Origin: Thozetella sp. PMI_491
Lineage: Eukaryota > Ascomycota > Sordariomycetes > Chaetosphaeriales > Chaetosphaeriaceae
DNA: 64,000 nucleotides
Assembly (NCBI GenBank): GCA_021432635.1
Contig: MU270022.1
Coordinates: 868,001-932,000 of the forward strand
Direction: 5' to 3'
Positions 1-64,000 of the stretch are shown here, piece by piece. The position numbers and the translations under genes were made by a program. Within the stretch, counting starts at the first letter, position 1, and every line of letters begins with the position of its first letter. The notes below the pieces were generated by a model that did not search any database, had not been told where the DNA came from, and worked only from the letters and a program-made list of their open reading frames with translations.

Positions 1-797
1 TCTGCTTGCCTGATGATTAAAACAATACGCCAACGAGTAGTGCATCGTCGTCGGACAGTCCGACAGTGTGGGAGAACCCCTGCTCGCGAACCCCGCGTCA
101 TCGTCGGTCAATCCAGCAGGGTAAGAGGACCCCCACCAGCTTATCGGCGAATATCTTTCTTTGCCACACCGCATTTATTAATCCGCGTTCAAGACTAGCT
201 TCACAGCATGCCCTGGAGATGGAAACAGCTGGGTTATGAGAGTGCGGATAGCTGGCGACCATCTACCTCGCCTCCGTCGTAGGTGAACTGACCTAGGATG
301 CGAGCGGGCGACTATATAAGTGAACCTAAGATTGCGCCTTTGCTCTCCAACCCGCTGATCGCCACTGTCGCCCGACACAAGATAAATATCTGGGGTGATG
401 GACTCTGCCTGTATGAGAAGTCGACGAAGTTTGTGGGGCGCGGGGTTGGGTATACTATCGTTTGACGCCATCTACACCGGTAACCGATGTTTCTGGGGTG
501 CTATCTGTAGCCAATGGGAGGAAGGAGATAGGGCACTATTACGTGGGATCCGGGGTAGGTCCCCTGCGAATGGAACGATCCATACTGCCAAAGAGATAGC
601 CACTGGTCGCTGGTCACCGAGATACATAAAGTCAGCGATGAGCATGCTTAAATTGCACTGAAAACTCGTCCTATCTGGGGGTTTCTGAGACTTCTCTCGG
701 GATCTGGCCCAGCTCCTTCCCTCACCTTAACCCGCAACACATACGCCTTGCACGAAAGAGGGGTCTAAGCAGAGGACGATTCACTGTCTTAGCCAGA
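1..797. other. Left-edge intergenic region
   Basis: No coding region could be supported here. Open frames on both strands are short and show no recognisable domain. The last 100-150 bases presumably hold the promoter and 5' leader of the amino-acid permease that starts at 798. Confidence 0.5.
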
Positions 798-2531
798 ATG
801 TCCCAGATGAAAGAGTCGGAAGCGGACCCCGGCTTCCACGAGAAGCAGGTGTTGTCCAATAATGACGACTATGACACGGGATCTGTTGAGCCGGTGAGCA
901 ACGTTGACCAGCTCAAGCGACACCTGGGCAACCGCCACATCCAGCTGATTGCAATTGGTGGCTCCATCGGCACCGCGCTATTCGTGAGCATCAGCAGCGG
1001 ACTCATAGAGGGCGGACCCGGCAGCTTGCTCCTGGGATATATCATCTACTCGGTCCTCCTAGCCATGGTCAACAACTGTATGGCGGAGATGGCCGTGTAT
1101 ATGCCCATCTCGGGTTCCTTCATCCGGTTCGCTGGCAAGTGGGTGGACCCTGCATTTGGATTCATGGCTGGCTGGAACTTTTTTCTCTACGAGGCCGGTA
1201 TGATCCCGTATGAGATCTCGGCAATCAATCTCTTGCTCACCTTCTGGCGCGACGACGTGCCCGTGTGGGCTGTCTGTTTGGTTTGTGTCATCTTGTACGC
1301 CGTGCTTAACATCTTCGCCGTTGAGTATTTTGGCGAGGCCGAGTTTTGGCTATCCAGCGGAAAGTTCTTCCTCATTGTACTTGTTTTTTGCTTCACCTTT
1401 GTCACCATGGTAGGCGGAAATCCTCAACACGATGCGTACGGATTCCGATACTGGAGAGATCCGTAAGTCTCTTCGCGGACCCCTTGGCTGTAACAAGGTC
1501 ACTTACAATGCTTTCGTAGTGGATCATTCGCAGAATTTATAACTACAGGCGACCTTGGCAGGTTCGAAGGATTCCTCGGTGCGCTCTGGTCTGCATCTTT
1601 CACCATCGTAGGCCCGGAGTACCTCGCGATGGTGGCCGGGGAGGCTAAACGACCGCGTATTTATCTAAAACAGGCGTTCAAGACGGTCTACTGGCGATTT
1701 GGGTTTTTCTTTATTGGCGGAGCCTTGTGTGTAGGGATCATCATTCCCTACACCGACCCAACGCTCAACGCGAATGCTGGGATAGGCACAGCCAATGCGT
1801 CGCCTTATGTCATCGCCATGCAGAATATGGGCATTACCTTCTTGCCGCACCTTACCAATGCGCTCATGATCAGCAGCATCTTCTCGGCCGGCAACGCGTA
1901 CACCTATTGCTCCATGCGGTCTCTGTACGGCTTGGCGCTTGAGGGCCAGGCTCCAGCGATCTTCAAGAGATGCACAAAGAACGGCATCCCTTACGTCTGT
2001 TTCTTGGTCACCATGCTGTTCCCGTTGCTCTCTTTCTTGTCCATCGGCAACACCACCTCTCAGGCTGTCACTTGGCTGGGCTATCTGACACAGTCCGCGC
2101 AGCTGATCGATTACATTATCATGAGCGTCACATATGTCTTCTTTTACCGTGCCCTCAAAGCACAGGGCGTTGACCGCGACACTCTTCCCTACAAAGGTTG
2201 GGGCCAGCCGTACTGTGCCTATATTGGGGGCGTCTTCATGACAGTTATTCTCGGCTGCTATGGCTATGCTACCTTCCTGCCAGGATACTGGGACGTCAGC
2301 TATTTCATGTCCTATTACACCATGATCTTTGTGGCGATTCTTACCTATGGCTTTTGGAAGATCTTCAAACGGACAAAATTTGTGGATCCTGCTGAGGCCG
2401 ATCTGATTTGGGACAAACCTGTCATTGATGCTTACGAGGAATCATTCGCTCACCCTCCTGAGGGCTTTTGGAACGAAGTCTTTCGACATTTGGGATTGAA
2501 GAAACCGCATCAATTCCAGGTTGAAATGTAA
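798..2531 (+). CDS. Amino-acid permease (yeast amino-acid transporter type, APC superfamily)
   Basis: The gene joins 798..1462 and 1520..2531 across a 57-nt intron (GTAAGT to TAG) and gives 558 residues, normal for the family. A hydrophilic cytosolic tail (residues 1-45) leads into HIQLIAIGGSIGTALFV, the signature first membrane helix of fungal amino-acid permeases. About twelve hydrophobic segments follow, as does the conserved GPEYLAMVAGEAKRPR stretch in the middle, which restores perfectly across the splice. The family imports amino acids by proton symport at the plasma membrane. The substrate cannot be read from the sequence. It converges on the Zn2Cys6 regulator at 2989-5368. The ATG at 798 is chosen because it is the first in frame and gives the usual N-terminal tail. 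Confidence 0.93.
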
Positions 2532-2988
2532 ATTACCCAGAAGGGCCAGATGAGTGCAGACAGGATACACACTTGTAGCAATACGAAGAGGCGGACTGTC
2601 AACTTAAAGCATAGCAACATATGAAGATATTGTTCGTTTGTGGCGGCCAGTAGCTATATGCCATCGCGCTAGTAAAGAGGTCTTCTGAAGTTCCTACCAG
2701 GCTTTAATACAAGGAGACAGCTGGTATAGCAACAAATGCAGGAGCAGCAACGAACACGGGAGAGTAAGGCCGAACGGTGAGTTAGTGGAATAATCGCAAA
2801 TATTGAAGTCCCAACCAGAAACCTAGCCCATGCGCTAACCTTTCTACTCTAATTACCTACTAGGGTCCTTGCTTTCTGCACGTGTCTATTTGGAGGATAC
2901 CTAGAAGCCACTCTAACCCTCCATGCCATCAACGCAGGGCAAATTTCTCTACCCTCAGAACGGCGTCTTAAATTTGGGCGTCTGTATG
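2532..2988. other. Convergent 3' intergenic region
   Basis: This is the gap between the 3' ends of the permease and the regulator on the other strand. It should hold both 3' UTRs. No coding sequence or repeat was seen. Confidence 0.5.
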
Positions 2989-5368
2989 TCAAGGCAGACC
3001 TCGTCCCATGTCACCGGCCTCCGGTCTCAGCCAGTCAAAGGTATCCATTAAATCAAAATTAAAATAATCGTTCATTTCAAAATCCAGCCCTGCCCAAGGC
3101 AAATCTATCGGCTGGCCAGAGGCAGGTGGCTGAGGATGGTTGAGCGTGTGATCCAGCACGCGCGCGATGACGGCGTCGACAGCTTTGATAAGGTTGCCGT
3201 TGGGTGATGACGGCTTGATCCAGGATAGGAAAGCAGAAAGCACCGAGAGTTTCTGGATGATACTGGAACGCGAGTAGTTTGGGTCCAACGGCACCTGTGA
3301 CTCCATCTCTAGGTCGGCGACAGGTGTAGGATTCATCAGCTCCATGCACAGCACGCCGCCAGCGGGCACAGCGTACGACATGACCAGCCAGCTGTAATCG
3401 CTGCGCAGAGGGGAGACGCGGTTCTTGTACGTCCAGAAGAGGAGGGTCAAGGAAATCAGATCTATGCTGATGGCTAGCAAGTCCCGAGTACGGTGTTGCG
3501 GGCCTCTTCGGTTCGAGAGCAGCCGTTCGACGAAGAACATGTTCTGAAGATGCTCGAGTTGGATGAGGCTCTTGGCATAAAGAGACAGCCCCTCCGGGGT
3601 GACACCGAATCCGAAACGGCCGCCGCCCTTGTCAACGTTGCCTACCAATTCATGATCTCCCGATAGAAGGCGGTCGACTTCATCTCGGTCGTAGATAAGC
3701 CCAGAAGGGAACTTGGATATGGTATCAAGCTCTAGATCACGTAACTTTCTGTTCCTCTTGTTTCAGAAAGGGACGATTCGGGCAATAGGAATCTCACTAT
3801 ATCTGGGTTTCACTTACAGTAATTCATCCATGGACAAGCTTGCTGGACCCAGCGACGCTTCGAGGATTGCATCCCTGACATACGCAAGACTGCAGCGACC
3901 TCGAAATATTGTTGTAGGATATATTTGGTTGTCAGTGTTCCAGCCATTGATGTCTAGACGTGCAACAGCATCAGCCAGCGCCTTGGAGCCCATCATTAAC
4001 ACGTGACCGGGGATGTCGAGTGGCAACGGTGTTGACGTGTAGCGGCGGCTTAATAATGGCGGCCGACCCGTGAAGGAGGCAACGAGTTTGTCCATCAAAA
4101 AGATAGTCCCGAAGCATTTTCTCCTTGCCTCGGACGCCGGCGTTGGTATATACGACGGGGTGGGATGATCGGCATGCATGCCAATGAACACGATTGCCCC
4201 CACATTCCAAGCGTGGAGGCCCTGGACGGCAATACCTGCGTCCCTGACGCATCAGCGGAGTACGGGAGACGAGAACAAGAGCAGCGGGGATCGACTTACC
4301 AGCATCGCCAAGCACGTGGGTTTCGAGAATCATGTGGTTGTGGTGGAGAAGGACCACGAGCGTGTTGACGTTTCGGGTCGGGTCGGCCAGGGCCATGCAC
4401 CCCTCGATCCCCGCCTTGAAATGAAACATACGGGTTGCCTTGAGATGGTTAACCTCCCAACTGCCGGCGGCTCGACCCTCACCGTTCTCATCGATGTCAC
4501 GGTTGAGTGTTGCGAAGGCCCAGTGTGTGAATACGATCCCTAGAGCTTCCCAACGCAGGTTCTCTCCGGAAAAAGAGGCGATCCACTCGTCGCCATCGCT
4601 GATGTTCTCCACGAGTGGCCGCTGGGAATTGAGTGTCAATGTCCGAGCCATCTCCAGCAGTCCTCCTGTGCTGCCATTTTTTAGAACAGGACCGAAATGG
4701 TCGTAGATAGAGAGCATGATCCTTTGGCTTGCTATTCGACTCCACGTGTCGTTGGGGTGGATGTCGAGATCAAAGATAGCTTTGCCCGTCTTTTCATTCG
4801 GGATCATTCGCAGTACCTTGAGTGCAGATTCATCTGTTGCGGACGCTGCTGCGGTCTTCTGGTCGTTGGTAGCATTGGGAACCTCCTCCAGGGCGGCTGT
4901 GTGGTTAGCACTTCCTCCGCTCGGCGTGAGCGCCTCGCTCTGGCCGAGGGCGGGCATATTCTCTAGGCCATTATAAACGCTGTGGAAGCTCGTGGCCCCC
5001 AGGAATCCGGTATTCTGGAAATTCAGCTGAGGAGATCCCACGGAGGTGCTTGATGGTGTCTGGCCCTCTTCTTGAGATACAAAGGAGCCGGAGGGAGACG
5101 GGACGGCACGGGGCTCGGAGCTGCCCGTGGGTGTCGACGCGGCAGCCAAGGGTGGAAGTCTAGGCGCAGGCGCTGAGACGCGTTCCGCGTGGACTAATAC
5201 CGGAACTGTAGAGCTTCGGGGGACATATACACACTCCCGTTCGGTTCCACGTCGGCGGCATCTCGCGCAGACTGGAGTCTCGTGCCCACAGGACACTTTG
5301 CGACGCCTGCATGGCTCACACGCTTGATACCTCCCATTCCGTGTTCTCCCAACAGGATATGCGGGCAT
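2989..5368 (-). CDS. Zn2Cys6 transcription factor with fungal-specific middle domain
   Basis: Three exons, complement(2989..3748, 3818..4235, 4300..5368), join in phase to give 748 residues. Introns of 68 and 64 nt have GTAAGT donors and CAG acceptors. The ATG at 5368 is the first in frame; the zinc cluster follows at once with cysteines 17, 20, 27, 34, 37 and 46 in the canonical C-x2-C-x6-C-x6-C-x2-C-x8-C order. A Ser/Pro/Thr-rich linker of about 120 residues follows, then a helical region matching the fungal transcription-factor middle domain (segments such as VGAIVFIGMHADHPTP and ARRKCFGTIFLMDKLVASF, the latter a typical family landmark). It is expected to be a nuclear DNA-binding regulator. 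Its target is unknown; the permease downstream is convergent, so co-regulation is only a possibility. Confidence 0.92.
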
Positions 5369-5987
5369 GGCTAATGGATAATTTACGCTTCGCAAAGCTC
5401 GCAAGACCGAGTCGCGGAATGTGGGTTTGCTTGCGATCTCGGGGGTTAAGCCAACCTAGGTAGCTGATGGGTTATGTTACAGTGGCCTCGGAGCTCGGGA
5501 ATTCGCGCTGTATTGTAGTAATATGTGGGCCGCACGCTCTAGTAGAGGCTCATCAGAAAAGTCCCTTGTATCAGTGCCGTAAAAGGGAGGTGGCAAGCGC
5601 TAGCATAGAGGCAAGGAGGGATGATTCCATGAGATCTGGAGACAAGGAGGTGCCAGAGTCACAGTACGTTACTCAAAGAGTAATCCTCCATTCGGAGCTC
5701 GGCTTTTAGCTTGGCGTTGATTGGTGCAATCTGGCCGAGACTATTACCCGATCCGGTATCGCCGCTCCAAACCCGAGCCGAATGCTCCCATAAACGCGTC
5801 TTGGTGGCCGAGGCTTATCATTGACTAGGGAACATCAGGTTGTACGTATTGTGCGTACTGCAAGGTCAAGTACTTGTAGTTCATCTTCAATATTCTCAGT
5901 GTGTCTTGCAGGTAAAGTTAGAGCCAGAAAGAATCTTGCCGCAGACAATGTGCAAGCCTTATGACTGCGCAGTACTGCGCGATTCGG
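5369..5987. other. Intergenic region upstream of the 5.4-kb regulator
   Basis: This gap should contain the promoter of the regulator, which is transcribed leftward from 5368, and the 3' flank of the decayed MFS transporter. No further gene is supported. Confidence 0.45.
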
Positions 5988-7538
5988 CTATCTTCCTACA
6001 GCTCTTAGTCGCGCCCCACTCAACCAGAGCAGCGCAATGATCGGTAGCCCCAAGAGGTAGAACAGAAACGCCAACAAGCTGTTTCCCCAGCCGTAGCCCA
6101 AGGTAGCATACAGTCGCGGCGCAAAAAGCGGAAAGGTGAATCCCAGAATGTATGTGAAAATGCGGGTGGCAGCACTCGCACTGGCCGCATGGTCCGTAAA
6201 CTCGTCTAGGCGGTAGGCATATGGTCCTTGCTACATCATCATCTTGCCTAATGCGAACAACAACACGCTGGCATCGATTATAGGCCAGTCTAGTGCATAT
6301 TCAGCCGACCATCCATACCACACTAGGGCCAAGGGAAAGACCACGGCGGCGGGGACCATGTGGGGGATGCGCCATTCGGGAACCGGTTCGCTATCCGGTT
6401 TCCGTCGCTTCATCATGGCCCAGAGCTTGTCCATGAGCCGCCCGCCGAGCTGTGCCGCAAGTGTGGAGCCGATAGCAATAGCGATATAATGCAGACTGCT
6501 CTGGGTCTCGGTCTGGCCGTACTTGTCTTTGCCAGAGCCCAGCGAATGAAGATAAGACGAGGGTGTAAATTCCGAAGTCAAGAGCGAGGATCAAAGCAAG
6601 GACCTGGTTGATGGGGCGGCGGACTATCATTCGGACTGGACGAGCGAGACCTCCCTTCACCCGCCGCAGGAATTCTCGCCGACGCTCTTCGCTAGGAATT
6701 GTAGGAAATCCGGCTTGCTTGGCTGCTAGCTTGGACTTTCGATCGAGTAGAACTAGGGGATATGTTTCTTTGATCAGCAGTACCCCAAGGATAGCAACTG
6801 CAGCTTCCGCAATAGACAAAATCCAGAAGAGCCATTGCCATGCAATACGCTGCGCTACAGAACCGCCCAGAATAGGTCCAATCGCTGGACCGAGACATGG
6901 GAGGATAGAGGCAATAGCTTTTGCCATTCCGCGGTGCTCGGCGGTGAACATGTCGCCCAGCACAGGGCCCGTAAGCTAGAGAACGTACGCGGTGTGAGAA
7001 GCGAGATCCTGTTTGTTGCAGTCGGTCACGGGAGGGGTGTCTCATACCGTAACCCCTACGCTCCCTCCTGCTGCTGATAGCAATCTTCCTAGTAACAATA
7101 TCGTGGGCGAGTTTGCCACGGGACATAGTGCGTTCCAGAAGCCGAACCACAGCACATAGATGACCCATACTGGGCTTGCGCCCATACACCTCGGACATGG
7201 GAGCAACGGCAAAGGGCGCGAATCCGAGCCCGAGAAAATAGACCGAAAAGGAGAGCTGAATGGTAGAGTCATTCATGCCCAAATCGGCCGCAATTCGCTT
7301 CATTGCTGGCGCGATGACGCTGGCGGTCATGATCGTGATGACTTGACTGGACGAATAGATCGTCGCAATCGTGATCTTGCGCCAGAGAGGCCAATTATAT
7401 GGCCTCTCCGGGTCATTTTCGCCGTTCCAGCAAATCTAGAGCATGACTGGGATTAGCGTTGAATAGAGGAGATGTCTTAGTAGGTAGATTGACCGCTTGT
7501 GGCTCGTCTGCAGCCGCGGCCGGCGAGGAATCCGGCAT
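5988..7538 (-). pseudogene. Decayed MFS transporter (drug:H+ antiporter DHA1-like)
   Basis: Read leftward from an ATG at 7538, the fragments spell a complete fungal 12-helix MFS protein in order. An N-terminal piece contains DPERPYNWPLWRK. The first helices end in EVYGRKP, and VWVIYVLWFGFWNA continues one frame over (break near 7170). Helices 4-6 include LTGPVLGDMFTAEHRGMA, reached by removing an intron with a GTATGA donor near 7050. A second frame change lies just after SSFAGLWQ near 6530. Helices 8-10 follow, then an in-frame TAG at 6231-6233, with the tail from QGPYAYRLDEFTDHAA to a stop at 5988. Two frame changes plus one stop make it non-functional. The TAG lies where CAG would be expected, a C-to-T change of the kind RIP makes, though one base proves nothing. 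The first intron (near 7440-7500) has a weak GTCAAT donor and is uncertain. Confidence 0.85.
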
Positions 7539-8572
7539 TGAGGCCTAGCCTGTGTCAAAGCTGGGCACTCTCCATCCGTTTACAAATATCGCCCTAGTAC
7601 CTGCAGTCAAATTTTATGTTGTCGGACAAGAAAACTAAGGGAAACCTTCCTCTTTGAAGACAGGCCAAACCTTTGCGCAGAGTCTCCTTAGATTCCGCAG
7701 CAGTAAGCTTAGCGCTAGAAGTGTGAATGGCGATTTTATTTCTATTATACAGTTGAACTTATGCTGTCCGGGATTTGGTGCGATACCGGTGTAGAGAGAC
7801 GTTCGTCGTTTGACCGTCGGCATTACGAACTCGCTACCAGAAGACGGTTCCGAGGCATCCAGAGCAAGGCGTGGGTTTAACTCTATGAGGAAGGTTGAAG
7901 TGCCTTGAGGCCGGAACCCCACATCACTGGCGAATCCAGAGGCTCGTGCAGGGTTCCGCGATGTGCCTCACACTCTGGGGGTGATTCCGATCAGATCAGC
8001 TCACACAATCTTATCTGATTATCTGATCAGATCCTTCTTTATTAATATTGAGCACCCTTGCCATCGCTACGATGGATCAAGTAGCTATGATGCGTCGTAT
8101 CGCATTTTCACGTCACATTTTGCGTACGGTTGCTGAACAGAATTTGCTCCAGTAGTGGAAGAATCGCTCATTCTACCAAAGCCTCCGCCGCTCTCCTTTT
8201 TGAGTCTATTTTCGATGACTAGGAACCTCGGTGTGGACGTCCCGTATTAAATAGGCGGTAAGACTCTGGTAGCTATTGAGATCTCCTTGCCTTCCACCCA
8301 TAGGAGAGGTCGCTCCGCGAACCTACAGGTTTGCCCCGCAATTTATAGACGTATGTAGAGACACAACTGCCCTATTCGTAAAGTTGATCTCGCCCCTACA
8401 ATGCTATAGACGATTTAGCTTTTGTCTGCTAAAAGGGTAGTTCTAGAAGGCGGATAACCTAGGTTCCACGAAACCCAGGATACTTTTTGTTAAAGTTATC
8501 CAAGATGGTTCACCGCAACGAAGCCTAGAATGCCAGTCATGCCGTAACCCTCTTTTCCGTAGCTCGGTTGGT

Positions 8573-8594
8573 CGCCCCCAGCAGGCAGGGGGCG
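8573..8594. repeat. GC-rich hairpin
   Basis: CGCCCCC at 8573-8579 and GGGGGCG at 8588-8594 form a perfect 7-bp stem around an 8-base loop. No U-run follows and no gene ends here, so no function is assigned. Confidence 0.5.
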
Positions 8595-9172
8595 TAGGTT
8601 AACATCAGGCAGAGGTGTCCGTCTCCGTCGGCACGCCTACCGGCGGCACACGTGTTACTGAGAAGAGTACGGGCTAGTGGACCTCGATGACTGCGCCGTA
8701 TCTAGCGCGGGGAATGTGCTATTGGGTCCACCGTGTCGGACTAAGATTTCCGGGTTGCTTTCCAGAGTGGATGTCGACGGTAGCGACCTTCTATCGCGCT
8801 TGAGTGATTTGAGCAAATCCATATCCCGTGAAATCCGCCTAAACAGAGCTATTTCTCATGCCATGAGACCGAACGTCTGGTAAATGAAGGAAATTATACC
8901 GCGTTCTCTTCGAGGCCAACAACACAAGCATGTGCCAGAGAGCTGGCCGGCTTGGTACGGGATGGCCCCAGTCTGCCGGGGGAAATTGGCGGTCCCGACG
9001 CTGTGGTCTGGCCGCTGGAGGACCCGGTGAGGTCAGGGATCCCATATGCATCACTATTGACCCCTATTCGTCTGCAATACGCCGTTTCGCCCTCGTCGCA
9101 GCCTATCATAGTGGTGACGGGATGCTTCAGCATACGTGGCGCCGACTAGGCCCGCCTGGTTCTTTTGTGTTT

Positions 9173-9192
9173 TCGTGCTAGCGCTAGCACGA
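9173..9192. repeat. Perfect 20-bp palindrome
   Basis: The bases TCGTGCTAGC followed by GCTAGCACGA are perfectly self-complementary over 20 bp. The core AGCGCT/GCTAGC recurs in another palindrome at 20627-20640. It could be a dimeric-factor binding site or chance; it lies 390 bp upstream of the first gene of the 9.6-20.3 kb cluster. Confidence 0.6.
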
Positions 9193-9584
9193 GACACATC
9201 CTTGGGGTAGTGTGGGTGGCAGGGAGCCGGGCAGAAGCCGGACGTGCCGTCGGCTGGCGTCAAAAGCCGGCCTAACCTGGTATGGGGCCTGCCTACCGGG
9301 AAGAGCCTGATGAGACTACCCATGGGCTAAGATTACGCTGAGGATCCTCACGAGCCCAGTCCCGTGCCCCTTGGGGCTTGCCGAGAGAAACTGCCGTGGC
9401 TCAGCTCCCGCCCGGTAGCTGACAACCCGTGCCTCTCTTGTCTCGGCTCGGCGGATTAGGTAGTAGAGAACCGGTACGGCTCTCAGGCGGGTTAGATATT
9501 TGGTTCACGAGGCAGCCGGCCAGCGGCTACAGATCAGCATCTCAAAGGCCGGAATGCCGGGTTAGACAATAGCGGAGTTTGACC

Positions 9585-12043
9585 ATGGACGGACAGCCCA
9601 TCTCGAACGCCCCTGCGAGGAAACGCAAGCGGGTCTCGCGTGCCTGCACATTCTGCCATTCCAGAAAGACTCGCTGCGAGCTGTGAGTGCCTGCCCAGCC
9701 TGCTCACTACCTAGTCTTAGCCCAGGCGAGTCATGTCGATGCATGTCGACCTGTGTCACGCTTAACCGACTGACAATATCTTGCTACCCGCAGCACCAAC
9801 AACAAACCGCCATGTCGCAGATGCCTTGAAGAGGACCAAGAATGCGTTCTAGCTTCCTTCCAACGCAACAAGAGCAAGACCGGTCAATTGAACCGGCAGG
9901 GTTACCGCGATGTCGACCCGTCCGGCCGGTTAAGGAGCCCGACTGCGCTGCAGCGCACCCCATCGCAAACCCGGGCTGAAGAAGTCACTCAAAGTATTGC
10001 CTCTACCGATTTGATTAACCCCTCAGATGCCCTCAGCCTACTAGCGCTGGTAGCAGACCATGACCGAGCATGCGAAAGCAACGAGTCGGAAGCACGAGAG
10101 GAGAGGTCTGCTGAGTACACCGGCGAGCATGATACCACGGAGCTAGATCACGAATTCCCGCCATTAACAAGCGGTTTATTAACCATGGAAGCTATAACTC
10201 GATTGCTTAATCGGTACGTTCGTTTTTTTTTATTTTTATTTTTTTATTATGCGTGGACTCGCGTCAGATTGTACCGGCTAATAACTATTTATCACAAGCT
10301 ACTACGAGTACTACCACCCATACTTCCCGATAGCCCACAAAGATGTATTCTACACCGGTCGACTGTCCCGGACGATAAGAAAAGAGCCTCATCTACTTAC
10401 TGCCCTTTTGATGGTCGCGACAAAAGATGACCCGGCGTTAGCGAGGGAACATGAGGCTTGTGCCGCACATATGGAGAGCCTCATCGCCCAGCTCATCTGT
10501 AAAGGTTCATTGAGTGTCGGGGCAACAGAGGCGCTCCTGATCATGGCCGAATGGGTCCCTCGGCCACCGGAAGGAGAGCTCGCGACAACCCAACATGAAG
10601 ACCAAGTCGCCTGGATGCAAATTGGCGTGGCCGTCCGGCTGGGTTATCTCCAGGGGCTTGAACAGACAGGCTTCTCAAGGGACAGACGGACACGGCCCGA
10701 GAGCTTTGATCGCAAGCGGCTGGCCTGGGCAGGTATATGAACCGTGCAATATTTCCGGGGAGAGCCAATCAATGAGGGCTAACATGTTCAGCGTGCTACA
10801 TGAGTGACCGACAAATATCTATCCTCCTGGGGAACAGATTTTGGGCCCGCGGCCCTGCACATGGCTCGTCAGCAAGTGCAGAGGAGTTCCCGTCGCTCGC
10901 TGCCCAGAAGAATGGTTCTGAGAACTTGGGCCTCTTCTTCCAGGGGCAGCTGGAGCTCACGCAGCTGTTTAGCAATGTGCACGACATTCTTTATTCTTCC
11001 AAAAGGCAAAGGGAAGACTTGGCCCGAGGGGGAGGTTATGCGAAATATATTGTGAGTTCCCCGCTGTCCGTCGCCGCTGTCGTAGATGCTCACCAGAGAT
11101 GCGGTAGGATGACTTTACCGCTTCACTTCGGAGATGGAAACTAGATTGGGGAAGTCTTGGCTGTGAGTGCAGCTTCTCCCCCCGCTTGAAGTCAAAGCTG
11201 ACCCTGACCCCAGTTACGCCACATTCGAGGGCTTCTCTGATACTATCGTATGATTTCTTGCGTCTATACGTCAACGTATCTGCTTTCCAGGCGACCGTGG
11301 ATCGCTACATCGCCCGAACCCGTCAAAACCGGGGCCGAGACGCGCAGTCCAGTTCGTTTCTCGCTGAAATAGCTATGACCCCTGACTCTCGGTTTATTCA
11401 GGAGTCAATAGATGCGGCACACTCTCTGCTGGGAACTATCAATAGTCTGGTGAACCCTGATCATGGACTAAATTGCATGCCCCTTAAATACTATCTATAC
11501 ACGGTGCATGCTGCCGTGTTTCTGTTCAAGGTAAGCACTATGCAAGACTACCTCATGTCTGAACTGAGACACCAAATAACTAACTAAAAAAAAAAGGCGA
11601 AGGCTGTTGGTGCAATCCGTGGCGGGTCCGGTGAGAGTCTGAACAGGACGATCAATGCAACGATCGAGAGACTGAGGCAATCCTTACCACATTCTGATAG
11701 TATCGGAAACCGCTATGCTCGTTTTTTATCGCTTCTATGGAAAGGGGGCACGGAGAAACTGGTCAAGGAGCCGAGGGTGGCTAGAATTCACCAGCCCCGG
11801 TCCGCAGACGCGCAGGATAACACGGCATGGGACCAGGATATGACGCCTGATATCGCCATGGAGCTCGAGCAGCTTAATGAATTTTCATGGCGGGACCTAG
11901 ATAGCCTCGGCCAGTTCATCAATAATGGGATGGGGGGCGCTGAGAGCGTAATCACCAGCCCTAGGCACGACCCGCAGCTACACCCAAGCGCGCAGCATGT
12001 GTCGCTGCAAGGCTGGCAAGATCCATTCTCGGCCCTTGGCTGA
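9585..12043 (+). CDS. Zn2Cys6 transcription factor, putative cluster regulator
   Basis: Seven exons join in phase: 9585..9682, 9794..10213, 10299..10732, 10792..11051, 11108..11162, 11214..11530 and 11597..12043, giving 676 residues. The zinc cluster has cysteines 21, 24, 31, 40, 43 and 50 and is split by intron 1 after C-E-L, a common position in fungal regulators; the basic run ARKRKRVSR precedes it. The middle domain starts around YYEYYHPYFPIAHKDVFY, the landmark 'HP.fPil' segment of fungal regulators, and continues through WMQIGVAVRLGYLQGL, a conserved helix. Exon 5 is only 55 nt. The family acts in the nucleus and often controls adjacent metabolic genes. It sits 640 bp upstream of the MFS porter on the same strand, so it is the natural candidate to control the group up to 20.3 kb. 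Confidence 0.92.
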
Positions 12044-12682
12044 GGACACAAATAGTCGCAATCTGCGATGTGCCCTAGATCGCTCTGGGCCAGTGAATTG
12101 GACGTTACCTCTTTGCCCGAGCGCATAACCTATGTGTATTGTGTTCCCAAGCGGGCTCTCAAGTCTTCCCAATATTACGCATCATGTGGCAATAACTGAT
12201 CCTAGAACCTGGCAAGACCGTCCTAGGCTGTCCCGTAGACTGGAAATAGCTTGATCAAGGCACTAAGACTACCTGGTAGTTGGGAGTCAATTCAGCTCTC
12301 GTTGACAGTTTGGCGGAGTTTCAAATCATGGCTGAGGCGGCGGCCCTGTCTCCTCCCTGCCGAACCGCGAGTCTTTGACCGTGGGCCCCTGGTCGGCTCG
12401 CCGGTTCGTCGGCGATTGACTAGCGCCAGAGACCCAGGGGAGGGTGGGGCCCGTTCCCCCCTGGGGTTGTAGGGGGCAGCCCCTACTCCACAGTGCTAGC
12501 ATAGTCCAGATTAGAGGGTGTCCCCCGCATAGCAGACCAAGGCAGAGCTTGCATTGCGGGTTCCCCATGGGGTCTGCTGTGATGAATTATATATCTAGAC
12601 GTTCCCTCCCAGCTTTCCTTCACCCTACCACACGCTTTCTCAGGACTACTTTCGTCACCCGACAGCCAGGAATCCTTTCGCC
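12044..12682. other. Intergenic region, porter promoter
   Basis: This holds the 3' flank of the regulator and the promoter of the MFS porter. A G/C-homopolymer-rich patch lies at about 12430-12490 and a TATATAT-like stretch near 12588. No gene is supported. Confidence 0.45.
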
Positions 12683-14618
12683 ATGTTCTCCTTCGCGTCT
12701 TTTATCTGCGTGCTGGGGGCCTCCCTCTCCGGTTGGTGCTTCTTCACCTTCTCTACGATCGACTAGACTGACATTTCTCGCTAGCCGTCGGCCTGGGCCT
12801 CGATGTTGGCATGATCTCGAGCACGTATGTCCATCCCACGGCGAACAGAGCTCGGAAGCACGCCTAACTGTATCACAGGCTGGTGCAACCGACTTTTCTT
12901 ACTACATTTGACAACCCGTCGGCGCCGCAGATCGGCGGAGTCGTTGCGGCTTTCAGCGCAGGCGGTGCCATTGGTGCTTATGGCTGTGCGTTTGTGGCGG
13001 ACCGATATGGCCGCGTCAAGGGACTGTTGGTCGGAGCTATAATCGCCATTATCGGCTGCGCGTTACAAGCAGGCGCCGTCCATGTATGATCCCCCTTGTT
13101 TGTCCCTAGGCTTGGATTAGCTCGCTAATGGGTTTCTGTACAGATCGCGATGCTCATTGTCGGCCGACTTATCAACGGCATCGGGGCTGCCCAGCTTCTT
13201 GCTGTATTCCCCGTCTATGCTTCCGAAGTTGCTCCCCCCAGTATCCGAGGGTCGTTAGGTGGTTTGCAAATGGTAACAGGCCCTTGATTAGGCGAGTACG
13301 ATACAAAATAAAGAACTGACACAGCCGGTATTAGCTTATGATCGAAATGGGTATCTTCCTCGCGACAGCCGCAGGATACGGATTTGGCGTGCATTTCGAG
13401 GATACGTCTCAGTGGTGAGTATTTCTATTTTGTCTTAGCCTCATAGAGCCAGAAAAGAAGAAAAAAGGTGCTAATCAGATTGCACCCCAGGCGCGGACCC
13501 TTGGCGGTGCAGGCTATTCCCATCTCGCTCCTCGTGGTAATCACTTTTTTCCTCCCGGAGTCTCCTCGCTGGCTCGTCTCCAAGGGCAAGGAGGATGAAG
13601 CCCGGAGGATCTTGTTCCGACTGCACGGCGCCTCCGCGAACAACACATTCATCGAAGGCGAATTCTTGGAGATCAAGGACCAGCTCCAAGCCGAACGCGA
13701 GGCGTTCCAACCTACATGGATGGAGATTGCTCGGAAGCCGAGCTGGCGCCGTCGTGTTATTCTCGTGTGTGGGCTCCAGGTCTTCTCCCAGCTCACGGGA
13801 GTTAACTGCGTCCAATACTATGCAGGTAAGATTCCTGTCATCGCTTGCCATAGCTACGCCATTGACTCGGCCATGAAGCCTCCATCTACCAGAAGCTCGG
13901 GTTTAGCACCTTCGACTCACTCGTCCTAAACCTGATCTACGGCGCCATGGGTCTCGTATTTGGCATGTTCTGGGTCTTTGCCATGGACAGGATGCCTCGA
14001 ATCCGCATCCTTATCATCGGAGAACTCATGATGGGCGCCGCTCTTCTTGTCCAATCTGTCCTATCAGCCGTCTATGCTGACCAAGACGTGGTGAACAAGA
14101 ACGCTTTGAATGCCCAGGTCGCCATGTTCTTTGTCTTCAATGTCTTCTTCGTCGCAGTTGGGTATGCTTCAAGCCAGAATCTGCTCTCATGTCGTGGGAG
14201 ATTCGCTAACATCATTTCCTACAGGATGCTTTCGTGGCTCATTCCACCTGAGATGTGCCCGATGGCGATCCGTGCAAAGACTAACTCGATCTCGGTCTCG
14301 GTCAACAACATCGCCGGCCTGGTTGTGGCGGAAGTCTCCCCAATCGCGTTAGCTGCGATCGGCTTCAAGTTCTTCTACGTCTTCGTCGCCGCTGACATTA
14401 TTGCTGCCCTTGTTTACTACTTCTTCTACCCGGAGTAAGCCCCCCAGACCCTCCCGCATCCGCCGGCAGAGCATGCTAATCAAGTGCTTCTTAGAACTTC
14501 CAAGTTGACCCTCGAGGAAATTGACGTGCTCTTTGGAGATCAGCTAGTGGAGCATGTAATTCAAGAGGACAAGGATGTTTCCAAGGCCGAGGTTGAAGTA
14601 TCACACCAGGAGGCATAA
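12683..14618 (+). CDS. MFS sugar/quinate-type porter
   Basis: Nine exons (12683..12731, 12785..12824, 12879..13083, 13144..13272, 13335..13414, 13491..13825, 13879..14161, 14225..14434, 14495..14618) join in phase to 484 residues. Hallmarks of the sugar-porter family are present in order: VADRYGRVKG after helix 2, GRLINGIGAA, YASEVAPPSIRGSLGGLQ, then PESPRWLVSKGKEDEA before the central loop, QVFSQLTGVNCVQYY in helix 7 and a final PETSKLTLEEID. The product is a plasma-membrane proton symporter or facilitator for a sugar or sugar-like acid; the substrate cannot be told. The N-terminus before helix 1 is very short, which makes the protein slightly smaller than the usual 500-540. The gene starts 640 bp after the regulator and ends 290 bp from the convergent cyclase gene. 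Confidence 0.93.
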
Positions 14619-14906
14619 TTCGTGATATAAGGACGTGAATGGAAGATGACCCCCTGGAGATAGTCAGATAGCATCTATGAACTGAGGTGTGACGCGCATT
14701 TTTTTTTTTTTTCACTATTGTCTCTCCCATGAGCATGTCGAATACTCCGTGAGGTCTTGCAGAATTTACTCTCTGTTGACTATCCTACGATATGAAATTC
14801 CGTGAGACAGGCACAAATTGTAGTACAATATATAGGTGGGCCTGTTACGGCCAGACCGGCTCTACCAGTATTTAATTCGGTCTACCACATGCGTCTTAGT
14901 AGAAGG

Positions 14907-16110
14907 TTAAAATATAGCCAGAGCATTTGCGGTACTCCCGACTCCTCCACGCACAGCCAAGGGAGCCGAGGTCAAGAAGAAAGAGTGCCGGTTAGTCTTG
15001 TTACAGTGCGCCGCGAGGGCTTCCGTATCCCAAAGCTCGCCTATGGGGCAACCAAGAGCAGCAAGGAGGTGTTCGTGCAGCCAGCCGAACCCGTCGGCCG
15101 GCGGCGGCGTGCACTCAAACGCTACCTGGTCGCCGGCCACAGCTGCAATCTGGTTGTTCCAAAGCCACTCGACGAACTCCTGCTCCTGAGCCAGTCCGAT
15201 GAAGCTGTGCTTTCCTGGCTCGTGGCGAAGGCAGAGCTCCTTGTGGCGCTCCTCGGGATCCGTTTTCTTGTACCAATCCAGCCAGCCGGTGCGGAAGACT
15301 AGAATATCCCCTGGGCGAACCACCGTTCCTTGGAATTCGAGGACGGCACGGATATCCGAGAGGGTAATTGGCCGTCCACCATTGACATCGATGGTTTCTC
15401 CCTGTTGAGTGGCCCAGCAGTAAAAGTCTATCAAAACCCCTCGACCGCATATCCCGCCGGCTTCCAACCAAGCTATTTCCGTCGTTAACCGCGCTGCACT
15501 CGAGTTGTGGGATTCGGCGACACCGAGGAGGCCCTACAGTGGGTGCTCAACACATCTCCAGAGGAAAAGTCGGCAGCCTTGTATCCATTGTAGTACTCTA
15601 GCGACTCCCGTATGGCAAAGTGTCGGAAGCCGTCCCACTGGCTAGAGCTTTGAGTGTTGAAGTCGATGCTGTCCTCGTAGGCGAAAGGCGCAGCTTCACG
15701 GAGCTTGTGCACCGGCGGCGGGCGCCCGCCAAACGCCGTGGAGTCGGCAGCAAAAAAGTCTATGGGCAGCCTAGCGACATGTCAACCCTGTTTGTAGCAG
15801 CTTCACACGCCAGATCAGGAATGGAACGTCTATACTCACTCGAGGGATATGGACCGTCCTGAGATGATCTCATTCTTAGCCGCCTCTGCTCTCCGATCGG
15901 CTGTAAGAAAGTTCAGCTACTCGGCCCACGCCGTCAGCCAAATCTGAGGGGCAAATCGAGAGAAAGTCATGAGACTGTATATACCGTTCCGATCTGGTCT
16001 TTCCGGTCTGTATTTGACTGTAGTGAGTTGAAATAGTCCCAGGAGCAGTGAAAGCCAGCTGCCTTCTTCGGCAGCTCTGCGTATTGTGGAAATGTGTTCT
16101 GGGTGGCCAT
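14907..16110 (-). CDS. Cyclase-family protein (kynurenine-formamidase-like fold)
   Basis: Four exons, complement(14907..15472, 15538..15770, 15840..15916, 15985..16110), join in phase to 333 residues. The order matches fungal members of the Cyclase family (PF04199): GTLNFLTADRR near the start, SSQWDGFRHFA around residue 120, SWLEAGGICGRGVLIDFY in the middle, RPGDILVFRTGW, and CTPPPADGFGWLHEHLLAALG near the end. Bacterial relatives hydrolyse N-formylkynurenine or related amides/lactones using a metal site of the HxGTHxD type. In this fungal branch the equivalent stretch reads QWDGFRH, so the reaction may differ and I do not assign it. The gene runs opposite to its neighbours and shares a 394-bp divergent promoter with the binding-protein gene at 16505. 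Confidence 0.88.
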
Positions 16111-16504
16111 GGCGAATAGATTCTCAAATTGATGAGCAAAATGTCCGAGCCTTCGCCAGCTACGTCAGTTGGGGAAGTCAAAGGGCCTTGGCCCACTATA
16201 TGCCTTGTGAATTTACCGCGACGGGCACCCGCGATTATGCCAGAGCCCCAGCGCTTCAGGCGCCCCCCTTTCTTCTAAACCACCAATCGTCTAAGGCTAC
16301 CCCCTCTTGTAGATTGCCGACCCCAACCAGCCGTCGGCTCGAGAAATAGCCCCTGCGGGTACGTACTAAGAGATCAGAGCATAAAGCTGCCCCCACTTAG
16401 GGAATGCAAAGCAGCACAAGCTTTCAGCTTGCGGACTCCATGCGCTAATCTCTCCTTCCTGCCCTCAGATCCTCTCTCCGCCTCCGCTATCAAGCTGTTT
16501 CACC
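16111..16504. promoter_or_regulatory. Divergent promoter between cyclase and binding-protein genes
   Basis: These 394 bases separate two start codons that face away from each other, so both promoters must lie here; a shared control region is likely. Pyrimidine-rich leader sequence precedes the ATG at 16505. No coding sequence was seen. Confidence 0.6.
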
Positions 16505-17534
16505 ATGTCGCCCTCCCCAACTGCCCTTCTGCCCCAGGGAATTGTAGAAAGCCAGGCTGCTACCATATACGGGAAGGGCGAGACATTATTGAGGATAGGG
16601 TACGTTATTTCCGACCTGCAGCCATGAGCGACAACCACTGACAGGAACAACGCAGCAATGGAGGTGCTGGTAAAGCCTCCATCCCAAACTTATACTGCCA
16701 AACAAGACTGAGCCCGCTTGAATAGGCGCGACAGGACTTATCGAAGCTCTCGCCAACGATTACTTGTCCACGTTTCCGGAAGAACGGTCGATTGCCTGGG
16801 TGTGCAATCATTCGCTCAACTCGCAGGTAGCGCTGTACCGCAGATACGTCGATATTGCCCTGACCTACGAGCGAGACCGAGAAGAGCTGGCGGCGAACGA
16901 GGGATGGTCTCGCACGGCGGGTTGTATATGTCATGACCACTTTGTTCTGGCCGGGCCGCGATCCGACCCCGCCGGAGTAAGGGATGCGAAGAGTCTCGAG
17001 GAAGCCCTAGAGAGAATTGCAACGCGAAAAGCGTTATTTCACAGCCGTACGGACGGATCAGCGACAATGGTGAAGGAACGAGGTCTATGGTCCAGATGTC
17101 GACTTCAGCCATGGACGGACGATGCGTCATCATTCTGGTATAAAACGTCTCTGCTGAGCCCTGCGGAAGCTCTGAAGCAAGCAGCGGCCGCGGGTGCCTA
17201 CCTCTTGAACGACCGGTCCACGCTACTGAGGCAGACGGCGCTGAACACCATCTCTAACATTACAGTCTTCTTCGAGCCCCGGAGTTCTGATGACTATCTC
17301 ATGAACAGCTGCTATGCCGTATACTCGCCCCAGGCGAGGCCAGAAATTGTGGAGCGTATCTCCCATTTCCTAAACTACCTTGTCTCTGCGCGCGGACAGG
17401 GCGTAATAGCCTCGTTCGGCGTGGATAGCTGCGGTCTACCGCTCTTTGCTCCTGTAAAAGACGGGTTTGCCAAGACCCGGCTTGTTGGTGGCGAACCACT
17501 TGGGGGGCGATGGAAGCATAGGTCAATGCTTTGA
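16505..17534 (+). CDS. Solo periplasmic-binding-protein-type protein (TupA/tungstate-binding-like)
   Basis: Three exons join in phase: 16505..16599, a 14-nt microexon 16656..16669, and 16735..17534, giving 302 residues. The microexon restores LRIGNGGAGLIEALAND, a typical start of fungal proteins of this fold. Features of the TupA/PBP-like-2 family follow in order: VDIALTYERDREELA, CICHDHFVLAGPRSDPAG, a SRTDGSAT loop that would contact the ligand, a WYKTSLLSPAEALKQAAAAGAYLLNDRSTLL block, and AVYSPQARPEIVERISHFLNYL before the end. In bacteria such proteins deliver tungstate or other anions to an ABC importer. No signal peptide and no ABC permease are visible here, so the protein is probably intracellular and works without a transporter partner, perhaps as a ligand sensor or as an enzyme of the same fold. 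Bacterial origin is likely but old, since the gene has three fungal exons. Confidence 0.82.
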
Positions 17535-18079
17535 TGCCGGCGGCAGCTGTGTCTAGAACATGAAGAACGCGATATTTTTCTCCTGTTGGAGAACCGTTTC
17601 GCCGCGTCGGTGCTCGCCCATTCGTTCGCACTTGTGACGCCACCTTAATAGCCCGTGGCATGTGCCGCCTGGGAGCTATGCCATGGCCGAACCGACGGTT
17701 CACTGCCGGATCACCCGGCCATCGGATGTAAGCATGGGGTTAGTGGCACCTCCGCTCGGGGATTCCTGCCTACTCCGCTCGGTGGTTGGAGAGTGTGGGG
17801 AGACGAAGGTAAGCTAGCATGGCCCGCTCCCCTCTGAGACTGGGGCAATGCGGAGAAGCTAGGGGCCACGATAATGCCTCGTAGTTCTCATCCACCCTGA
17901 ATCGGCTCGGCTATCGAAGCCCAAGGTTGGAAAGGAGGTCCCACCTATATGACCCCGTCGGCCGGATAATTCGGGAGTTGTCAGGCTGGAAGGAGAAACA
18001 GTATCCTTTGAGTTGGTACCACGGGAAACGGGCGCACTATCTGTACATTTGGATTACGCATACCTTCGAGGACGAAAGC
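17535..18079. other. Intergenic region
   Basis: No gene was seen. It should contain the promoter of the SnoaL-like gene at 18080. Confidence 0.45.
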
Positions 18080-18943
18080 ATGGCGACCGACGTTGAGGCG
18101 AGACTGTCTGCTCTGGAGAGCGAGCTCTCCCGGATTAAGGATGAGCGCTCCATCGAGCAGCTTATGACGAGGTATGGATGATCCAAAAGAACTGCCGTCG
18201 CTTCTCTAACACCTGTGGTGGGGTCTAACAGACATGCCATCAACCATGCGCAGAAGAACATGCACAGGAGCGTCGACTTCCTCGCTCTCGACGAGCCCGA
18301 TGTGAGTGTCGAGATTGGCGACCGCGGCGTTTACGTAGGCCGAGAGGCGATCACTACACTGTACGCCGGCCAGTACGGCGCAGCTGAGTTGAAAGGAAAT
18401 CTGCTCGTTCAGTACCTCACTCCGGGTTCGGTCCAGGTAGCCGGAGACGGCAAGACGGCCAAAGGAATGTGGAGGGCTCTACAGCTCGAGGCAGTTGTGC
18501 CCCGCAAGGGCGGCGGCGAGCCGGACCCGATCTGGGCCTCTGGCGCCTACGCCGGTGAGCAGAGATCCCAAGTGGTTTTTCATGACACGCGAACTGACAT
18601 GATGCTTTGCTAGTTGACTTCATCAAGAAGGGCTCTGAGTGGAAAATCTGGCACTTACACTGGTTCCGGATTGTCAAGGCATCCCACTACGAGGGATGGG
18701 TCCGCGATACCAAATGGTTGTTTGCAGGTGCCCTGGCCAAGTAAGTCTCGAATATGCTCTGCGGAGATTCACGTGCTGACAACGCTGGTGTATAGCTCTC
18801 CAGACCTGGGCAAGACGACCTACCATAACCCCTACACGCCCGAAACCATCCAGGACTCGATACCGCCTTGCCCTGGCCCCTATAAGGAATATGATGGACA
18901 AAATTGGATGGTCACAGACCAGAGTGAGATTTGGAGGGGCTGA
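18080..18943 (+). CDS. SnoaL-like (NTF2-fold) protein
   Basis: Four exons (18080..18171, 18232..18554, 18614..18740, 18796..18943) join in phase to 229 residues. After a short coiled helix (residues 1-25, LSALESELSRIKDERSIEQL), the family pattern follows: a helix with RHAINHAQKNM, a strand around VGREAITTLYAGQY, and the paired strands GKTAKGMWRALQLEA and SEWKIWHLHWFRIVKA. Proteins of this alpha+beta-barrel fold (SnoaL_4 type) act as cyclases, dehydratases or isomerases in polyketide, terpenoid and aromatic pathways, and are frequent in fungal clusters. The tail is rich in Pro/Tyr (HNPYTPETIQDSIPPCPGP). The exact reaction cannot be inferred. Its place between the binding-type protein and the SDR supports a shared pathway. 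Confidence 0.85.
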
Positions 18944-19338
18944 AAGTTCTACATTAAGGCTTACGGGTTACCTAAAACACCACAAGTCCAAAGGCACTTC
19001 AAACCAGGACTGCAGCCTCAATAGATCTTCTTTATTAATCTTTGCCAAGATTTATCTCGGAAAACTGTATCCAAGATCTTGAATCTCCTACCGAGCGGAG
19101 ACTTTTTAAATCGCTCCATCTTTCATCTAGTTGCCGTGACGAAGCTGGGCGAGATTATTCCTAAGCAAGCTTGCAACATGGCACCGGATGTCACGTCTAT
19201 GGTAATGTGTATATCAATAGCCTAATAAAGCCATGGAAAACAATAGAATTATGGATATGTATGGTATGATAGAATTTGGTATGCAATTGTAGTCTACTGG
19301 TGGCTCCTATTAATACTATCCAAGGCTTTGGCCGTGGT
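18944..19338. other. Convergent intergenic region
   Basis: This AT-rich gap lies between the 3' ends of the SnoaL-like gene and the SDR gene. No coding sequence was seen. Confidence 0.45.
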
Positions 19339-20272
19339 CTACTCCGCTATGCTAAGTCCGCCGTCAATCACCAGGGTGTGTCCGTTAATGTAGCTGGCAG
19401 CAGGGGAAAGAAGAAAGAGGACACCATTTGCAAGTTCGTCCGCCGTGCCGGGCCTGCCAGTAGGGTTCCTCTCCAGGTGCTTCTTGAAGACACCCTCCTT
19501 GAGAAACTTGTCATTCCGCGGCGTATGGATTGCTATCGAGAGAACATTAGCTCGGTTTGTCGTTATGAACGAAGAGGAGAGTACCTACGGCCGCCGGGAG
19601 CAATCGCATTCACGCGAATGTGGCCTTTTTGCTCGCATGCCAAGTTCTTGGTGTAGCCGACGATGCCCGCCTTGGCTGCGGCATACCAGCTACCGCCTAT
19701 TAGGCACATATATTAGCACGAAGAAGCTGACAGTCGGGAGGAAGGGCACTCACCGCCGCCAAATACGGCACCAACGACGGAGGAAATGTTGACGATGCTA
19801 GCGCCCTGGGCGGGTTGTGTCTCCAGGAAGGCTACCGTAGGAAGAGAGATCATCCGCATCGCGGCATCCATCATCTCAAGAAAGGATCTGGGCTTGCCGA
19901 TAGCAACGGGGCCGGCATTGTTTACGAGCATATGCGGTTTTCCGATCTTCTCTGTTGCCGCCATAGCTTCCTTCACTGCGTTCTCGTCCGCAATATCGCA
20001 GACAATGGGGTGTATCTGAGATGCGAGCTCCCCGGCGAGTTCCTTGGTCTTGAGGACGCCCTGTTCTGAAATATCCCAGCCGGCGACCTGGTATCCTTGT
20101 TGGGCCGCGAGAAGAGCGGTGGCCATGCCGATACCCGAGCCTGCAAGTAAATCTCAGTTAGACACTGCTCCTCTATCCTCGGGAGATTAGTGCCAGACGA
20201 ACCTGCGCCAGTGATAATCACTACAGTGTCCTTAGGGTGAGTCCACCGTTCTTGCCATGACGGAGACGCCAT
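19339..20272 (-). CDS. Short-chain dehydrogenase/reductase (classical SDR)
   Basis: Four exons, complement(19339..19532, 19589..19696, 19754..20140, 20203..20272), join in phase to 252 residues, the standard size. The NAD(P)-binding motif TGAGSGIG is at 21-28, NNAG at 97-100, the catalytic serine in NISSVVG at about 143, and Tyr157 and Lys161 in YAAAK; intron 3 ends just before the latter. An aspartate after the second strand (AGWDIS) suggests preference for NAD(H) over NADP(H), an inference from the family. The C-terminus NGVLFLLSPAASYINGHTLVIDGGL is canonical. The enzyme would interconvert an alcohol and a ketone. It closes the group that begins at 9585. Confidence 0.93.
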
Positions 20273-22318
20273 TTTGTCTTGCAAGAGAATGATGTGGAGA
20301 ATAGGAGTTGCAGAGGAGAGGGATAACAGCTAGGCGCCAGGTACAGCGTCGAAAAAGTAGACAATGAGCGGGATCACAAGTTACCGATCATAGCACGACA
20401 GTAAATATTTCTTCCCAGCTCAAGCTTCCCCGCCGAGCATATAAAGAGTCCCCCAGCATTGCCCAAGAGATCTGGTCCGCAGGACAAGTGGAGACTCCCC
20501 CGCATGGGCAGAGCCGTGGGGTTTGCCGGGGCCTCCGCTGGGCGGAAGCACCTGAGGTAGTGGTCTAACGCGCCGATGCCCCTGATGAGCCGACGGCTCG
20601 GGTATTCATCGACTACATCCACCCATTAGCGCTAGCGCTATCCGCCCTCTGTAGCCAGCCCCGGTCCTCCACTCAGTTAACCAAGCAAGTCTAGACTCAT
20701 GATCAACAGGCTTTGCCTCGAGCGTGGGCCGTGCCCCCGAAGGCGGATTTACTCGAGAATATTGTCCAGCATTGAAGACTCGCACAACAGAATAGCTCGC
20801 TTAGTTCTGAATCCCAGGAGTAAGCCGGCCCGCGCGGAAGATACTCGCGGAGATGACAAACATTATGCAAGGTCCGTCAGCCCAGTAGTAGTCACTGAAG
20901 CCGCAGAGGCTGCGGCTATAGCTACACCAAATCGCAGAGCTATCGTTCAAGCAACACTTATACGTCGAGCCGCGCTCCCTACAGTCATTATCACCATATA
21001 ATACATATTTCAAAATCAAAAGTCTTGAGCTAGAGACCTGTCGATTAAGTATCGGTGTCTGCTAGATCAGTATCGGCCAATTCCTTTTCCATTTCGACAC
21101 TACCCAAAGATCTCCGTACCGAATACTTTGGGGGTGATGTGCCCTCCCACCCGTTGTCCTATGGCTCAACGTAGTAGTTGTTCGACCGTCCATACTTGTC
21201 AAAGCTGGATATTGCAGAGTAGAGTGAAGGGGTAGGAACAGCGCCGATGCCGCAATCTAGCACCCGATTTCAGTACAAAATAAACTCTGCCCTACTATTT
21301 ATTGTGCTTCCACACCTTCTTATAGTCTTCGTAGCTTTAGCGCGGCTCCTTCGCTTTGGTTCAAGAGTTCTACTAGTAAATGATCTCCCCCGGTCTGTAT
21401 GGCTTCGTAGCATCAGTTTCTGGCAATTCTCTAGTGCCTGGCGCTACTGGTGCCGCCATCGCTCTGGGTGACTACACAATAGTAAACGTTGTCTTGTTAT
21501 ACTTATATCAAAGCTGCACCCGAGTTCCATTAGCAAATAAGGTTGTCTTCCTGGTTTAAATGGAGAGCTGAATGCAAGCCTGAACGTTTGTGATGGGGTG
21601 TCACTAATATGCATAACACCATAGAGATCTTTACTACCGACCTTTAGTTTACTCTCGGGTTATCACACATTCTGTTGTCGTACATGTGTTCTCACCCGGC
21701 CCCTAAAGCTCTACAGTACCATAGATTGGCAGTACGCCCAGCTTTGCAATTTTTCCGGCCATAGGCTAGCTATTGATGGTATCGGAGTCATCGTGGCAAT
21801 CAACTACGCCCTACCCGGCCTGCTAGATGTAGACCTACGCCGCTTCGAACTACCCCTTGCGCAACAATGCAATCACGGAGCGAAATAATTGTGCCAAGCC
21901 TCAATGAATATTGCTGAGTGGATCTTAGACGCATTACCGTCGGCCCGGTTTGGGAGATAGGGTCGAAAGGTTAAAATCCCCCAAGTACGTAGTTGAGCGA
22001 AAAGTTTCTACCAGAATAAACGCCGGGTGTTAGCACGCAAGACCATGGCTCACATTAATCCAAGGGCGCGTATTGGCCGTGTGCCAACGCTTAGGAATAC
22101 ATAAATACGTGCTTCTTGCATGGGATATGTACTTGATTCGCCTAGCTGTTCTCTGAGGCTTCGTCCCTAGATATGTACAGATGAAGCCAAGAAAGTTTCT
22201 TAAAAACCCCCGCAGGCGTAGGCAGGCAAAACGCCAGCTACAGCCTTGTCAAAGAAATGAAAGTCCTGCTCCAGGTAACCTGCCCCTAAACTAACCCGAG
22301 TCGACGAAATAGGCTGCT
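20273..22318. other. 2-kb gene-free stretch
   Basis: No gene is supported in these 2 kb. The SDR promoter must lie at its left end. A 14-bp palindrome (TAGCGCTAGCGCTA) lies at 20627-20640. The middle is AT-rich with scattered stops on both strands and looks like decayed repeat DNA, but no element family was recognised. Confidence 0.45.
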
Positions 22319-22978
22319 CTACTGGGAGACGCAGAGAACCTGGCCGGGCTGGATAAGGCAAGCCGAGTTCAAGGAAGGGTTCCAGGCCCGCAGCTGGGCC
22401 TCAGTGATACCGTACTTGGTCCAGATAGCCCAGCACGAGTCTCCGCTGACAACAGTGTAGGTCTGCTTGCACGAGCCGGTGCTGCCGCCTCCAGACGAAG
22501 TGCCGTCGGCAATAGACCAGTTCAGAACGTTGATCTGCGAAGCGTCGTTTGAAGGCTGGCCGAACTTGGTCCAGAGGTCGATGGTCATGTCGATCGAGCC
22601 CTGGGCACCGGCGTTGCGGTCGGCGACGGCAGCCTGCAGGGTAACACCGTTGACGGCGTTGGTCATGGTGATGATCTTGCCGCACAGGGTGTTGTGCTGG
22701 GCAGCTCCGTACTTGTCGAAGACGGCCTCTGGCATGGCGACAAGAGGCATGGAGTCGGGGACCACGCCCACGAAGTAGGTGCTCAGACCGCAGGATCCGA
22801 CCGTGTAGAAGACCTGGCGGGCCGATGCGGCATCCGCGAAGGAGTAAAGGGAACCGGGGTTAGTCCCGGTAATGGCGCGCTTCTGAAAGATAGAGAGGGC
22901 CTTGTCGGCGGCGACGGGGGCGGCGGCGGCAGTCGATGCCAGGCCGAGGGCCATACCGAGGAGAGTAGAGTACTGCAT
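22319..22978 (-). CDS. Secreted double-psi-barrel-like protein with C-terminal LysM domain
   Basis: A single exon of 219 residues. The ATG at 22978 is preferred over in-frame upstream sequence because it starts a clear signal peptide (MQYSTLLGMALGLASTAAAA). The middle (about 55-155) carries GSCGLSTYF, HNTLCGKIITM and a DLWTKFGQPSN helix, as in fungal barwin/expansin-like double-psi beta-barrel proteins. A Ser/Gly linker then leads to a LysM domain at about 170-218 (YTVVSGDSCWAIWTKYGIT, WNPSLNSACLIQPGQVLCV). LysM domains bind chitin or other N-acetylglucosamine polymers, so the protein probably acts on or hides the cell wall, or binds a partner's wall. A TATA-like TATAAGTA lies about 120 nt upstream (23096-23103) and three copies of a 10-bp repeat fill the leader. 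Confidence 0.85.
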   Translation of the reverse strand: MQYSTLLGMALGLASTAAAAPVAADKALSIFQKRAITGTNPGSLYSFADAASARQVFYTVGSCGLSTYFVGVVPDSMPLVAMPEAVFDKYGAAQHNTLCGKIITMTNAVNGVTLQAAVADRNAGAQGSIDMTIDLWTKFGQPSNDASQINVLNWSIADGTSSGGGSTGSCKQTYTVVSGDSCWAIWTKYGITEAQLRAWNPSLNSACLIQPGQVLCVSQ

Positions 22979-23004
22979 TTTTAGATAAGGAATGTGGTTT
23001 GAAA

Positions 23005-23042
23005 GTAAGGATTGTGGGTAAGGATTGTGGTGGTAAGGATTG
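23005..23042 (-). repeat. Triple 10-bp repeat in the 5' leader of the LysM gene
   Basis: GTAAGGATTG (plus strand) occurs at 23005-23014, 23018-23027 and 23033-23042, between the probable TATA box and the start codon. In the transcript it reads CAATCCTTAC. It may be a translation or RNA-stability element, or slippage product. Confidence 0.7.
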
Positions 23043-23095
23043 ACGATGGGGTGAAGACGAATTTCGAGATCTAGGCCAGAGCAGGCGCCGATCAA

Positions 23096-23103
23096 ATACT
23101 TAT
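23096..23103 (-). promoter_or_regulatory. TATA-like box of the LysM gene
   Basis: TATAAGTA on the minus strand lies about 120 nt upstream of the start codon at 22978, a usual distance for strongly expressed secreted-protein genes of filamentous fungi. Confidence 0.45.
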
Positions 23104-23159
23104 ACCGACTGCGGCTCTTCTCGTCTCCCCACGCCAAGCCGACGGGCCATCCACGCGCC

Positions 23160-24948
23160 GGGGTGGGTTCGGATCAGGGAACGACAGTCACGCATTGGGA
23201 AAACCTACGTTACGTGCGTTGTGCTATGGTGGGCTTGCAGTCGGGGCGGGCGCCGCGTCAGCAATCATTGGACTACGCGAGGCGTCCATTTGATCCTGAA
23301 GGGGTCTGCCAACACCTGTTGGTGCAGAGGAATCGACCAAAGCACCTGCCATACGGTTACATCTACGTCATTTTAGGAAAAGAAAGGAGGCAATATATCA
23401 CCTGAGAGCCTGACCCAGCGGGCCCCAACAGGGTAAGCATTCTCATGGTGGCTTAGCACAGCAGCTGCCAAGGGCAGGGCTGCTTCTTTGTCTAGTTCTA
23501 TCCCGAAGCTGCTCGACCTTGGGGTCTATTGCAGCAAAGCAACGAATCAGTGCCCTGGAGACATTTGCACCAGGGAAGAGCCAGGTGACCCAGGCCCGAC
23601 AGCTATGGCTTACGCCAAAAGACCCTGACGAAAGTATGCGCCGTCTGCACGCACGAGCGCTCCTGCGGTTGGGAAGAGTCGCGCGCAAAAGCGCGACGTA
23701 ACGGTCGAATAAGATGGCCGTGAGCTTGGAGGACCCGACTCCTTGGCTGTCCTGATGCACACGTGCCGTTGCATTGGTCGGGGATTCCCGCTTAGTGCAG
23801 CGAGGACAAACGAGCCCACCACCGAAGGATGAAACTACCCAATAGTCGAGCAGAAAGGCCCGACTCCAGCCCTGGGGCAAATTTAAGGTTTCCCAGCCCC
23901 GTTTGAGGTTGCTGCAAGGTGACAGCACCGCTCAGCTGCAACACCACGTAATGTCGTGGACTCATACAATCGATCACCTGGGTTGGCGCACTGTATAGGT
24001 TGGTTGCAAGGCCGCCATAAAAGGCAGTCCGGGGATAGCCGCAAGCGCATGTTGCGTGATGGAGCGCCAACTAACATTTTTTTTCTGACCGAGCACCCAC
24101 GCCACGTGGAGCGAGGGGCGCGCAATAGAAAGACAAAATGCGCCATAAGGGGGAAAAGAGCAAAATGAGGTAGTGAAGCGGCAAAAAGTCGTGGTGATGT
24201 CTGCAGGTCCGCCTCGTCTTCCCACGGCTCCTTCGCTCGCTAATGCAGGGGAGATGACGGTTACAGCTCTCCAGAGTGCGGGTGCCCGGCCCCTGTCAAC
24301 CACACGGCACTCGGCCCTTTTCCCATGCCCAGCTGACGCTAACTCGCTAGGGGTGTATAGACGCCTCAATACAGTAACCATATTGCAAATATTAACGCCA
24401 ATAATCAGGCAGCGACTACTAATCCCCAGTGGAAGGTAGGAATTGATGCACTGAACCGACCATTGTGAATAGCGTCAGCATTCCTCAAAACAGAGACGGC
24501 GCGGTGGAGAAGTCTGCTCGGCACCATCGTGCCAAATATGGCGAAAGAAACGACCAGGCGCCCAGGCTAAGGGTAACCACGCTGCAACGACGGCGGTGAA
24601 CGGTTGCCAAATCTTCCTTTATATACGATTCAAACCCCGAAGGGGGTAGATGGAAGGAATCAACTGGCTGCCTCGTCGCGCTAAGGGTATGTATTGTCTC
24701 GTTTCGCGACGCGACACACAACTTTGACAGTCTTAGTACGTGTAAATTGGTATGAAAATTGTTGCTACTGGGTATATATGTAAAGGGGATTTGTCGCTGT
24801 CATTGCCTGTCCATTTTCGGTTCCGTGACATCCTTGCTATTCTCCGATGCTCCCTAGATGTTTCCCTCGCGCTTCCATCGCTTCTCCAAGGCTGCCAACC
24901 ATACCACGTCGGTTAGACCCACGCTTGTCATGGTCTACGGGCCCCCTG
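23160..24948. other. 1.8-kb gene-free stretch
   Basis: Frames of up to 160 codons exist on the minus strand (for example 23443-23928), but they show no signal peptide, domain or spliceable context and I do not support them. No repeat family was recognised. Confidence 0.4.
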
Positions 24949-27015
24949 TCAACTAAGCGGGGTATTGTCAGGGTTCGTTGAGATCCCCGGATGACGTCTA
25001 ATCATGTGGGCTCCATTATCATATCCGCCTGGCGTGCCGGTGGGGTAGGCATACGTTTGATCGAAGTAGCCCGGCCCCGAATTGATAGTGTGTTGAAACG
25101 GCGATGCAAGGGGGGCATACATGCTCGGCTGGGGAGGCGTCTGAGATCCATGGCTCCCAAAATGGGATCGAGCCGGGATGGAGAGTTTAGAGTCTATGGC
25201 CACAAGTCAGCAAAGGTTGCATGTCTGTGGTCAGTCAAGATACTAGTCACTTACCAAACAATGATTGAAACACTTCTAGGGCTGGCGGTACCCAGAACAT
25301 CACAGCGACCACCTGACCGAATGACCAGCCGTCGTAGTCGATGACGTCCATCAGTTGATAAGTCCTTACCATCACATATTGGTATCCGAGGCAGAGGCTG
25401 AATAAGAGAGATGCAAGTAGGAAGATAGCAAAGTCGAGGAACGTGAGGCTTGAGCGACCTTTAGCCTCATTCGTGAGCTCGTAACCTCCGTGGCTCCCCT
25501 TATTCCCTACGCTGCCGCCAAGACCAAGACCAAGCGCCTGTCGAACAATCAAGATCAAGAGAGAAAAGGAGGACCACCCCCACAGGATAGGGACAGTTTT
25601 GATATTCGGGATCGTGCCTTGGTTGAAGAACCCCGCGAGGAATGCGAGAGGATTTGTGCCTCGAAGCTGTTGGCACAGTGACATAGCAGACTGATATCCA
25701 CACGCGGGCGTAGAGAACAGGTTGTTGAGGCCTCGTTCGAATACAACCTGGTTGGTCTGAGAGTTGGATAGGTTCTTGAAGAGCATAAAGAAGACAACCG
25801 TATTCAGCAGCCAGCTGATGAAGACAAGTGCCGTCGAGAACCACGAACGAACGCCATGGCTGTGTAATAGCATCAAGCTGAAGACAACTGGCAAGAACCC
25901 GGTAATCGCCACCGACAGCAGAGCGTAACCATTCAGCGGATCAACTGTGGAAGGATGCATGACAAAGCTAGCTACCGCGGCCGAAGCTGCGCCGATGCAG
26001 ATTAGTTAGCACTGATCACGGGTTCCAAGGTCGTGGAGACAGGCGGGCCCAAAGGAAAAGACTTGCCTCCAAAGTAGGCCTGCGCACGTAAGAAACTGTC
26101 TAGTGGCTTCTTGAGCCTCCAGTGCGCCTGAGGCGGGCCATCCTTCCGCTTCCACAGTCTCCACGCGAGCACGCCCACCATCGCTGCCGCGATGAGCAGC
26201 ACCAGCAACGCTTGCACGTAATACGAGGCCAGCACGCCAATTCCCATGATATCCTGGTCTGCATACGGCAGCCCGCACGTGTTCTCGCACAGCTGATGCA
26301 CGCACTTCATCATGGACCCCTGGACATCCAGGCTCGAGCCAGCCGCGCCGTCTTGCAGCATCTGTGCCGCCGAGCAGGCATCCTGGCACACAGACGGGTC
26401 ACGGGTCTCGCTGCATGTGCTCGCAAAGCACGAGGCGATGGTGGTGGCGACGCGGCTGACGTCGTCGCCGAGTGAGCCGTTCGTCACCGCGAAGGCCTGA
26501 TGAATCGCACTCTGGGCGCTCTGGGCCTGGGCCGCCGCCGTGGCATTTCCTAAATTACTGCACACGCCGAATAATGTTACTTGCAGCTTCCCGTTTGCGT
26601 CGGGCCGGCCGTAGGCCGCGACATTCTCGTCGATACCTGAGGGGAGCGCGTTAAAGAGGCGCGGATAATCCTGGCAGTCGGCGATGCAGTTCCCCGAAGG
26701 GCAGAGTGCATCGAAGGAAGTGTTGAGGAATGTGTCCTCGTGGATGGAATAGTAAGCGGAGGCGTCACCAGAGAACAGCTCGACAAATTTGAAGCTGCCT
26801 GCTGGGCTTGGTGTGGACGTTGGTTCTGTGCTCGTCGTCCTGAGCGGGGTTCCCGTGGAGGTATGGGCTGTGCCCTTTGTATTGGTCGTCGTAGCCTTGT
26901 TCGTAACCTTCGTAGAGCTAGCGGCAGTCGAGGTGCTCTCGGGGTTCGCGTCTGTCGGGGGAGGCATACTCTCCATCGAGTAGCCTCCTGGATATTCCCT
27001 GTCATCTATCGCCAT
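24949..27015 (-). CDS. Large Cys-rich multi-pass membrane protein of unknown function
   Basis: Three exons, complement(24949..25193, 25255..25986, 26067..27015), join in phase to 641 residues. The first intron uses a GC donor (GGAG then GCAAGT) and ends GCGCAG after a GCTAAC branch site; using it restores AYFGASAAVASFVMHP. Residues 1-75 are Ser/Thr-rich, as in a glycosylated stalk. Residues 76-255 form a domain with about 14 cysteines (CPSGNCIADC, CFASTCSET, CQDACSAAQ, CVHQLCENTCG). One helix follows (IGVLASYYVQALLVLLIAAAMV), then about five more in the second exon, and a Pro/Gly/Tyr-rich cytosolic tail. No signal peptide is evident at the chosen ATG, so the topology of the ectodomain is uncertain. 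I do not recognise the family; it may be a fungal surface sensor or receptor. A TATATACA motif lies about 85 nt upstream. Confidence 0.8.
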
Positions 27016-28080
27016 ATCGCTACTGTGTCGTGATTGTGGACCTGCTTCCGGAGGGAAAGACGCTCTAATCCCAACCGGGGAATGCGGCCTAAGCCTCAGT
27101 GTATATAGGTAGATTCCACTCGATGCTCGGAGTTAATGGGTCAGCGTCTTTCCCAGCGCTCGCCTGGGGGCGGAGTGGCGGGAAGGCTTGTGGCTAGGCA
27201 ACCATGTATCGCGCTGGCGCATAGTATATTCAGGTGTGGTCGCACATACTTACCACTATGCTCGCGTGGCGCTGGCTGACGCAGACTGGTATGCGCATGC
27301 CAGCGACTCGTGGCTCAGCTCCCCCAAAGAGCGGGGTGTCGCTCTGTTACTGGCTACCCCTCCGGTCGATGATACAAGCTGATAGGCCCGGTGATCGTCC
27401 CATTGGTCTCTTGGGGGCGGCTTAGCAATTCACTTGTCCGACTAAGTTTCCACATTGGGGGTTGATCCGAACCCTTGCCAGGTCTGGACTCAGAGTCCCG
27501 TCTTCAAGATATTTTTATCGAATTTGGGAAAGCCTCCAATCTACATTTCACCCAATCCGTGACTTCTTTCGGCACCTACTCTATCACTCGCCCAGCAGAT
27601 TGAGTATTTAGCTCCCTGGAGGTTAACTTGCCTCTCAACGTAAATATTTCGTAACCCGGCCCGCGATCCTTCTCACCCTTCTTCTGACATCTTTTTCTTC
27701 CTAGTCATGTTATTTTATTCCGGCTAGTATAAATACCGCATGTCCCTTCCGTATCTAGTATCGTTTGTGTGTCGCGATCTCTACGACGGAACCAATTTTA
27801 CTACCAGAACCAAACAAAACAGGCTATGATACTGTTCATCTCCATTTATCGCATGAAATTTTACGGCGAAAATTGTCAGTCTACGACTGTTTGTACGCGG
27901 CCACTGATCTGGGTGCTGAAAGTCTTCAGAGTTGCTCCAATTGAAGAATGACCAAGCAGCTCCCGGAAATTATAGAATAAGCCCACCGCGAGTACTTGTT
28001 CGGCGAGACGGCTCTCTGGTTACCTTAAGATTTAGACTCTCTTGCTTTGTGAAAGGTGGCAAGCAGTCACCTTCCGCTTG
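27016..28080. other. Intergenic region
   Basis: The left part holds the promoter of the multi-pass membrane protein gene. The remaining 900 bases have no supportable gene; a short AT-rich part at 27690-27960 shows no domain. Confidence 0.45.
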
Positions 28081-29073
28081 CTAATGCTCTATCGAGAGAA
28101 GGCCATCTACCATGTAAGGTAGCTGTCCAAGGAATATGGAGATGTGACCTTGGCCTTCTAGGAGATGGATCCTGGCTACATCCTGGGGTAGATGCTCAGC
28201 AAGCCACTTCCCGTGAGCGAACGGGACCATCTTGTCCTCACTTCCTTGGTACAAAAACACGGGCACCCGGATTTCGCTCAATTCAAACCCCCAAGGCTGG
28301 GTGAAAGCCATGTCGTCGTCTATCCACCCATCGGAGTTATCTTTGAGGCCTTCTTTGATCGTGTTGACCAAGAACTGGCCCAGTAAGTTGTTTGCCAGCA
28401 TTGCCTCTTGGTCCACAGGTGGCAGGAGGCTGGCCATTGCATCGATAAGCTCAGTAACGCCGCCCTGAAGCATGGCAGGGCGAGCAACATCGCAGAACTT
28501 TCGCAGTGTCTCCTCCCCTTGGAGGGCAGCCGTAAATTCTTCAACGTCTTCCGGTCCTGCGCGTTAGCAAGAGCTCTAGGTAGTTTTTGTGTATGCTTAC
28601 TATCTTCTCCTTGGCCCTCTAGAAAGTCTAGTCCCTCGGCATTCCAGGGGCCGACTCCGGCAATGGATAGTGCCGCAGTACAGCCAGGGAGCCGGGCTGC
28701 GCAAGCCAGTGCATGTGGCCCTGTATTTCAAGATTAGCATCGCAGGGGATCGTGAAAGGCGTGCATCAAACCCACCGCCGCCACTCCAACCACCAACAAA
28801 ACAGTTCTTCACGCCGAGGTGCTCGGCGAGGGCTGCAATGTCCTGAACTGCATCAACAATGCGCCTTCCTTTGTTCCTGGTCGATCCGCCATATCCAGCC
28901 CTCGAGAGTGTGATGAGTTTGAGACCCTTATCTTTGCAGACGACCTGAAGCGTGGAGAATGCTACATAGGACCCGGGCGTTCCGTGGATGAAGATCAGTG
29001 GGAAGCCATCCTGCGCGCCAGAGATCAGATAGTCAAGGTTTCGACCATCTGGAAGTTGAAATTTTTGGACCAT
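28081..29073 (-). CDS. Alpha/beta hydrolase
   Basis: Three exons, complement(28081..28556, 28601..28720, 28776..29073), join in phase to 297 residues. The catalytic elements are all present: oxyanion-hole HGTPGS at 30-35, nucleophile Ser97 in GGWSGGG, the acid in [10 protein letters not shown] and the histidine in EGQGHIS near the C-terminus. The 28720 acceptor restores [13 protein letters not shown] after the nucleophile elbow, as expected. Lacking signal peptide or membrane anchor, it should be cytosolic. The lid (about 120-215) is helical and gives no substrate hint. It could be an esterase, epoxide hydrolase or proline iminopeptidase-like enzyme. Confidence 0.92.
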
Positions 29074-29652
29074 GACGAAGATGTAGTATTACAAACGGGC
29101 TATCTCTAGTGATGGAGGTAGTTTGGCTGTGCGGTAGTGGCAGACGACTGAATCCAGGCGCCCCTCTGCATTCGTCATTCGAGAGACATCCCCGCAGTTT
29201 GTGAGAATTCCTAATGCGTGTACCGCATTGCCCAATCGTAAGATCGTCCGAAATTCGGTGCAACGGCATTGTCGCAACACCTTGTCGATCATTGGCTGGA
29301 GGCCCACAGGCAGAGTTCTGTGGAAAGGCAAGCCGTACCGGGACAGTGTCCTTATCGCATGGGCAGCCCACCGTGAGACCGGCGCTACCCACTAAGCGTA
29401 AGATGATAAGCATGATGGCTCTTATAAAGTCTAGTGTCTGCGGTGCAGCGAGCAAGCCAACGGGTAACGCCGGCAGATATTAACTACCTATATACATGAA
29501 CGCCCAGAACGCCCCTTCCGGCGCGATTTAGAATCAGTTTCAAGCACATTCCGGACAACTCCAAGACCAACGTGGGAGGTATTGAGCGGCATCTAGAAGC
29601 AACCCAGCACGCCCGAAGATGGTCAGCCCAGAGAGAGGCGTCGCTGATCACC
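29074..29652. other. Intergenic region with a weak small-protein candidate
   Basis: This gap holds the promoter of the hydrolase and the 3' flank of the surface-protein gene. On the minus strand an ATG at 29413 opens a frame with a hydrophobic start and six cysteines (CPCDK, QCGTRI, CLSNDECRG). It overlaps the hydrolase start and is not called as a gene. Confidence 0.4.
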
Positions 29653-30746
29653 CTAAGCACCATGGCTCGGTGCATTTGGCGACAACATTCCACCCGTGGG
29701 TGCATATGCACCTCGTGGCACATCCCTCTCGATCATTATCTCGTGAATTTGTTCAGTACCATTCTCCCGCACCATACCGGGATGGCTGGGGCTCCCTGGG
29801 CTCGCCATAGCTGCCGTGTCGAGCTCTGGATAGTTGCGCGGGTTACTCTCTACCTCGGTTGCAGTCCCGGTTGGTGCTAGGTTCGGATACATCGCCTTGA
29901 AGGCTGCGAAATCCTGCATGCTTGGGACATGGCTGCTTGGATTCCCGACCGTGACGGCTCCCGAGCCGGGGATATAACTCATCGGCCGTGGCTCCGATGA
30001 AGGAGGGAATGTATGGACGCCCGGCTGGGTCATTGAACCGCTGACATATCTCGCTCTGCGTTTAGAGACAATGTTCCTGCTGAAGAGCCATATGGATATG
30101 CCAGCAAAAACGAGAGTGGCGGCGCCGAGGGCTGCCCCAAGCCCAGCCATGGAGGCAACGCTGGGGATGCCTGAGGGTGAGGCGGTGACGGTAGCCGTTT
30201 GAACCACGACGATAGATGTCTGGCTATGCACAGTCACAGCGTACTCGGTTCCACAGCAGGTGAGATTGTTGCGGCCGCAGCAATACGTTCCATCAGTGCA
30301 TGGTGTGAGCTCCACGCTCCCATTCCGCGAGCCGCCCCACTGCAAGACCCATATCGATCAGCTTTCTGGCATAATTCATGATAGACACTGTGTTGTCTAT
30401 GAAGGCGTGTACTCACTTTCGGGTCCATGCAGACAGCAACGCATGCCGGGCTCTGCCACTGTGGGTCGGTGCAGTATTCTCGCCTGACAATACCGTCGCG
30501 GAGGCACAGGCCACTAGCGGTACACAAGTCTCTGCTGTCCGGGTCGCCGTCTAGGGCACAACAGCTGGAGTATATTCCCTGTTGCGTGATTCCGAGCTTA
30601 TTGCAAGGGACGTAGCTATCATTGGGGGCAATCGTCACGCCATCCGGGGCGTAGCACGTCACTTCCGCCGCGGGAGCACCAAGTAGACTCCGGCCAATAA
30701 TGCCGAACACCGCGATGCAAATGGATACGAAATGGATGAGAAACAT
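29653..30746 (-). CDS. Cys-rich single-pass surface protein of unknown function
   Basis: Two exons, complement(29653..30339, 30417..30746), join in phase 0 to 338 residues. The ATG at 30746 begins a signal peptide (MFLIHFVSICIAVFGIIG). An ectodomain of about 135 residues carries paired cysteines in the pattern CYAPDG, YVPCN, YSSCC, DLCTASGLCL, CTDPQW, CVAVC, then CTDGTYCCG and LTCCGT. A Val/Thr/Ser-rich stalk leads to one transmembrane helix (MAGLGAALGAATLVFAGISIWLF), a basic stop-transfer KRRAR and a Pro/Ser-rich cytosolic tail of about 120 residues. This layout is common among uncharacterised fungal membrane proteins; the function is unknown, though a wall or surface-sensing role fits the design. 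It is divergent from the Cys-repeat gene at 32276. Confidence 0.85.
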
Positions 30747-32275
30747 GTTGATGAATGTTCGGAAACGACAGTTAGCGGCGGTATCATGAATATTGATTGT
30801 GAGGTGGCGGATTGCCGGAGCCACAACCTGCACGGGAAAGTGATGTTTGGATAGGCTAACGAGGTGTTTCCTGAAACCGATTGGCACAGACCAAAGGTCT
30901 AGGCCCCGTGGAGGGCCAAAGATGCGGAGAGACGTCCCAAACACGCTCTGGGACGAAGGGTCTCCATCCCAGACTACCTTGAGTGCCAACGTCAAGATTG
31001 TAGGTACGCAATGGGGGAGTGATTCTTGCGGGAGCCTTCGGGAGTTTCACCGCACCGACCAGGCCCCCGGGGATGGCATTAGCGGTGCTTGGGTGACAGC
31101 GCTGCGGAGCAGGACAGCCGATATATCGGCGTAGGTCTCGTGATGGCGCGCAAGCTTGTTCTCGGAAAGCACATCTCGGGTCTCCCCAGGAATTGTTCCA
31201 GGAGAGGACACCCAGTCATAAGAAGGGGTGGATGTGAGACGAATTTGGCACAGCCGTCTGTGTGTGGGCAGGGAAGAGCGGTTCGCTAATTTAGTTCGTC
31301 TACAATCCCTCGAGTCAAGATGGTTGAGCCGCACTAGCTTGACCCACTGCTCGCTAGACAAGGCTTCTCTAAAGAAAGAAGCGCTCGGTCACTAGTTGGG
31401 CATGCTATCTAACGATCCGCCCTTGGACAATACCGAACACGAGTACTACCAAAGCAAAGTAATTGGGTAAGCTGTTCAACGACTGGCAGGTACATTATCA
31501 TGTGTTCTCCTCGCGGTCGGATTAGAGGTGGCAGCATTGGTCTGCATAATATTAAAGATTTTGAACATGAAGTAGCATGTTTTGAGGCCCTGGGTACGCT
31601 TTTGTGTTAAGAAGTCAATTTAATGGTACAGACAATTACACAAAGTCATGTTTACTTATCTATCTTCCAATTTAACGTACCATATTCTCAAGGACTATCT
31701 CTAAATACCTAGACTATAACGGAAAGCAAGGTGTGCAGTAAGGATATTTACATGCCTAAGCAACATCACTGTGGCCGCGTTAACACCAGCAGATAAATCT
31801 ATTTACCGAGCACGACGGACACTATACACTGCATCTCAGTGGGAACTGTAGTCCTGAAGTCCTGTGGATGTCAGTGGTTGGTTCTGGCCTATCATTTTGC
31901 ACTGGGTGAGACAAGGGGAAGAAACTCGCCACACTTATCCCTGCCAAGCTCCGTTGGAATTTCTTTCCTCAGTAAGCCGAGGTGCTATGCCCCTTACCTT
32001 GGATCGCCATGGCACCTAACATGTAAGGATTAAGACGAAAAGGACAAACCAGGGAGGCCTCTGGCACAATTTGCCTATCCATCCAATCCAGCCGACTAGG
32101 AATGCTACGGAGCCTGGGAAGGTGCCGTATCGCCGAGAACGGTGAGAGACGTTATAAAAGCTCCAATCCAAGTCCGTATTAACAGTTGACAAAGTTGGTG
32201 CGTCTTTTTCTCCATTACCGTTCGCAAATCTGCCCAGCGGGTGCACAGCTTCCTTCAACAGCCAACCGTATTCTC
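30747..32275. promoter_or_regulatory. Divergent intergenic region with TATA box of the Cys-repeat gene
   Basis: It separates two divergent genes. A perfect TATAAAAG at 32153-32160, 116 nt before the ATG at 32276, is a strong core promoter for the rightward gene. The rest (about 31.0-32.1 kb) holds no supportable gene. Confidence 0.55.
32153..32160 (+). promoter_or_regulatory. TATA box of the Cys-repeat gene
   Basis: TATAAAAG matches the eukaryotic TATA consensus exactly and lies 116 nt upstream of the start codon at 32276. Confidence 0.6.
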
Positions 32276-33267
32276 ATGACAATGAAGTTCATGACCGCAG
32301 CTTTTCTCACCTTGGTGACGAGCACTGCTGCCATTCCCCTTCAGCAGAATGCCGTCGAAGCTACCTATCCAACTGATACCACCGCGTCTGATGGCGGAAA
32401 ACTGCATGTAAACCTAGATTGGCATAGCATTTGCACCCGGAATACTAACAAATCCTAGGCCTGAACTAGTGTGTAGTGATATCTGCCTTACAGCGAGGCC
32501 GATGTGTCCCCTAACACATGCGATTACTCGAAGGGTATGTTAATAGTTTGTTCTTCACCTTGATCAATACGAAGACTACCGCCTTGTGACTAAATGATTT
32601 GAATATCAGGGGGGTTGCTGGAGCTGCTGTCCACGTCCTATGCCAGCCTGTCTCGCCGTCTGTCAGACTGTGAAGCCAAACTGCACAGTGGGAGAGGCAC
32701 CTACAGGAGTGGTATGAAATCCCTTTACTCTTAGATCAAAATGGAGGAGATACCTCAGTCACTGACATGGCGAATTCGATAGGAGGGATGCTGGGGTTGC
32801 TGTCGACCAGTCCCGCCACCTATTCCGAACCCACCAATAGCACCGAAATTCTGTGCCGACGTCTGCCTGACTACAAAGCCTAACTGCACACTAGGCGAGG
32901 CGCCGACTGGAGGGGTAATGCCCCAAACATTTTATACTTTGAAGTCAGAGCATCCCAGCCGCTGACACAAGGGCTTTACTAGGAAGGGTGCTGGGGTTGC
33001 TGCCAACCCATTCCACCACCTAGTTCGACGCTCACTCTGAAACCCTTTCCAGACCCTTCTCCGGAACCCGTAGCCTGTACTGATGTCTGCCGAGACAAGC
33101 GGCCTGTGTGTGCAGCGAATGAGAAAGCAACCGGAATGGTCCGTCACATCGAGAGATCCCTTCAAATTTCCGTCATCAAGACTCGGCTGCTAACCTAAAT
33201 ACTGAGATAGGAGGGTTGTTGGGGCTGTTGCGAACCTCATTTTCCGCCGATATTGCCGAGGGACTAA
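32276..33267 (+). CDS. Secreted protein made of exon-encoded GCW-x-CC cysteine repeats
   Basis: Exon 1 (32276..32407) encodes a signal peptide (MTMKFMTAAFLTLVTSTAAIP) and a short pro-like region. Then follow repeat exons, all starting and ending in phase 0: about 32460..32534, 32610..32711, 32783..32914, 32983..33138 and 33211..33267. Four of them begin GGCWSCC, EGCWGCC, EGCWGCC and EGCWGCC. The first three of these, and the partial first module, carry a second block C-x3-C ... (K/R)P-x-C (CADVCLTTKPNC, CTDVCRDKRPVC, CLAVCQTVKPNC, CSDICLTARPMC), usually closing with APTG or ATG. A Pro-rich spacer of variable length (PPPIPNPP, PPPSSTLTLK) lies between. Each module thus has six cysteines. The total is about 217 residues. 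The join of exon 1 to exon 2 is unresolved: the obvious donor (32408) and acceptor (32458) leave the frames off by one. The donor of exon 5 is a weak GTCCGT. I do not recognise the family. A strong TATA box supports expression. Confidence 0.75.
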
Positions 33268-33433
33268 GTATGACCCGTGGTTCTTGCCAGTGTCTAAGGC
33301 ATGGCTCCTGGATCAGGTAAAAGAACGACCAAGTTGAATGAGTCCGTTTCACTGGTTGAATTACGGAGTGGATACTTGAAGTTACATGTGTCTGTAGACC
33401 AGTGTTTAACATTTCCAAATACCTAGGTCGTTA

Positions 33434-35029
33434 CTAACTTGGTTGTTGTTTACACTCGATGTTTAAAAGAGTCATGCTGACTTTCTCTCCAAATGCCATT
33501 ACTTCTTCCCGACTAAGTGTTACAGCGACTGTCCAAAAACGTACTCCAACCTCGACTTCAGTAATATTGTCCATATTGAGAATCCCGGGAAAGTCGATGT
33601 TGAGGTCCGTCCAACGTAACGCCCGATTGGCATCCCTATGCCGGAAAAGATAAGCCTCCTGCTCGGGATAATTCATGGCTGGAAAGATACAGGCGCGGCA
33701 TGACTCTCTAATATGGTTGATCAAGACGACGAATAGAACTTCCTCTCCGTGTAGTGTCAAGCCAAAATGCACAGCACGGACTATATTCGGTGAATTTGGG
33801 TAGAAGAGTAAATCTGTACTATCCCAAAGAATGCGTGGGATGGTGGAATGGATTTTCCCCGGGATACATATCCGCACGCCGTGCTCACGAAACTTCGAGA
33901 GCGTACCATGATCTGGAATTACTGCACTTGTCATGGTATAGAATGTCGACGTGGAGGCTGCTGGGAGGAAGGCCCGTTCCTTGTGGCTCAGCCTGCTCAT
34001 GTTGCGAGATTGGCGAAGGAAAAGAGCTGGCCCGATTTTTCTCAGGTGGATGCACAAAAGTAAAGTTTCATCGTAGGCGAAAAGCCCTACTGGCAACACA
34101 TAATCCTTGCCGGCGTTATAGTGAATAGGACTACTGGAAGGCACCTCATAGAGATAATCCTCGATTCTGAGGCCCTTGTTTGTGAGGACAAATTCAGGGT
34201 TGTAATTGTAGATCTCCCATGGGACAACCTTTCCGCAACCAGCATATTCTGCCGGTGATGACGCAAGCAAGCTGCAGTGATCGTCTTGTTTCTGACTGGG
34301 AGTGGCGTTCCAGGCAAAAATGGTGGTATCGTTGCTGCGCTTGACAATTTCCTCTTGTAGGCGCCCGAATGCCATCAAACCTTCGCCGTAGATGAGTGGC
34401 ATATTAACCTCAAAGATTCCGAGAAGACAATATGCCGCATCCTCAATTCGGGTCGTACTCCTCTGGGCAGCCCAGGACATCCTCTGAGCTACTGAATATT
34501 GATAGACTTTCTTGTGCATGAGGAGGAGGTCGACAGGAATACCCGTTGCGCCCGAAAGTTCAGAGCCGAAGGTAGCTTTGGTACCACGGAACTTCCAAGC
34601 CTGATCATAGAAGTGCAGAGTTAATGGGGCAATTAACTCCTGGAGTGTCCAGCCTCGCGTGATCCACTTACACCTCCCGATGCCATCCTGGAATCCGATG
34701 GAGGGATGGAGATCGGCGAGAAAGACGTAGCACACTGCCGCCTCCCTGTACCATTCAAACATGGAGTTAATGCTCTCGGTCAGCTCTGCGCTACTGCTTT
34801 TATCGATACAACAAGTGTCGACCCAAGCGTACTCGATACTATTATCCAAAGCCAAGCGGCATGTTTCCGTAATCTTCTTGTACCCCCTTTTCCGAGGTAG
34901 GTACGGCTGCGCCATATCCTGAAAGGTGACCTCTTCAGCCTCCCAAGTATGTGACAGAATTGCGTAAGGTGGAAGGCCCTCACGGTCGAAGTCCTCGAAC
35001 CGGAGCGTTCTCGCATTGACCAGTCTCAT
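33434..35029 (-). CDS. HET-domain protein (heterokaryon incompatibility type)
   Basis: A single exon of 531 residues. The three HET blocks are clear: YAILSHTWE at 22-30, YAWVDTCCIDKSSSAELTES at 68-87 and CKWITRGWTLQELIAP at 120-135, followed by RIEDAAYCLLGIFEVNMPLIYGEG, typical of the HET-D/E/R-like subgroup. In Podospora and Neurospora such domains trigger cell death when fused cells are genetically different. In HET-D/E proteins a NACHT-WD40 part follows; here the C-terminal 300 residues have neither, so this is a stand-alone HET protein. The domain is encoded without introns. It is the first of three HET genes in the right half of the window. Confidence 0.95.
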   Translation of the reverse strand: MRLVNARTLRFEDFDREGLPPYAILSHTWEAEEVTFQDMAQPYLPRKRGYKKITETCRLALDNSIEYAWVDTCCIDKSSSAELTESINSMFEWYREAAVCYVFLADLHPSIGFQDGIGRCKWITRGWTLQELIAPLTLHFYDQAWKFRGTKATFGSELSGATGIPVDLLLMHKKVYQYSVAQRMSWAAQRSTTRIEDAAYCLLGIFEVNMPLIYGEGLMAFGRLQEEIVKRSNDTTIFAWNATPSQKQDDHCSLLASSPAEYAGCGKVVPWEIYNYNPEFVLTNKGLRIEDYLYEVPSSSPIHYNAGKDYVLPVGLFAYDETLLLCIHLRKIGPALFLRQSRNMSRLSHKERAFLPAASTSTFYTMTSAVIPDHGTLSKFREHGVRICIPGKIHSTIPRILWDSTDLLFYPNSPNIVRAVHFGLTLHGEEVLFVVLINHIRESCRACIFPAMNYPEQEAYLFRHRDANRALRWTDLNIDFPGILNMDNITEVEVGVRFWTVAVTLSREEVMAFGEKVSMTLLNIECKQQPS

Positions 35030-35337
35030 ATTGCTCTGATATGTTCATAAGCTAGGGCATGTAGTCGGGCTGTGAGGCTGATGTTGGGCTGGTGAGAAGA
35101 GTTGAGGTGAGTGAGATTTGCCCCGCCTTGGTTTCTTATCTCATATTCAACGTCCCATCACGTGGCCAGAACAGCGTAGAAGTTAACCAAAAGTGCTATT
35201 TCACCCAAACTCTATCTGTGTTGTTGTTGGCCTACATTTCCGTGATTGCGACTAAATCTAACCTATACTCTAAACCATGCGAAGACTCTTCTATAATATA
35301 CAGAAACTTAACCGATGTTTGATCCATACGATAGCCC
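35030..35337. other. Intergenic region
   Basis: Promoter of the leftward HET gene and 3' flank of the RTA1-like gene. Nothing else seen. Confidence 0.45.
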
Positions 35338-36251
35338 CTAACGACGCCTCTCTCTAGCTTCTCCAACATTTGCCAGCTCTGCAATGGACTCACCATGATC
35401 GCTTTTTAGCACGCCGGGATACCACCAGAAGAAAATACCCATCGTGACAAGCATTAGCGTTCCATCAAAAACATAAACTGGCCACTCGGTACTTTGCAAA
35501 TACCCGTCGCTTCCCATGATGAACTCGATCATTCTAAAGAAATTCCGTACCATGATCATCACCGATGCTACGTATAGCATGTTGAGACAGGCTTGCCAGG
35601 GAACTTCAGTCGCCTGCCTTCCCTTGTTTCGGAACTGGATGTTAAAGCGAAACGTGACGTAAATGAAGAAGCCGAAAATGATGATCTGCAAGATGAGTCC
35701 CGCCACAATGAGGTGCTCGCCCTGGCTGTAGCTTTCGCTTTTCGCTAGCATCCCTGCTGCAGAGGATTGAACCTGTAGGGTTACTATATCGCCTAGCACA
35801 AACAGCCGAGTTGACCATCGAGGAGAAATAGGAGCCCACTTCTCGCCCTGGACAGCGCGAACACACCGACCGTAGGTCATGTAGAGAGAAGCGGCGAAGA
35901 ATACTGGGGCGAGGATGAGAAAGATCGATTGGATTAAATATGGGAGGAGGTCGCCGGTGTGATCATAGGCCAGTGCGCGACCTATGTATCCAACGATTTC
36001 GACTATCACGCCAACATTAGCTAAAGCCTTGAGATAATTACCGCGTGTAGATGCATGGTAGAGAAGGGTGAGCAATATGTACATATTCCACCGATGAAGA
36101 AGGGCAGGCAGAACCAGAAACGCCCAGAAAACATCTTCCAACCGTGGAGAGCGGTGATGACGGTGAAGAGTGCGGCAAAAACAATAGCTGCAACCTGACT
36201 GGGAACATAGTGCCAGAGGTAAGCCCCATAGTATGTTTTCGGAACTGGCAT
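35338..36251 (-). CDS. RTA1-like seven-helix membrane protein
   Basis: Two exons, complement(35338..36020, 36083..36251), join in phase to 283 residues. The protein has the RTA1 layout: YYGAYLWHYVPSQVAAIVFA at the start, VIVEIVGYIGRALAYDH in helix 3, a LIQSIFLILAPVFFAASLYMTYGR block in helix 4 and GDIVTLQVQSSAAGMLA in helix 5. RTA1/RSB1-type proteins are plasma-membrane proteins tied to lipid (sphingoid base) export and to resistance to 7-aminocholesterol and similar compounds in yeast. The specific role here is unknown. Intron 1 has a GTACAT donor and a TTAG acceptor; the exact acceptor is the least certain point. The gene is divergent from the regulator at 37065. Confidence 0.88.
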
Positions 36252-37064
36252 TATACTGGCTGGGATGATGCCGCGAGAGTCGTGAGCGGGTGCTTGGTGA
36301 GGCAGGCGGAAAGTGCTACGATTGACGCAAATTGGGGGAGGAGATTTGAGACAGATTGAGGGAGAATATGCAATATATAGTAACATCTAAACGACTACAA
36401 TCCACATAAACCTCAAAGGCAACCTAAGAGAAATAGCCAACACGGCATCACCGAGTCTTCAAATTCGTGTCGCCAGGGTCAACAGAGGCAGATTGAATAC
36501 AGCGCACCTCTCGATTCCGCCCAGTTTTATCTCGAAGACGAAATGGGTAACAACTTTCGAGGACGAATGCAAGGCGAAAATGAATCGCTCCATATTTGGT
36601 TCGTCGAACCAAATGAGAGAGTATCTGTGCGGTGCAAAGTTGCGCAATACTAGGAATCTTTCTACGGCTGTGCCCCCCTGTTTGACAGCCTCAAATCTCC
36701 TAAAAGTCGACTTTGGGAGTCACCTTCTGGTTCCTAGTATTAGGTCAGCAGGCTTGTCTTTTGTTCCTCACGTTACATCATTGGTTGGATGCAGCCAAGG
36801 CTCAGCTACTCGGCCTTGGGACAGCAATTGAAGCGACTCTGCGCCTCTTGAAGGCTAAGCCACAGTCAATTCGCGTCCCATCAGCATTTGACTCTGATTG
36901 ATATTGAAAGAATCGCTTCCTAGGGAGTCGAGGCTATAGGGAAGGGTCATTCTGTTCTCACTTAGACTTGGAATTCTCTAAGCAAGATCTCTCAAAAGGG
37001 CTGAGAAATACCTAACCCCCACCTGGCCCTAAGGTATCATAGTGGTGCAGGCTCATAACTCCAG
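36252..37064. promoter_or_regulatory. Divergent intergenic region
   Basis: This 813-bp gap holds the start-side control regions of the RTA1-like gene and the small regulator. No gene was seen. TTGCGCAATACTAGG-like palindromic bits occur near 36640 but were not pursued. Confidence 0.4.
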
Positions 37065-38370
37065 ATGCTTCGTCGGCGGCATAAAAAGTCCCGAGCAGGA
37101 TGTCTTGAATGGTACGTAGCGCCAATCCTCTGTCTTGTCGACCATGCCTGTGACTGGTGCCCTGAGATGTGCCTGCGTGTGGGCCGATACGTATGGACGT
37201 GAGCTAATATTAACTCATATCACAGCAAGAGGCGTCATGTCAAGGTATAGCACGCCATCACGGAGGGCGCGAGATGCCCAACATTTGTATTCCGAAACGT
37301 AGTTGCATGCTAACGGTAGAACTTTCCGGCCAACATAGTGCGACGAACAGCGCCCGAACTGTAGGATCTGCACGTTGTCTGACCGACCATGCGCCTACCC
37401 CGTCGATGATGCCAACTCCCGCATTAGCATCCCTGACATTACCGACATAGCACCCGTACTTTCAGCCCAGGAATCAGTTCCCGATGTAAACATGATTCAC
37501 ATGGAACTGCTGGGACACTTCTTCGTCGAACCCCAAATCCTCGCCGCAGAGAGCTCCGTATACACGAGCGGCATGAAGTTGCTGATGAATAACGCGATGC
37601 AAGCGCCCTATCTCATGTACGAGACACTGGCCATCTCTGCACGACATCTCGCTGTTGTCAGCCCCCAGAAATCCGACTTCTATCTACAGCAAGCCGTCAA
37701 GTTACAGACGCAGGCCGTATCAATTTTCAACGAACAAAACATCCAGGTGGACAAGTCAAACTGCGTGAGCATGCTCTTGTTCACCTACTTTCTTTGTAAC
37801 CACCTTTTAGCGGACGTCCTTGCCCGGCGAGACCCAAGCCTGGACCTTTTTCTTGACCGATACACAGATTGCTTCCAGATACACAGAGGCTTGCGAGCAG
37901 TAGCGATAGCCTCCTGGGAGGATCTTCTCAAATCAGAACTAGGTCCTTTTTTGACAGATCCAAAAGAACGGGATCGTACAGTCCACGGCCACGAAACCGA
38001 GAAGATTAAAGGGCTAGTGGCTGTTTCCCCAAATCTCACCGAGATAGAGAAGGGGGTGTGCTTCGAAGCCATCGCGTCCATACAGCTCGGGATTGACGCC
38101 ACCACTGCACCAGAACGCATTGGCGACTGGTCTGAGATGATCTTCATGTGGTCGGTTGCGGTTCCCGAGAGTTATATTGACCTTCTCGTCCGGCGCAAAG
38201 GGGAGGCGCTAGCAATACTGGGTCACTATGCGCTACTCCTACATTATGGGACTGAACTATGGCAAGTTGGGGACTCCGGGCCGTACATCTTGGGTCTTAT
38301 CTCGAATTTTCTAGGTCGGGATTGGGACTCATGGCTCGCTGTACCGAGAGAAAAGATGATAGGCACATAG
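37065..38370 (+). CDS. Small Zn2Cys6 regulator with zinc cluster spread over three exons
   Basis: Three exons, 37065..37111, a 19-nt microexon 37226..37244 and 37339..38370, join in phase to 365 residues. The DNA-binding cluster has cysteines 13, 16, 23, 30, 33 and 40 (C-x2-C-x6-C-x6-C-x2-C-x6-C). Its first two cysteines come from exon 1, the basic KRRHVK from the microexon and the rest from exon 3. The remainder resembles the Upc2/sterol-uptake type of fungal regulators: a helical region with MNNAMQAPYLMYETLAISARHLAV and FLCNHLLADVLA, ending in HYALLLHYGTELWQVGDSGPYIL, a typical last block. The target genes are unknown. The divergent RTA1-like gene is one candidate, since RTA1-like proteins respond to lipid stress. 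Confidence 0.9.
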
Positions 38371-38785
38371 ACCGAAATGCCGAATAAGCTAGGCTTTCCG
38401 ATTTCTTCGGAGTACCGTTTACCACGGTCTCTGCGAAAGCGAACACTATCCCGTAATAGACAGAACCTCATGGTCAATCAGGCATGAGTAGCTCCCACAT
38501 TGTAGCAAAAAGTCCGTTGTGGAGCACTAAGCTAACTTCCCAGACTTGGGTTTGAAAGAGATGGGGAATCCTTAGACATTAAACACTGGATACGCTGAGT
38601 TCTGCGTGGTACCAAAGTTTAACACTCGCGCTCCACCGTTTGCTTAGCGGTGAAATATCCGGATTTGTACACACTTACTGTGCCGCTGGGCCATGGAGAG
38701 CAGAGACACATCACAAAGAGAGCGACGATTAACCATACGTCTTAAAGATGGTACAATTCAGTGGGGTATTTAGCAGAGTACCCTT
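38371..38785. other. Convergent intergenic region
   Basis: 3' flanks of two convergent regulators. No gene or repeat seen. Confidence 0.45.
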
Positions 38786-40688
38786 CTAGTCCTCTAGGAA
38801 AGATTTCCAAATTGGCCCATCGTCACCTGACATGCTGTTTAATGCCGCCATGGTGTAGGGCATAGCTAGCGGGAGAGCTGGCTTTATGTAAAATGGAGGA
38901 GTCAATGGCCTTGCTGCCGTAGTTATGAGCTCCGCATCTTCTATCGACGTAGCCTGTAGGTCATGTATTGTGTCGCTGGTGTGAAACCAAACCGTTTCGG
39001 CGTATTGGTCCAGCGATTGGGATATCCATATACACGTTGACAGACTGGTCTTCAGGTCTCCCAAGGTTTGGATGAGGGGTTGGCCCTGGGCCAGGAGCTG
39101 CAAATATGCCCGAAAAAAATAGTCCTCGTCCTCCGGAACGTTCGTGGACATGATGTAGATGAGAATACCGACCCAAGCATGCAAACCGGCCGCTTGGAGC
39201 GCCTGCTTCACACCTTGGACACGCAGATACCTCCGGAGCCTAGGGAGAACGCCGGGTAAGCCGTGAAAGCTGGTGCTCCCACCACTCGTCCAGCAGACGA
39301 CTACAAATGCGCACAGCGCTGTGACGTTCTCGGCTGGCGTCAAAGTTCCCTCATGCTCCAGGATCCAGCAGGCCAGATTTCCTATAGAAGTCGCAAAGAG
39401 GTTCTGGATATCTATCGCATCCCAAGTGTGGTTTTGACGGCTTGAGAGCCACGTTCCTGCGCTCTTTATCTGGCAGTCAACCGCAAAGATAACACTCACC
39501 AAGATTCGACTCATGCCGGCCTCCTTGCAGATTGAAGCCATTCTTGAGCCGTAAAGACTAGACACCGTGTACGATGGATGGCTGTGAACCTGCTTCAAGA
39601 GGTCGTCGGGCCAGACATATGAGTCTGTCAATATCGCTCCGGCTTGATTGGCAGCGTCCTCTGCGGCCGTGGGTGAGGGCATCGCTTGTGGGATGAGACA
39701 CACTAGTCGGCAATTCCGGGCGGTCCGGGCCCACCGGATAACAAAGGACTGCACAGCCCGCGTGTTGCCAAGAGAAATAACACCACCGCGCAGCGCCAAC
39801 ATCTGCTTCAATCCAGCCAGATGGGCTGCTCTCTGCGCCGAATCTGGCTGTAGGTGCTGCCATGCTCCTGCATGCGCCGCTATGGCATGCGCATGGAGAT
39901 TTTCTTCAGCACTCAGAAGACAAAAGACCGTCGCAATGTTCCCGTCACTCAGGGCTTGCTGGGGGCCTGCGAGGTCCTGGTGGACCGCCGCAATGGCCTG
40001 TATTCGGTGATACATGAATCGCTCGAAGTGGCGGGGCTCTTCTGGCCACTCTACGCCTAATTGGATGGCAGCAAGGCATAGCATACCGTGCATAATGCCC
40101 GGGTGGCTGAACGATGGGGCTAGCCAATACCGCAGTAGATCGAGCGATGGCTGGATGGCAGTAGTAACTGGAACCATCCACGTTAATAACTCCCAAGAAC
40201 GTAATAGGTCGGAATACACTCTAGGAGAACCCACAGTATGAGAGTAAAAGATCATCTCGGTCTTCCAGACCAACTGCTAGACTGGCAAAGGGGTCCGGCC
40301 GGCTATCGATCGGGCGAGGCAGGGCCACATACGAGGGTTGGCAGAACTGACAGGGTTCCATCTCGATGTTCCCCCAAGTTACAGGGCTGTTCACACGGCC
40401 ACAGAAGAAGCAATGGAGCGTCCCAGCAGCTTCCAGAGTCTTCCGTATTGATACGTCATCGTAAAGCGCGGTATCTCTCAGTCCATCACTGACATGTAGG
40501 CTCACAAGTTGGTCCTCCTCTTCCTTTGGTGCGATGGCTCGCTGCGTCAGAGCGTGGGCACGAGCACTACCCTTCTTGGCAGCCTTTTCCGCCCGCGCCT
40601 TACGTATAACGAAGGACCGCGCATGTACGGGCACTTTTTGCTTGCTAGACTGGTTCTCTGGATTGACGAATAGGAACTTTTGCGGCAT
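38786..40688 (-). CDS. Fungal transcription-factor-like protein, with an apparent +1 frameshift
   Basis: From the ATG at 40688 a frame of 155 codons opens with MPQKFLFVNPENQSSKQKV and HARSFVIRKARAEKA, the hallmark N-terminus of fungal regulator-like proteins that lack a zinc cluster. It then stops at about 40221. The C-terminal 480 codons continue one frame over from about 40250 to 38786 and contain SPRVYSDLLRSWE and HPGIMHGMLCLAAIQLG, the typical middle-domain blocks. No intron of usable phase joins the two. A single extra base in the TTTT run near 40245 would explain it, so this is either a recent null allele or a base-calling error. The rest of the gene is undamaged over 640 residues. A DNA-binding motif is absent, and the role of such proteins is poorly known. 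Confidence 0.75.
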
Positions 40689-41430
40689 CGTGGGTGGATA
40701 TCGGACCGGCTAGGGGTAGCCCTGGAGGCCGATCGATACCGTCCGACGCACCGCAGCGGGTGCTCCGTAACTTGGCCTAGATGTCTGCGTAGGAAATGGA
40801 ACGAGGCGATGAAGATTCCGGTTCTGGGGCAAGTTGGCGGGGTGGGGTGATTACGGTGAAAAGCGGCAAACTCGATTGGCCATGAGAAGTTTCCTAATCC
40901 GTATTAGAGCCTCGACAATATTACAAACCCCGCAGACTAGGCACAAGGCAGAAAGCAAGGCTTGCTCTGGGTTACAGCGGAAACCCCCTAGTTGAGCGCT
41001 ACTGCACATTATGCGTAGCCACTGTGGCACCGCGGCCAGGGCACAAGCCACAGAGTCAGCGTATGGCTAGTTCTGGCGGTAGCCCGGTGTTACGATATGA
41101 CTACTTCGTATCGCCGTTTGTCTAGCCGGGCATTGAATCATATTGTTTACTGGTATATCCGTCGAATGATCCAGCGAGCTATCCCGAAGCAAGAAGCTTA
41201 GCGATCTCCACGTATCAACAGTACGAAAGCAAGCCCCGCTTAGAACAGCCATCAGTGGTTCAGCGACGAAACGTTCAGACCGGATGTTATATGTCGCTAT
41301 TACGGAGATCGGGAAGCTCATGAAACTTAGTATAGCTGTAGGATAAAATATAATAGAGGGACTCAAACAGACTATTGAGAGTGCGGGCGTGCATCACTGC
41401 ACGCCTGATTACCTAAAAGCAGAACGCTAC
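40689..41430. other. Intergenic region
   Basis: Holds the promoter of the leftward regulator-like gene and the 3' flank of the kelch gene. No gene was seen. Confidence 0.45.
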
Positions 41431-42505
41431 TTATACAAATTCCAACTTCCAAACATCCCCCAGTCGCGAGTTGTCTTCCGCGAGGCCTCCGTGAACGATC
41501 ACTACCTGCCGCTCCGGATGCTCTCGCACTATATCCGCGTCAAACCAGCCTCTTGGGGGAGGAAGGTCGCCAGAAGCCTCCAGCTGCAACCACTCCATGC
41601 TTCGAAGTTCGAGTGCCCATGCATCTCCTAGCATCTTCCCGGCGCCTGCATGACCTAGAGAACTCGGATCTCTTTCCCCGAACAGCGTAAGAAGATAGTC
41701 TTTTCCTCCCGCCTCGAGCGCAAGTAGCACACTGACACTCCGAGGAGAAGGTGCGTTGACTCCGTCAGGGCTGAACGTAACCGTGGACCACGAACGTGAG
41801 CCAATGTCATAAATGTCCACCGCACCTCCTTGCTCTGATACACCATCGAAGCCATTCATACGATACAACCGACCCCGCTGTGCGGCGATGGATGTGCCGC
41901 CTCTGGCCGGCCCTGGAGCGGCTTCAAGTTCCGTCCAAGTGCACGAGCTGATGTTGAACGACCACAGATCCCCTAGACGACCCTTCTCGGGACATCCGGC
42001 GTGAATGTATATATTCTCGACGCCATCGGTAGCCATAGCATGATAGCTTCGACCAGGGGGGTAGCGAGCGGTTGGATCTGCGGGATGGATTGTTTCCCAG
42101 GTTGACTGTCCCGGATCGTACCGCCATAAGGCGCCTTTCTCCTCAACCGGCAACATAGCAAGCCCTCCTCGGCCCGAGAACATGTATATCATGCCATTCA
42201 GAGCGGTGGTAGTGGAACCGACGCGCGGAGAGGGAATGAAGCCGCTAGTTGCTGCCAACATCGTGGCAGAGGCAGAAGCTTTGCGCCATATCCCTATTAG
42301 CTACGCTTGACGAGAAGCAACAATGCCACACACCTTTGCCTTCGCCCAGATCAATAACATCAAAATGGCTATCCACAGGTTCCCGAGGTTGCAGCTCGCC
42401 GCCAAAGATCCATGCTCGAGATCCAATGGTGGAAAGACATTGGGACGAACGCTGGAGACGAGCGCTACTTGCGAGCTGTGTCCATCTCGCAGCAAGTTTC
42501 GCCAT
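41431..42505 (-). CDS. Kelch-repeat beta-propeller protein
   Basis: Two exons, complement(41431..42278, 42334..42505), join in phase to 339 residues. Six kelch blades are visible, each with a hydrophobic-GG-like strand and spaced Tyr/Trp: SRAWIFGGELQPR, GMIYMFSGRGGLA, NIYIHAGCPEKGRLGDLW, RLYRMNGFDGVS, DYLLTLFGERD and QVVIVHGGLAEDNSRLGDVW. The blade spacing and the intron in the first blade resemble the fungal relatives of plant nitrile-specifier proteins. Kelch propellers bind proteins or small molecules; no catalytic motif can be named. It has no signal peptide and should be cytosolic. Confidence 0.88.
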
Positions 42506-44119
42506 TTTTGTATAGGTTCAATGGTGAGTTCAAAGTAAACTAAGACAGGAAACAAGGATTGATGTGTAACACTGGGTGTATCTTGGACATGCCATGCTTG
42601 CTCTCGAGGAGACGGTTATATAGATACCAAATTTGACTGGGCCGAGCATCGCTTGTGTATCGGACCACCTGCACCGGCGCTGTACATACAAGCGGAGTGT
42701 GCAGTGGGCTACCAGCTCGAAAATGTACCTCCCCTCTGCGAGCTCCTCAAACTTGGCCTATTGCGAAGCTCCGTCTCGGATCATCTATGCGCAGCCGGAG
42801 GCTTCAGAGCTCCGTGTCACGGGTGGAGCCTTCAAGCCTCCGCTTAGTCATGGGTTTCTGGGAGATCAGACGTAGCCCGCATCTTGTTTGGTTTGCCTTA
42901 GCTTGGTACTGTACCTATCTACGTCTAAAGTCGGCTGGGTGGATCCTTGCGAAGCGGAAGCCTCCGTCGGAAGTGGGGAAATTTGGGTACTCGCCTGTAC
43001 GGGCTGTTCACACTTGGCGTGTTGCGAGGCGTGTTGCAAGGCTTCATGGTGGAACACATCTAGAGGGTAGATTTAGGTGAACTTCGAATGAAGTCGCAAG
43101 CAGCTTGTCGGTGCATTTCTTTTGGTCGTAAACGGGGACATGATGTGGCCATAACTGCGATCAGCCTGGTTTCCGTGCTGCTGGCTGCCTATTTGATGGC
43201 GAAGCATTTTGAGGCGAAAGGGAAATTGCTACTATTGCATCTGTGCGTATCATAGTATCAACATATTGTACATTTCACCTCCTATCTTGAAGTGCGCTTT
43301 GATATGACTTCATTTGCATCAGTTTGTGTCGTTCTTCCGTCAAGTTTGCAGCAATGTTCGGGGGCGGCCCTGTTTATAATCCAGTTAGGGATATTGCACT
43401 TCTCTTTCCGATATCATAGGATAGGAGACGTAGGATGCATCGCCGTCAGTAGTGTTACATTTCAGGCTGTTCATCGTTCATTTTCCTTCCCACGTTTTAG
43501 CGAGTACGCAATACGCTGTTTATTTTGCGACGCTTTAGGCTTAGGCGATGCGGAACACGCCGCTTTAGCGAATACGCAATACGCTGCTTATTCTTTCAAC
43601 GGTTTAGGCTTAGGTGATATACCGCGCCTTCGGTTCAGTTGTTTAGTCGCCCCACTTCTACCGAACGCAGGAAAAATGCTGTAAACTTTGCCAGCTTTTG
43701 TAAGATTTGGATCGATTTGCATCTGCACAGATGCTACTGCCACTGAAATACCGAGATAATCAGAATTGGTTCAGTGTAAGCTATCAATTGGTATATTTGG
43801 ATATAAGAGTATTTCCTTACGTGTAAGAAGAAAGTGAAGAACCAATTGGAAGCTTTCTAATTCGCTTGATCTCGAGCCTCGAGACTAATGCAACTGCCCG
43901 GGCCGATCAAATAGTTTGGTCTAGGCTCAGCTTCCTCCGACATGGATCATGTTTCGCTAATAAATTGAGGGAACACCGGGCTTGCCGTTTTTCTCGTATC
44001 AGCAACATATAAAGGTAGCAGCTGCGGCACGACTTCAGGCTGAGGATCTATTGTCGCCATTCCTCGTCTGAACTGAACTAAATAAGTGGTGGACACAGAG
44101 TCGACAGCCTTCCTCGAAC
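42506..44119. other. Divergent intergenic region with a tandem repeat
   Basis: This region separates the leftward kelch gene and the rightward peroxidase-like gene. It contains a two-copy 68-bp direct repeat at about 43496-43630 and a segment at 42770-42980 rich in CCTCCG/CTTCCG motifs that partly recur at 46500-46660. No gene is supported; a 130-codon frame over the repeat has no recognisable features. Confidence 0.45.
43496..43630. repeat. Two-copy 68-bp direct repeat
   Basis: Copies starting at 43496 and 43564 share TTTAGCGAxTACGCAATACG, CTGyTTATT and TTTAGGCTTAGGyGAT with few differences. The TTAGGC units resemble telomere repeats only superficially. Confidence 0.7.
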
Positions 44120-44930
44120 ATGAAGCTTCTCTCCCTCTTCCCTTTCGTGGCGGCGGCCATGGCTTTTCCAAGCCGATCCACCGAGACTCTGCCCTATGTC
44201 TCTCCCCTTCCCGGCGACTCTCGCAGTCCTTGTCCAGGACTCAATGCTCTTGCCAACCATGGGTATCTGTATGTTTAATATCACTCCTGGATTTCATGAT
44301 TATCTCTGGGTGGATGTCGCTGACCATACCAACAGTCCACATGACGGCCGGAACATCACTGGGCCAATGATGGTCGCCGCGTTCTCTAAGGCCATGAACT
44401 TCGACGAAGCCGTGTCTCAAGCTGCGGTTGACACTAATTTTAAAGGCATTGGCGTAAATCAGTCCGTTGGAGTTGATTTGGAGGTTTTCTTTGTGCCCAA
44501 TGTGACCGACGCGCGATGCTCCGTGGCCCGCGACGACTACCAAAAGCCTCTCAATCCTGCACGGGTTTCCTATGCACTAAATCAAACCTGTGGGAGCTCC
44601 GTTACCCCAGATTCGTGGGGGAAAGTCCGCGTCGCTATCGAGGCCTTGACCACCGACCCACCACCGTACGACAAAGACATTGCAGGTGGCGAAGGCACTG
44701 GTGCGCTTATGTTCCTTTCCACCTCAGAAAACTCGCATCCCGACGACGGCGACTATGCTAGTGTCCGCTCGCGCAAGGATTGGATTATGATGTTTATGGC
44801 TGAGGACCGTTTTCCGATTGAGCTGGGCTGGAAGCCACAGGCGGTTTCCCCCAAATTGGTCGATCTGGGCAGCATTCTCGGCGTGATCGCGGCTGGTAGA
44901 TCTAAGGCACTGGCCGCGTTAGGTCACTGA
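44120..44930 (+). CDS. Secreted heme-thiolate peroxidase-like protein (chloroperoxidase family)
   Basis: Two exons, 44120..44268 and 44336..44930, join in phase to 247 residues. A signal peptide (MKLLSLFPFVAAAMAFP) is followed by the family signature SPCPGLNALANHGYLPHDGRNI at about 36-57, where Cys38 would bind the heme iron; the intron lies inside NHGYL. The C-terminal block WIMMFMAEDRFPIELGWKP also fits the family (the 'ER.P..LGW' region). Between them, however, the expected Glu-His-Asp motif (EHDASLSR-like, with the acid-base glutamate) is not visible; the region reads VDLEVFFVPNVTDARCSV. Members of this family use hydrogen peroxide to halogenate or oxygenate substrates. Activity of this copy is doubtful without the glutamate. 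Confidence 0.85.
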
Positions 44931-46065
44931 CCTGACTGGTCGCTTGTTTGGCCAGAGGAGCTGTGTAGGCTACTGTATGACCTTTTGCCACACCACGAAG
45001 ACCTCAACAATCACTACAATGTGTACTCTATTTCTTGGCTCCTCCATTAAACTGGAGACTTTTGTCATCGTTAGTAATTCTTATTAAAGATGACAGGTAT
45101 CAAGTGTATTGACACTCTGTGGAGCCTACACTCCTGTTAAACGGCAAAATAGGTATTGCTACTTGTTGCCTTGCGGAGATCTCCTTTTTGGCGTTGTTAT
45201 CGAGGAACATGGTTTGTTATTGTTGATTGTATGCTTAACCATGGGGTAGCGCCTTAGAATATAAGCATTTTATAGGCAATATATTGTATCTCTACAATAA
45301 TAGCAATTCTGACTGCTATTTATAATTATATTGATACTGTCGAGCAAGGAAAGCGATAGTACGGTGGAGGCAGTTGTTTTAGTCAGTATAAGATGAGAAT
45401 CTAAAACTTCGTAACAAAACATTATTGAATGAATGGCAAGGAGGCTTTACCAACATCGGCACGATTCAGCTGGCACTTAGTTTCGAAGATTGCTCCGGCA
45501 TTTTATAGAACTCCTCGGTCGCTGGCATCGACCGGGGCCAACCCGAGCACAGCATACGACACACAGTACACAAAAGAAAAGCATACGTATACACCTATTT
45601 AATGCTCAAAGTCGAATATGGTTTAAAGAAGAGAAGGTCTTCATAGAAAAGTGTCTGCCCGAAGAAGATCAGTAGCCCATAAAACTTTGTACGAATAGAC
45701 AGGAAAACGATAGAGAAAAATCAAGATTTTTCTCTTCCCTAAGTATCTCCTATGATTATCCCCAATCTCCTCTTCTATATCTCTCTCTCGCTTTCACACT
45801 CCTTTGAGTCGACCCTGACTTGGCTGAGCTGCTGCCTCAGTCAGTTTTCACGCTAATGGAACTGTTATTTGTATTCTTATTGCCATCAAATCCCCTTGAG
45901 TGTTACGGTTTCAGATAGTTCCCTTAGCTAGGTTATTTAACATCTCAACTACCAGTTTCATAGACAGGGCAATGACTACCCATTTACCATTCGTTGGATT
46001 GGATGAGTCTTTCAAACGGTAAAATTCGCGACCTCGAGTAGCAGACTCTAAAGGTCCGAGTCAAC
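44931..46065. other. AT-rich intergenic stretch
   Basis: No gene was seen. The stretch is AT-rich, with many short A/T runs, and looks like decayed sequence. A short frame at 45490-45675 has no recognisable features. Confidence 0.45.
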
Positions 46066-46482
46066 TTTGTGGGGTTGTCCAATGTTAAAAAACGAAAGTG
46101 ACAAAACTGTTTTTTACGGGTTTTTAACCGTTTTTTTGGGCAAAAAAACACGGCCGTGCGCCGCTAGGACCCCACTAAGCCCAGTATAGAAGGCCATCCA
46201 TCCCCATAAAAACGCGGCCAAAAAATAGTAGGTTTGAGCTACATAAACCTCTTAAAAATACCATACAATCAAATTAACTGCCTACATCGACGGTATCGTA
46301 GGTTTGATTAATTCAGCTGTGATGAATTTATGTCTTAGATGATAGACTGTGGCTTTTTTAGGTGTTGCGCCACGGTGGCTGTGTTGGGCTGTTTTTTTTT
46401 TTTTTTTTTGGTTTTTACGTTTTTTACGTGTTTTGTTAAATAACACGTTTTTTATTTAAAAAACGTTTTTTTCACAACCCTG
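46066..46482. mobile_element. Probable non-autonomous hAT-like MITE
   Basis: A 417-bp AT-rich segment with no coding capacity. Its right end reads CACAACCCTG, the inverse of CAGGGTTGTG; its left end contains GGGGTTGTCC six bases in, so short imperfect terminal inverted repeats of the hAT type are present. It is flanked by GAGTCAAC (46058-46065) and GAGTCAAG (46483-46490), a 7-of-8 match with the 8-bp target duplication of hAT elements. Inside, A-run and T-run stretches (AAAAAACG and CGTTTTTT) and CGTGTT/AACACG form hairpins near the right end. The left terminus is imprecise by a few bases. Confidence 0.5.
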
Positions 46483-46726
46483 GAGTCAAGTGCTCGGAGC
46501 CCTACAGCTTCCGCTTAGTCATAGGGCTTTCCGAACAAGGGACTTTAGCCTATGACTTACTTGACCCGTTTGGGTTAGTTCGTCAATCGGATGGGTCCGC
46601 CTTCCACCTGGCCGCAGGAAATGTACCCTAACCGAGCCCGACAACCTCCGGCGGAAGCTTGAACCTTCCGTGCACGATCAGGAGAACAGGCAGTTTCAGA
46701 AGTCTTTACAACTCCCTGCGATCGCC
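46483..46726. promoter_or_regulatory. Promoter region of the 46.7-kb regulator
   Basis: These 244 bases lie between the probable MITE and the start codon at 46727 and should hold the promoter. CTTCCGCTTAGTCATAGGG here resembles a stretch at 42837-42854. Confidence 0.4.
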
Positions 46727-48949
46727 ATGGGAATAAGTGCTTGCGATGCATGCTACAGGCGCAAGGTACCTCGCTCCCTTGCTGCATTGGCGGGCGGTTG
46801 GCAATTAGCGATCCGCTGAGACGCGTCTTAGATCCAGTGCTCCATTCCAACGGAGGACGAGCTGTGCAACTGGTGTAGACACCATGGCCTCGCGTGCACA
46901 TTTACCAGAGAGATACAGCAGAAAAAGAGAAAACGGTAAGGTCTTATGTCGATACAATACACCTTAGTCAACCCATTCCTGAATCCTTTCCTTACCAACC
47001 CTCGCAGGGCGAAGTTGAGCGACATCCAAGAGCTACAAAGTCGTATACAGCAACTGGAGAGTGCTCTTGCCCAGAGCCATGAGGATACTCAGCCTGGGAG
47101 TATTGAAATCCAAGCAGACTCTCCAAATCCAGCCACTCCTGGCGTCGAGCAGCATGAATCTCAACAAGAAGCTCCTACTACTGCTGGCAATCAGCTTATC
47201 GACCTTGGATCGAGAACCCTCTCCACTATTGCGCTGCCAGTTACAGTTAATCCTAGGAATGCCCAATCTTGCCTTGAAAGCCCCTTGGGGCAAAATTGGT
47301 ATCACCAAGGCATGCCAATCGTATCCGATAAAGGCCAGGCATGGGTTTCGGCGAAGACCGGTGAAGCTGTCGTTTGGAGGAAATTGAAGCTATTTGGGAA
47401 CCGTCTAGATTCCCCGCGGAGTTCTCCAAGCCAAGGACTATTAAATCTTCCTTCAAAGGAGACCGTCCAGATCGCGTTGGGCGCTTTCTTCAGATCGTCA
47501 TTTCCGCTCGCTTTCCCTGTTCTCGATATGGTCCTGTTTGAGGAGACCTTGGAGTCCGCTTACAAGACTAGCGATGTACCGCCCCAGAACCTCAAGGTGT
47601 CGTCGGCGAGTGCCTGCGTTATGGCTGCTCTAGCACTCATATGCCGGCTGAAGGAGTCAAGGGGAATTCTGGTGGGTGTCGACGGCGACATATGCGCCAT
47701 GCAGGCGCAGGAATGCCTTGGACGAATCATTGCAGATCCAAGCTTGACAAATCTTCAAACTGTCCTCATTTTGGTAAGGATGGCGCCCACACCCATCTCT
47801 GAGCCTATCAAGTTCCTCAAGACCGCTCACCTCCGTTATTAGCACAGACACCGAGCATCCGCCGGCCATAGGGAAGATGCCATTCTACTACACGCCATGG
47901 CTTGCCGAATGGTATGCAGACTCGGTGGCCATATTACACAAGCACCGGAATCCGACAACCCCGGAATCTCGCTCGATCAGCGCCGGTATTATCATATACG
48001 GAGGCTGTTTTGGCTATGCTATATGCTGGACAAAGATATTTCGCTCCGCACCGGGCAACCGCCGCTTCTTGCCGGAGACTATTGTGATTTAACAGGCTCA
48101 CCGCGTGTTACTAACTGTATCCATCACTCGGAATGGGACCAAGCAGACTGTGATTGCGGCTCTCCTAGTGTGAGCAAGGAGGATCTCCAATTTGGACTTC
48201 TGAAAGAGAAAATCCACATCCTCCTCTTTTCTCCTCGAGCCTTTCAGATTTCTGATTGCGAGCTTCTTCTCCGTATTCGCCAGTTGGACAGCGAGCTTGA
48301 AAGTTGGCGATTGTCGACGCCCCACGATATTCGGCCCCGACTCTCCATTTCTCAGAATCATCCTTTAGTAGTAGCGGAGACTAATACTGCAGAAACCATG
48401 CAGTGTCTTGTGTTTCATCTTGAGTACCACTATCTACTAACGGTGATTCACACGACGGCAAGGAGATGTGGAGCCGAAAGTGCTGAAGCGGGCGATATGC
48501 CCGAGGACCTTCACAGCGCCATGCATTCAAGCACTGACCTCTCTCTGGAGGCAAGCCGATCAACTCTGCTTCTTCTGAGATCTTCTGTCAGGATGCTACC
48601 TGAAGAATCGTTCTGGTGAGTGTTGAATCCCTCGAGGCCGTGGAGACCCGACCTCCTTTCCAACTTTCACTTTCTCAGAGCTAACCTCGTACACAGTCAT
48701 TTTGTCTTCTACCCCACTGTGGCCGCCATGTCTCTGTTTGTAAACATTCTTCTGCACCCGCTCAGCTCGCAATCAGAACTTGACGTTGACATCCTCGGCG
48801 GCGCCGCCAGTATTATCCAAAGCATGCCGGTGGACGCGCTAACATATGAGGATTTAAAGCATATGCAGGAGCTGACAGAATTTGTGCTCGAACTAGTTCG
48901 CCTGGGGCGATGTGCTGTTGTGAAGGCGAAGAGAGAAGAAAAGTGTTAG
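46727..48949 (+). CDS. Zn2Cys6 transcription factor
   Basis: Five exons, 46727..46765, 46832..46935, 47008..47773, 47843..48615 and 48697..48949, join in phase to 644 residues. The zinc cluster begins almost at the N-terminus (cysteines 6, 9, 16, 25, 28 and 35) and is interrupted by intron 1 after CYRRK. A basic stretch (QQKKRKR) and a short coiled coil (LQSRIQQLESALAQ) follow, the usual linker-dimerisation arrangement. The middle domain starts about residue 180 (SFPLAFPVLDMVLFEETL) and contains RRYYHIRRLFWLCYMLDKDISLRTGQPPLL, a strong family landmark here cited in part. The 3' end of exon 3 leaves VLIL, joined to HRHRASAGHRE; this is the least certain junction. The regulon is unknown. A probable MITE sits 250 bp upstream. 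Confidence 0.9.
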
Positions 48950-49520
48950 GTTAGCTAGGTTTAAGCCAGTGTTTATTGATACCTACCCAGACTATTGGAA
49001 AGGGGTCCCTTTCACTTGTGCGGGTATCTCAGCTAGACGCCTTAATAATATGTCCTGTACTGTCGGACTTTGGCTCCGGCAATTCGCTTATATCTCACAG
49101 ATTCAACCACCCTGCGCATCCCGAGGTCTACTTGCAGGATGCTGAGCTATCTAATAATACCATATATATATGTCTATAATAAATATTAATAGGACGATGT
49201 TAAACTAACTCTAGAATACGTCGTAGTCAGGTCATCCTCACGCTAAATTCTCTTGACAAGGGTTAGAGCATCCCCACCCTATTGCACCAATAGCGTCACT
49301 TTTCGCTAATAGATCACGGAAGTACACCACACACCCGCATTTGTTCCCAGGCAGTAATAATGCAGCCTTGCAGAGAAGGGCGCGGAAGCCGCTAGTCCAA
49401 TCAATACCCGGCAGACAATCGCTAGGCACCGATGAACATTCAAGCTATTTCTTTGCCTTGGAGCGTCGCCCATTTCCCGTGGACTGCCTTAGGAACACAC
49501 CGAACTTTCGTACCCAAGCC
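48950..49520. other. Intergenic region
   Basis: 3' flank of the regulator and promoter of the F-box gene. AT-rich near 49150. No gene was seen. Confidence 0.45.
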
Positions 49521-51064
49521 ATGCAGTCAGATTCGTCCATTCTGCGGCTTCCAGACGAGCTTTTGCGGGATATCATAAGCTTGGTACACAGTGCTTCCTC
49601 CGCGGACCATGTGTTCTACCTTCGTGAAGATGTCCCGGGCCCAAACTGCGCGAGTCTTGTCCAAAACCAAGTGCTAGCCCTTACGCTTGTGTGCCGCCGT
49701 CTCAACCGCATCGCTACTCCCACGCTTTATTCCGCGCTCGATATCTGCATCTCCTCATGGATCAAGGACAAACGAAAGATGTCGACAGCCCTGCTGCGGC
49801 GGACCTTGATAGAGAACCCTTCATTACGCGCTTTTTGCGCCACGGTAGAGGTTTATGACATGATCGCTGAGGAAGGCAATAGTCCGGTCACTGCTACTAA
49901 AGCGGCGGAGGTCTTGACCTGGCTCACTGCGGCACGAACGTTTAGATTTATGGGCTCGCTGTCGTACACCGGAGGAGACCATTTGGCGATAATCGAGCTG
50001 GCGCTCAAGCATATGGCAGTCTTGACGGACCTGTACGTCTACGACAGCGAATTTGGCATCGACCTTGTTTTGTTGTGCCGCGCGGTCAAGAGTGCCTCAT
50101 CCACATTTCTCCGCACCCTTGAGATTGATGGGGCCTGGCACAAAGGGGGTGACGCGTTTATGAACCAGCTGCAGGTAAGATGACACCACAGGGGAAGTGC
50201 AAATGTGTCTATCTTCACTTAAATCTTCGCGGTCTCGCCTCTATCGCCTGGATTCATCCTAACTGGATTGTTTAGACATTATCTCTGTCGTCCAAGTTTT
50301 CGGAGGTCAAACTTTCGAGTTTCCTGCACACTCCAGCGGTGCTAGATGCGTTCTTAAGATGCATAGCAACCCTCGAAAGGTTGACATTCAAATGTACCAT
50401 GTACCGTGATGACCACGACAACATCACACCCTGGAGCTTGGGCTCTCTACAGCCAACCCTAGAACGACACAGGCACACGCTGCGACATCTCGATGTCCGC
50501 AGTATCGCCCCGCGCCTTGACAAAAGAGATCCGCTCTATGGATTCAATCTATCGTCCTTTGAAGCTCTCGAGACACTGAGCCTAAATGTCAGCTCGACTG
50601 GAGTGGACACCACACATGTGGAGTGCCTGGTTGCCCCTAGGCTTAAAAAGTTCCACTGGGACTTTTCCTCTGAGGATGATGATCTCCCCATGACCCTTAG
50701 CAGCATCAGGCAGGAAGAAGAGGAATGGCTACGAGCTCTTGCGATGGCCTTCGTGAGGAAGAAGGCTCCGCTCAGTGAGATCTTGGTAACATATGAGCCG
50801 CAGTGTCAGCTCGGGGGCTTTTCAGATGGCATTGCTATATACCCGTGGGAACACTTCGATGCGGTTGCGAGTGATGTCCGACCATACGGTATCACAGTAT
50901 CTTACAATACGCCGGTATTGAACTGGGTGGAATTCCTGCAGCTTTTAAACACCCATCGGCGGACAGCTATGGCGTACCAGCGCTCGCAGGCTATACGTGA
51001 CTCATTTTATGACTATACGAATGCTAAGATTTGGCCGAGCGGCGAAGATAGCCGACGAGATTGA
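49521..51064 (+). CDS. F-box protein
   Basis: Two exons, 49521..50174 and 50276..51064, join in phase 0 to 480 residues. The N-terminus (about residues 4-70) is an F-box: ILRLPDELLRDIISLV, then LALTLVCRRLNRIATPTLYSAL. Leucine-rich, irregularly repeated segments follow (for example SFEALETLSLNVSS, KFHWDF). F-box proteins recruit substrates to SCF ubiquitin ligases through Skp1; the substrate of this one is unknown. Such genes are numerous in Aspergilli and diverge rapidly. An in-frame upstream extension exists, but the ATG at 49521 directly precedes the F-box and is preferred. Confidence 0.88.
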
Positions 51065-51576
51065 AAGAAGAGAAGCCTTAATGGATACTGCATTGTATTT
51101 GAGCACACACATACTCGTCACTCGAAAAGACATGGAAGGTTGTAAAGGGATAGGCCCGCTTTAATTACTGATTTGAGTCATTTGGTTGGATGCGACTGCT
51201 GTACCCCGCGCCACTCTAGCGAATTCCACTGGGATTCGTAGCCGGAATATCCGGCTAGGATACTGATGTAGCTTCTGTAGTGTGCTATGCTACATGTGAC
51301 TGTGTAGCAAACTTTTCCTGTTTATTTGTTTGGTTTTGTTTAAACATGGCTCTTCTATCAAATATTTTCGCTATCCTGGAAAGCAAAGATTTTTTGAAAT
51401 TGAAATGTAAAAGGCTGTCGGCCAGTATTTGTAGTCGCTAGTTAACCCCACATACTATGTGCGGAGGTTCCGGTCGGGGAGAGTCGGCGGCCCTACTTTC
51501 TTGATGCCGCACATCTCCAACTTGATCGATGAACAACAACCGAGTTAAATAGTTCGGCATTACGGAGAAAGTCACC
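51065..51576. other. Intergenic region
   Basis: Promoter of the DUF1961-like gene; no other feature seen. Confidence 0.45.
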
Positions 51577-52260
51577 ATGGCCGGCAAACCAATCTACCGC
51601 AACCCGCTCAACTCGGCAGAATCTGTTGCAGATTGGGTTGCCGAGGGCCCAGTGCAAGCCACCTCTGCTCTCAGCGGTGACGCCGTAGAGCTCAAATCCA
51701 GCGGCGGCCTCGATGACCACTTCACTTTCTGGTGTCCCGAATTGTTTCCTGATCGAGTTAAAATAACATGGGAATTCTCGGCGATCGAAGAACCCGGTCT
51801 GGCCATGTTCTTCTTCGGCGCCTCTTCCGTCGCTGGTGAAGGCATCTTTGACTTTGACAAAGGAATAAAACCACGCACCGGCGCATACCCCCAGTACCAT
51901 TCCAGCGACATACGGACTCTGCATGTCTCCTACTTTCGGCGGCGATGGGAGGACGAGCGCGCATTTCATACTTGTAATTTGCGCAAGTCGCCCGGCTTCC
52001 ATCTCGTCTCACAAGGTGCCGACCCCCTGCCACCTGTCGTGGACACGAAGGGTGCATTCTATAAGATCGAAGTTATCAAAGATGGAAGCCGTGTTCAGTT
52101 TTCTATTGAGGGGCTGAAGCTGTTTGAATGGAATGATGACGGAAAGTCCACCGGCCCGATTGTCGGAGGGGGACGAATTGGCTTCAGGCAGATGTCACCG
52201 CTTGTGGCCAGGTATCGAAATTTAGAAGTTTGGGAGCTCGACACGCAGTTTGCTAATTGA
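51577..52260 (+). CDS. DUF1961-like protein (concanavalin-A-type fold)
   Basis: A single exon of 227 residues without signal peptide. The pattern is that of the DUF1961 family: IYRNPLNSAESVADWVAEG at the start, DDHFTFWCPELFPDRVKITWEFS, FDKGIKPRTGAYPQYHSSDI, SYFRRRW, FHTCNLRKSPGF, and a last strand pair GGGRIGFRQMSPLVARYRNLEVWEL. The repeated Trp/Phe strands and the closing 'G.IGFRQM..L.A.Y.N..V' fit a jelly-roll fold used to bind or cleave polysaccharides. The reaction is not established to my knowledge and I do not assign one. It converges on the peptidase gene with only 175 bases between. Confidence 0.8.
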   Translation: MAGKPIYRNPLNSAESVADWVAEGPVQATSALSGDAVELKSSGGLDDHFTFWCPELFPDRVKITWEFSAIEEPGLAMFFFGASSVAGEGIFDFDKGIKPRTGAYPQYHSSDIRTLHVSYFRRRWEDERAFHTCNLRKSPGFHLVSQGADPLPPVVDTKGAFYKIEVIKDGSRVQFSIEGLKLFEWNDDGKSTGPIVGGGRIGFRQMSPLVARYRNLEVWELDTQFAN

Positions 52261-52435
52261 GAACAAGAACTGGCTACTGGCCGCTTTCATGGGGTATATT
52301 CGACTGCATACAGATCTATGACCTTAGATATAAGTATGGCTAGTGAGGTTCGCTTTTCATGACAAAGGTGGCCATGAGAATCAACAGCTATATAGTGCGT
52401 TGTAGGTGCATGGAATCATCTCACCCATCCCAGGC

Positions 52436-54106
52436 CTACCAGATGCCTGCCAAAGGAATGTACTTGTTCAAAATGTCCGCGTCGCCCTTCGGATCACTGA
52501 AGTACGGCGTGTCCACCCCGCACTGCACATTGCTCTCTGGGAGGGTCCCATCGTGCAAGTATTCTTGGAGATACTTGATAGCACAGGCGGAGGTTGACCT
52601 CAGAGTACAATGGCCGTATCCCCGAACCTCGACAAGTCTAGAACTAGCGAACGCAAAGGTTGCGTTTTGTGCGTTTTCGAGTGGGGCAACGGGGTCGAAG
52701 GTCATTGAGAAGATAAGAATAGGGTGAGCCGTCTTGACGTCATACCTTGGGACATACGGGTGCGTCCTCGGGATCAACCACGACTGCGCGGCGTAGTAGT
52801 GCTTCATCTCGGCTAGAGCAAAGATAGTCTGGTTGGAGAATGCCATCAGTTCTTCGAGAAAGGCCTTCCTGTCCTGCGGCCAGTGTTCTGGGCCGGTGCG
52901 AAAGTCGTTGAGCCGTATAAACCGATACGAGTCTGGTATGCGATCGTCCCTTGGTGACTGGCCGTAGGCAACATAAAAGTCCGTGGCGTCTCCCTGAAGG
53001 AGTTTGGTGAGCTTCTCGGCAAATGTACGCCACTGATCCGCGTCGTATAGGGCATTTCGGACACCATCGATCCAGAAGCTTTGCTCGTCGAGGAGACCGT
53101 AGACGGTAGCGTTGAGATAGACACTGACGGGCTGTTCGCTCAGCTGTTCGGCGAGGGCTGTGATCTTGTGGCTGATCTCCTTCTTTGTCGAGTATAGAGA
53201 AGTCAGGGGACAATTGTCACCAGCCTTGATGCACTCGTCGAAAAACCCGGCCAGAACGGCATCCGCGTCATCGAGTTCTTCCGGGGCGAAGTGGCCTTCG
53301 TACCAGGAAAACTGATTAACAACCCCATCGATGATGATGCGCTTCGATCGCTCGGGGAACATTCCGGCATATGTTTGGCCAAGGATCGTGCCATAGCTGA
53401 AGCCCCAATATACCATGTCTTTCTGCCCTAGGGCATCGAGGATGCTGTTCATGTCTGCCGCAGTCTGCGGGGTGTTGATGTACTTCCCATGCTCGCCCAT
53501 CGTCTCCGCGCACGCTCGAGCGTAGTTCCGGGTCCACGCGTACAGCTCCGGGCTGTCCTCTTCAAGCTTTTTCGCACGAACCCTGGATAGAGTCTGTCGC
53601 TTTTCTGCGTCAGGGTAGCAAGAAGCGGGTGGTTGGGAAGCGCCTACGCCCCGCGGGTCGAAAGAAACAAGGTGGTAGTTCTCCCCAGTAAACCTTTGGA
53701 GGGTTTCCCCGAACCCACGGAGAAAGCCGACACCACCCTCGCCTGGCCCACCCGGGTTGGTGAGAATGTTTTCGGTCGCATTTTTGCCTCGAAGGCGGAT
53801 CAGTGGGATTCTGAACGTCTTCTCGCTTGGCTTGTCGGCGAAATGATCCATTGGCACGTCGATGCTGCTGCATTCAAGTGGCCGATCGCCCGCATACCCG
53901 CAAACTTCCCACTGGATATGCTCTCCCTCATATTGTAACTTTCTCTCGTGCTGGCATGGCAGTTTCCCTCGGCTGCGCCACTGTAACCATACCAGATAAG
54001 TTAAGTATGTTGAAATGACAATGGCTACTATCCGCCACTTCGAGGAGCGCCCTGCGTTCCTGGGTTCTTCAACATCACGGCCCCTAAGCAGTCTGATCTT
54101 TTCCAT
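52436..54106 (-). CDS. Membrane-anchored alpha/beta-hydrolase peptidase (tripeptidyl-aminopeptidase/TAP type)
   Basis: A single exon of 556 residues. An N-terminal cytosolic basic stretch precedes one transmembrane helix (IVAIVISTYLTYLVWLQW, about 26-43), so the catalytic part should face outside or a lumen. Oxyanion-hole NPGGPG is at 117-122, the nucleophile Ser237 in GFSYGT, the acid in FSMTFDPVAP and the histidine in GYGHC, followed by the TAP-like C-terminal lid (CAIKYLQEYLHDGTLP). Bacterial relatives release tripeptides or proline-type dipeptides from the N-terminus of peptides. The membrane helix in place of a signal peptide is notable. No introns. Confidence 0.92.
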   Translation of the reverse strand: MEKIRLLRGRDVEEPRNAGRSSKWRIVAIVISTYLTYLVWLQWRSRGKLPCQHERKLQYEGEHIQWEVCGYAGDRPLECSSIDVPMDHFADKPSEKTFRIPLIRLRGKNATENILTNPGGPGEGGVGFLRGFGETLQRFTGENYHLVSFDPRGVGASQPPASCYPDAEKRQTLSRVRAKKLEEDSPELYAWTRNYARACAETMGEHGKYINTPQTAADMNSILDALGQKDMVYWGFSYGTILGQTYAGMFPERSKRIIIDGVVNQFSWYEGHFAPEELDDADAVLAGFFDECIKAGDNCPLTSLYSTKKEISHKITALAEQLSEQPVSVYLNATVYGLLDEQSFWIDGVRNALYDADQWRTFAEKLTKLLQGDATDFYVAYGQSPRDDRIPDSYRFIRLNDFRTGPEHWPQDRKAFLEELMAFSNQTIFALAEMKHYYAAQSWLIPRTHPYVPRYDVKTAHPILIFSMTFDPVAPLENAQNATFAFASSRLVEVRGYGHCTLRSTSACAIKYLQEYLHDGTLPESNVQCGVDTPYFSDPKGDADILNKYIPLAGIW

Positions 54107-55569
54107 GACACTTAGATTGTTCTGTGATTGACTGTTGCAGCAACGCCGGTTGTTATGCGAAGAGAAGAGCTTTGAGATTTATGACAGAGAGTAGAGGCGA
54201 TATTTCTGTTGCTCAAACGCGGGGCACAATCCAAATCGCTTGGCAGTTACGCGTCGGGCCGCGCCCTTCGATGCGTCACCGTTTTATTCGGCGTCAGACG
54301 GCCTGAGGTTCCACCGGCTTTAGTGTCGGTAGCGACAATTCAATCAAAACAGGCAGGTCGAAGTTGACAACAGAACAGAACGAACCATCGGCTCATCGAA
54401 CAGCAGCCGATGATATGCAGAGGGATGAGGAGATAAATAGGCAATAGAAAGCAGAAATGTAGAACTCATCTCTAACTTTAAAGTAAAGTCAATGAGAACC
54501 GTAGCTGTTTAACTTCCAAATACGAAGCCCTTTCCGCAATTCCTCTAACGCAATAATAATAAAAATACAGACTAGAAGGTCTTGAAGAACGCTTGGCACT
54601 CACTAATGCCAAGATCCACAAGCTGGCCCTATTGTAGTCGAATACAGTCCAGAGCTGAGCTAGAAGATTGTTAGCCTGGTTTCAAAGAACTCAATGGCAG
54701 ACACCAATACCCTGGCTGCCGTTCTGGATGCCTAGGCTCTGCACGGATTGAATGGACTCCCCAAAGCTTTTGCAAGCATCGTAATCAACGAAGAAGTTTT
54801 CTTCGACTCAGTTAGCATAGCACCTACGATCGGATCAAGCGAACATATCCCAGAGGTTGATGTACCTTCTAGCGCTCGCTCTTGGTGGGTTCCACAACAG
54901 GAGACGTGTGGGAAACTAAGACTAGAGGAACGATACACGCGATCTGCGATCTATATGAGCTGCATTATAAAAGCCTTGACAATCAGAGGTAGGAGGTCTT
55001 AGGCTGTCGGGTGGTAACTTAGTAGACACTGAGGCGACATGTGGAAAGGTTCTGTAAATAACAGACCCGGCGCTTCATAGTCAGTCTTCCGTCTATGTGG
55101 AAGATCGAGGGCCTCAATGCAGCTAAGCATAATATCGATCTGACCTTAGCCCTGAACCCTAGAGCTTGTTCAGAACAGTCTCCTTCCAGTTGGTCGAGGC
55201 CTATCCGGCAGCTCATTGATTGTGGTGCGTTTCATCCCAAATATATATTTTAACACTACCAAATGTATTGGACGCAATGCAACTGAGCCCAGACTACGTA
55301 ACTACAGGTGTGACACAGCGATCTGGAGGTCAAAATTGGCGAATTTTTGCCTTATGTTCAAGTTCTCCCGACTCTCATGAGCCTAGCACCCGATCTCTGC
55401 CCATACTATCACGATAAATCAGTATTTGATGATGATATCCTGAAAGTATGTTATCCGCACCGTTTGCCCTCTTTGTTAGAAAATACTAGCGACGGAATGG
55501 CCTGCCTTATACATCCACAAAAAAAAGTTGGGTAATAGTCAGGAGGTATATAGCCCATGGGATGTCATC
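54107..55569. other. 1.5-kb gene-free stretch
   Basis: The left end should hold the promoter of the peptidase gene. The remainder has no supportable gene; a rightward frame at 54748-55002 has no recognisable motif. Confidence 0.45.
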
Positions 55570-57630
55570 TTAAACCAGAACAAACTCTTCCAAGAGATCA
55601 TCAAGCGGGGCCTCTGCATGTAAGGCGCTGCCGTACATAAAGCCGTGGATAAATGCGTCACCAACGAGATGATAGCCACCCTCGGTCTTTCTGAGAATAT
55701 GAGGAACAATCCCTCCGCAGAATACAACCACCATATCTCCCGCCTTAGCGATGGCAGGGACTAGTCCAACACTATTGGTGTCCGTCAAAGCGAACACGCG
55801 CCCGTAGCACGCTGTAGTCGCCTGCATGCGGAACGTCTCCACAGCGTTCTTCCTCGACGGCCTGTACCCAGCGAGGATATCCTCGTTAGGCGGCCACGTA
55901 GCCATAGCCTGGCGGTAGGTGGCCTTGGCGTCGAGGATAGGAGAGGTGTCGTCGGTCGCGTTGCGGCCCGTGTACATGTCGTCCATGAGCAGGAGACGTG
56001 CAAAGATCTCGTCGTTGTCCAAGTAAGGAGAGAAGCCCTTTTGCACCCAGGCATCGAACACAGCGCGCGTGCAGCCGTGCCAGTATGGGAAATCTTCCTC
56101 GGCGCGCTCGACAGGCGTGCCACCCGGGAGTACCAATGTCAGGGTGTCAACGCGCACACCTCGAATGCCTAGCCCGCCTGAACCGAGGCTGTCACCGATC
56201 AGGCGCACTGAAGGTTGCCGCAGCGGCCCGTATGCCGAGTATGGCTCGGGTCGAAGGAATGCAATATCTTTGGGCAAGGCCGTCTGAGCCGTCCAGTCGG
56301 GTACCCACGTGGGCAGCGGAGGCTGGACCCTGCTGATGCGGCTGCTTCCGTTGTCGGGTGCCCGCCTCTGCAGCCCAGCGAAGCCGATCGACTCTAGTAT
56401 TCTGCCGCTCCTGATATGCAAGGAAACAAATCGCCGGTGCACATCATGGGCCGACTGCGAGTAAGGCCCAAGTGCGGCGCGGTCTTCCTTGCTCAGGAGC
56501 GCTGCGAGGGCCCAGATCTTGTCCTTGGGCTGGGTGACGAGAAAGTCCCGGGTGAGAGAGATCAAGTTTAGCCCATCCCTCTGCCCTAGTCCCACCACCC
56601 GTTTGATCTCCTGTATCTTGAGGTAGTTCATGTATCCGAGTCCCGTAACCGCGTGCATTTCACTCTTGCGCTGCTCATTGCCGCGTAGTGCTTCATCGCT
56701 GATCATCCCATCCAGCTGCTGCTGTGTGAATATAGTCCCGTGGAATAAGTACTTTACGCGCTTTGCGAGTACAAATTCCTGGATAATCCAGGTGCGTCGA
56801 AACCACGGCATCTGGAGCGCGATAAGCAAGGTATAGTATAGTATGTCGGCATCTGGATCCTGCTGCCATATTGAGAATTCGTCTTGCTGGCCCATGCCTG
56901 TTAAATCTTCCTCCACTGTGACCCTCGAGCCTCCTTGAGTATAGATTAGACTACTGAGGTCACCTAGATCCGCGTACACTGTGTCGGCGGTGGAATAGAT
57001 CTTGTCCATCAGCTGTATCTGATCGGACATCTCGTTATCGTCCGCCTGGTTGATGCAGAGGGCATCGGCCCAGATATAAGCTTCGCGATGGCCAGGCCTA
57101 AAACCGGCACGTAAACGCTTCAGAGCACGCTCAAGACTAGGCGTGGCTGTAAACACGGCTCCGTTGCACAGCATCGGCCGGTTGGGCGGAATGGTGGACC
57201 AACAGTATGAGAGGGCGCCGAATGCCGGCGCCTCACTGACGTTGAACTCGGCCATCTCGCAATCGACTGGATCAGCCCGAAAAATGGCTGGCTTGATCTT
57301 AAAGAGGCGTATGGTTCGATCCGGCGCACTCAGGGCCTTGTATGCAAATCTAGGCGTATCCGGCGCGATAATAATCGGCTCTTTGTGACGGGCGATGTTA
57401 ACTGGAGAGCTCCCGAGGCTCAAAGCTGCAGTGGACGCGGCAAGGTCATCCCTTAAGTCGATCTTGTCGGCTTTTTTAACGGAGGGTAGCATGGTGTACA
57501 TATTGCGCCGGTAGCGGTCCTGGCACATCCTGCCGCACTGCTCGTGAGTCCTGCAGGTGCTCTGCGCACTCATGGAAACATTTTGTATACAAGCGGCAAT
57601 GAGATCTTCTCGCTCCTGTTTCGAAGCCAT
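55570..57630 (-). CDS. HET-domain protein (second copy, different subfamily)
   Basis: A single exon of 686 residues from the ATG at 57630 (MASKQERED); the frame continues upstream to 57675 only with a GTG. The HET domain lies about 125-290: FGALSYCWST, REAYIWADALCINQADDNEMSDQ and MPWFRRTWIIQEFVLAKRVKY. The sequence is unlike the protein at 33434 and belongs to the large '6/ankyrin-type' HET group. The C-terminal region (PTWVPDWTA, and a last block with LTDTNSVGLVPAIAKAGDMVVVFCGG) is typical of this group, in which that block ends the protein. The role is probably non-self recognition and cell death, by family. It is 430 bp from the ankyrin-HET gene in the same orientation. Confidence 0.93.
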   Translation of the reverse strand: MASKQEREDLIAACIQNVSMSAQSTCRTHEQCGRMCQDRYRRNMYTMLPSVKKADKIDLRDDLAASTAALSLGSSPVNIARHKEPIIIAPDTPRFAYKALSAPDRTIRLFKIKPAIFRADPVDCEMAEFNVSEAPAFGALSYCWSTIPPNRPMLCNGAVFTATPSLERALKRLRAGFRPGHREAYIWADALCINQADDNEMSDQIQLMDKIYSTADTVYADLGDLSSLIYTQGGSRVTVEEDLTGMGQQDEFSIWQQDPDADILYYTLLIALQMPWFRRTWIIQEFVLAKRVKYLFHGTIFTQQQLDGMISDEALRGNEQRKSEMHAVTGLGYMNYLKIQEIKRVVGLGQRDGLNLISLTRDFLVTQPKDKIWALAALLSKEDRAALGPYSQSAHDVHRRFVSLHIRSGRILESIGFAGLQRRAPDNGSSRISRVQPPLPTWVPDWTAQTALPKDIAFLRPEPYSAYGPLRQPSVRLIGDSLGSGGLGIRGVRVDTLTLVLPGGTPVERAEEDFPYWHGCTRAVFDAWVQKGFSPYLDNDEIFARLLLMDDMYTGRNATDDTSPILDAKATYRQAMATWPPNEDILAGYRPSRKNAVETFRMQATTACYGRVFALTDTNSVGLVPAIAKAGDMVVVFCGGIVPHILRKTEGGYHLVGDAFIHGFMYGSALHAEAPLDDLLEEFVLV

Positions 57631-58064
57631 CGCAGCCGGTAGTTCGAATATGTCCGTGGTATTTCGAAACTGCACCCGAAATTATTTAGCAGTGTACGGC
57701 AATGTTGATCTCCCCGCAGCTAACCCGGATGATAATTCCGCGTAGGGTCTAGCTGAATTGTACAGCAATATGCCAAGCCCAACACAGCCTCGTACCAGGG
57801 CGGGGTTAGTGATAAATATAAGCTCTAGTTAGCCGAAATTATACACTAGAGAGCACGTGCTAATTCTGCGAGTCAAAGACCATGCTGTTCTAGATGTCAT
57901 GATCTATAAAGGTCGGACCTCGGGATGCACAACGAAGCCTGTCCATTGCTTCCTGACCTACAAAAATGCTCTTGGTATATGTATGACTTGATTTGGCTTC
58001 CAGAGTCTGTCACTCCCGTCAATACAGCAAACTATGGCTTGAATCCTATGCGAACCGAGTAGGA
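57631..58064. other. Intergenic region between two HET genes
   Basis: Promoter of the left HET gene and 3' flank of the ankyrin-HET gene. No gene seen. Confidence 0.45.
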
Positions 58065-61000
58065 CTAGATTATATAGAAGGTTTTCTTTTCTCTCACCAA
58101 CATCCAAGCCTCCCACTTCACCGCTCCTCCGAAGTAGAATGTTCCAACACGGCGATAAGTTCCCTCGTGGTCTTCCACTGCCTTCAGTACCAGTCCGTTG
58201 CCGAAAGCAACTCTTGAAATTCCTTCCAGCTTTCCATTCGGCAGTTTTCTCATCCCCTCCTCGGAGGTTTGTGACTCCGAGAGGAACAAGAGAAACACCT
58301 TGTCCTCTACAACGACCTCCTCGTTGGCGTCTAGGACATCTGGCTCAAAGTCTGCCCGCGCCGACTCTACGCCTACCGCAGTGCTTACAAGGAGGCCGCC
58401 ATTGCCCGAAGAGTTGTTGGGTTGGTCCTTCTTCTTGCCATGCAAGTATGCGGGTGCAGAGAAGCCACACACCGTCAGTGATGCCGATTTAACTGGGCCA
58501 AACGGGTTCCGTCCAGCCGGAATTGCTTGTATATCTAGGATTTTGATAGAGCTGTAGTTCTCTGGCTCCATGGCCGCCTCGCCCTTGTTGATCGGGTATG
58601 GGTTGGTCCATATATTCCCTCCACGTAATCCGGACGGTTGGCCGCCCAACTCACTGTAGACCACCGGCGCTACCACTGAGGCCCAGGACCATGAAGGGGC
58701 ATAGTACCCATCTCGATGTCGTCTGGGAATTTCTCGAAGGGCGTGCGCCTGGATGAACTGGTAGTCTGGCTTCCAGAACAGAAATGCACGCAATTTCTGC
58801 TTCCAAATTCCGCATACATAATCGTCCTCCGCCGTTAGGGACATCCTCTGGGCCATGCCAGAAAGAGCAGGCAAAAGATCCCGAGACACGGTGAGGCTTC
58901 TTCGAGTAAACTCTTGGATGATGTTACTCCACATCCACCTATGCTCATCGGCAGAGGCATTAGAAGTCTTCGCCGCGGAAGTTCGCTTCCACCCGAAATT
59001 GACCAACTGTGCCTTGAAGCGGGAGTCTGTATCTGTCTGAGTCCGAACAGTCTGACACTCGCACGTGCGATGGCCCGCACATTCCCAGCCCACCTCGGAT
59101 TTGCCAAAATGGAGAGTTCGAGGGGCCAAGATGCGCTCTTGCAACGTCCATCCGCGCCTGTCAAGAGCGTTTCGTCGAAATCCCTTTTCCGTGCTGTAGA
59201 GGTTGTGGCAGACTTCCCCCCGGTCGTCACTGAGAACTGTCGACAACCTGAAATGTACCTTAGAAGGTCTACCTCCTGGCCCGTCAACGCTCGTCGAGAA
59301 AGTCTGGGACGCAGGCGTGGTGACAGGGAAGCAACCGCCATGGCAGTTCTCCGATGCTTCGGCTGCAATCATGACATAGCCATTCTCGTAGACGGCACTC
59401 ATATTGAGAGCCTCTGTCTCCCAGTCTTCCCTGCTGTCTTGAAGAATGCACAGCGAATCAATCCATAGGAACCGGACTCCGAGCTCTCTCGTAATCGTGA
59501 CCGCATCTCTGAATGTCTTCGGAAGCCCTTTGTACGGGATCACCGCCTTGTGGCTTTCCAGGTTCGTAGTGGTTGTGGTGACAGGACTAGAACCACCCCA
59601 GCAGTGGCTGAGTGTAACATATCGCCCTACTTCACCATTTGTTATGTATAGGTTTGGCTCTGAAGTATCTGAGCCGACATCAATGACTCGGGTTGGCAGG
59701 ACGCTGTCTTCGTAGTAACAAGATTGATGTTTAGTAAGACACTCTTCGAGGAACTTGTGGATTAACTTTTTTCGCTCGTCTGACCATGGGGCCGCTTCTA
59801 CGTCCCTCGCACGGCCAACTGAAGGCCATGTAACGGGAGATCCTAAGAAACAGGTTAGAGCACTCGCTGAGAACACAGATCAATACGTACTTGGCTTAGA
59901 ATATATTTCGGCTCGAATATTGCCTTGGCCTTGAAGAAGCCCGGTCCCATACGACACATATAACGGGCCCCCATGGACTTCTGATACCAACTGGGCCGTG
60001 GAGGTCGCCTGCTTCCAATCTTCCACGTGTTCACCATAAACGGAGGCTAGTTGCTTAAGGCAGTGCAGAATCATGTTGCACCCAGGACAACCATACTCTG
60101 CGGACTCCGCAAAACCGGGTTTATAGACCCAGTGGATGACCTCGGCATCTTTTGGCACGCCCCTCCGGAAGTCCAGATCCTGGCACGTGCTGCATCGTGC
60201 TGGGAAACCTCCTGGGTTCGGGTTCGCCATAATCCGCCGCTTAGACGCCCACGTCTTGTCCAGTGCCAAGGCCCATGCTACGCTAACCGGGTCAAAAACG
60301 TGTGTGGGAGTGTTGGGATCGACGGGGTATTCTGTAGGGATGGTGCCTTCGAGGATTCCCACGATCCGGTCGCGGTCCTTCTCTCCTGCCATCCGAGACG
60401 AGCGCCATGGGTGGGTGTCATAGATGCCTGGGTTCGCTCCCCTTTTTAGTAAGAAGATGACGATGGTCTCATGACTAGAGTGGGCGGCGGCGTCAAGAGG
60501 TGAGAATCCGTTATCTGTCAAGTTGGGGTCAAAATTGTTGTCGAGAAGACGATCCAGGATCTCCCGTTGCCCTGCCCCTGCAGCACTTATCATAAGTTCG
60601 GCTTTTTGGTTGGGCGTCATTAGGGTCAAGCATTTGTCCAGCAGAAAATGAGTGGCCCGTTTCTTGCCATGGATAGCCGCGATAGTGAGCGGCGTACCGC
60701 GTTGGGGGGCGACGGACATAAGGTCGGCACCCCGTGCGAGCAGCAATTCACACATGTTTACATGGTCGTGTTGCGCCGCCTTGTGTAGTGGTGTCAGTCC
60801 GTCGGCGTAACGGGCATTAACATCAGCACCGGCGTCCAGCAGCGTCTGGGCGGCGCTGTCATACCCATACCAGGCGGCAATATGTAACGGTGTTTGTCCA
60901 GCAGGCTTTTGGCCGGCGGCGTTGACGTTGAGCCCGGCGGCTAGGAGGCGCGGTAGAAGCTCATCCTTCCACGCCGCCACAGCCATGTGCAGTGCCGTTT

Positions 61001-61556
61001 CGCTCTTCCCCGAGTCGGCCGCTATCAAGGCGCAAGGGTCAGCACCCAATTCGATCAAGGCCTCCACTAACTCAAGACATCCACTCGATACTGCAAGATG
61101 AAATGGCGTGGCGCCGGTGGGGGCCGCCTCGATGTCGGCACCGTGTTCCACCAGAAGGCGAGTGAGGGCCACATCTTGTGCTGCGACAGCGAGATGGAGC
61201 GGCTGGAGGTTGGCCGGCCCCTTCGCGGAAACCGAAGCATGCCTCGAGAGTAGCAAACGAACAACAGAGTCACGGCCGTACTGAACTGCTAAATGCAGAG
61301 GCGTCCGCCCTCGGTGATCCGTCGCACCGACCGAGGTGCCTGCATCCAGGAGGCGCTCGACGCCGGCGACATCTCCGGTCGATGCAGCCTTCAATAGCTC
61401 CTCCTCGTCGCGATTGGCTGGCCGGTGAACCAAGTTAAGCAGTGGTCCTCGGACGCTTGCCGGTGCGCTAGGGGGTGCCACGCCACCGGCTGATGACGAT
61501 TCAGGTGCTCCCGCCGGGGCGGGCTCTCGCAATCTCCGTATGTGCATTCGCCGCAT
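58065..61556 (-). CDS. Ankyrin-HET fusion protein
   Basis: Two exons, complement(58065..59842, 59891..61556), join in phase across a 48-nt intron (GTACGT to TTAG) to 1147 residues. The ATG at 61556 is chosen as the first in frame. About ten ankyrin repeats fill residues 45-400, with canonical units such as GRTPLHLAVQYGRDSVVRLL, GQTPLHIAAWYGYDSAAQTLL and GLTPLHKAAQHDHVNMCELL. Then a CSTCQDLDF ... GCPGCNMI pair, the Cys-rich lead-in commonly seen before HET domains, and, after the splice, SPVTWPSVG. The HET domain is about 630-820: YVTLSHCWGG, FLWIDSLCILQDSREDW and RRGWTLQERILAPRTLHF. A C-terminal 300-residue extension ends the protein. Ankyrin repeats normally lie at the C-terminus of HET proteins; here they come first. 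By family it is a candidate recognition or cell-death protein with a built-in protein-binding domain. Confidence 0.9.
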
Positions 61557-62734
61557 CTTGCTCGACCAGCATGAGGGTGTAAGCCCCGAGGCTCTTGTCG
61601 TGGCAACCGTCCAGATCAAGACTTGAATCTTGGAGATATCCGATCCTCGCACGCAGAGCTGCGCTAATTACGCTACCGCAAGGGGAGTCTTTCGAGCTAG
61701 GTCGGTGTGATTACGTCCGAGCGAGCCTGGCTTGTGGAGAAGATTCTCGATGTGGTGGTGAGCCTCAACGCTTGGCGGAGCTAGTAGTGGGGTAGGGATA
61801 TTGTCCCGTAGTTAGGCAGCGGCAATGGAAAAGTTTAGGTATGCGACTAAGTGCCTCTTGGGAACCTAACCTGGAGGGGCTCGGTGGCAGACAACAATAA
61901 TTAGGGGGCGCGCGAAGCATTGGCCCTTGGACTCGGCAATATCGACCAGATTGCATGACCTCGTTCACATGAGGGTATATATCCGTGGGCGTAGGGAGAA
62001 TTGAAAGACCGATACGCACTTCGACTAACTGTTCGTGCTTTCGATGGATTAAGAGTGAAGGTGGGAAAGAGTGTGGACTTCGTAATAAATAGGTCTTGGG
62101 ATTGCCGTGTTTAATATTTAGCACATCCCACCCAGCGTATGTGTGAACCAGCATACCTGGCGACGAAATTTAACCTCTTTACGAAAGGTCCGGGGCCTCG
62201 TGCGTCAAATCGCAGGTATGAAACCTGTGCGTGTCACGTATATCGCTGAAGATTGAGCCATGATAAACCTAGTTAACCAAGGCAGCCGACAAGCAAATAA
62301 GCCACGGCCAAGCATACAGTTGAGTTCTAACACACCTATCAAAGCAGCATAGCAAGGTAGGAGTAGCTTCAATATGTCAAGTTGCAAACTCGACTAACTG
62401 AAGCGGACGAGACTGCAGAAAGCGCCATAATGCTGAAGTTTCATGTCCCGCGATCGGACTATTATATATCTCTTCTCCAGACCCCCGTAGCTGAACATGA
62501 TCGATTGATCCTATGTCCAGCCCGTGAGCTTAGCAAAGTCGCACCGGGTGGTTCTACTGGGGTGGTTTTGGCAGACGTAGCGTGCAAAGAAGACGTGAAA
62601 GAGTTCTCTATTCCAGAATGGAGCGGCATTGGCATCTCCTGTATCACTGAATATGATACCTATTAACTATACCTTGAAGTCTCCCATGTCCTAAGACTGC
62701 AAGTATTGCAGTTCCTAGGGAGTCCCGGTTCCAG
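61557..62734. other. Intergenic region
   Basis: Promoter of the ankyrin-HET gene and 3' flank of the small pseudogene at 62735. No other gene was supported. Confidence 0.45.
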
Positions 62735-63313
62735 CTAATGTCTTGGCAGCTCCTTGACTTTGGAATATATGGCTCCTGCGTGATCGTCTCCATCCAAGGC
62801 TACCAGAAAGCCCTCACTGACCAAATGCATGCTGACCTTCTCAATCCACCACTGGCAGTCTTTAACCTCTGCCGTTCTGAGACGCCCCAGAGCCCTGGCC
62901 CCGTTATCAGCCGGGGTCACTCTGTTCAAGCTTGGGCCCGGAGCCGGCACTATTCTGCAGGCTGCGTCAAGAGCATTGACTGGAGAGGGGTTTAAAGAGT
63001 CTGCATCGCTTGCCGCGTCATCGGCTGACAGATGTTCAGCGGAGACCAATCCAAGAGGGAATACGTTAGGGTGTCTATCATCGTCCTGGATGTTGTAGCC
63101 GCGATCATAGTCTCACGCAAAACCATTGAGGCGGTCGCCCGTTACGTGGATTCGATCACCATTATGTCTTTCTTCCCCGTTAATATCGAGCTGCGGCATC
63201 CATAAGGACCAGTGTGCGGCGAAAAGACGTGAGGGGTAAACAAGCACGTATATAATTTGGCCCGGTTTCTTCAGTTGGTGGATATTGTGATTTTGTGGGA
63301 TTGTAATCGACAT
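62735..63313 (-). pseudogene. Small conserved fungal protein gene interrupted by one in-frame stop
   Basis: From the ATG at 63313 one continuous frame of 192 sense codons to 62735 has a single internal TGA near 63113. Upstream of it reads VYPSRLFAAHWSLWMPQ and GDRIHVTGDRLNGFA; downstream, DYDRGYNIQDDDRHPNVFPLG, then IVPAPGPSLNRV and EVKDCQWWIEKVSMHLVSEG. This pattern (an AHW-x-LW-x-P start, VTGD-x-x-x-GF, PAPGPSLN and a NCQ-W-like end) matches a family of about 180-200-residue fungal proteins of unknown function that I recognise from memory. The TGA could derive from CGA (Arg) by one C-to-T change. A 42-nt intron (GTGAGA to TAG) could remove it in phase but would delete conserved residues, so I favour a nonsense mutation. 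Confidence 0.6.
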
Positions 63314-64000
63314 GACGGCGGACAACGTAGTGTATTTAGCTCCTGTTGAGCTAGAGTTGAGCCAATAGACCAGCAAATTATACGATGTTGTTGAAGGTAT
63401 TCCCAACAAGAAAGGATTCACCGCCTTTCCTTGTGGGCCATAGCCAGGCAGCCATGCCGGCAGATCAAAACAATGTAAGTATTGCTAAAACCTCGGCCTC
63501 AAGACAATAAATCACTGCAACTCTAGGGCCAGAGCTTTCTATTGTTGCCGTAGACCTTTCCTTTGGAGGCACCTCTTCCCGTGCTTCATCAATTAGCAAC
63601 CTTGGCCCCCTGTGTCGACACCAGTCGAGATATTTGTTCAAATTTAACGAGACGGTTGGCTACAACCTCAATTGCCTTCGCTTTACAATTTATCGATAAA
63701 GCATTGTAGTTTGAGCAGAAATTGTAACAAATACTTCTTTATCTTGAAGATTTTGAGAGGGTCTAAACCACGCATCACTATCTTACAGAAGTGTCGAACG
63801 ATGGCGATGTGTTCAAATAGTTACAATCCATACTTTGTCCCCATGTTGAATACGAGGGTGACTTTTGCAAACCACAAATTGTCACCATGCCAAAAAAAAA
63901 CCCTAAAAAAACACTCTCTGCTCGAACCTAGGCCGAACAGACTGATACTAGGATCTGCTTCCATAAGGTCATGTCTACGGAGAGAAGCTATGGTTCCAGT
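63314..64000. other. Right-edge intergenic region
   Basis: On the plus strand an ATG at about 63454 followed by a GTAAGT near 63476 could start an exon of a gene, but the continuation stops early and no domain is visible. Nothing is called. Confidence 0.35.

Follow-up and report, generated by a model that had tools for sequence, protein, structure and literature searches.

The intron-rich gene on the forward strand at 32276-33267 of the window, by which we mean the whole 64-kb stretch of DNA analysed here, raises the question of what is repeated in its cysteine-rich product: a single exon, or a protein domain that runs across exon junctions. Read from the ATG at 32276 to the stop codon TAA at 33265-33267, the spliced model has six exons and encodes a 216-aa product with 24 Cys residues, an even number, and no internal stop codon. 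This six-exon gene is very probably a real gene, with a predicted product of about 210-216 aa depending on the form of intron 1.

Gene model and register of the six-cysteine unit

A preliminary description of this locus had proposed the ATG and TAA limits, a signal-peptide-like first exon, four exons opening with GCW-x-CC and the phase-0 introns here numbered 2-5, and each of these features is found in the sequence. The TATA box reported earlier is present as TATAAA at 32153, and the ATG at 32276 is the first one 3' of it; the strong expression read from it does not follow, because a TATA box says nothing about expression level. Exon 1 has alternative limits, with a possible start at the second ATG (32282) and an end at either 32403 (GC donor) or 32385 (GT donor).

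32153-32158, forward strand: TATA box TATAAA, 123 nt 5' of the first ATG (sequence match only)
32276-32403, forward strand: exon 1, predicted signal peptide (MTMKFMTAAFLTLVTSTAA...) and Cys-free spacer, hydropathy maximum at residues 5-15
32459-32534, forward strand: exon 2 ('N-type'), front half of unit 1 (PELVCSDICLTARPMCPLTHAITRR); exon sequence VCSDICLTARPMC
32610-32711, forward strand: exon 3 ('CN-type'), back half of unit 1, linker and front half of unit 2
32783-32914, forward strand: exon 4 ('CN-type'), back half of unit 2, Pro-rich linker and front half of unit 3
32983-33138, forward strand: exon 5 ('CN-type'), back half of unit 3, Pro-rich linker and front half of unit 4
33211-33267, forward strand: exon 6 ('C-type'), back half of unit 4 and Pro-rich tail, stop codon TAA

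The motif (E/G)GCW-x-CC opens the four exons that start at 32610, 32783, 32983 and 33211, and the first three of these (exons 3, 4 and 5) contain the C-x3-C...(K/R)P-x-C block that had been described for them. The same block is also present in exon 2, as C-x3-C...RP-x-C, where Cys spacing is the same as in the other units and 10 of 21 front-half residues are shared with unit 3. The earlier gene model had overlooked this coding exon (32459-32534), which lies within its supposed first intron.

With exon 2 included, all 24 Cys residues fall into four units of identical spacing, C-x3-C-x6-C-x11-C-W-x-C-C, each 28 residues long. The units begin at residues 48, 82, 126 and 178, and there is no Cys elsewhere in the product.

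32472-32630 (32472-32534 + 32610-32630), forward strand: unit 1, residues 48-75, CSDICLTARPMCPLTHAITRRGGCWSCC
32649-32803 (32649-32711 + 32783-32803), forward strand: unit 2, residues 82-109, CLAVCQTVKPNCTVGEAPTGVEGCWGCC
32852-33003 (32852-32914 + 32983-33003), forward strand: unit 3, residues 126-153, CADVCLTTKPNCTLGEAPTGGEGCWGCC
33076-33231 (33076-33138 + 33211-33231), forward strand: unit 4, residues 178-205, CTDVCRDKRPVCAANEKATGMEGCWGCC

In the predicted model a phase-0 intron splits every unit two codons 5' of the fourth Cys, and the distance from the third to the fourth Cys, which spans that intron, is exactly 11 residues in all four units. By contrast, the distance from the CC pair to the next C-x3-C is variable (6, 16 and 24 residues), corresponding to Pro-rich, Cys-free linkers of these lengths between the units. 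Spacing that is fixed within and variable between is that of a domain with linkers, and the unit therefore runs across the exon junction. Introns 2-5 interrupt the units at the same residue, so each of exons 3-5 completes one unit with its back half, continues through a linker and opens the following unit with its front half. The proposal that each exon is one module fails on this point: every unit is split by an intron, and the module as previously drawn has both of its ends inside units, running from midway through one to midway through the following one. Units 2 and 3 are the nearest pair (22 of 28 residues alike, versus 12-16 for the remaining pairs), and the last seven residues, EGCWGCC, are the same in units 2, 3 and 4. 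We hold with good confidence that the architecture is one of four 28-residue six-Cys units on Pro-rich linkers, encoded by split-unit exons.

This arrangement exceeds what base or residue composition yields by chance. Across all six reading frames of the 64-kb window there are four CW-x-CC matches, each in this gene; 50 base shuffles of the window averaged 0.14 matches and never gave more than 2. For the front block C-x3-C-x6-C the count is eight, made up of the four units, a spurious overlapping match in exon 3 and three matches outside the gene; the same shuffles averaged 2.42 and reached 6 at most. When the protein was shuffled 20,000 times from residue 43 on, 15 shuffles produced the exact six-Cys spacing once and none produced it twice; the protein has four such units. 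The front block alone is not rare, but four exact units together are.

Relatives and comparable designs

Searches of named families returned no match. Neither the whole protein nor exon 4 matched Pfam at E <= 5, the whole protein matched nothing in NCBIfam (a library for bacteria and archaea) at E <= 10, and neither the protein nor a four-unit profile matched PDB sequences at E <= 10; the earlier statement that the motif belongs to no named family thus holds in these three collections. Among the titles and abstract openings listed, our literature search showed no family with this unit, and it returned no paper giving its written spacing, which is not proof of absence from print. Literature matches to the motif letters, among those listed mostly bacterial community studies by title, were taken as primer strings and set aside.

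Profile searches of contig collections gave a similar outcome. A profile built from the exon alignment matched 168 stretches by pattern in viral contigs and 23 in prokaryote genome contigs, none of which was confirmed; a profile built from the unit alignment matched 160 stretches in viral contigs, again with none confirmed, and 417 in prokaryote genome contigs, of which six Rhizobiales loci were confirmed over query residues 20-32 only. All six contain the same RRCGGCWSCC stretch in a long open frame of 220-1300 aa from stop to stop. No C-x3-C-x6-C block lies in the preceding 60 residues, and we rejected this 13-residue match as chance. A tblastn search with the spliced protein against 72,556 plasmid and 50,697 phage records likewise gave nothing at E <= 1, and since the contig, plasmid and phage collections are not meant to hold fungi, a null result there says little about fungal relatives.

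Uncharacterised orthologues of the gene are expected to exist. The protein may be a member of an existing fungal family, with uncharacterised ascomycete orthologues and a conventional apoplastic effector or cell-wall role, a reading that we consider rather probable and that is compatible with the explanation we prefer below; what counts against it is that even loose thresholds gave no match in Pfam, NCBIfam or PDB.

Several known systems share part of this design. Multi-domain hydrophobins of the trihydrophobin type are secreted fungal proteins that also carry several Cys-rich modules each. The hydrophobin Cys order is C-CC-C-C-CC-C, with two CC pairs, whereas the units described here read C-C-C-C-CC. 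In the source excerpt consulted a hydrophobin domain has eight Cys residues, as opposed to six with a single CC pair here, and the protein has no Pfam match.

Repeat-containing secreted fungal proteins are a known kind in the cited excerpt (PMC4617103). Among them, Cin1 of Venturia inaequalis is, in the passages available from two papers, a fungal candidate effector that like this protein is composed of tandem imperfect repeats (PMC4617103, PMC5412055). Cin1 differs in its repeats, which are eight in number, 52-64 aa long and built around a helix-loop-helix core, as opposed to the 28-residue six-Cys units plus linker here. Neither our protein nor the unit profile matched a PDB sequence in the searched set, which may or may not include the Cin1 entry 2LHT.

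In gene layout the locus resembles progranulin of animals and slime moulds, which in the cited excerpt also comprises tandem secreted Cys-rich modules that are typically split by introns (PMC4527844). Progranulin CN exons are described there as a C-half and an N-half on either side of a Cys-free joiner, and module number differs between species (PMC4527844). In these terms the predicted gene model here has split modules and CN exons in the order s-n-cn-cn-cn-c. The granulin module has 12 Cys residues, whereas the unit here has six with other spacing; the 12-Cys motif is absent and Pfam gives no match. We read the likeness as one of gene layout, not of family membership.

Secretion, proposed function and processing

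The product has the features of a small secreted Cys-rich protein: a putative signal peptide as judged by hydropathy, small size with 24 Cys in 216 aa, and no anchor. Its most hydrophobic stretch is at residues 5-15 (mean 1.89), and the best 19-residue hydropathy window scores 1.37 at the N terminus versus 0.91 after residue 40, where the best 11-residue window reaches 1.54. This signal-like N terminus, the lack of a later 19-residue stretch of equal hydrophobicity and the occurrence of Cys residues in sixes suggest that the protein is exported and that each unit forms three disulfides. The earlier description of a secreted-looking repeat protein thus agrees with the predicted signal-like N terminus and four units.

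Taken as a whole, the locus is best explained as encoding a secreted multivalent protein, with four units arranged as 'beads on a string', whose array arose through phase-0 exon duplication, a reading to which we assign a probability of roughly 0.6. Such a protein would be an extracellular multivalent binder: the invariant Trp/Pro/Gly surfaces of its units would all contact one same ligand, and the linkers would set the reach between binding units. Candidate ligands would be a wall polysaccharide, of fungus or host, or the surface of a host or a microbe. Multivalent binding as a function, taken by itself, would be the simplest reading of repeated similar surfaces on Pro-rich linkers, and we propose it tentatively, at somewhat less than even odds.

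An alternative is that the protein is a precursor, with proteases cutting the Pro-rich linkers extracellularly and freeing single units as antimicrobial or signalling peptides. The units would suit this role in being compact and self-contained with six Cys each, on Cys-free linkers of variable length, and progranulin modules of similar layout are freed by proteolysis according to the cited excerpt (PMC4527844). Fungal KEPs are also, in the excerpts cited, secreted precursors of repeated units (PMC6339444, PMC9769878, PMC7329392), but in KEPs Kex2 sites flank the peptide cores. No repeated Kex2 site is present in the protein analysed here, which speaks against a KEP-type precursor: the protein has two dibasic pairs (KR or RR), an RR in unit 1 and a KR-P in unit 4, and none in the linkers. 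Pro-rich linkers, moreover, often resist proteolysis, and we consider release of single units unlikely.

Several neighbouring genes in the window were recorded in passing. A HET-domain protein (33434-35029, reverse strand; PF06985, E 1.8e-12) is convergent with the gene, with 166 bases between the stop codons, and an RTA1-like protein is also a neighbour. Assignment of the gene to a filamentous fungus draws on these two neighbours, its short introns and general background on fungal genes. Judged by eye, two overlapping open frames at 29653-30995 (reverse strand) look like a single gene split by an intron, whose product would have a Cys-rich ectodomain and then one hydrophobic segment; neither frame matches Pfam. 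About 9 kb away, 22319-23137 (reverse strand) encodes a protein that looks secreted and has a LysM domain at its C terminus (PF01476, E 4.4e-16), possibly another surface protein. The window also contains a periplasmic-binding-protein-like match, in a fungal setting, to PBP_like_2 (16764-17534, forward strand; PF12849, E 8.6e-9), a Peroxidase family 2 match (44196-44930, forward strand; PF01328, E 1.5e-6) and a DUF1961 protein (51577-52260, forward strand; PF09224, E 8.9e-100). DUF1961 is a largely bacterial family, and this gene might have originated by transfer.

Splice-site choice, selection and growth of the array

Whether the units are whole depends on the introns, which in the full model (with the GC-AG form of intron 1) measure 55-75 nt.

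32404-32458, forward strand: intron 1, phase 2; GC-AG form 32404-32458 (55 nt) or GT-AG form 32386-32458 (73 nt)
32535-32609, forward strand: intron 2, 75 nt, GTATGT...CAG, phase 0
32712-32782, forward strand: intron 3, 71 nt, GTATGA...TAG, phase 0
32915-32982, forward strand: intron 4, 68 nt, GTAATG...TAG, phase 0
33139-33210, forward strand: intron 5, 72 nt, GTCCGT...TAG, phase 0

Introns 2-5 were chosen by frame and GT-AG ends before the Cys spacing was seen; exon 2 entered the model once its Cys block was already known. Splice choice was tested over GT-AG introns of at least 40 nt, with donors from 30 nt inside the exon onward. In that range introns 2 and 4 each have one in-frame, stop-free option, which gives the x11 spacing. 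Intron 3 has six in-frame options, one of which (the GTATGA donor) retains four units, and intron 5 has two, one of which does so; the intron 5 donor, GTCCGT, is imperfect. Introns 3, 4 and 5 each have a branch-like CTRAY motif that starts 21 nt before the intron end; in intron 1 this distance is 14 nt, and intron 2 has no such motif.

Intron 1 is the weak point of the gene model, and it needs an imperfect donor (GCATGT or GTCTGA). Eight donor-acceptor options with GT or GC donors retain both the frame and four units. Two of these have GT donors (32354-32417 and 32386-32458), and we therefore dropped the view that a GC donor is the sole route to exon 2. The forms that seem most plausible are GC-AG 32404-32458 (GCATGT) and GT-AG 32386-32458 (GTCTGA), which have a common acceptor with ACTAAC upstream and differ by six residues of the Cys-free spacer. 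GC-AG introns made up 1.009% of fungal introns in one survey, as excerpted (PMC7072748), and one gene predictor is reportedly blind to them (PMC5677156, in part). Two possible donors, GCATGT (32404) and GTAAAC (32408), lie four bases apart at 32404-32411. Spliced to the acceptor at 32458, donor 32404 gives the full protein and donor 32408 an immediate stop (45 aa), and joining 32408 to 32610 gives an exon-2-skipped form. This donor pair could be a splicing switch, or just a weak site.

The skipped form corresponds to the earlier model, in which the signal exon is spliced directly to 32610, each exon is a module and exon 2 is intronic. Donor 32408 is a phase-0 GT and the join is in frame, giving 192 aa, and such a form could exist as an isoform; its 202-nt first intron is within the 42-529-nt range of Fusarium core genes, where first introns are longer with a mean of about 93 nt, in the excerpt cited (PMC5677156). 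That product, however, has 21 Cys residues, an odd number, arranged as three whole units and one orphan half, its first intron is 202 nt as compared with 55-75 nt for introns of the full model, and it discards a Cys block at exact unit spacing whose front half shares the residues noted above with unit 3. We judge this model distinctly improbable as the account of the gene.

Codon comparisons between units bear on whether the frame is maintained. Over all 28 codons, pS exceeds pN in six of six unit pairs (pS 0.54-0.88, pN 0.13-0.35), with dS saturated in two pairs, a contrast that is inflated because finding the units by their Cys residues necessarily lowers pN. When the six Cys codons are excluded, pS still exceeds pN in every pair (0.49-0.81 versus 0.17-0.46). 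In the front half, the 18 non-Cys codons give pS 0.44-0.73 versus pN 0.21-0.53; the difference is clear only for units 2-3 (0.44 versus 0.21) and slight for units 1-2 (0.57 versus 0.52) and units 2-4 (0.56 versus 0.53). The non-Cys signal is weak for units 1 and 4, and for exon 2. Codons of eight of the ten invariant residues vary at the third base, a pattern in which constancy at the first two bases nearly follows from the residues being invariant; the other 18 codons vary about equally at positions one, two and three (15, 13 and 14). By these substitution patterns the coding frame is probably under selection, a reading that is supported but not proven, as the sites are few. That the locus is a pseudogene or a set of chance open frames is highly improbable, given pS above pN in all pairs with or without Cys codons, a spliced model free of stops or an odd Cys, and four exact units, even with the imperfect donors of introns 1 and 5 and the weak signal outside Cys in units 1 and 4 in its favour.

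Growth by duplication of one symmetric phase-0 exon, as first suggested in the preliminary description, is the best explanation of the array. Exons 3, 4 and 5 each lie between phase-0 introns, and each is a permuted unit of back half, linker and front half; the array would grow by duplicating such a cassette together with its flanking intron. The sequences around the starts of exons 4 and 5 are 71% similar over 73 nt. On the exon side 36 of 46 bases match, and on the intron side 16 of 27, where the match includes branch and splice motifs and hints at best that intron and exon were copied together. Tandem Repeats Finder reported no array, which fits old copies. The suggestion that repeat number could change in frame also holds in the model: all seven non-empty subsets of exons 3-5 are removable in frame, leaving 4-k whole units when k exons are removed. 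More speculatively, and in our estimate somewhat unlikely, the gene may represent an undescribed minimal six-Cys fungal domain on independently arisen progranulin-type split-module cassettes, whose unit number would vary between strains or by exon skipping without breaking units.

The gene is a split-unit design with an unnamed six-Cys unit, of a general kind, the repeat-containing secreted protein, that is already known. Exon-based reading of such genes can misplace domain boundaries and overlook an exon behind a weak splice donor. If the model is true, splitting a domain across symmetric exons allows the number of units in a secreted repeat protein to change safely, and a design seen in animal progranulin recurs in a fungus with an unrelated unit. 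The locus would then offer a testable system for unit-number variation between isolates, together with a small disulfide domain that has no family name.
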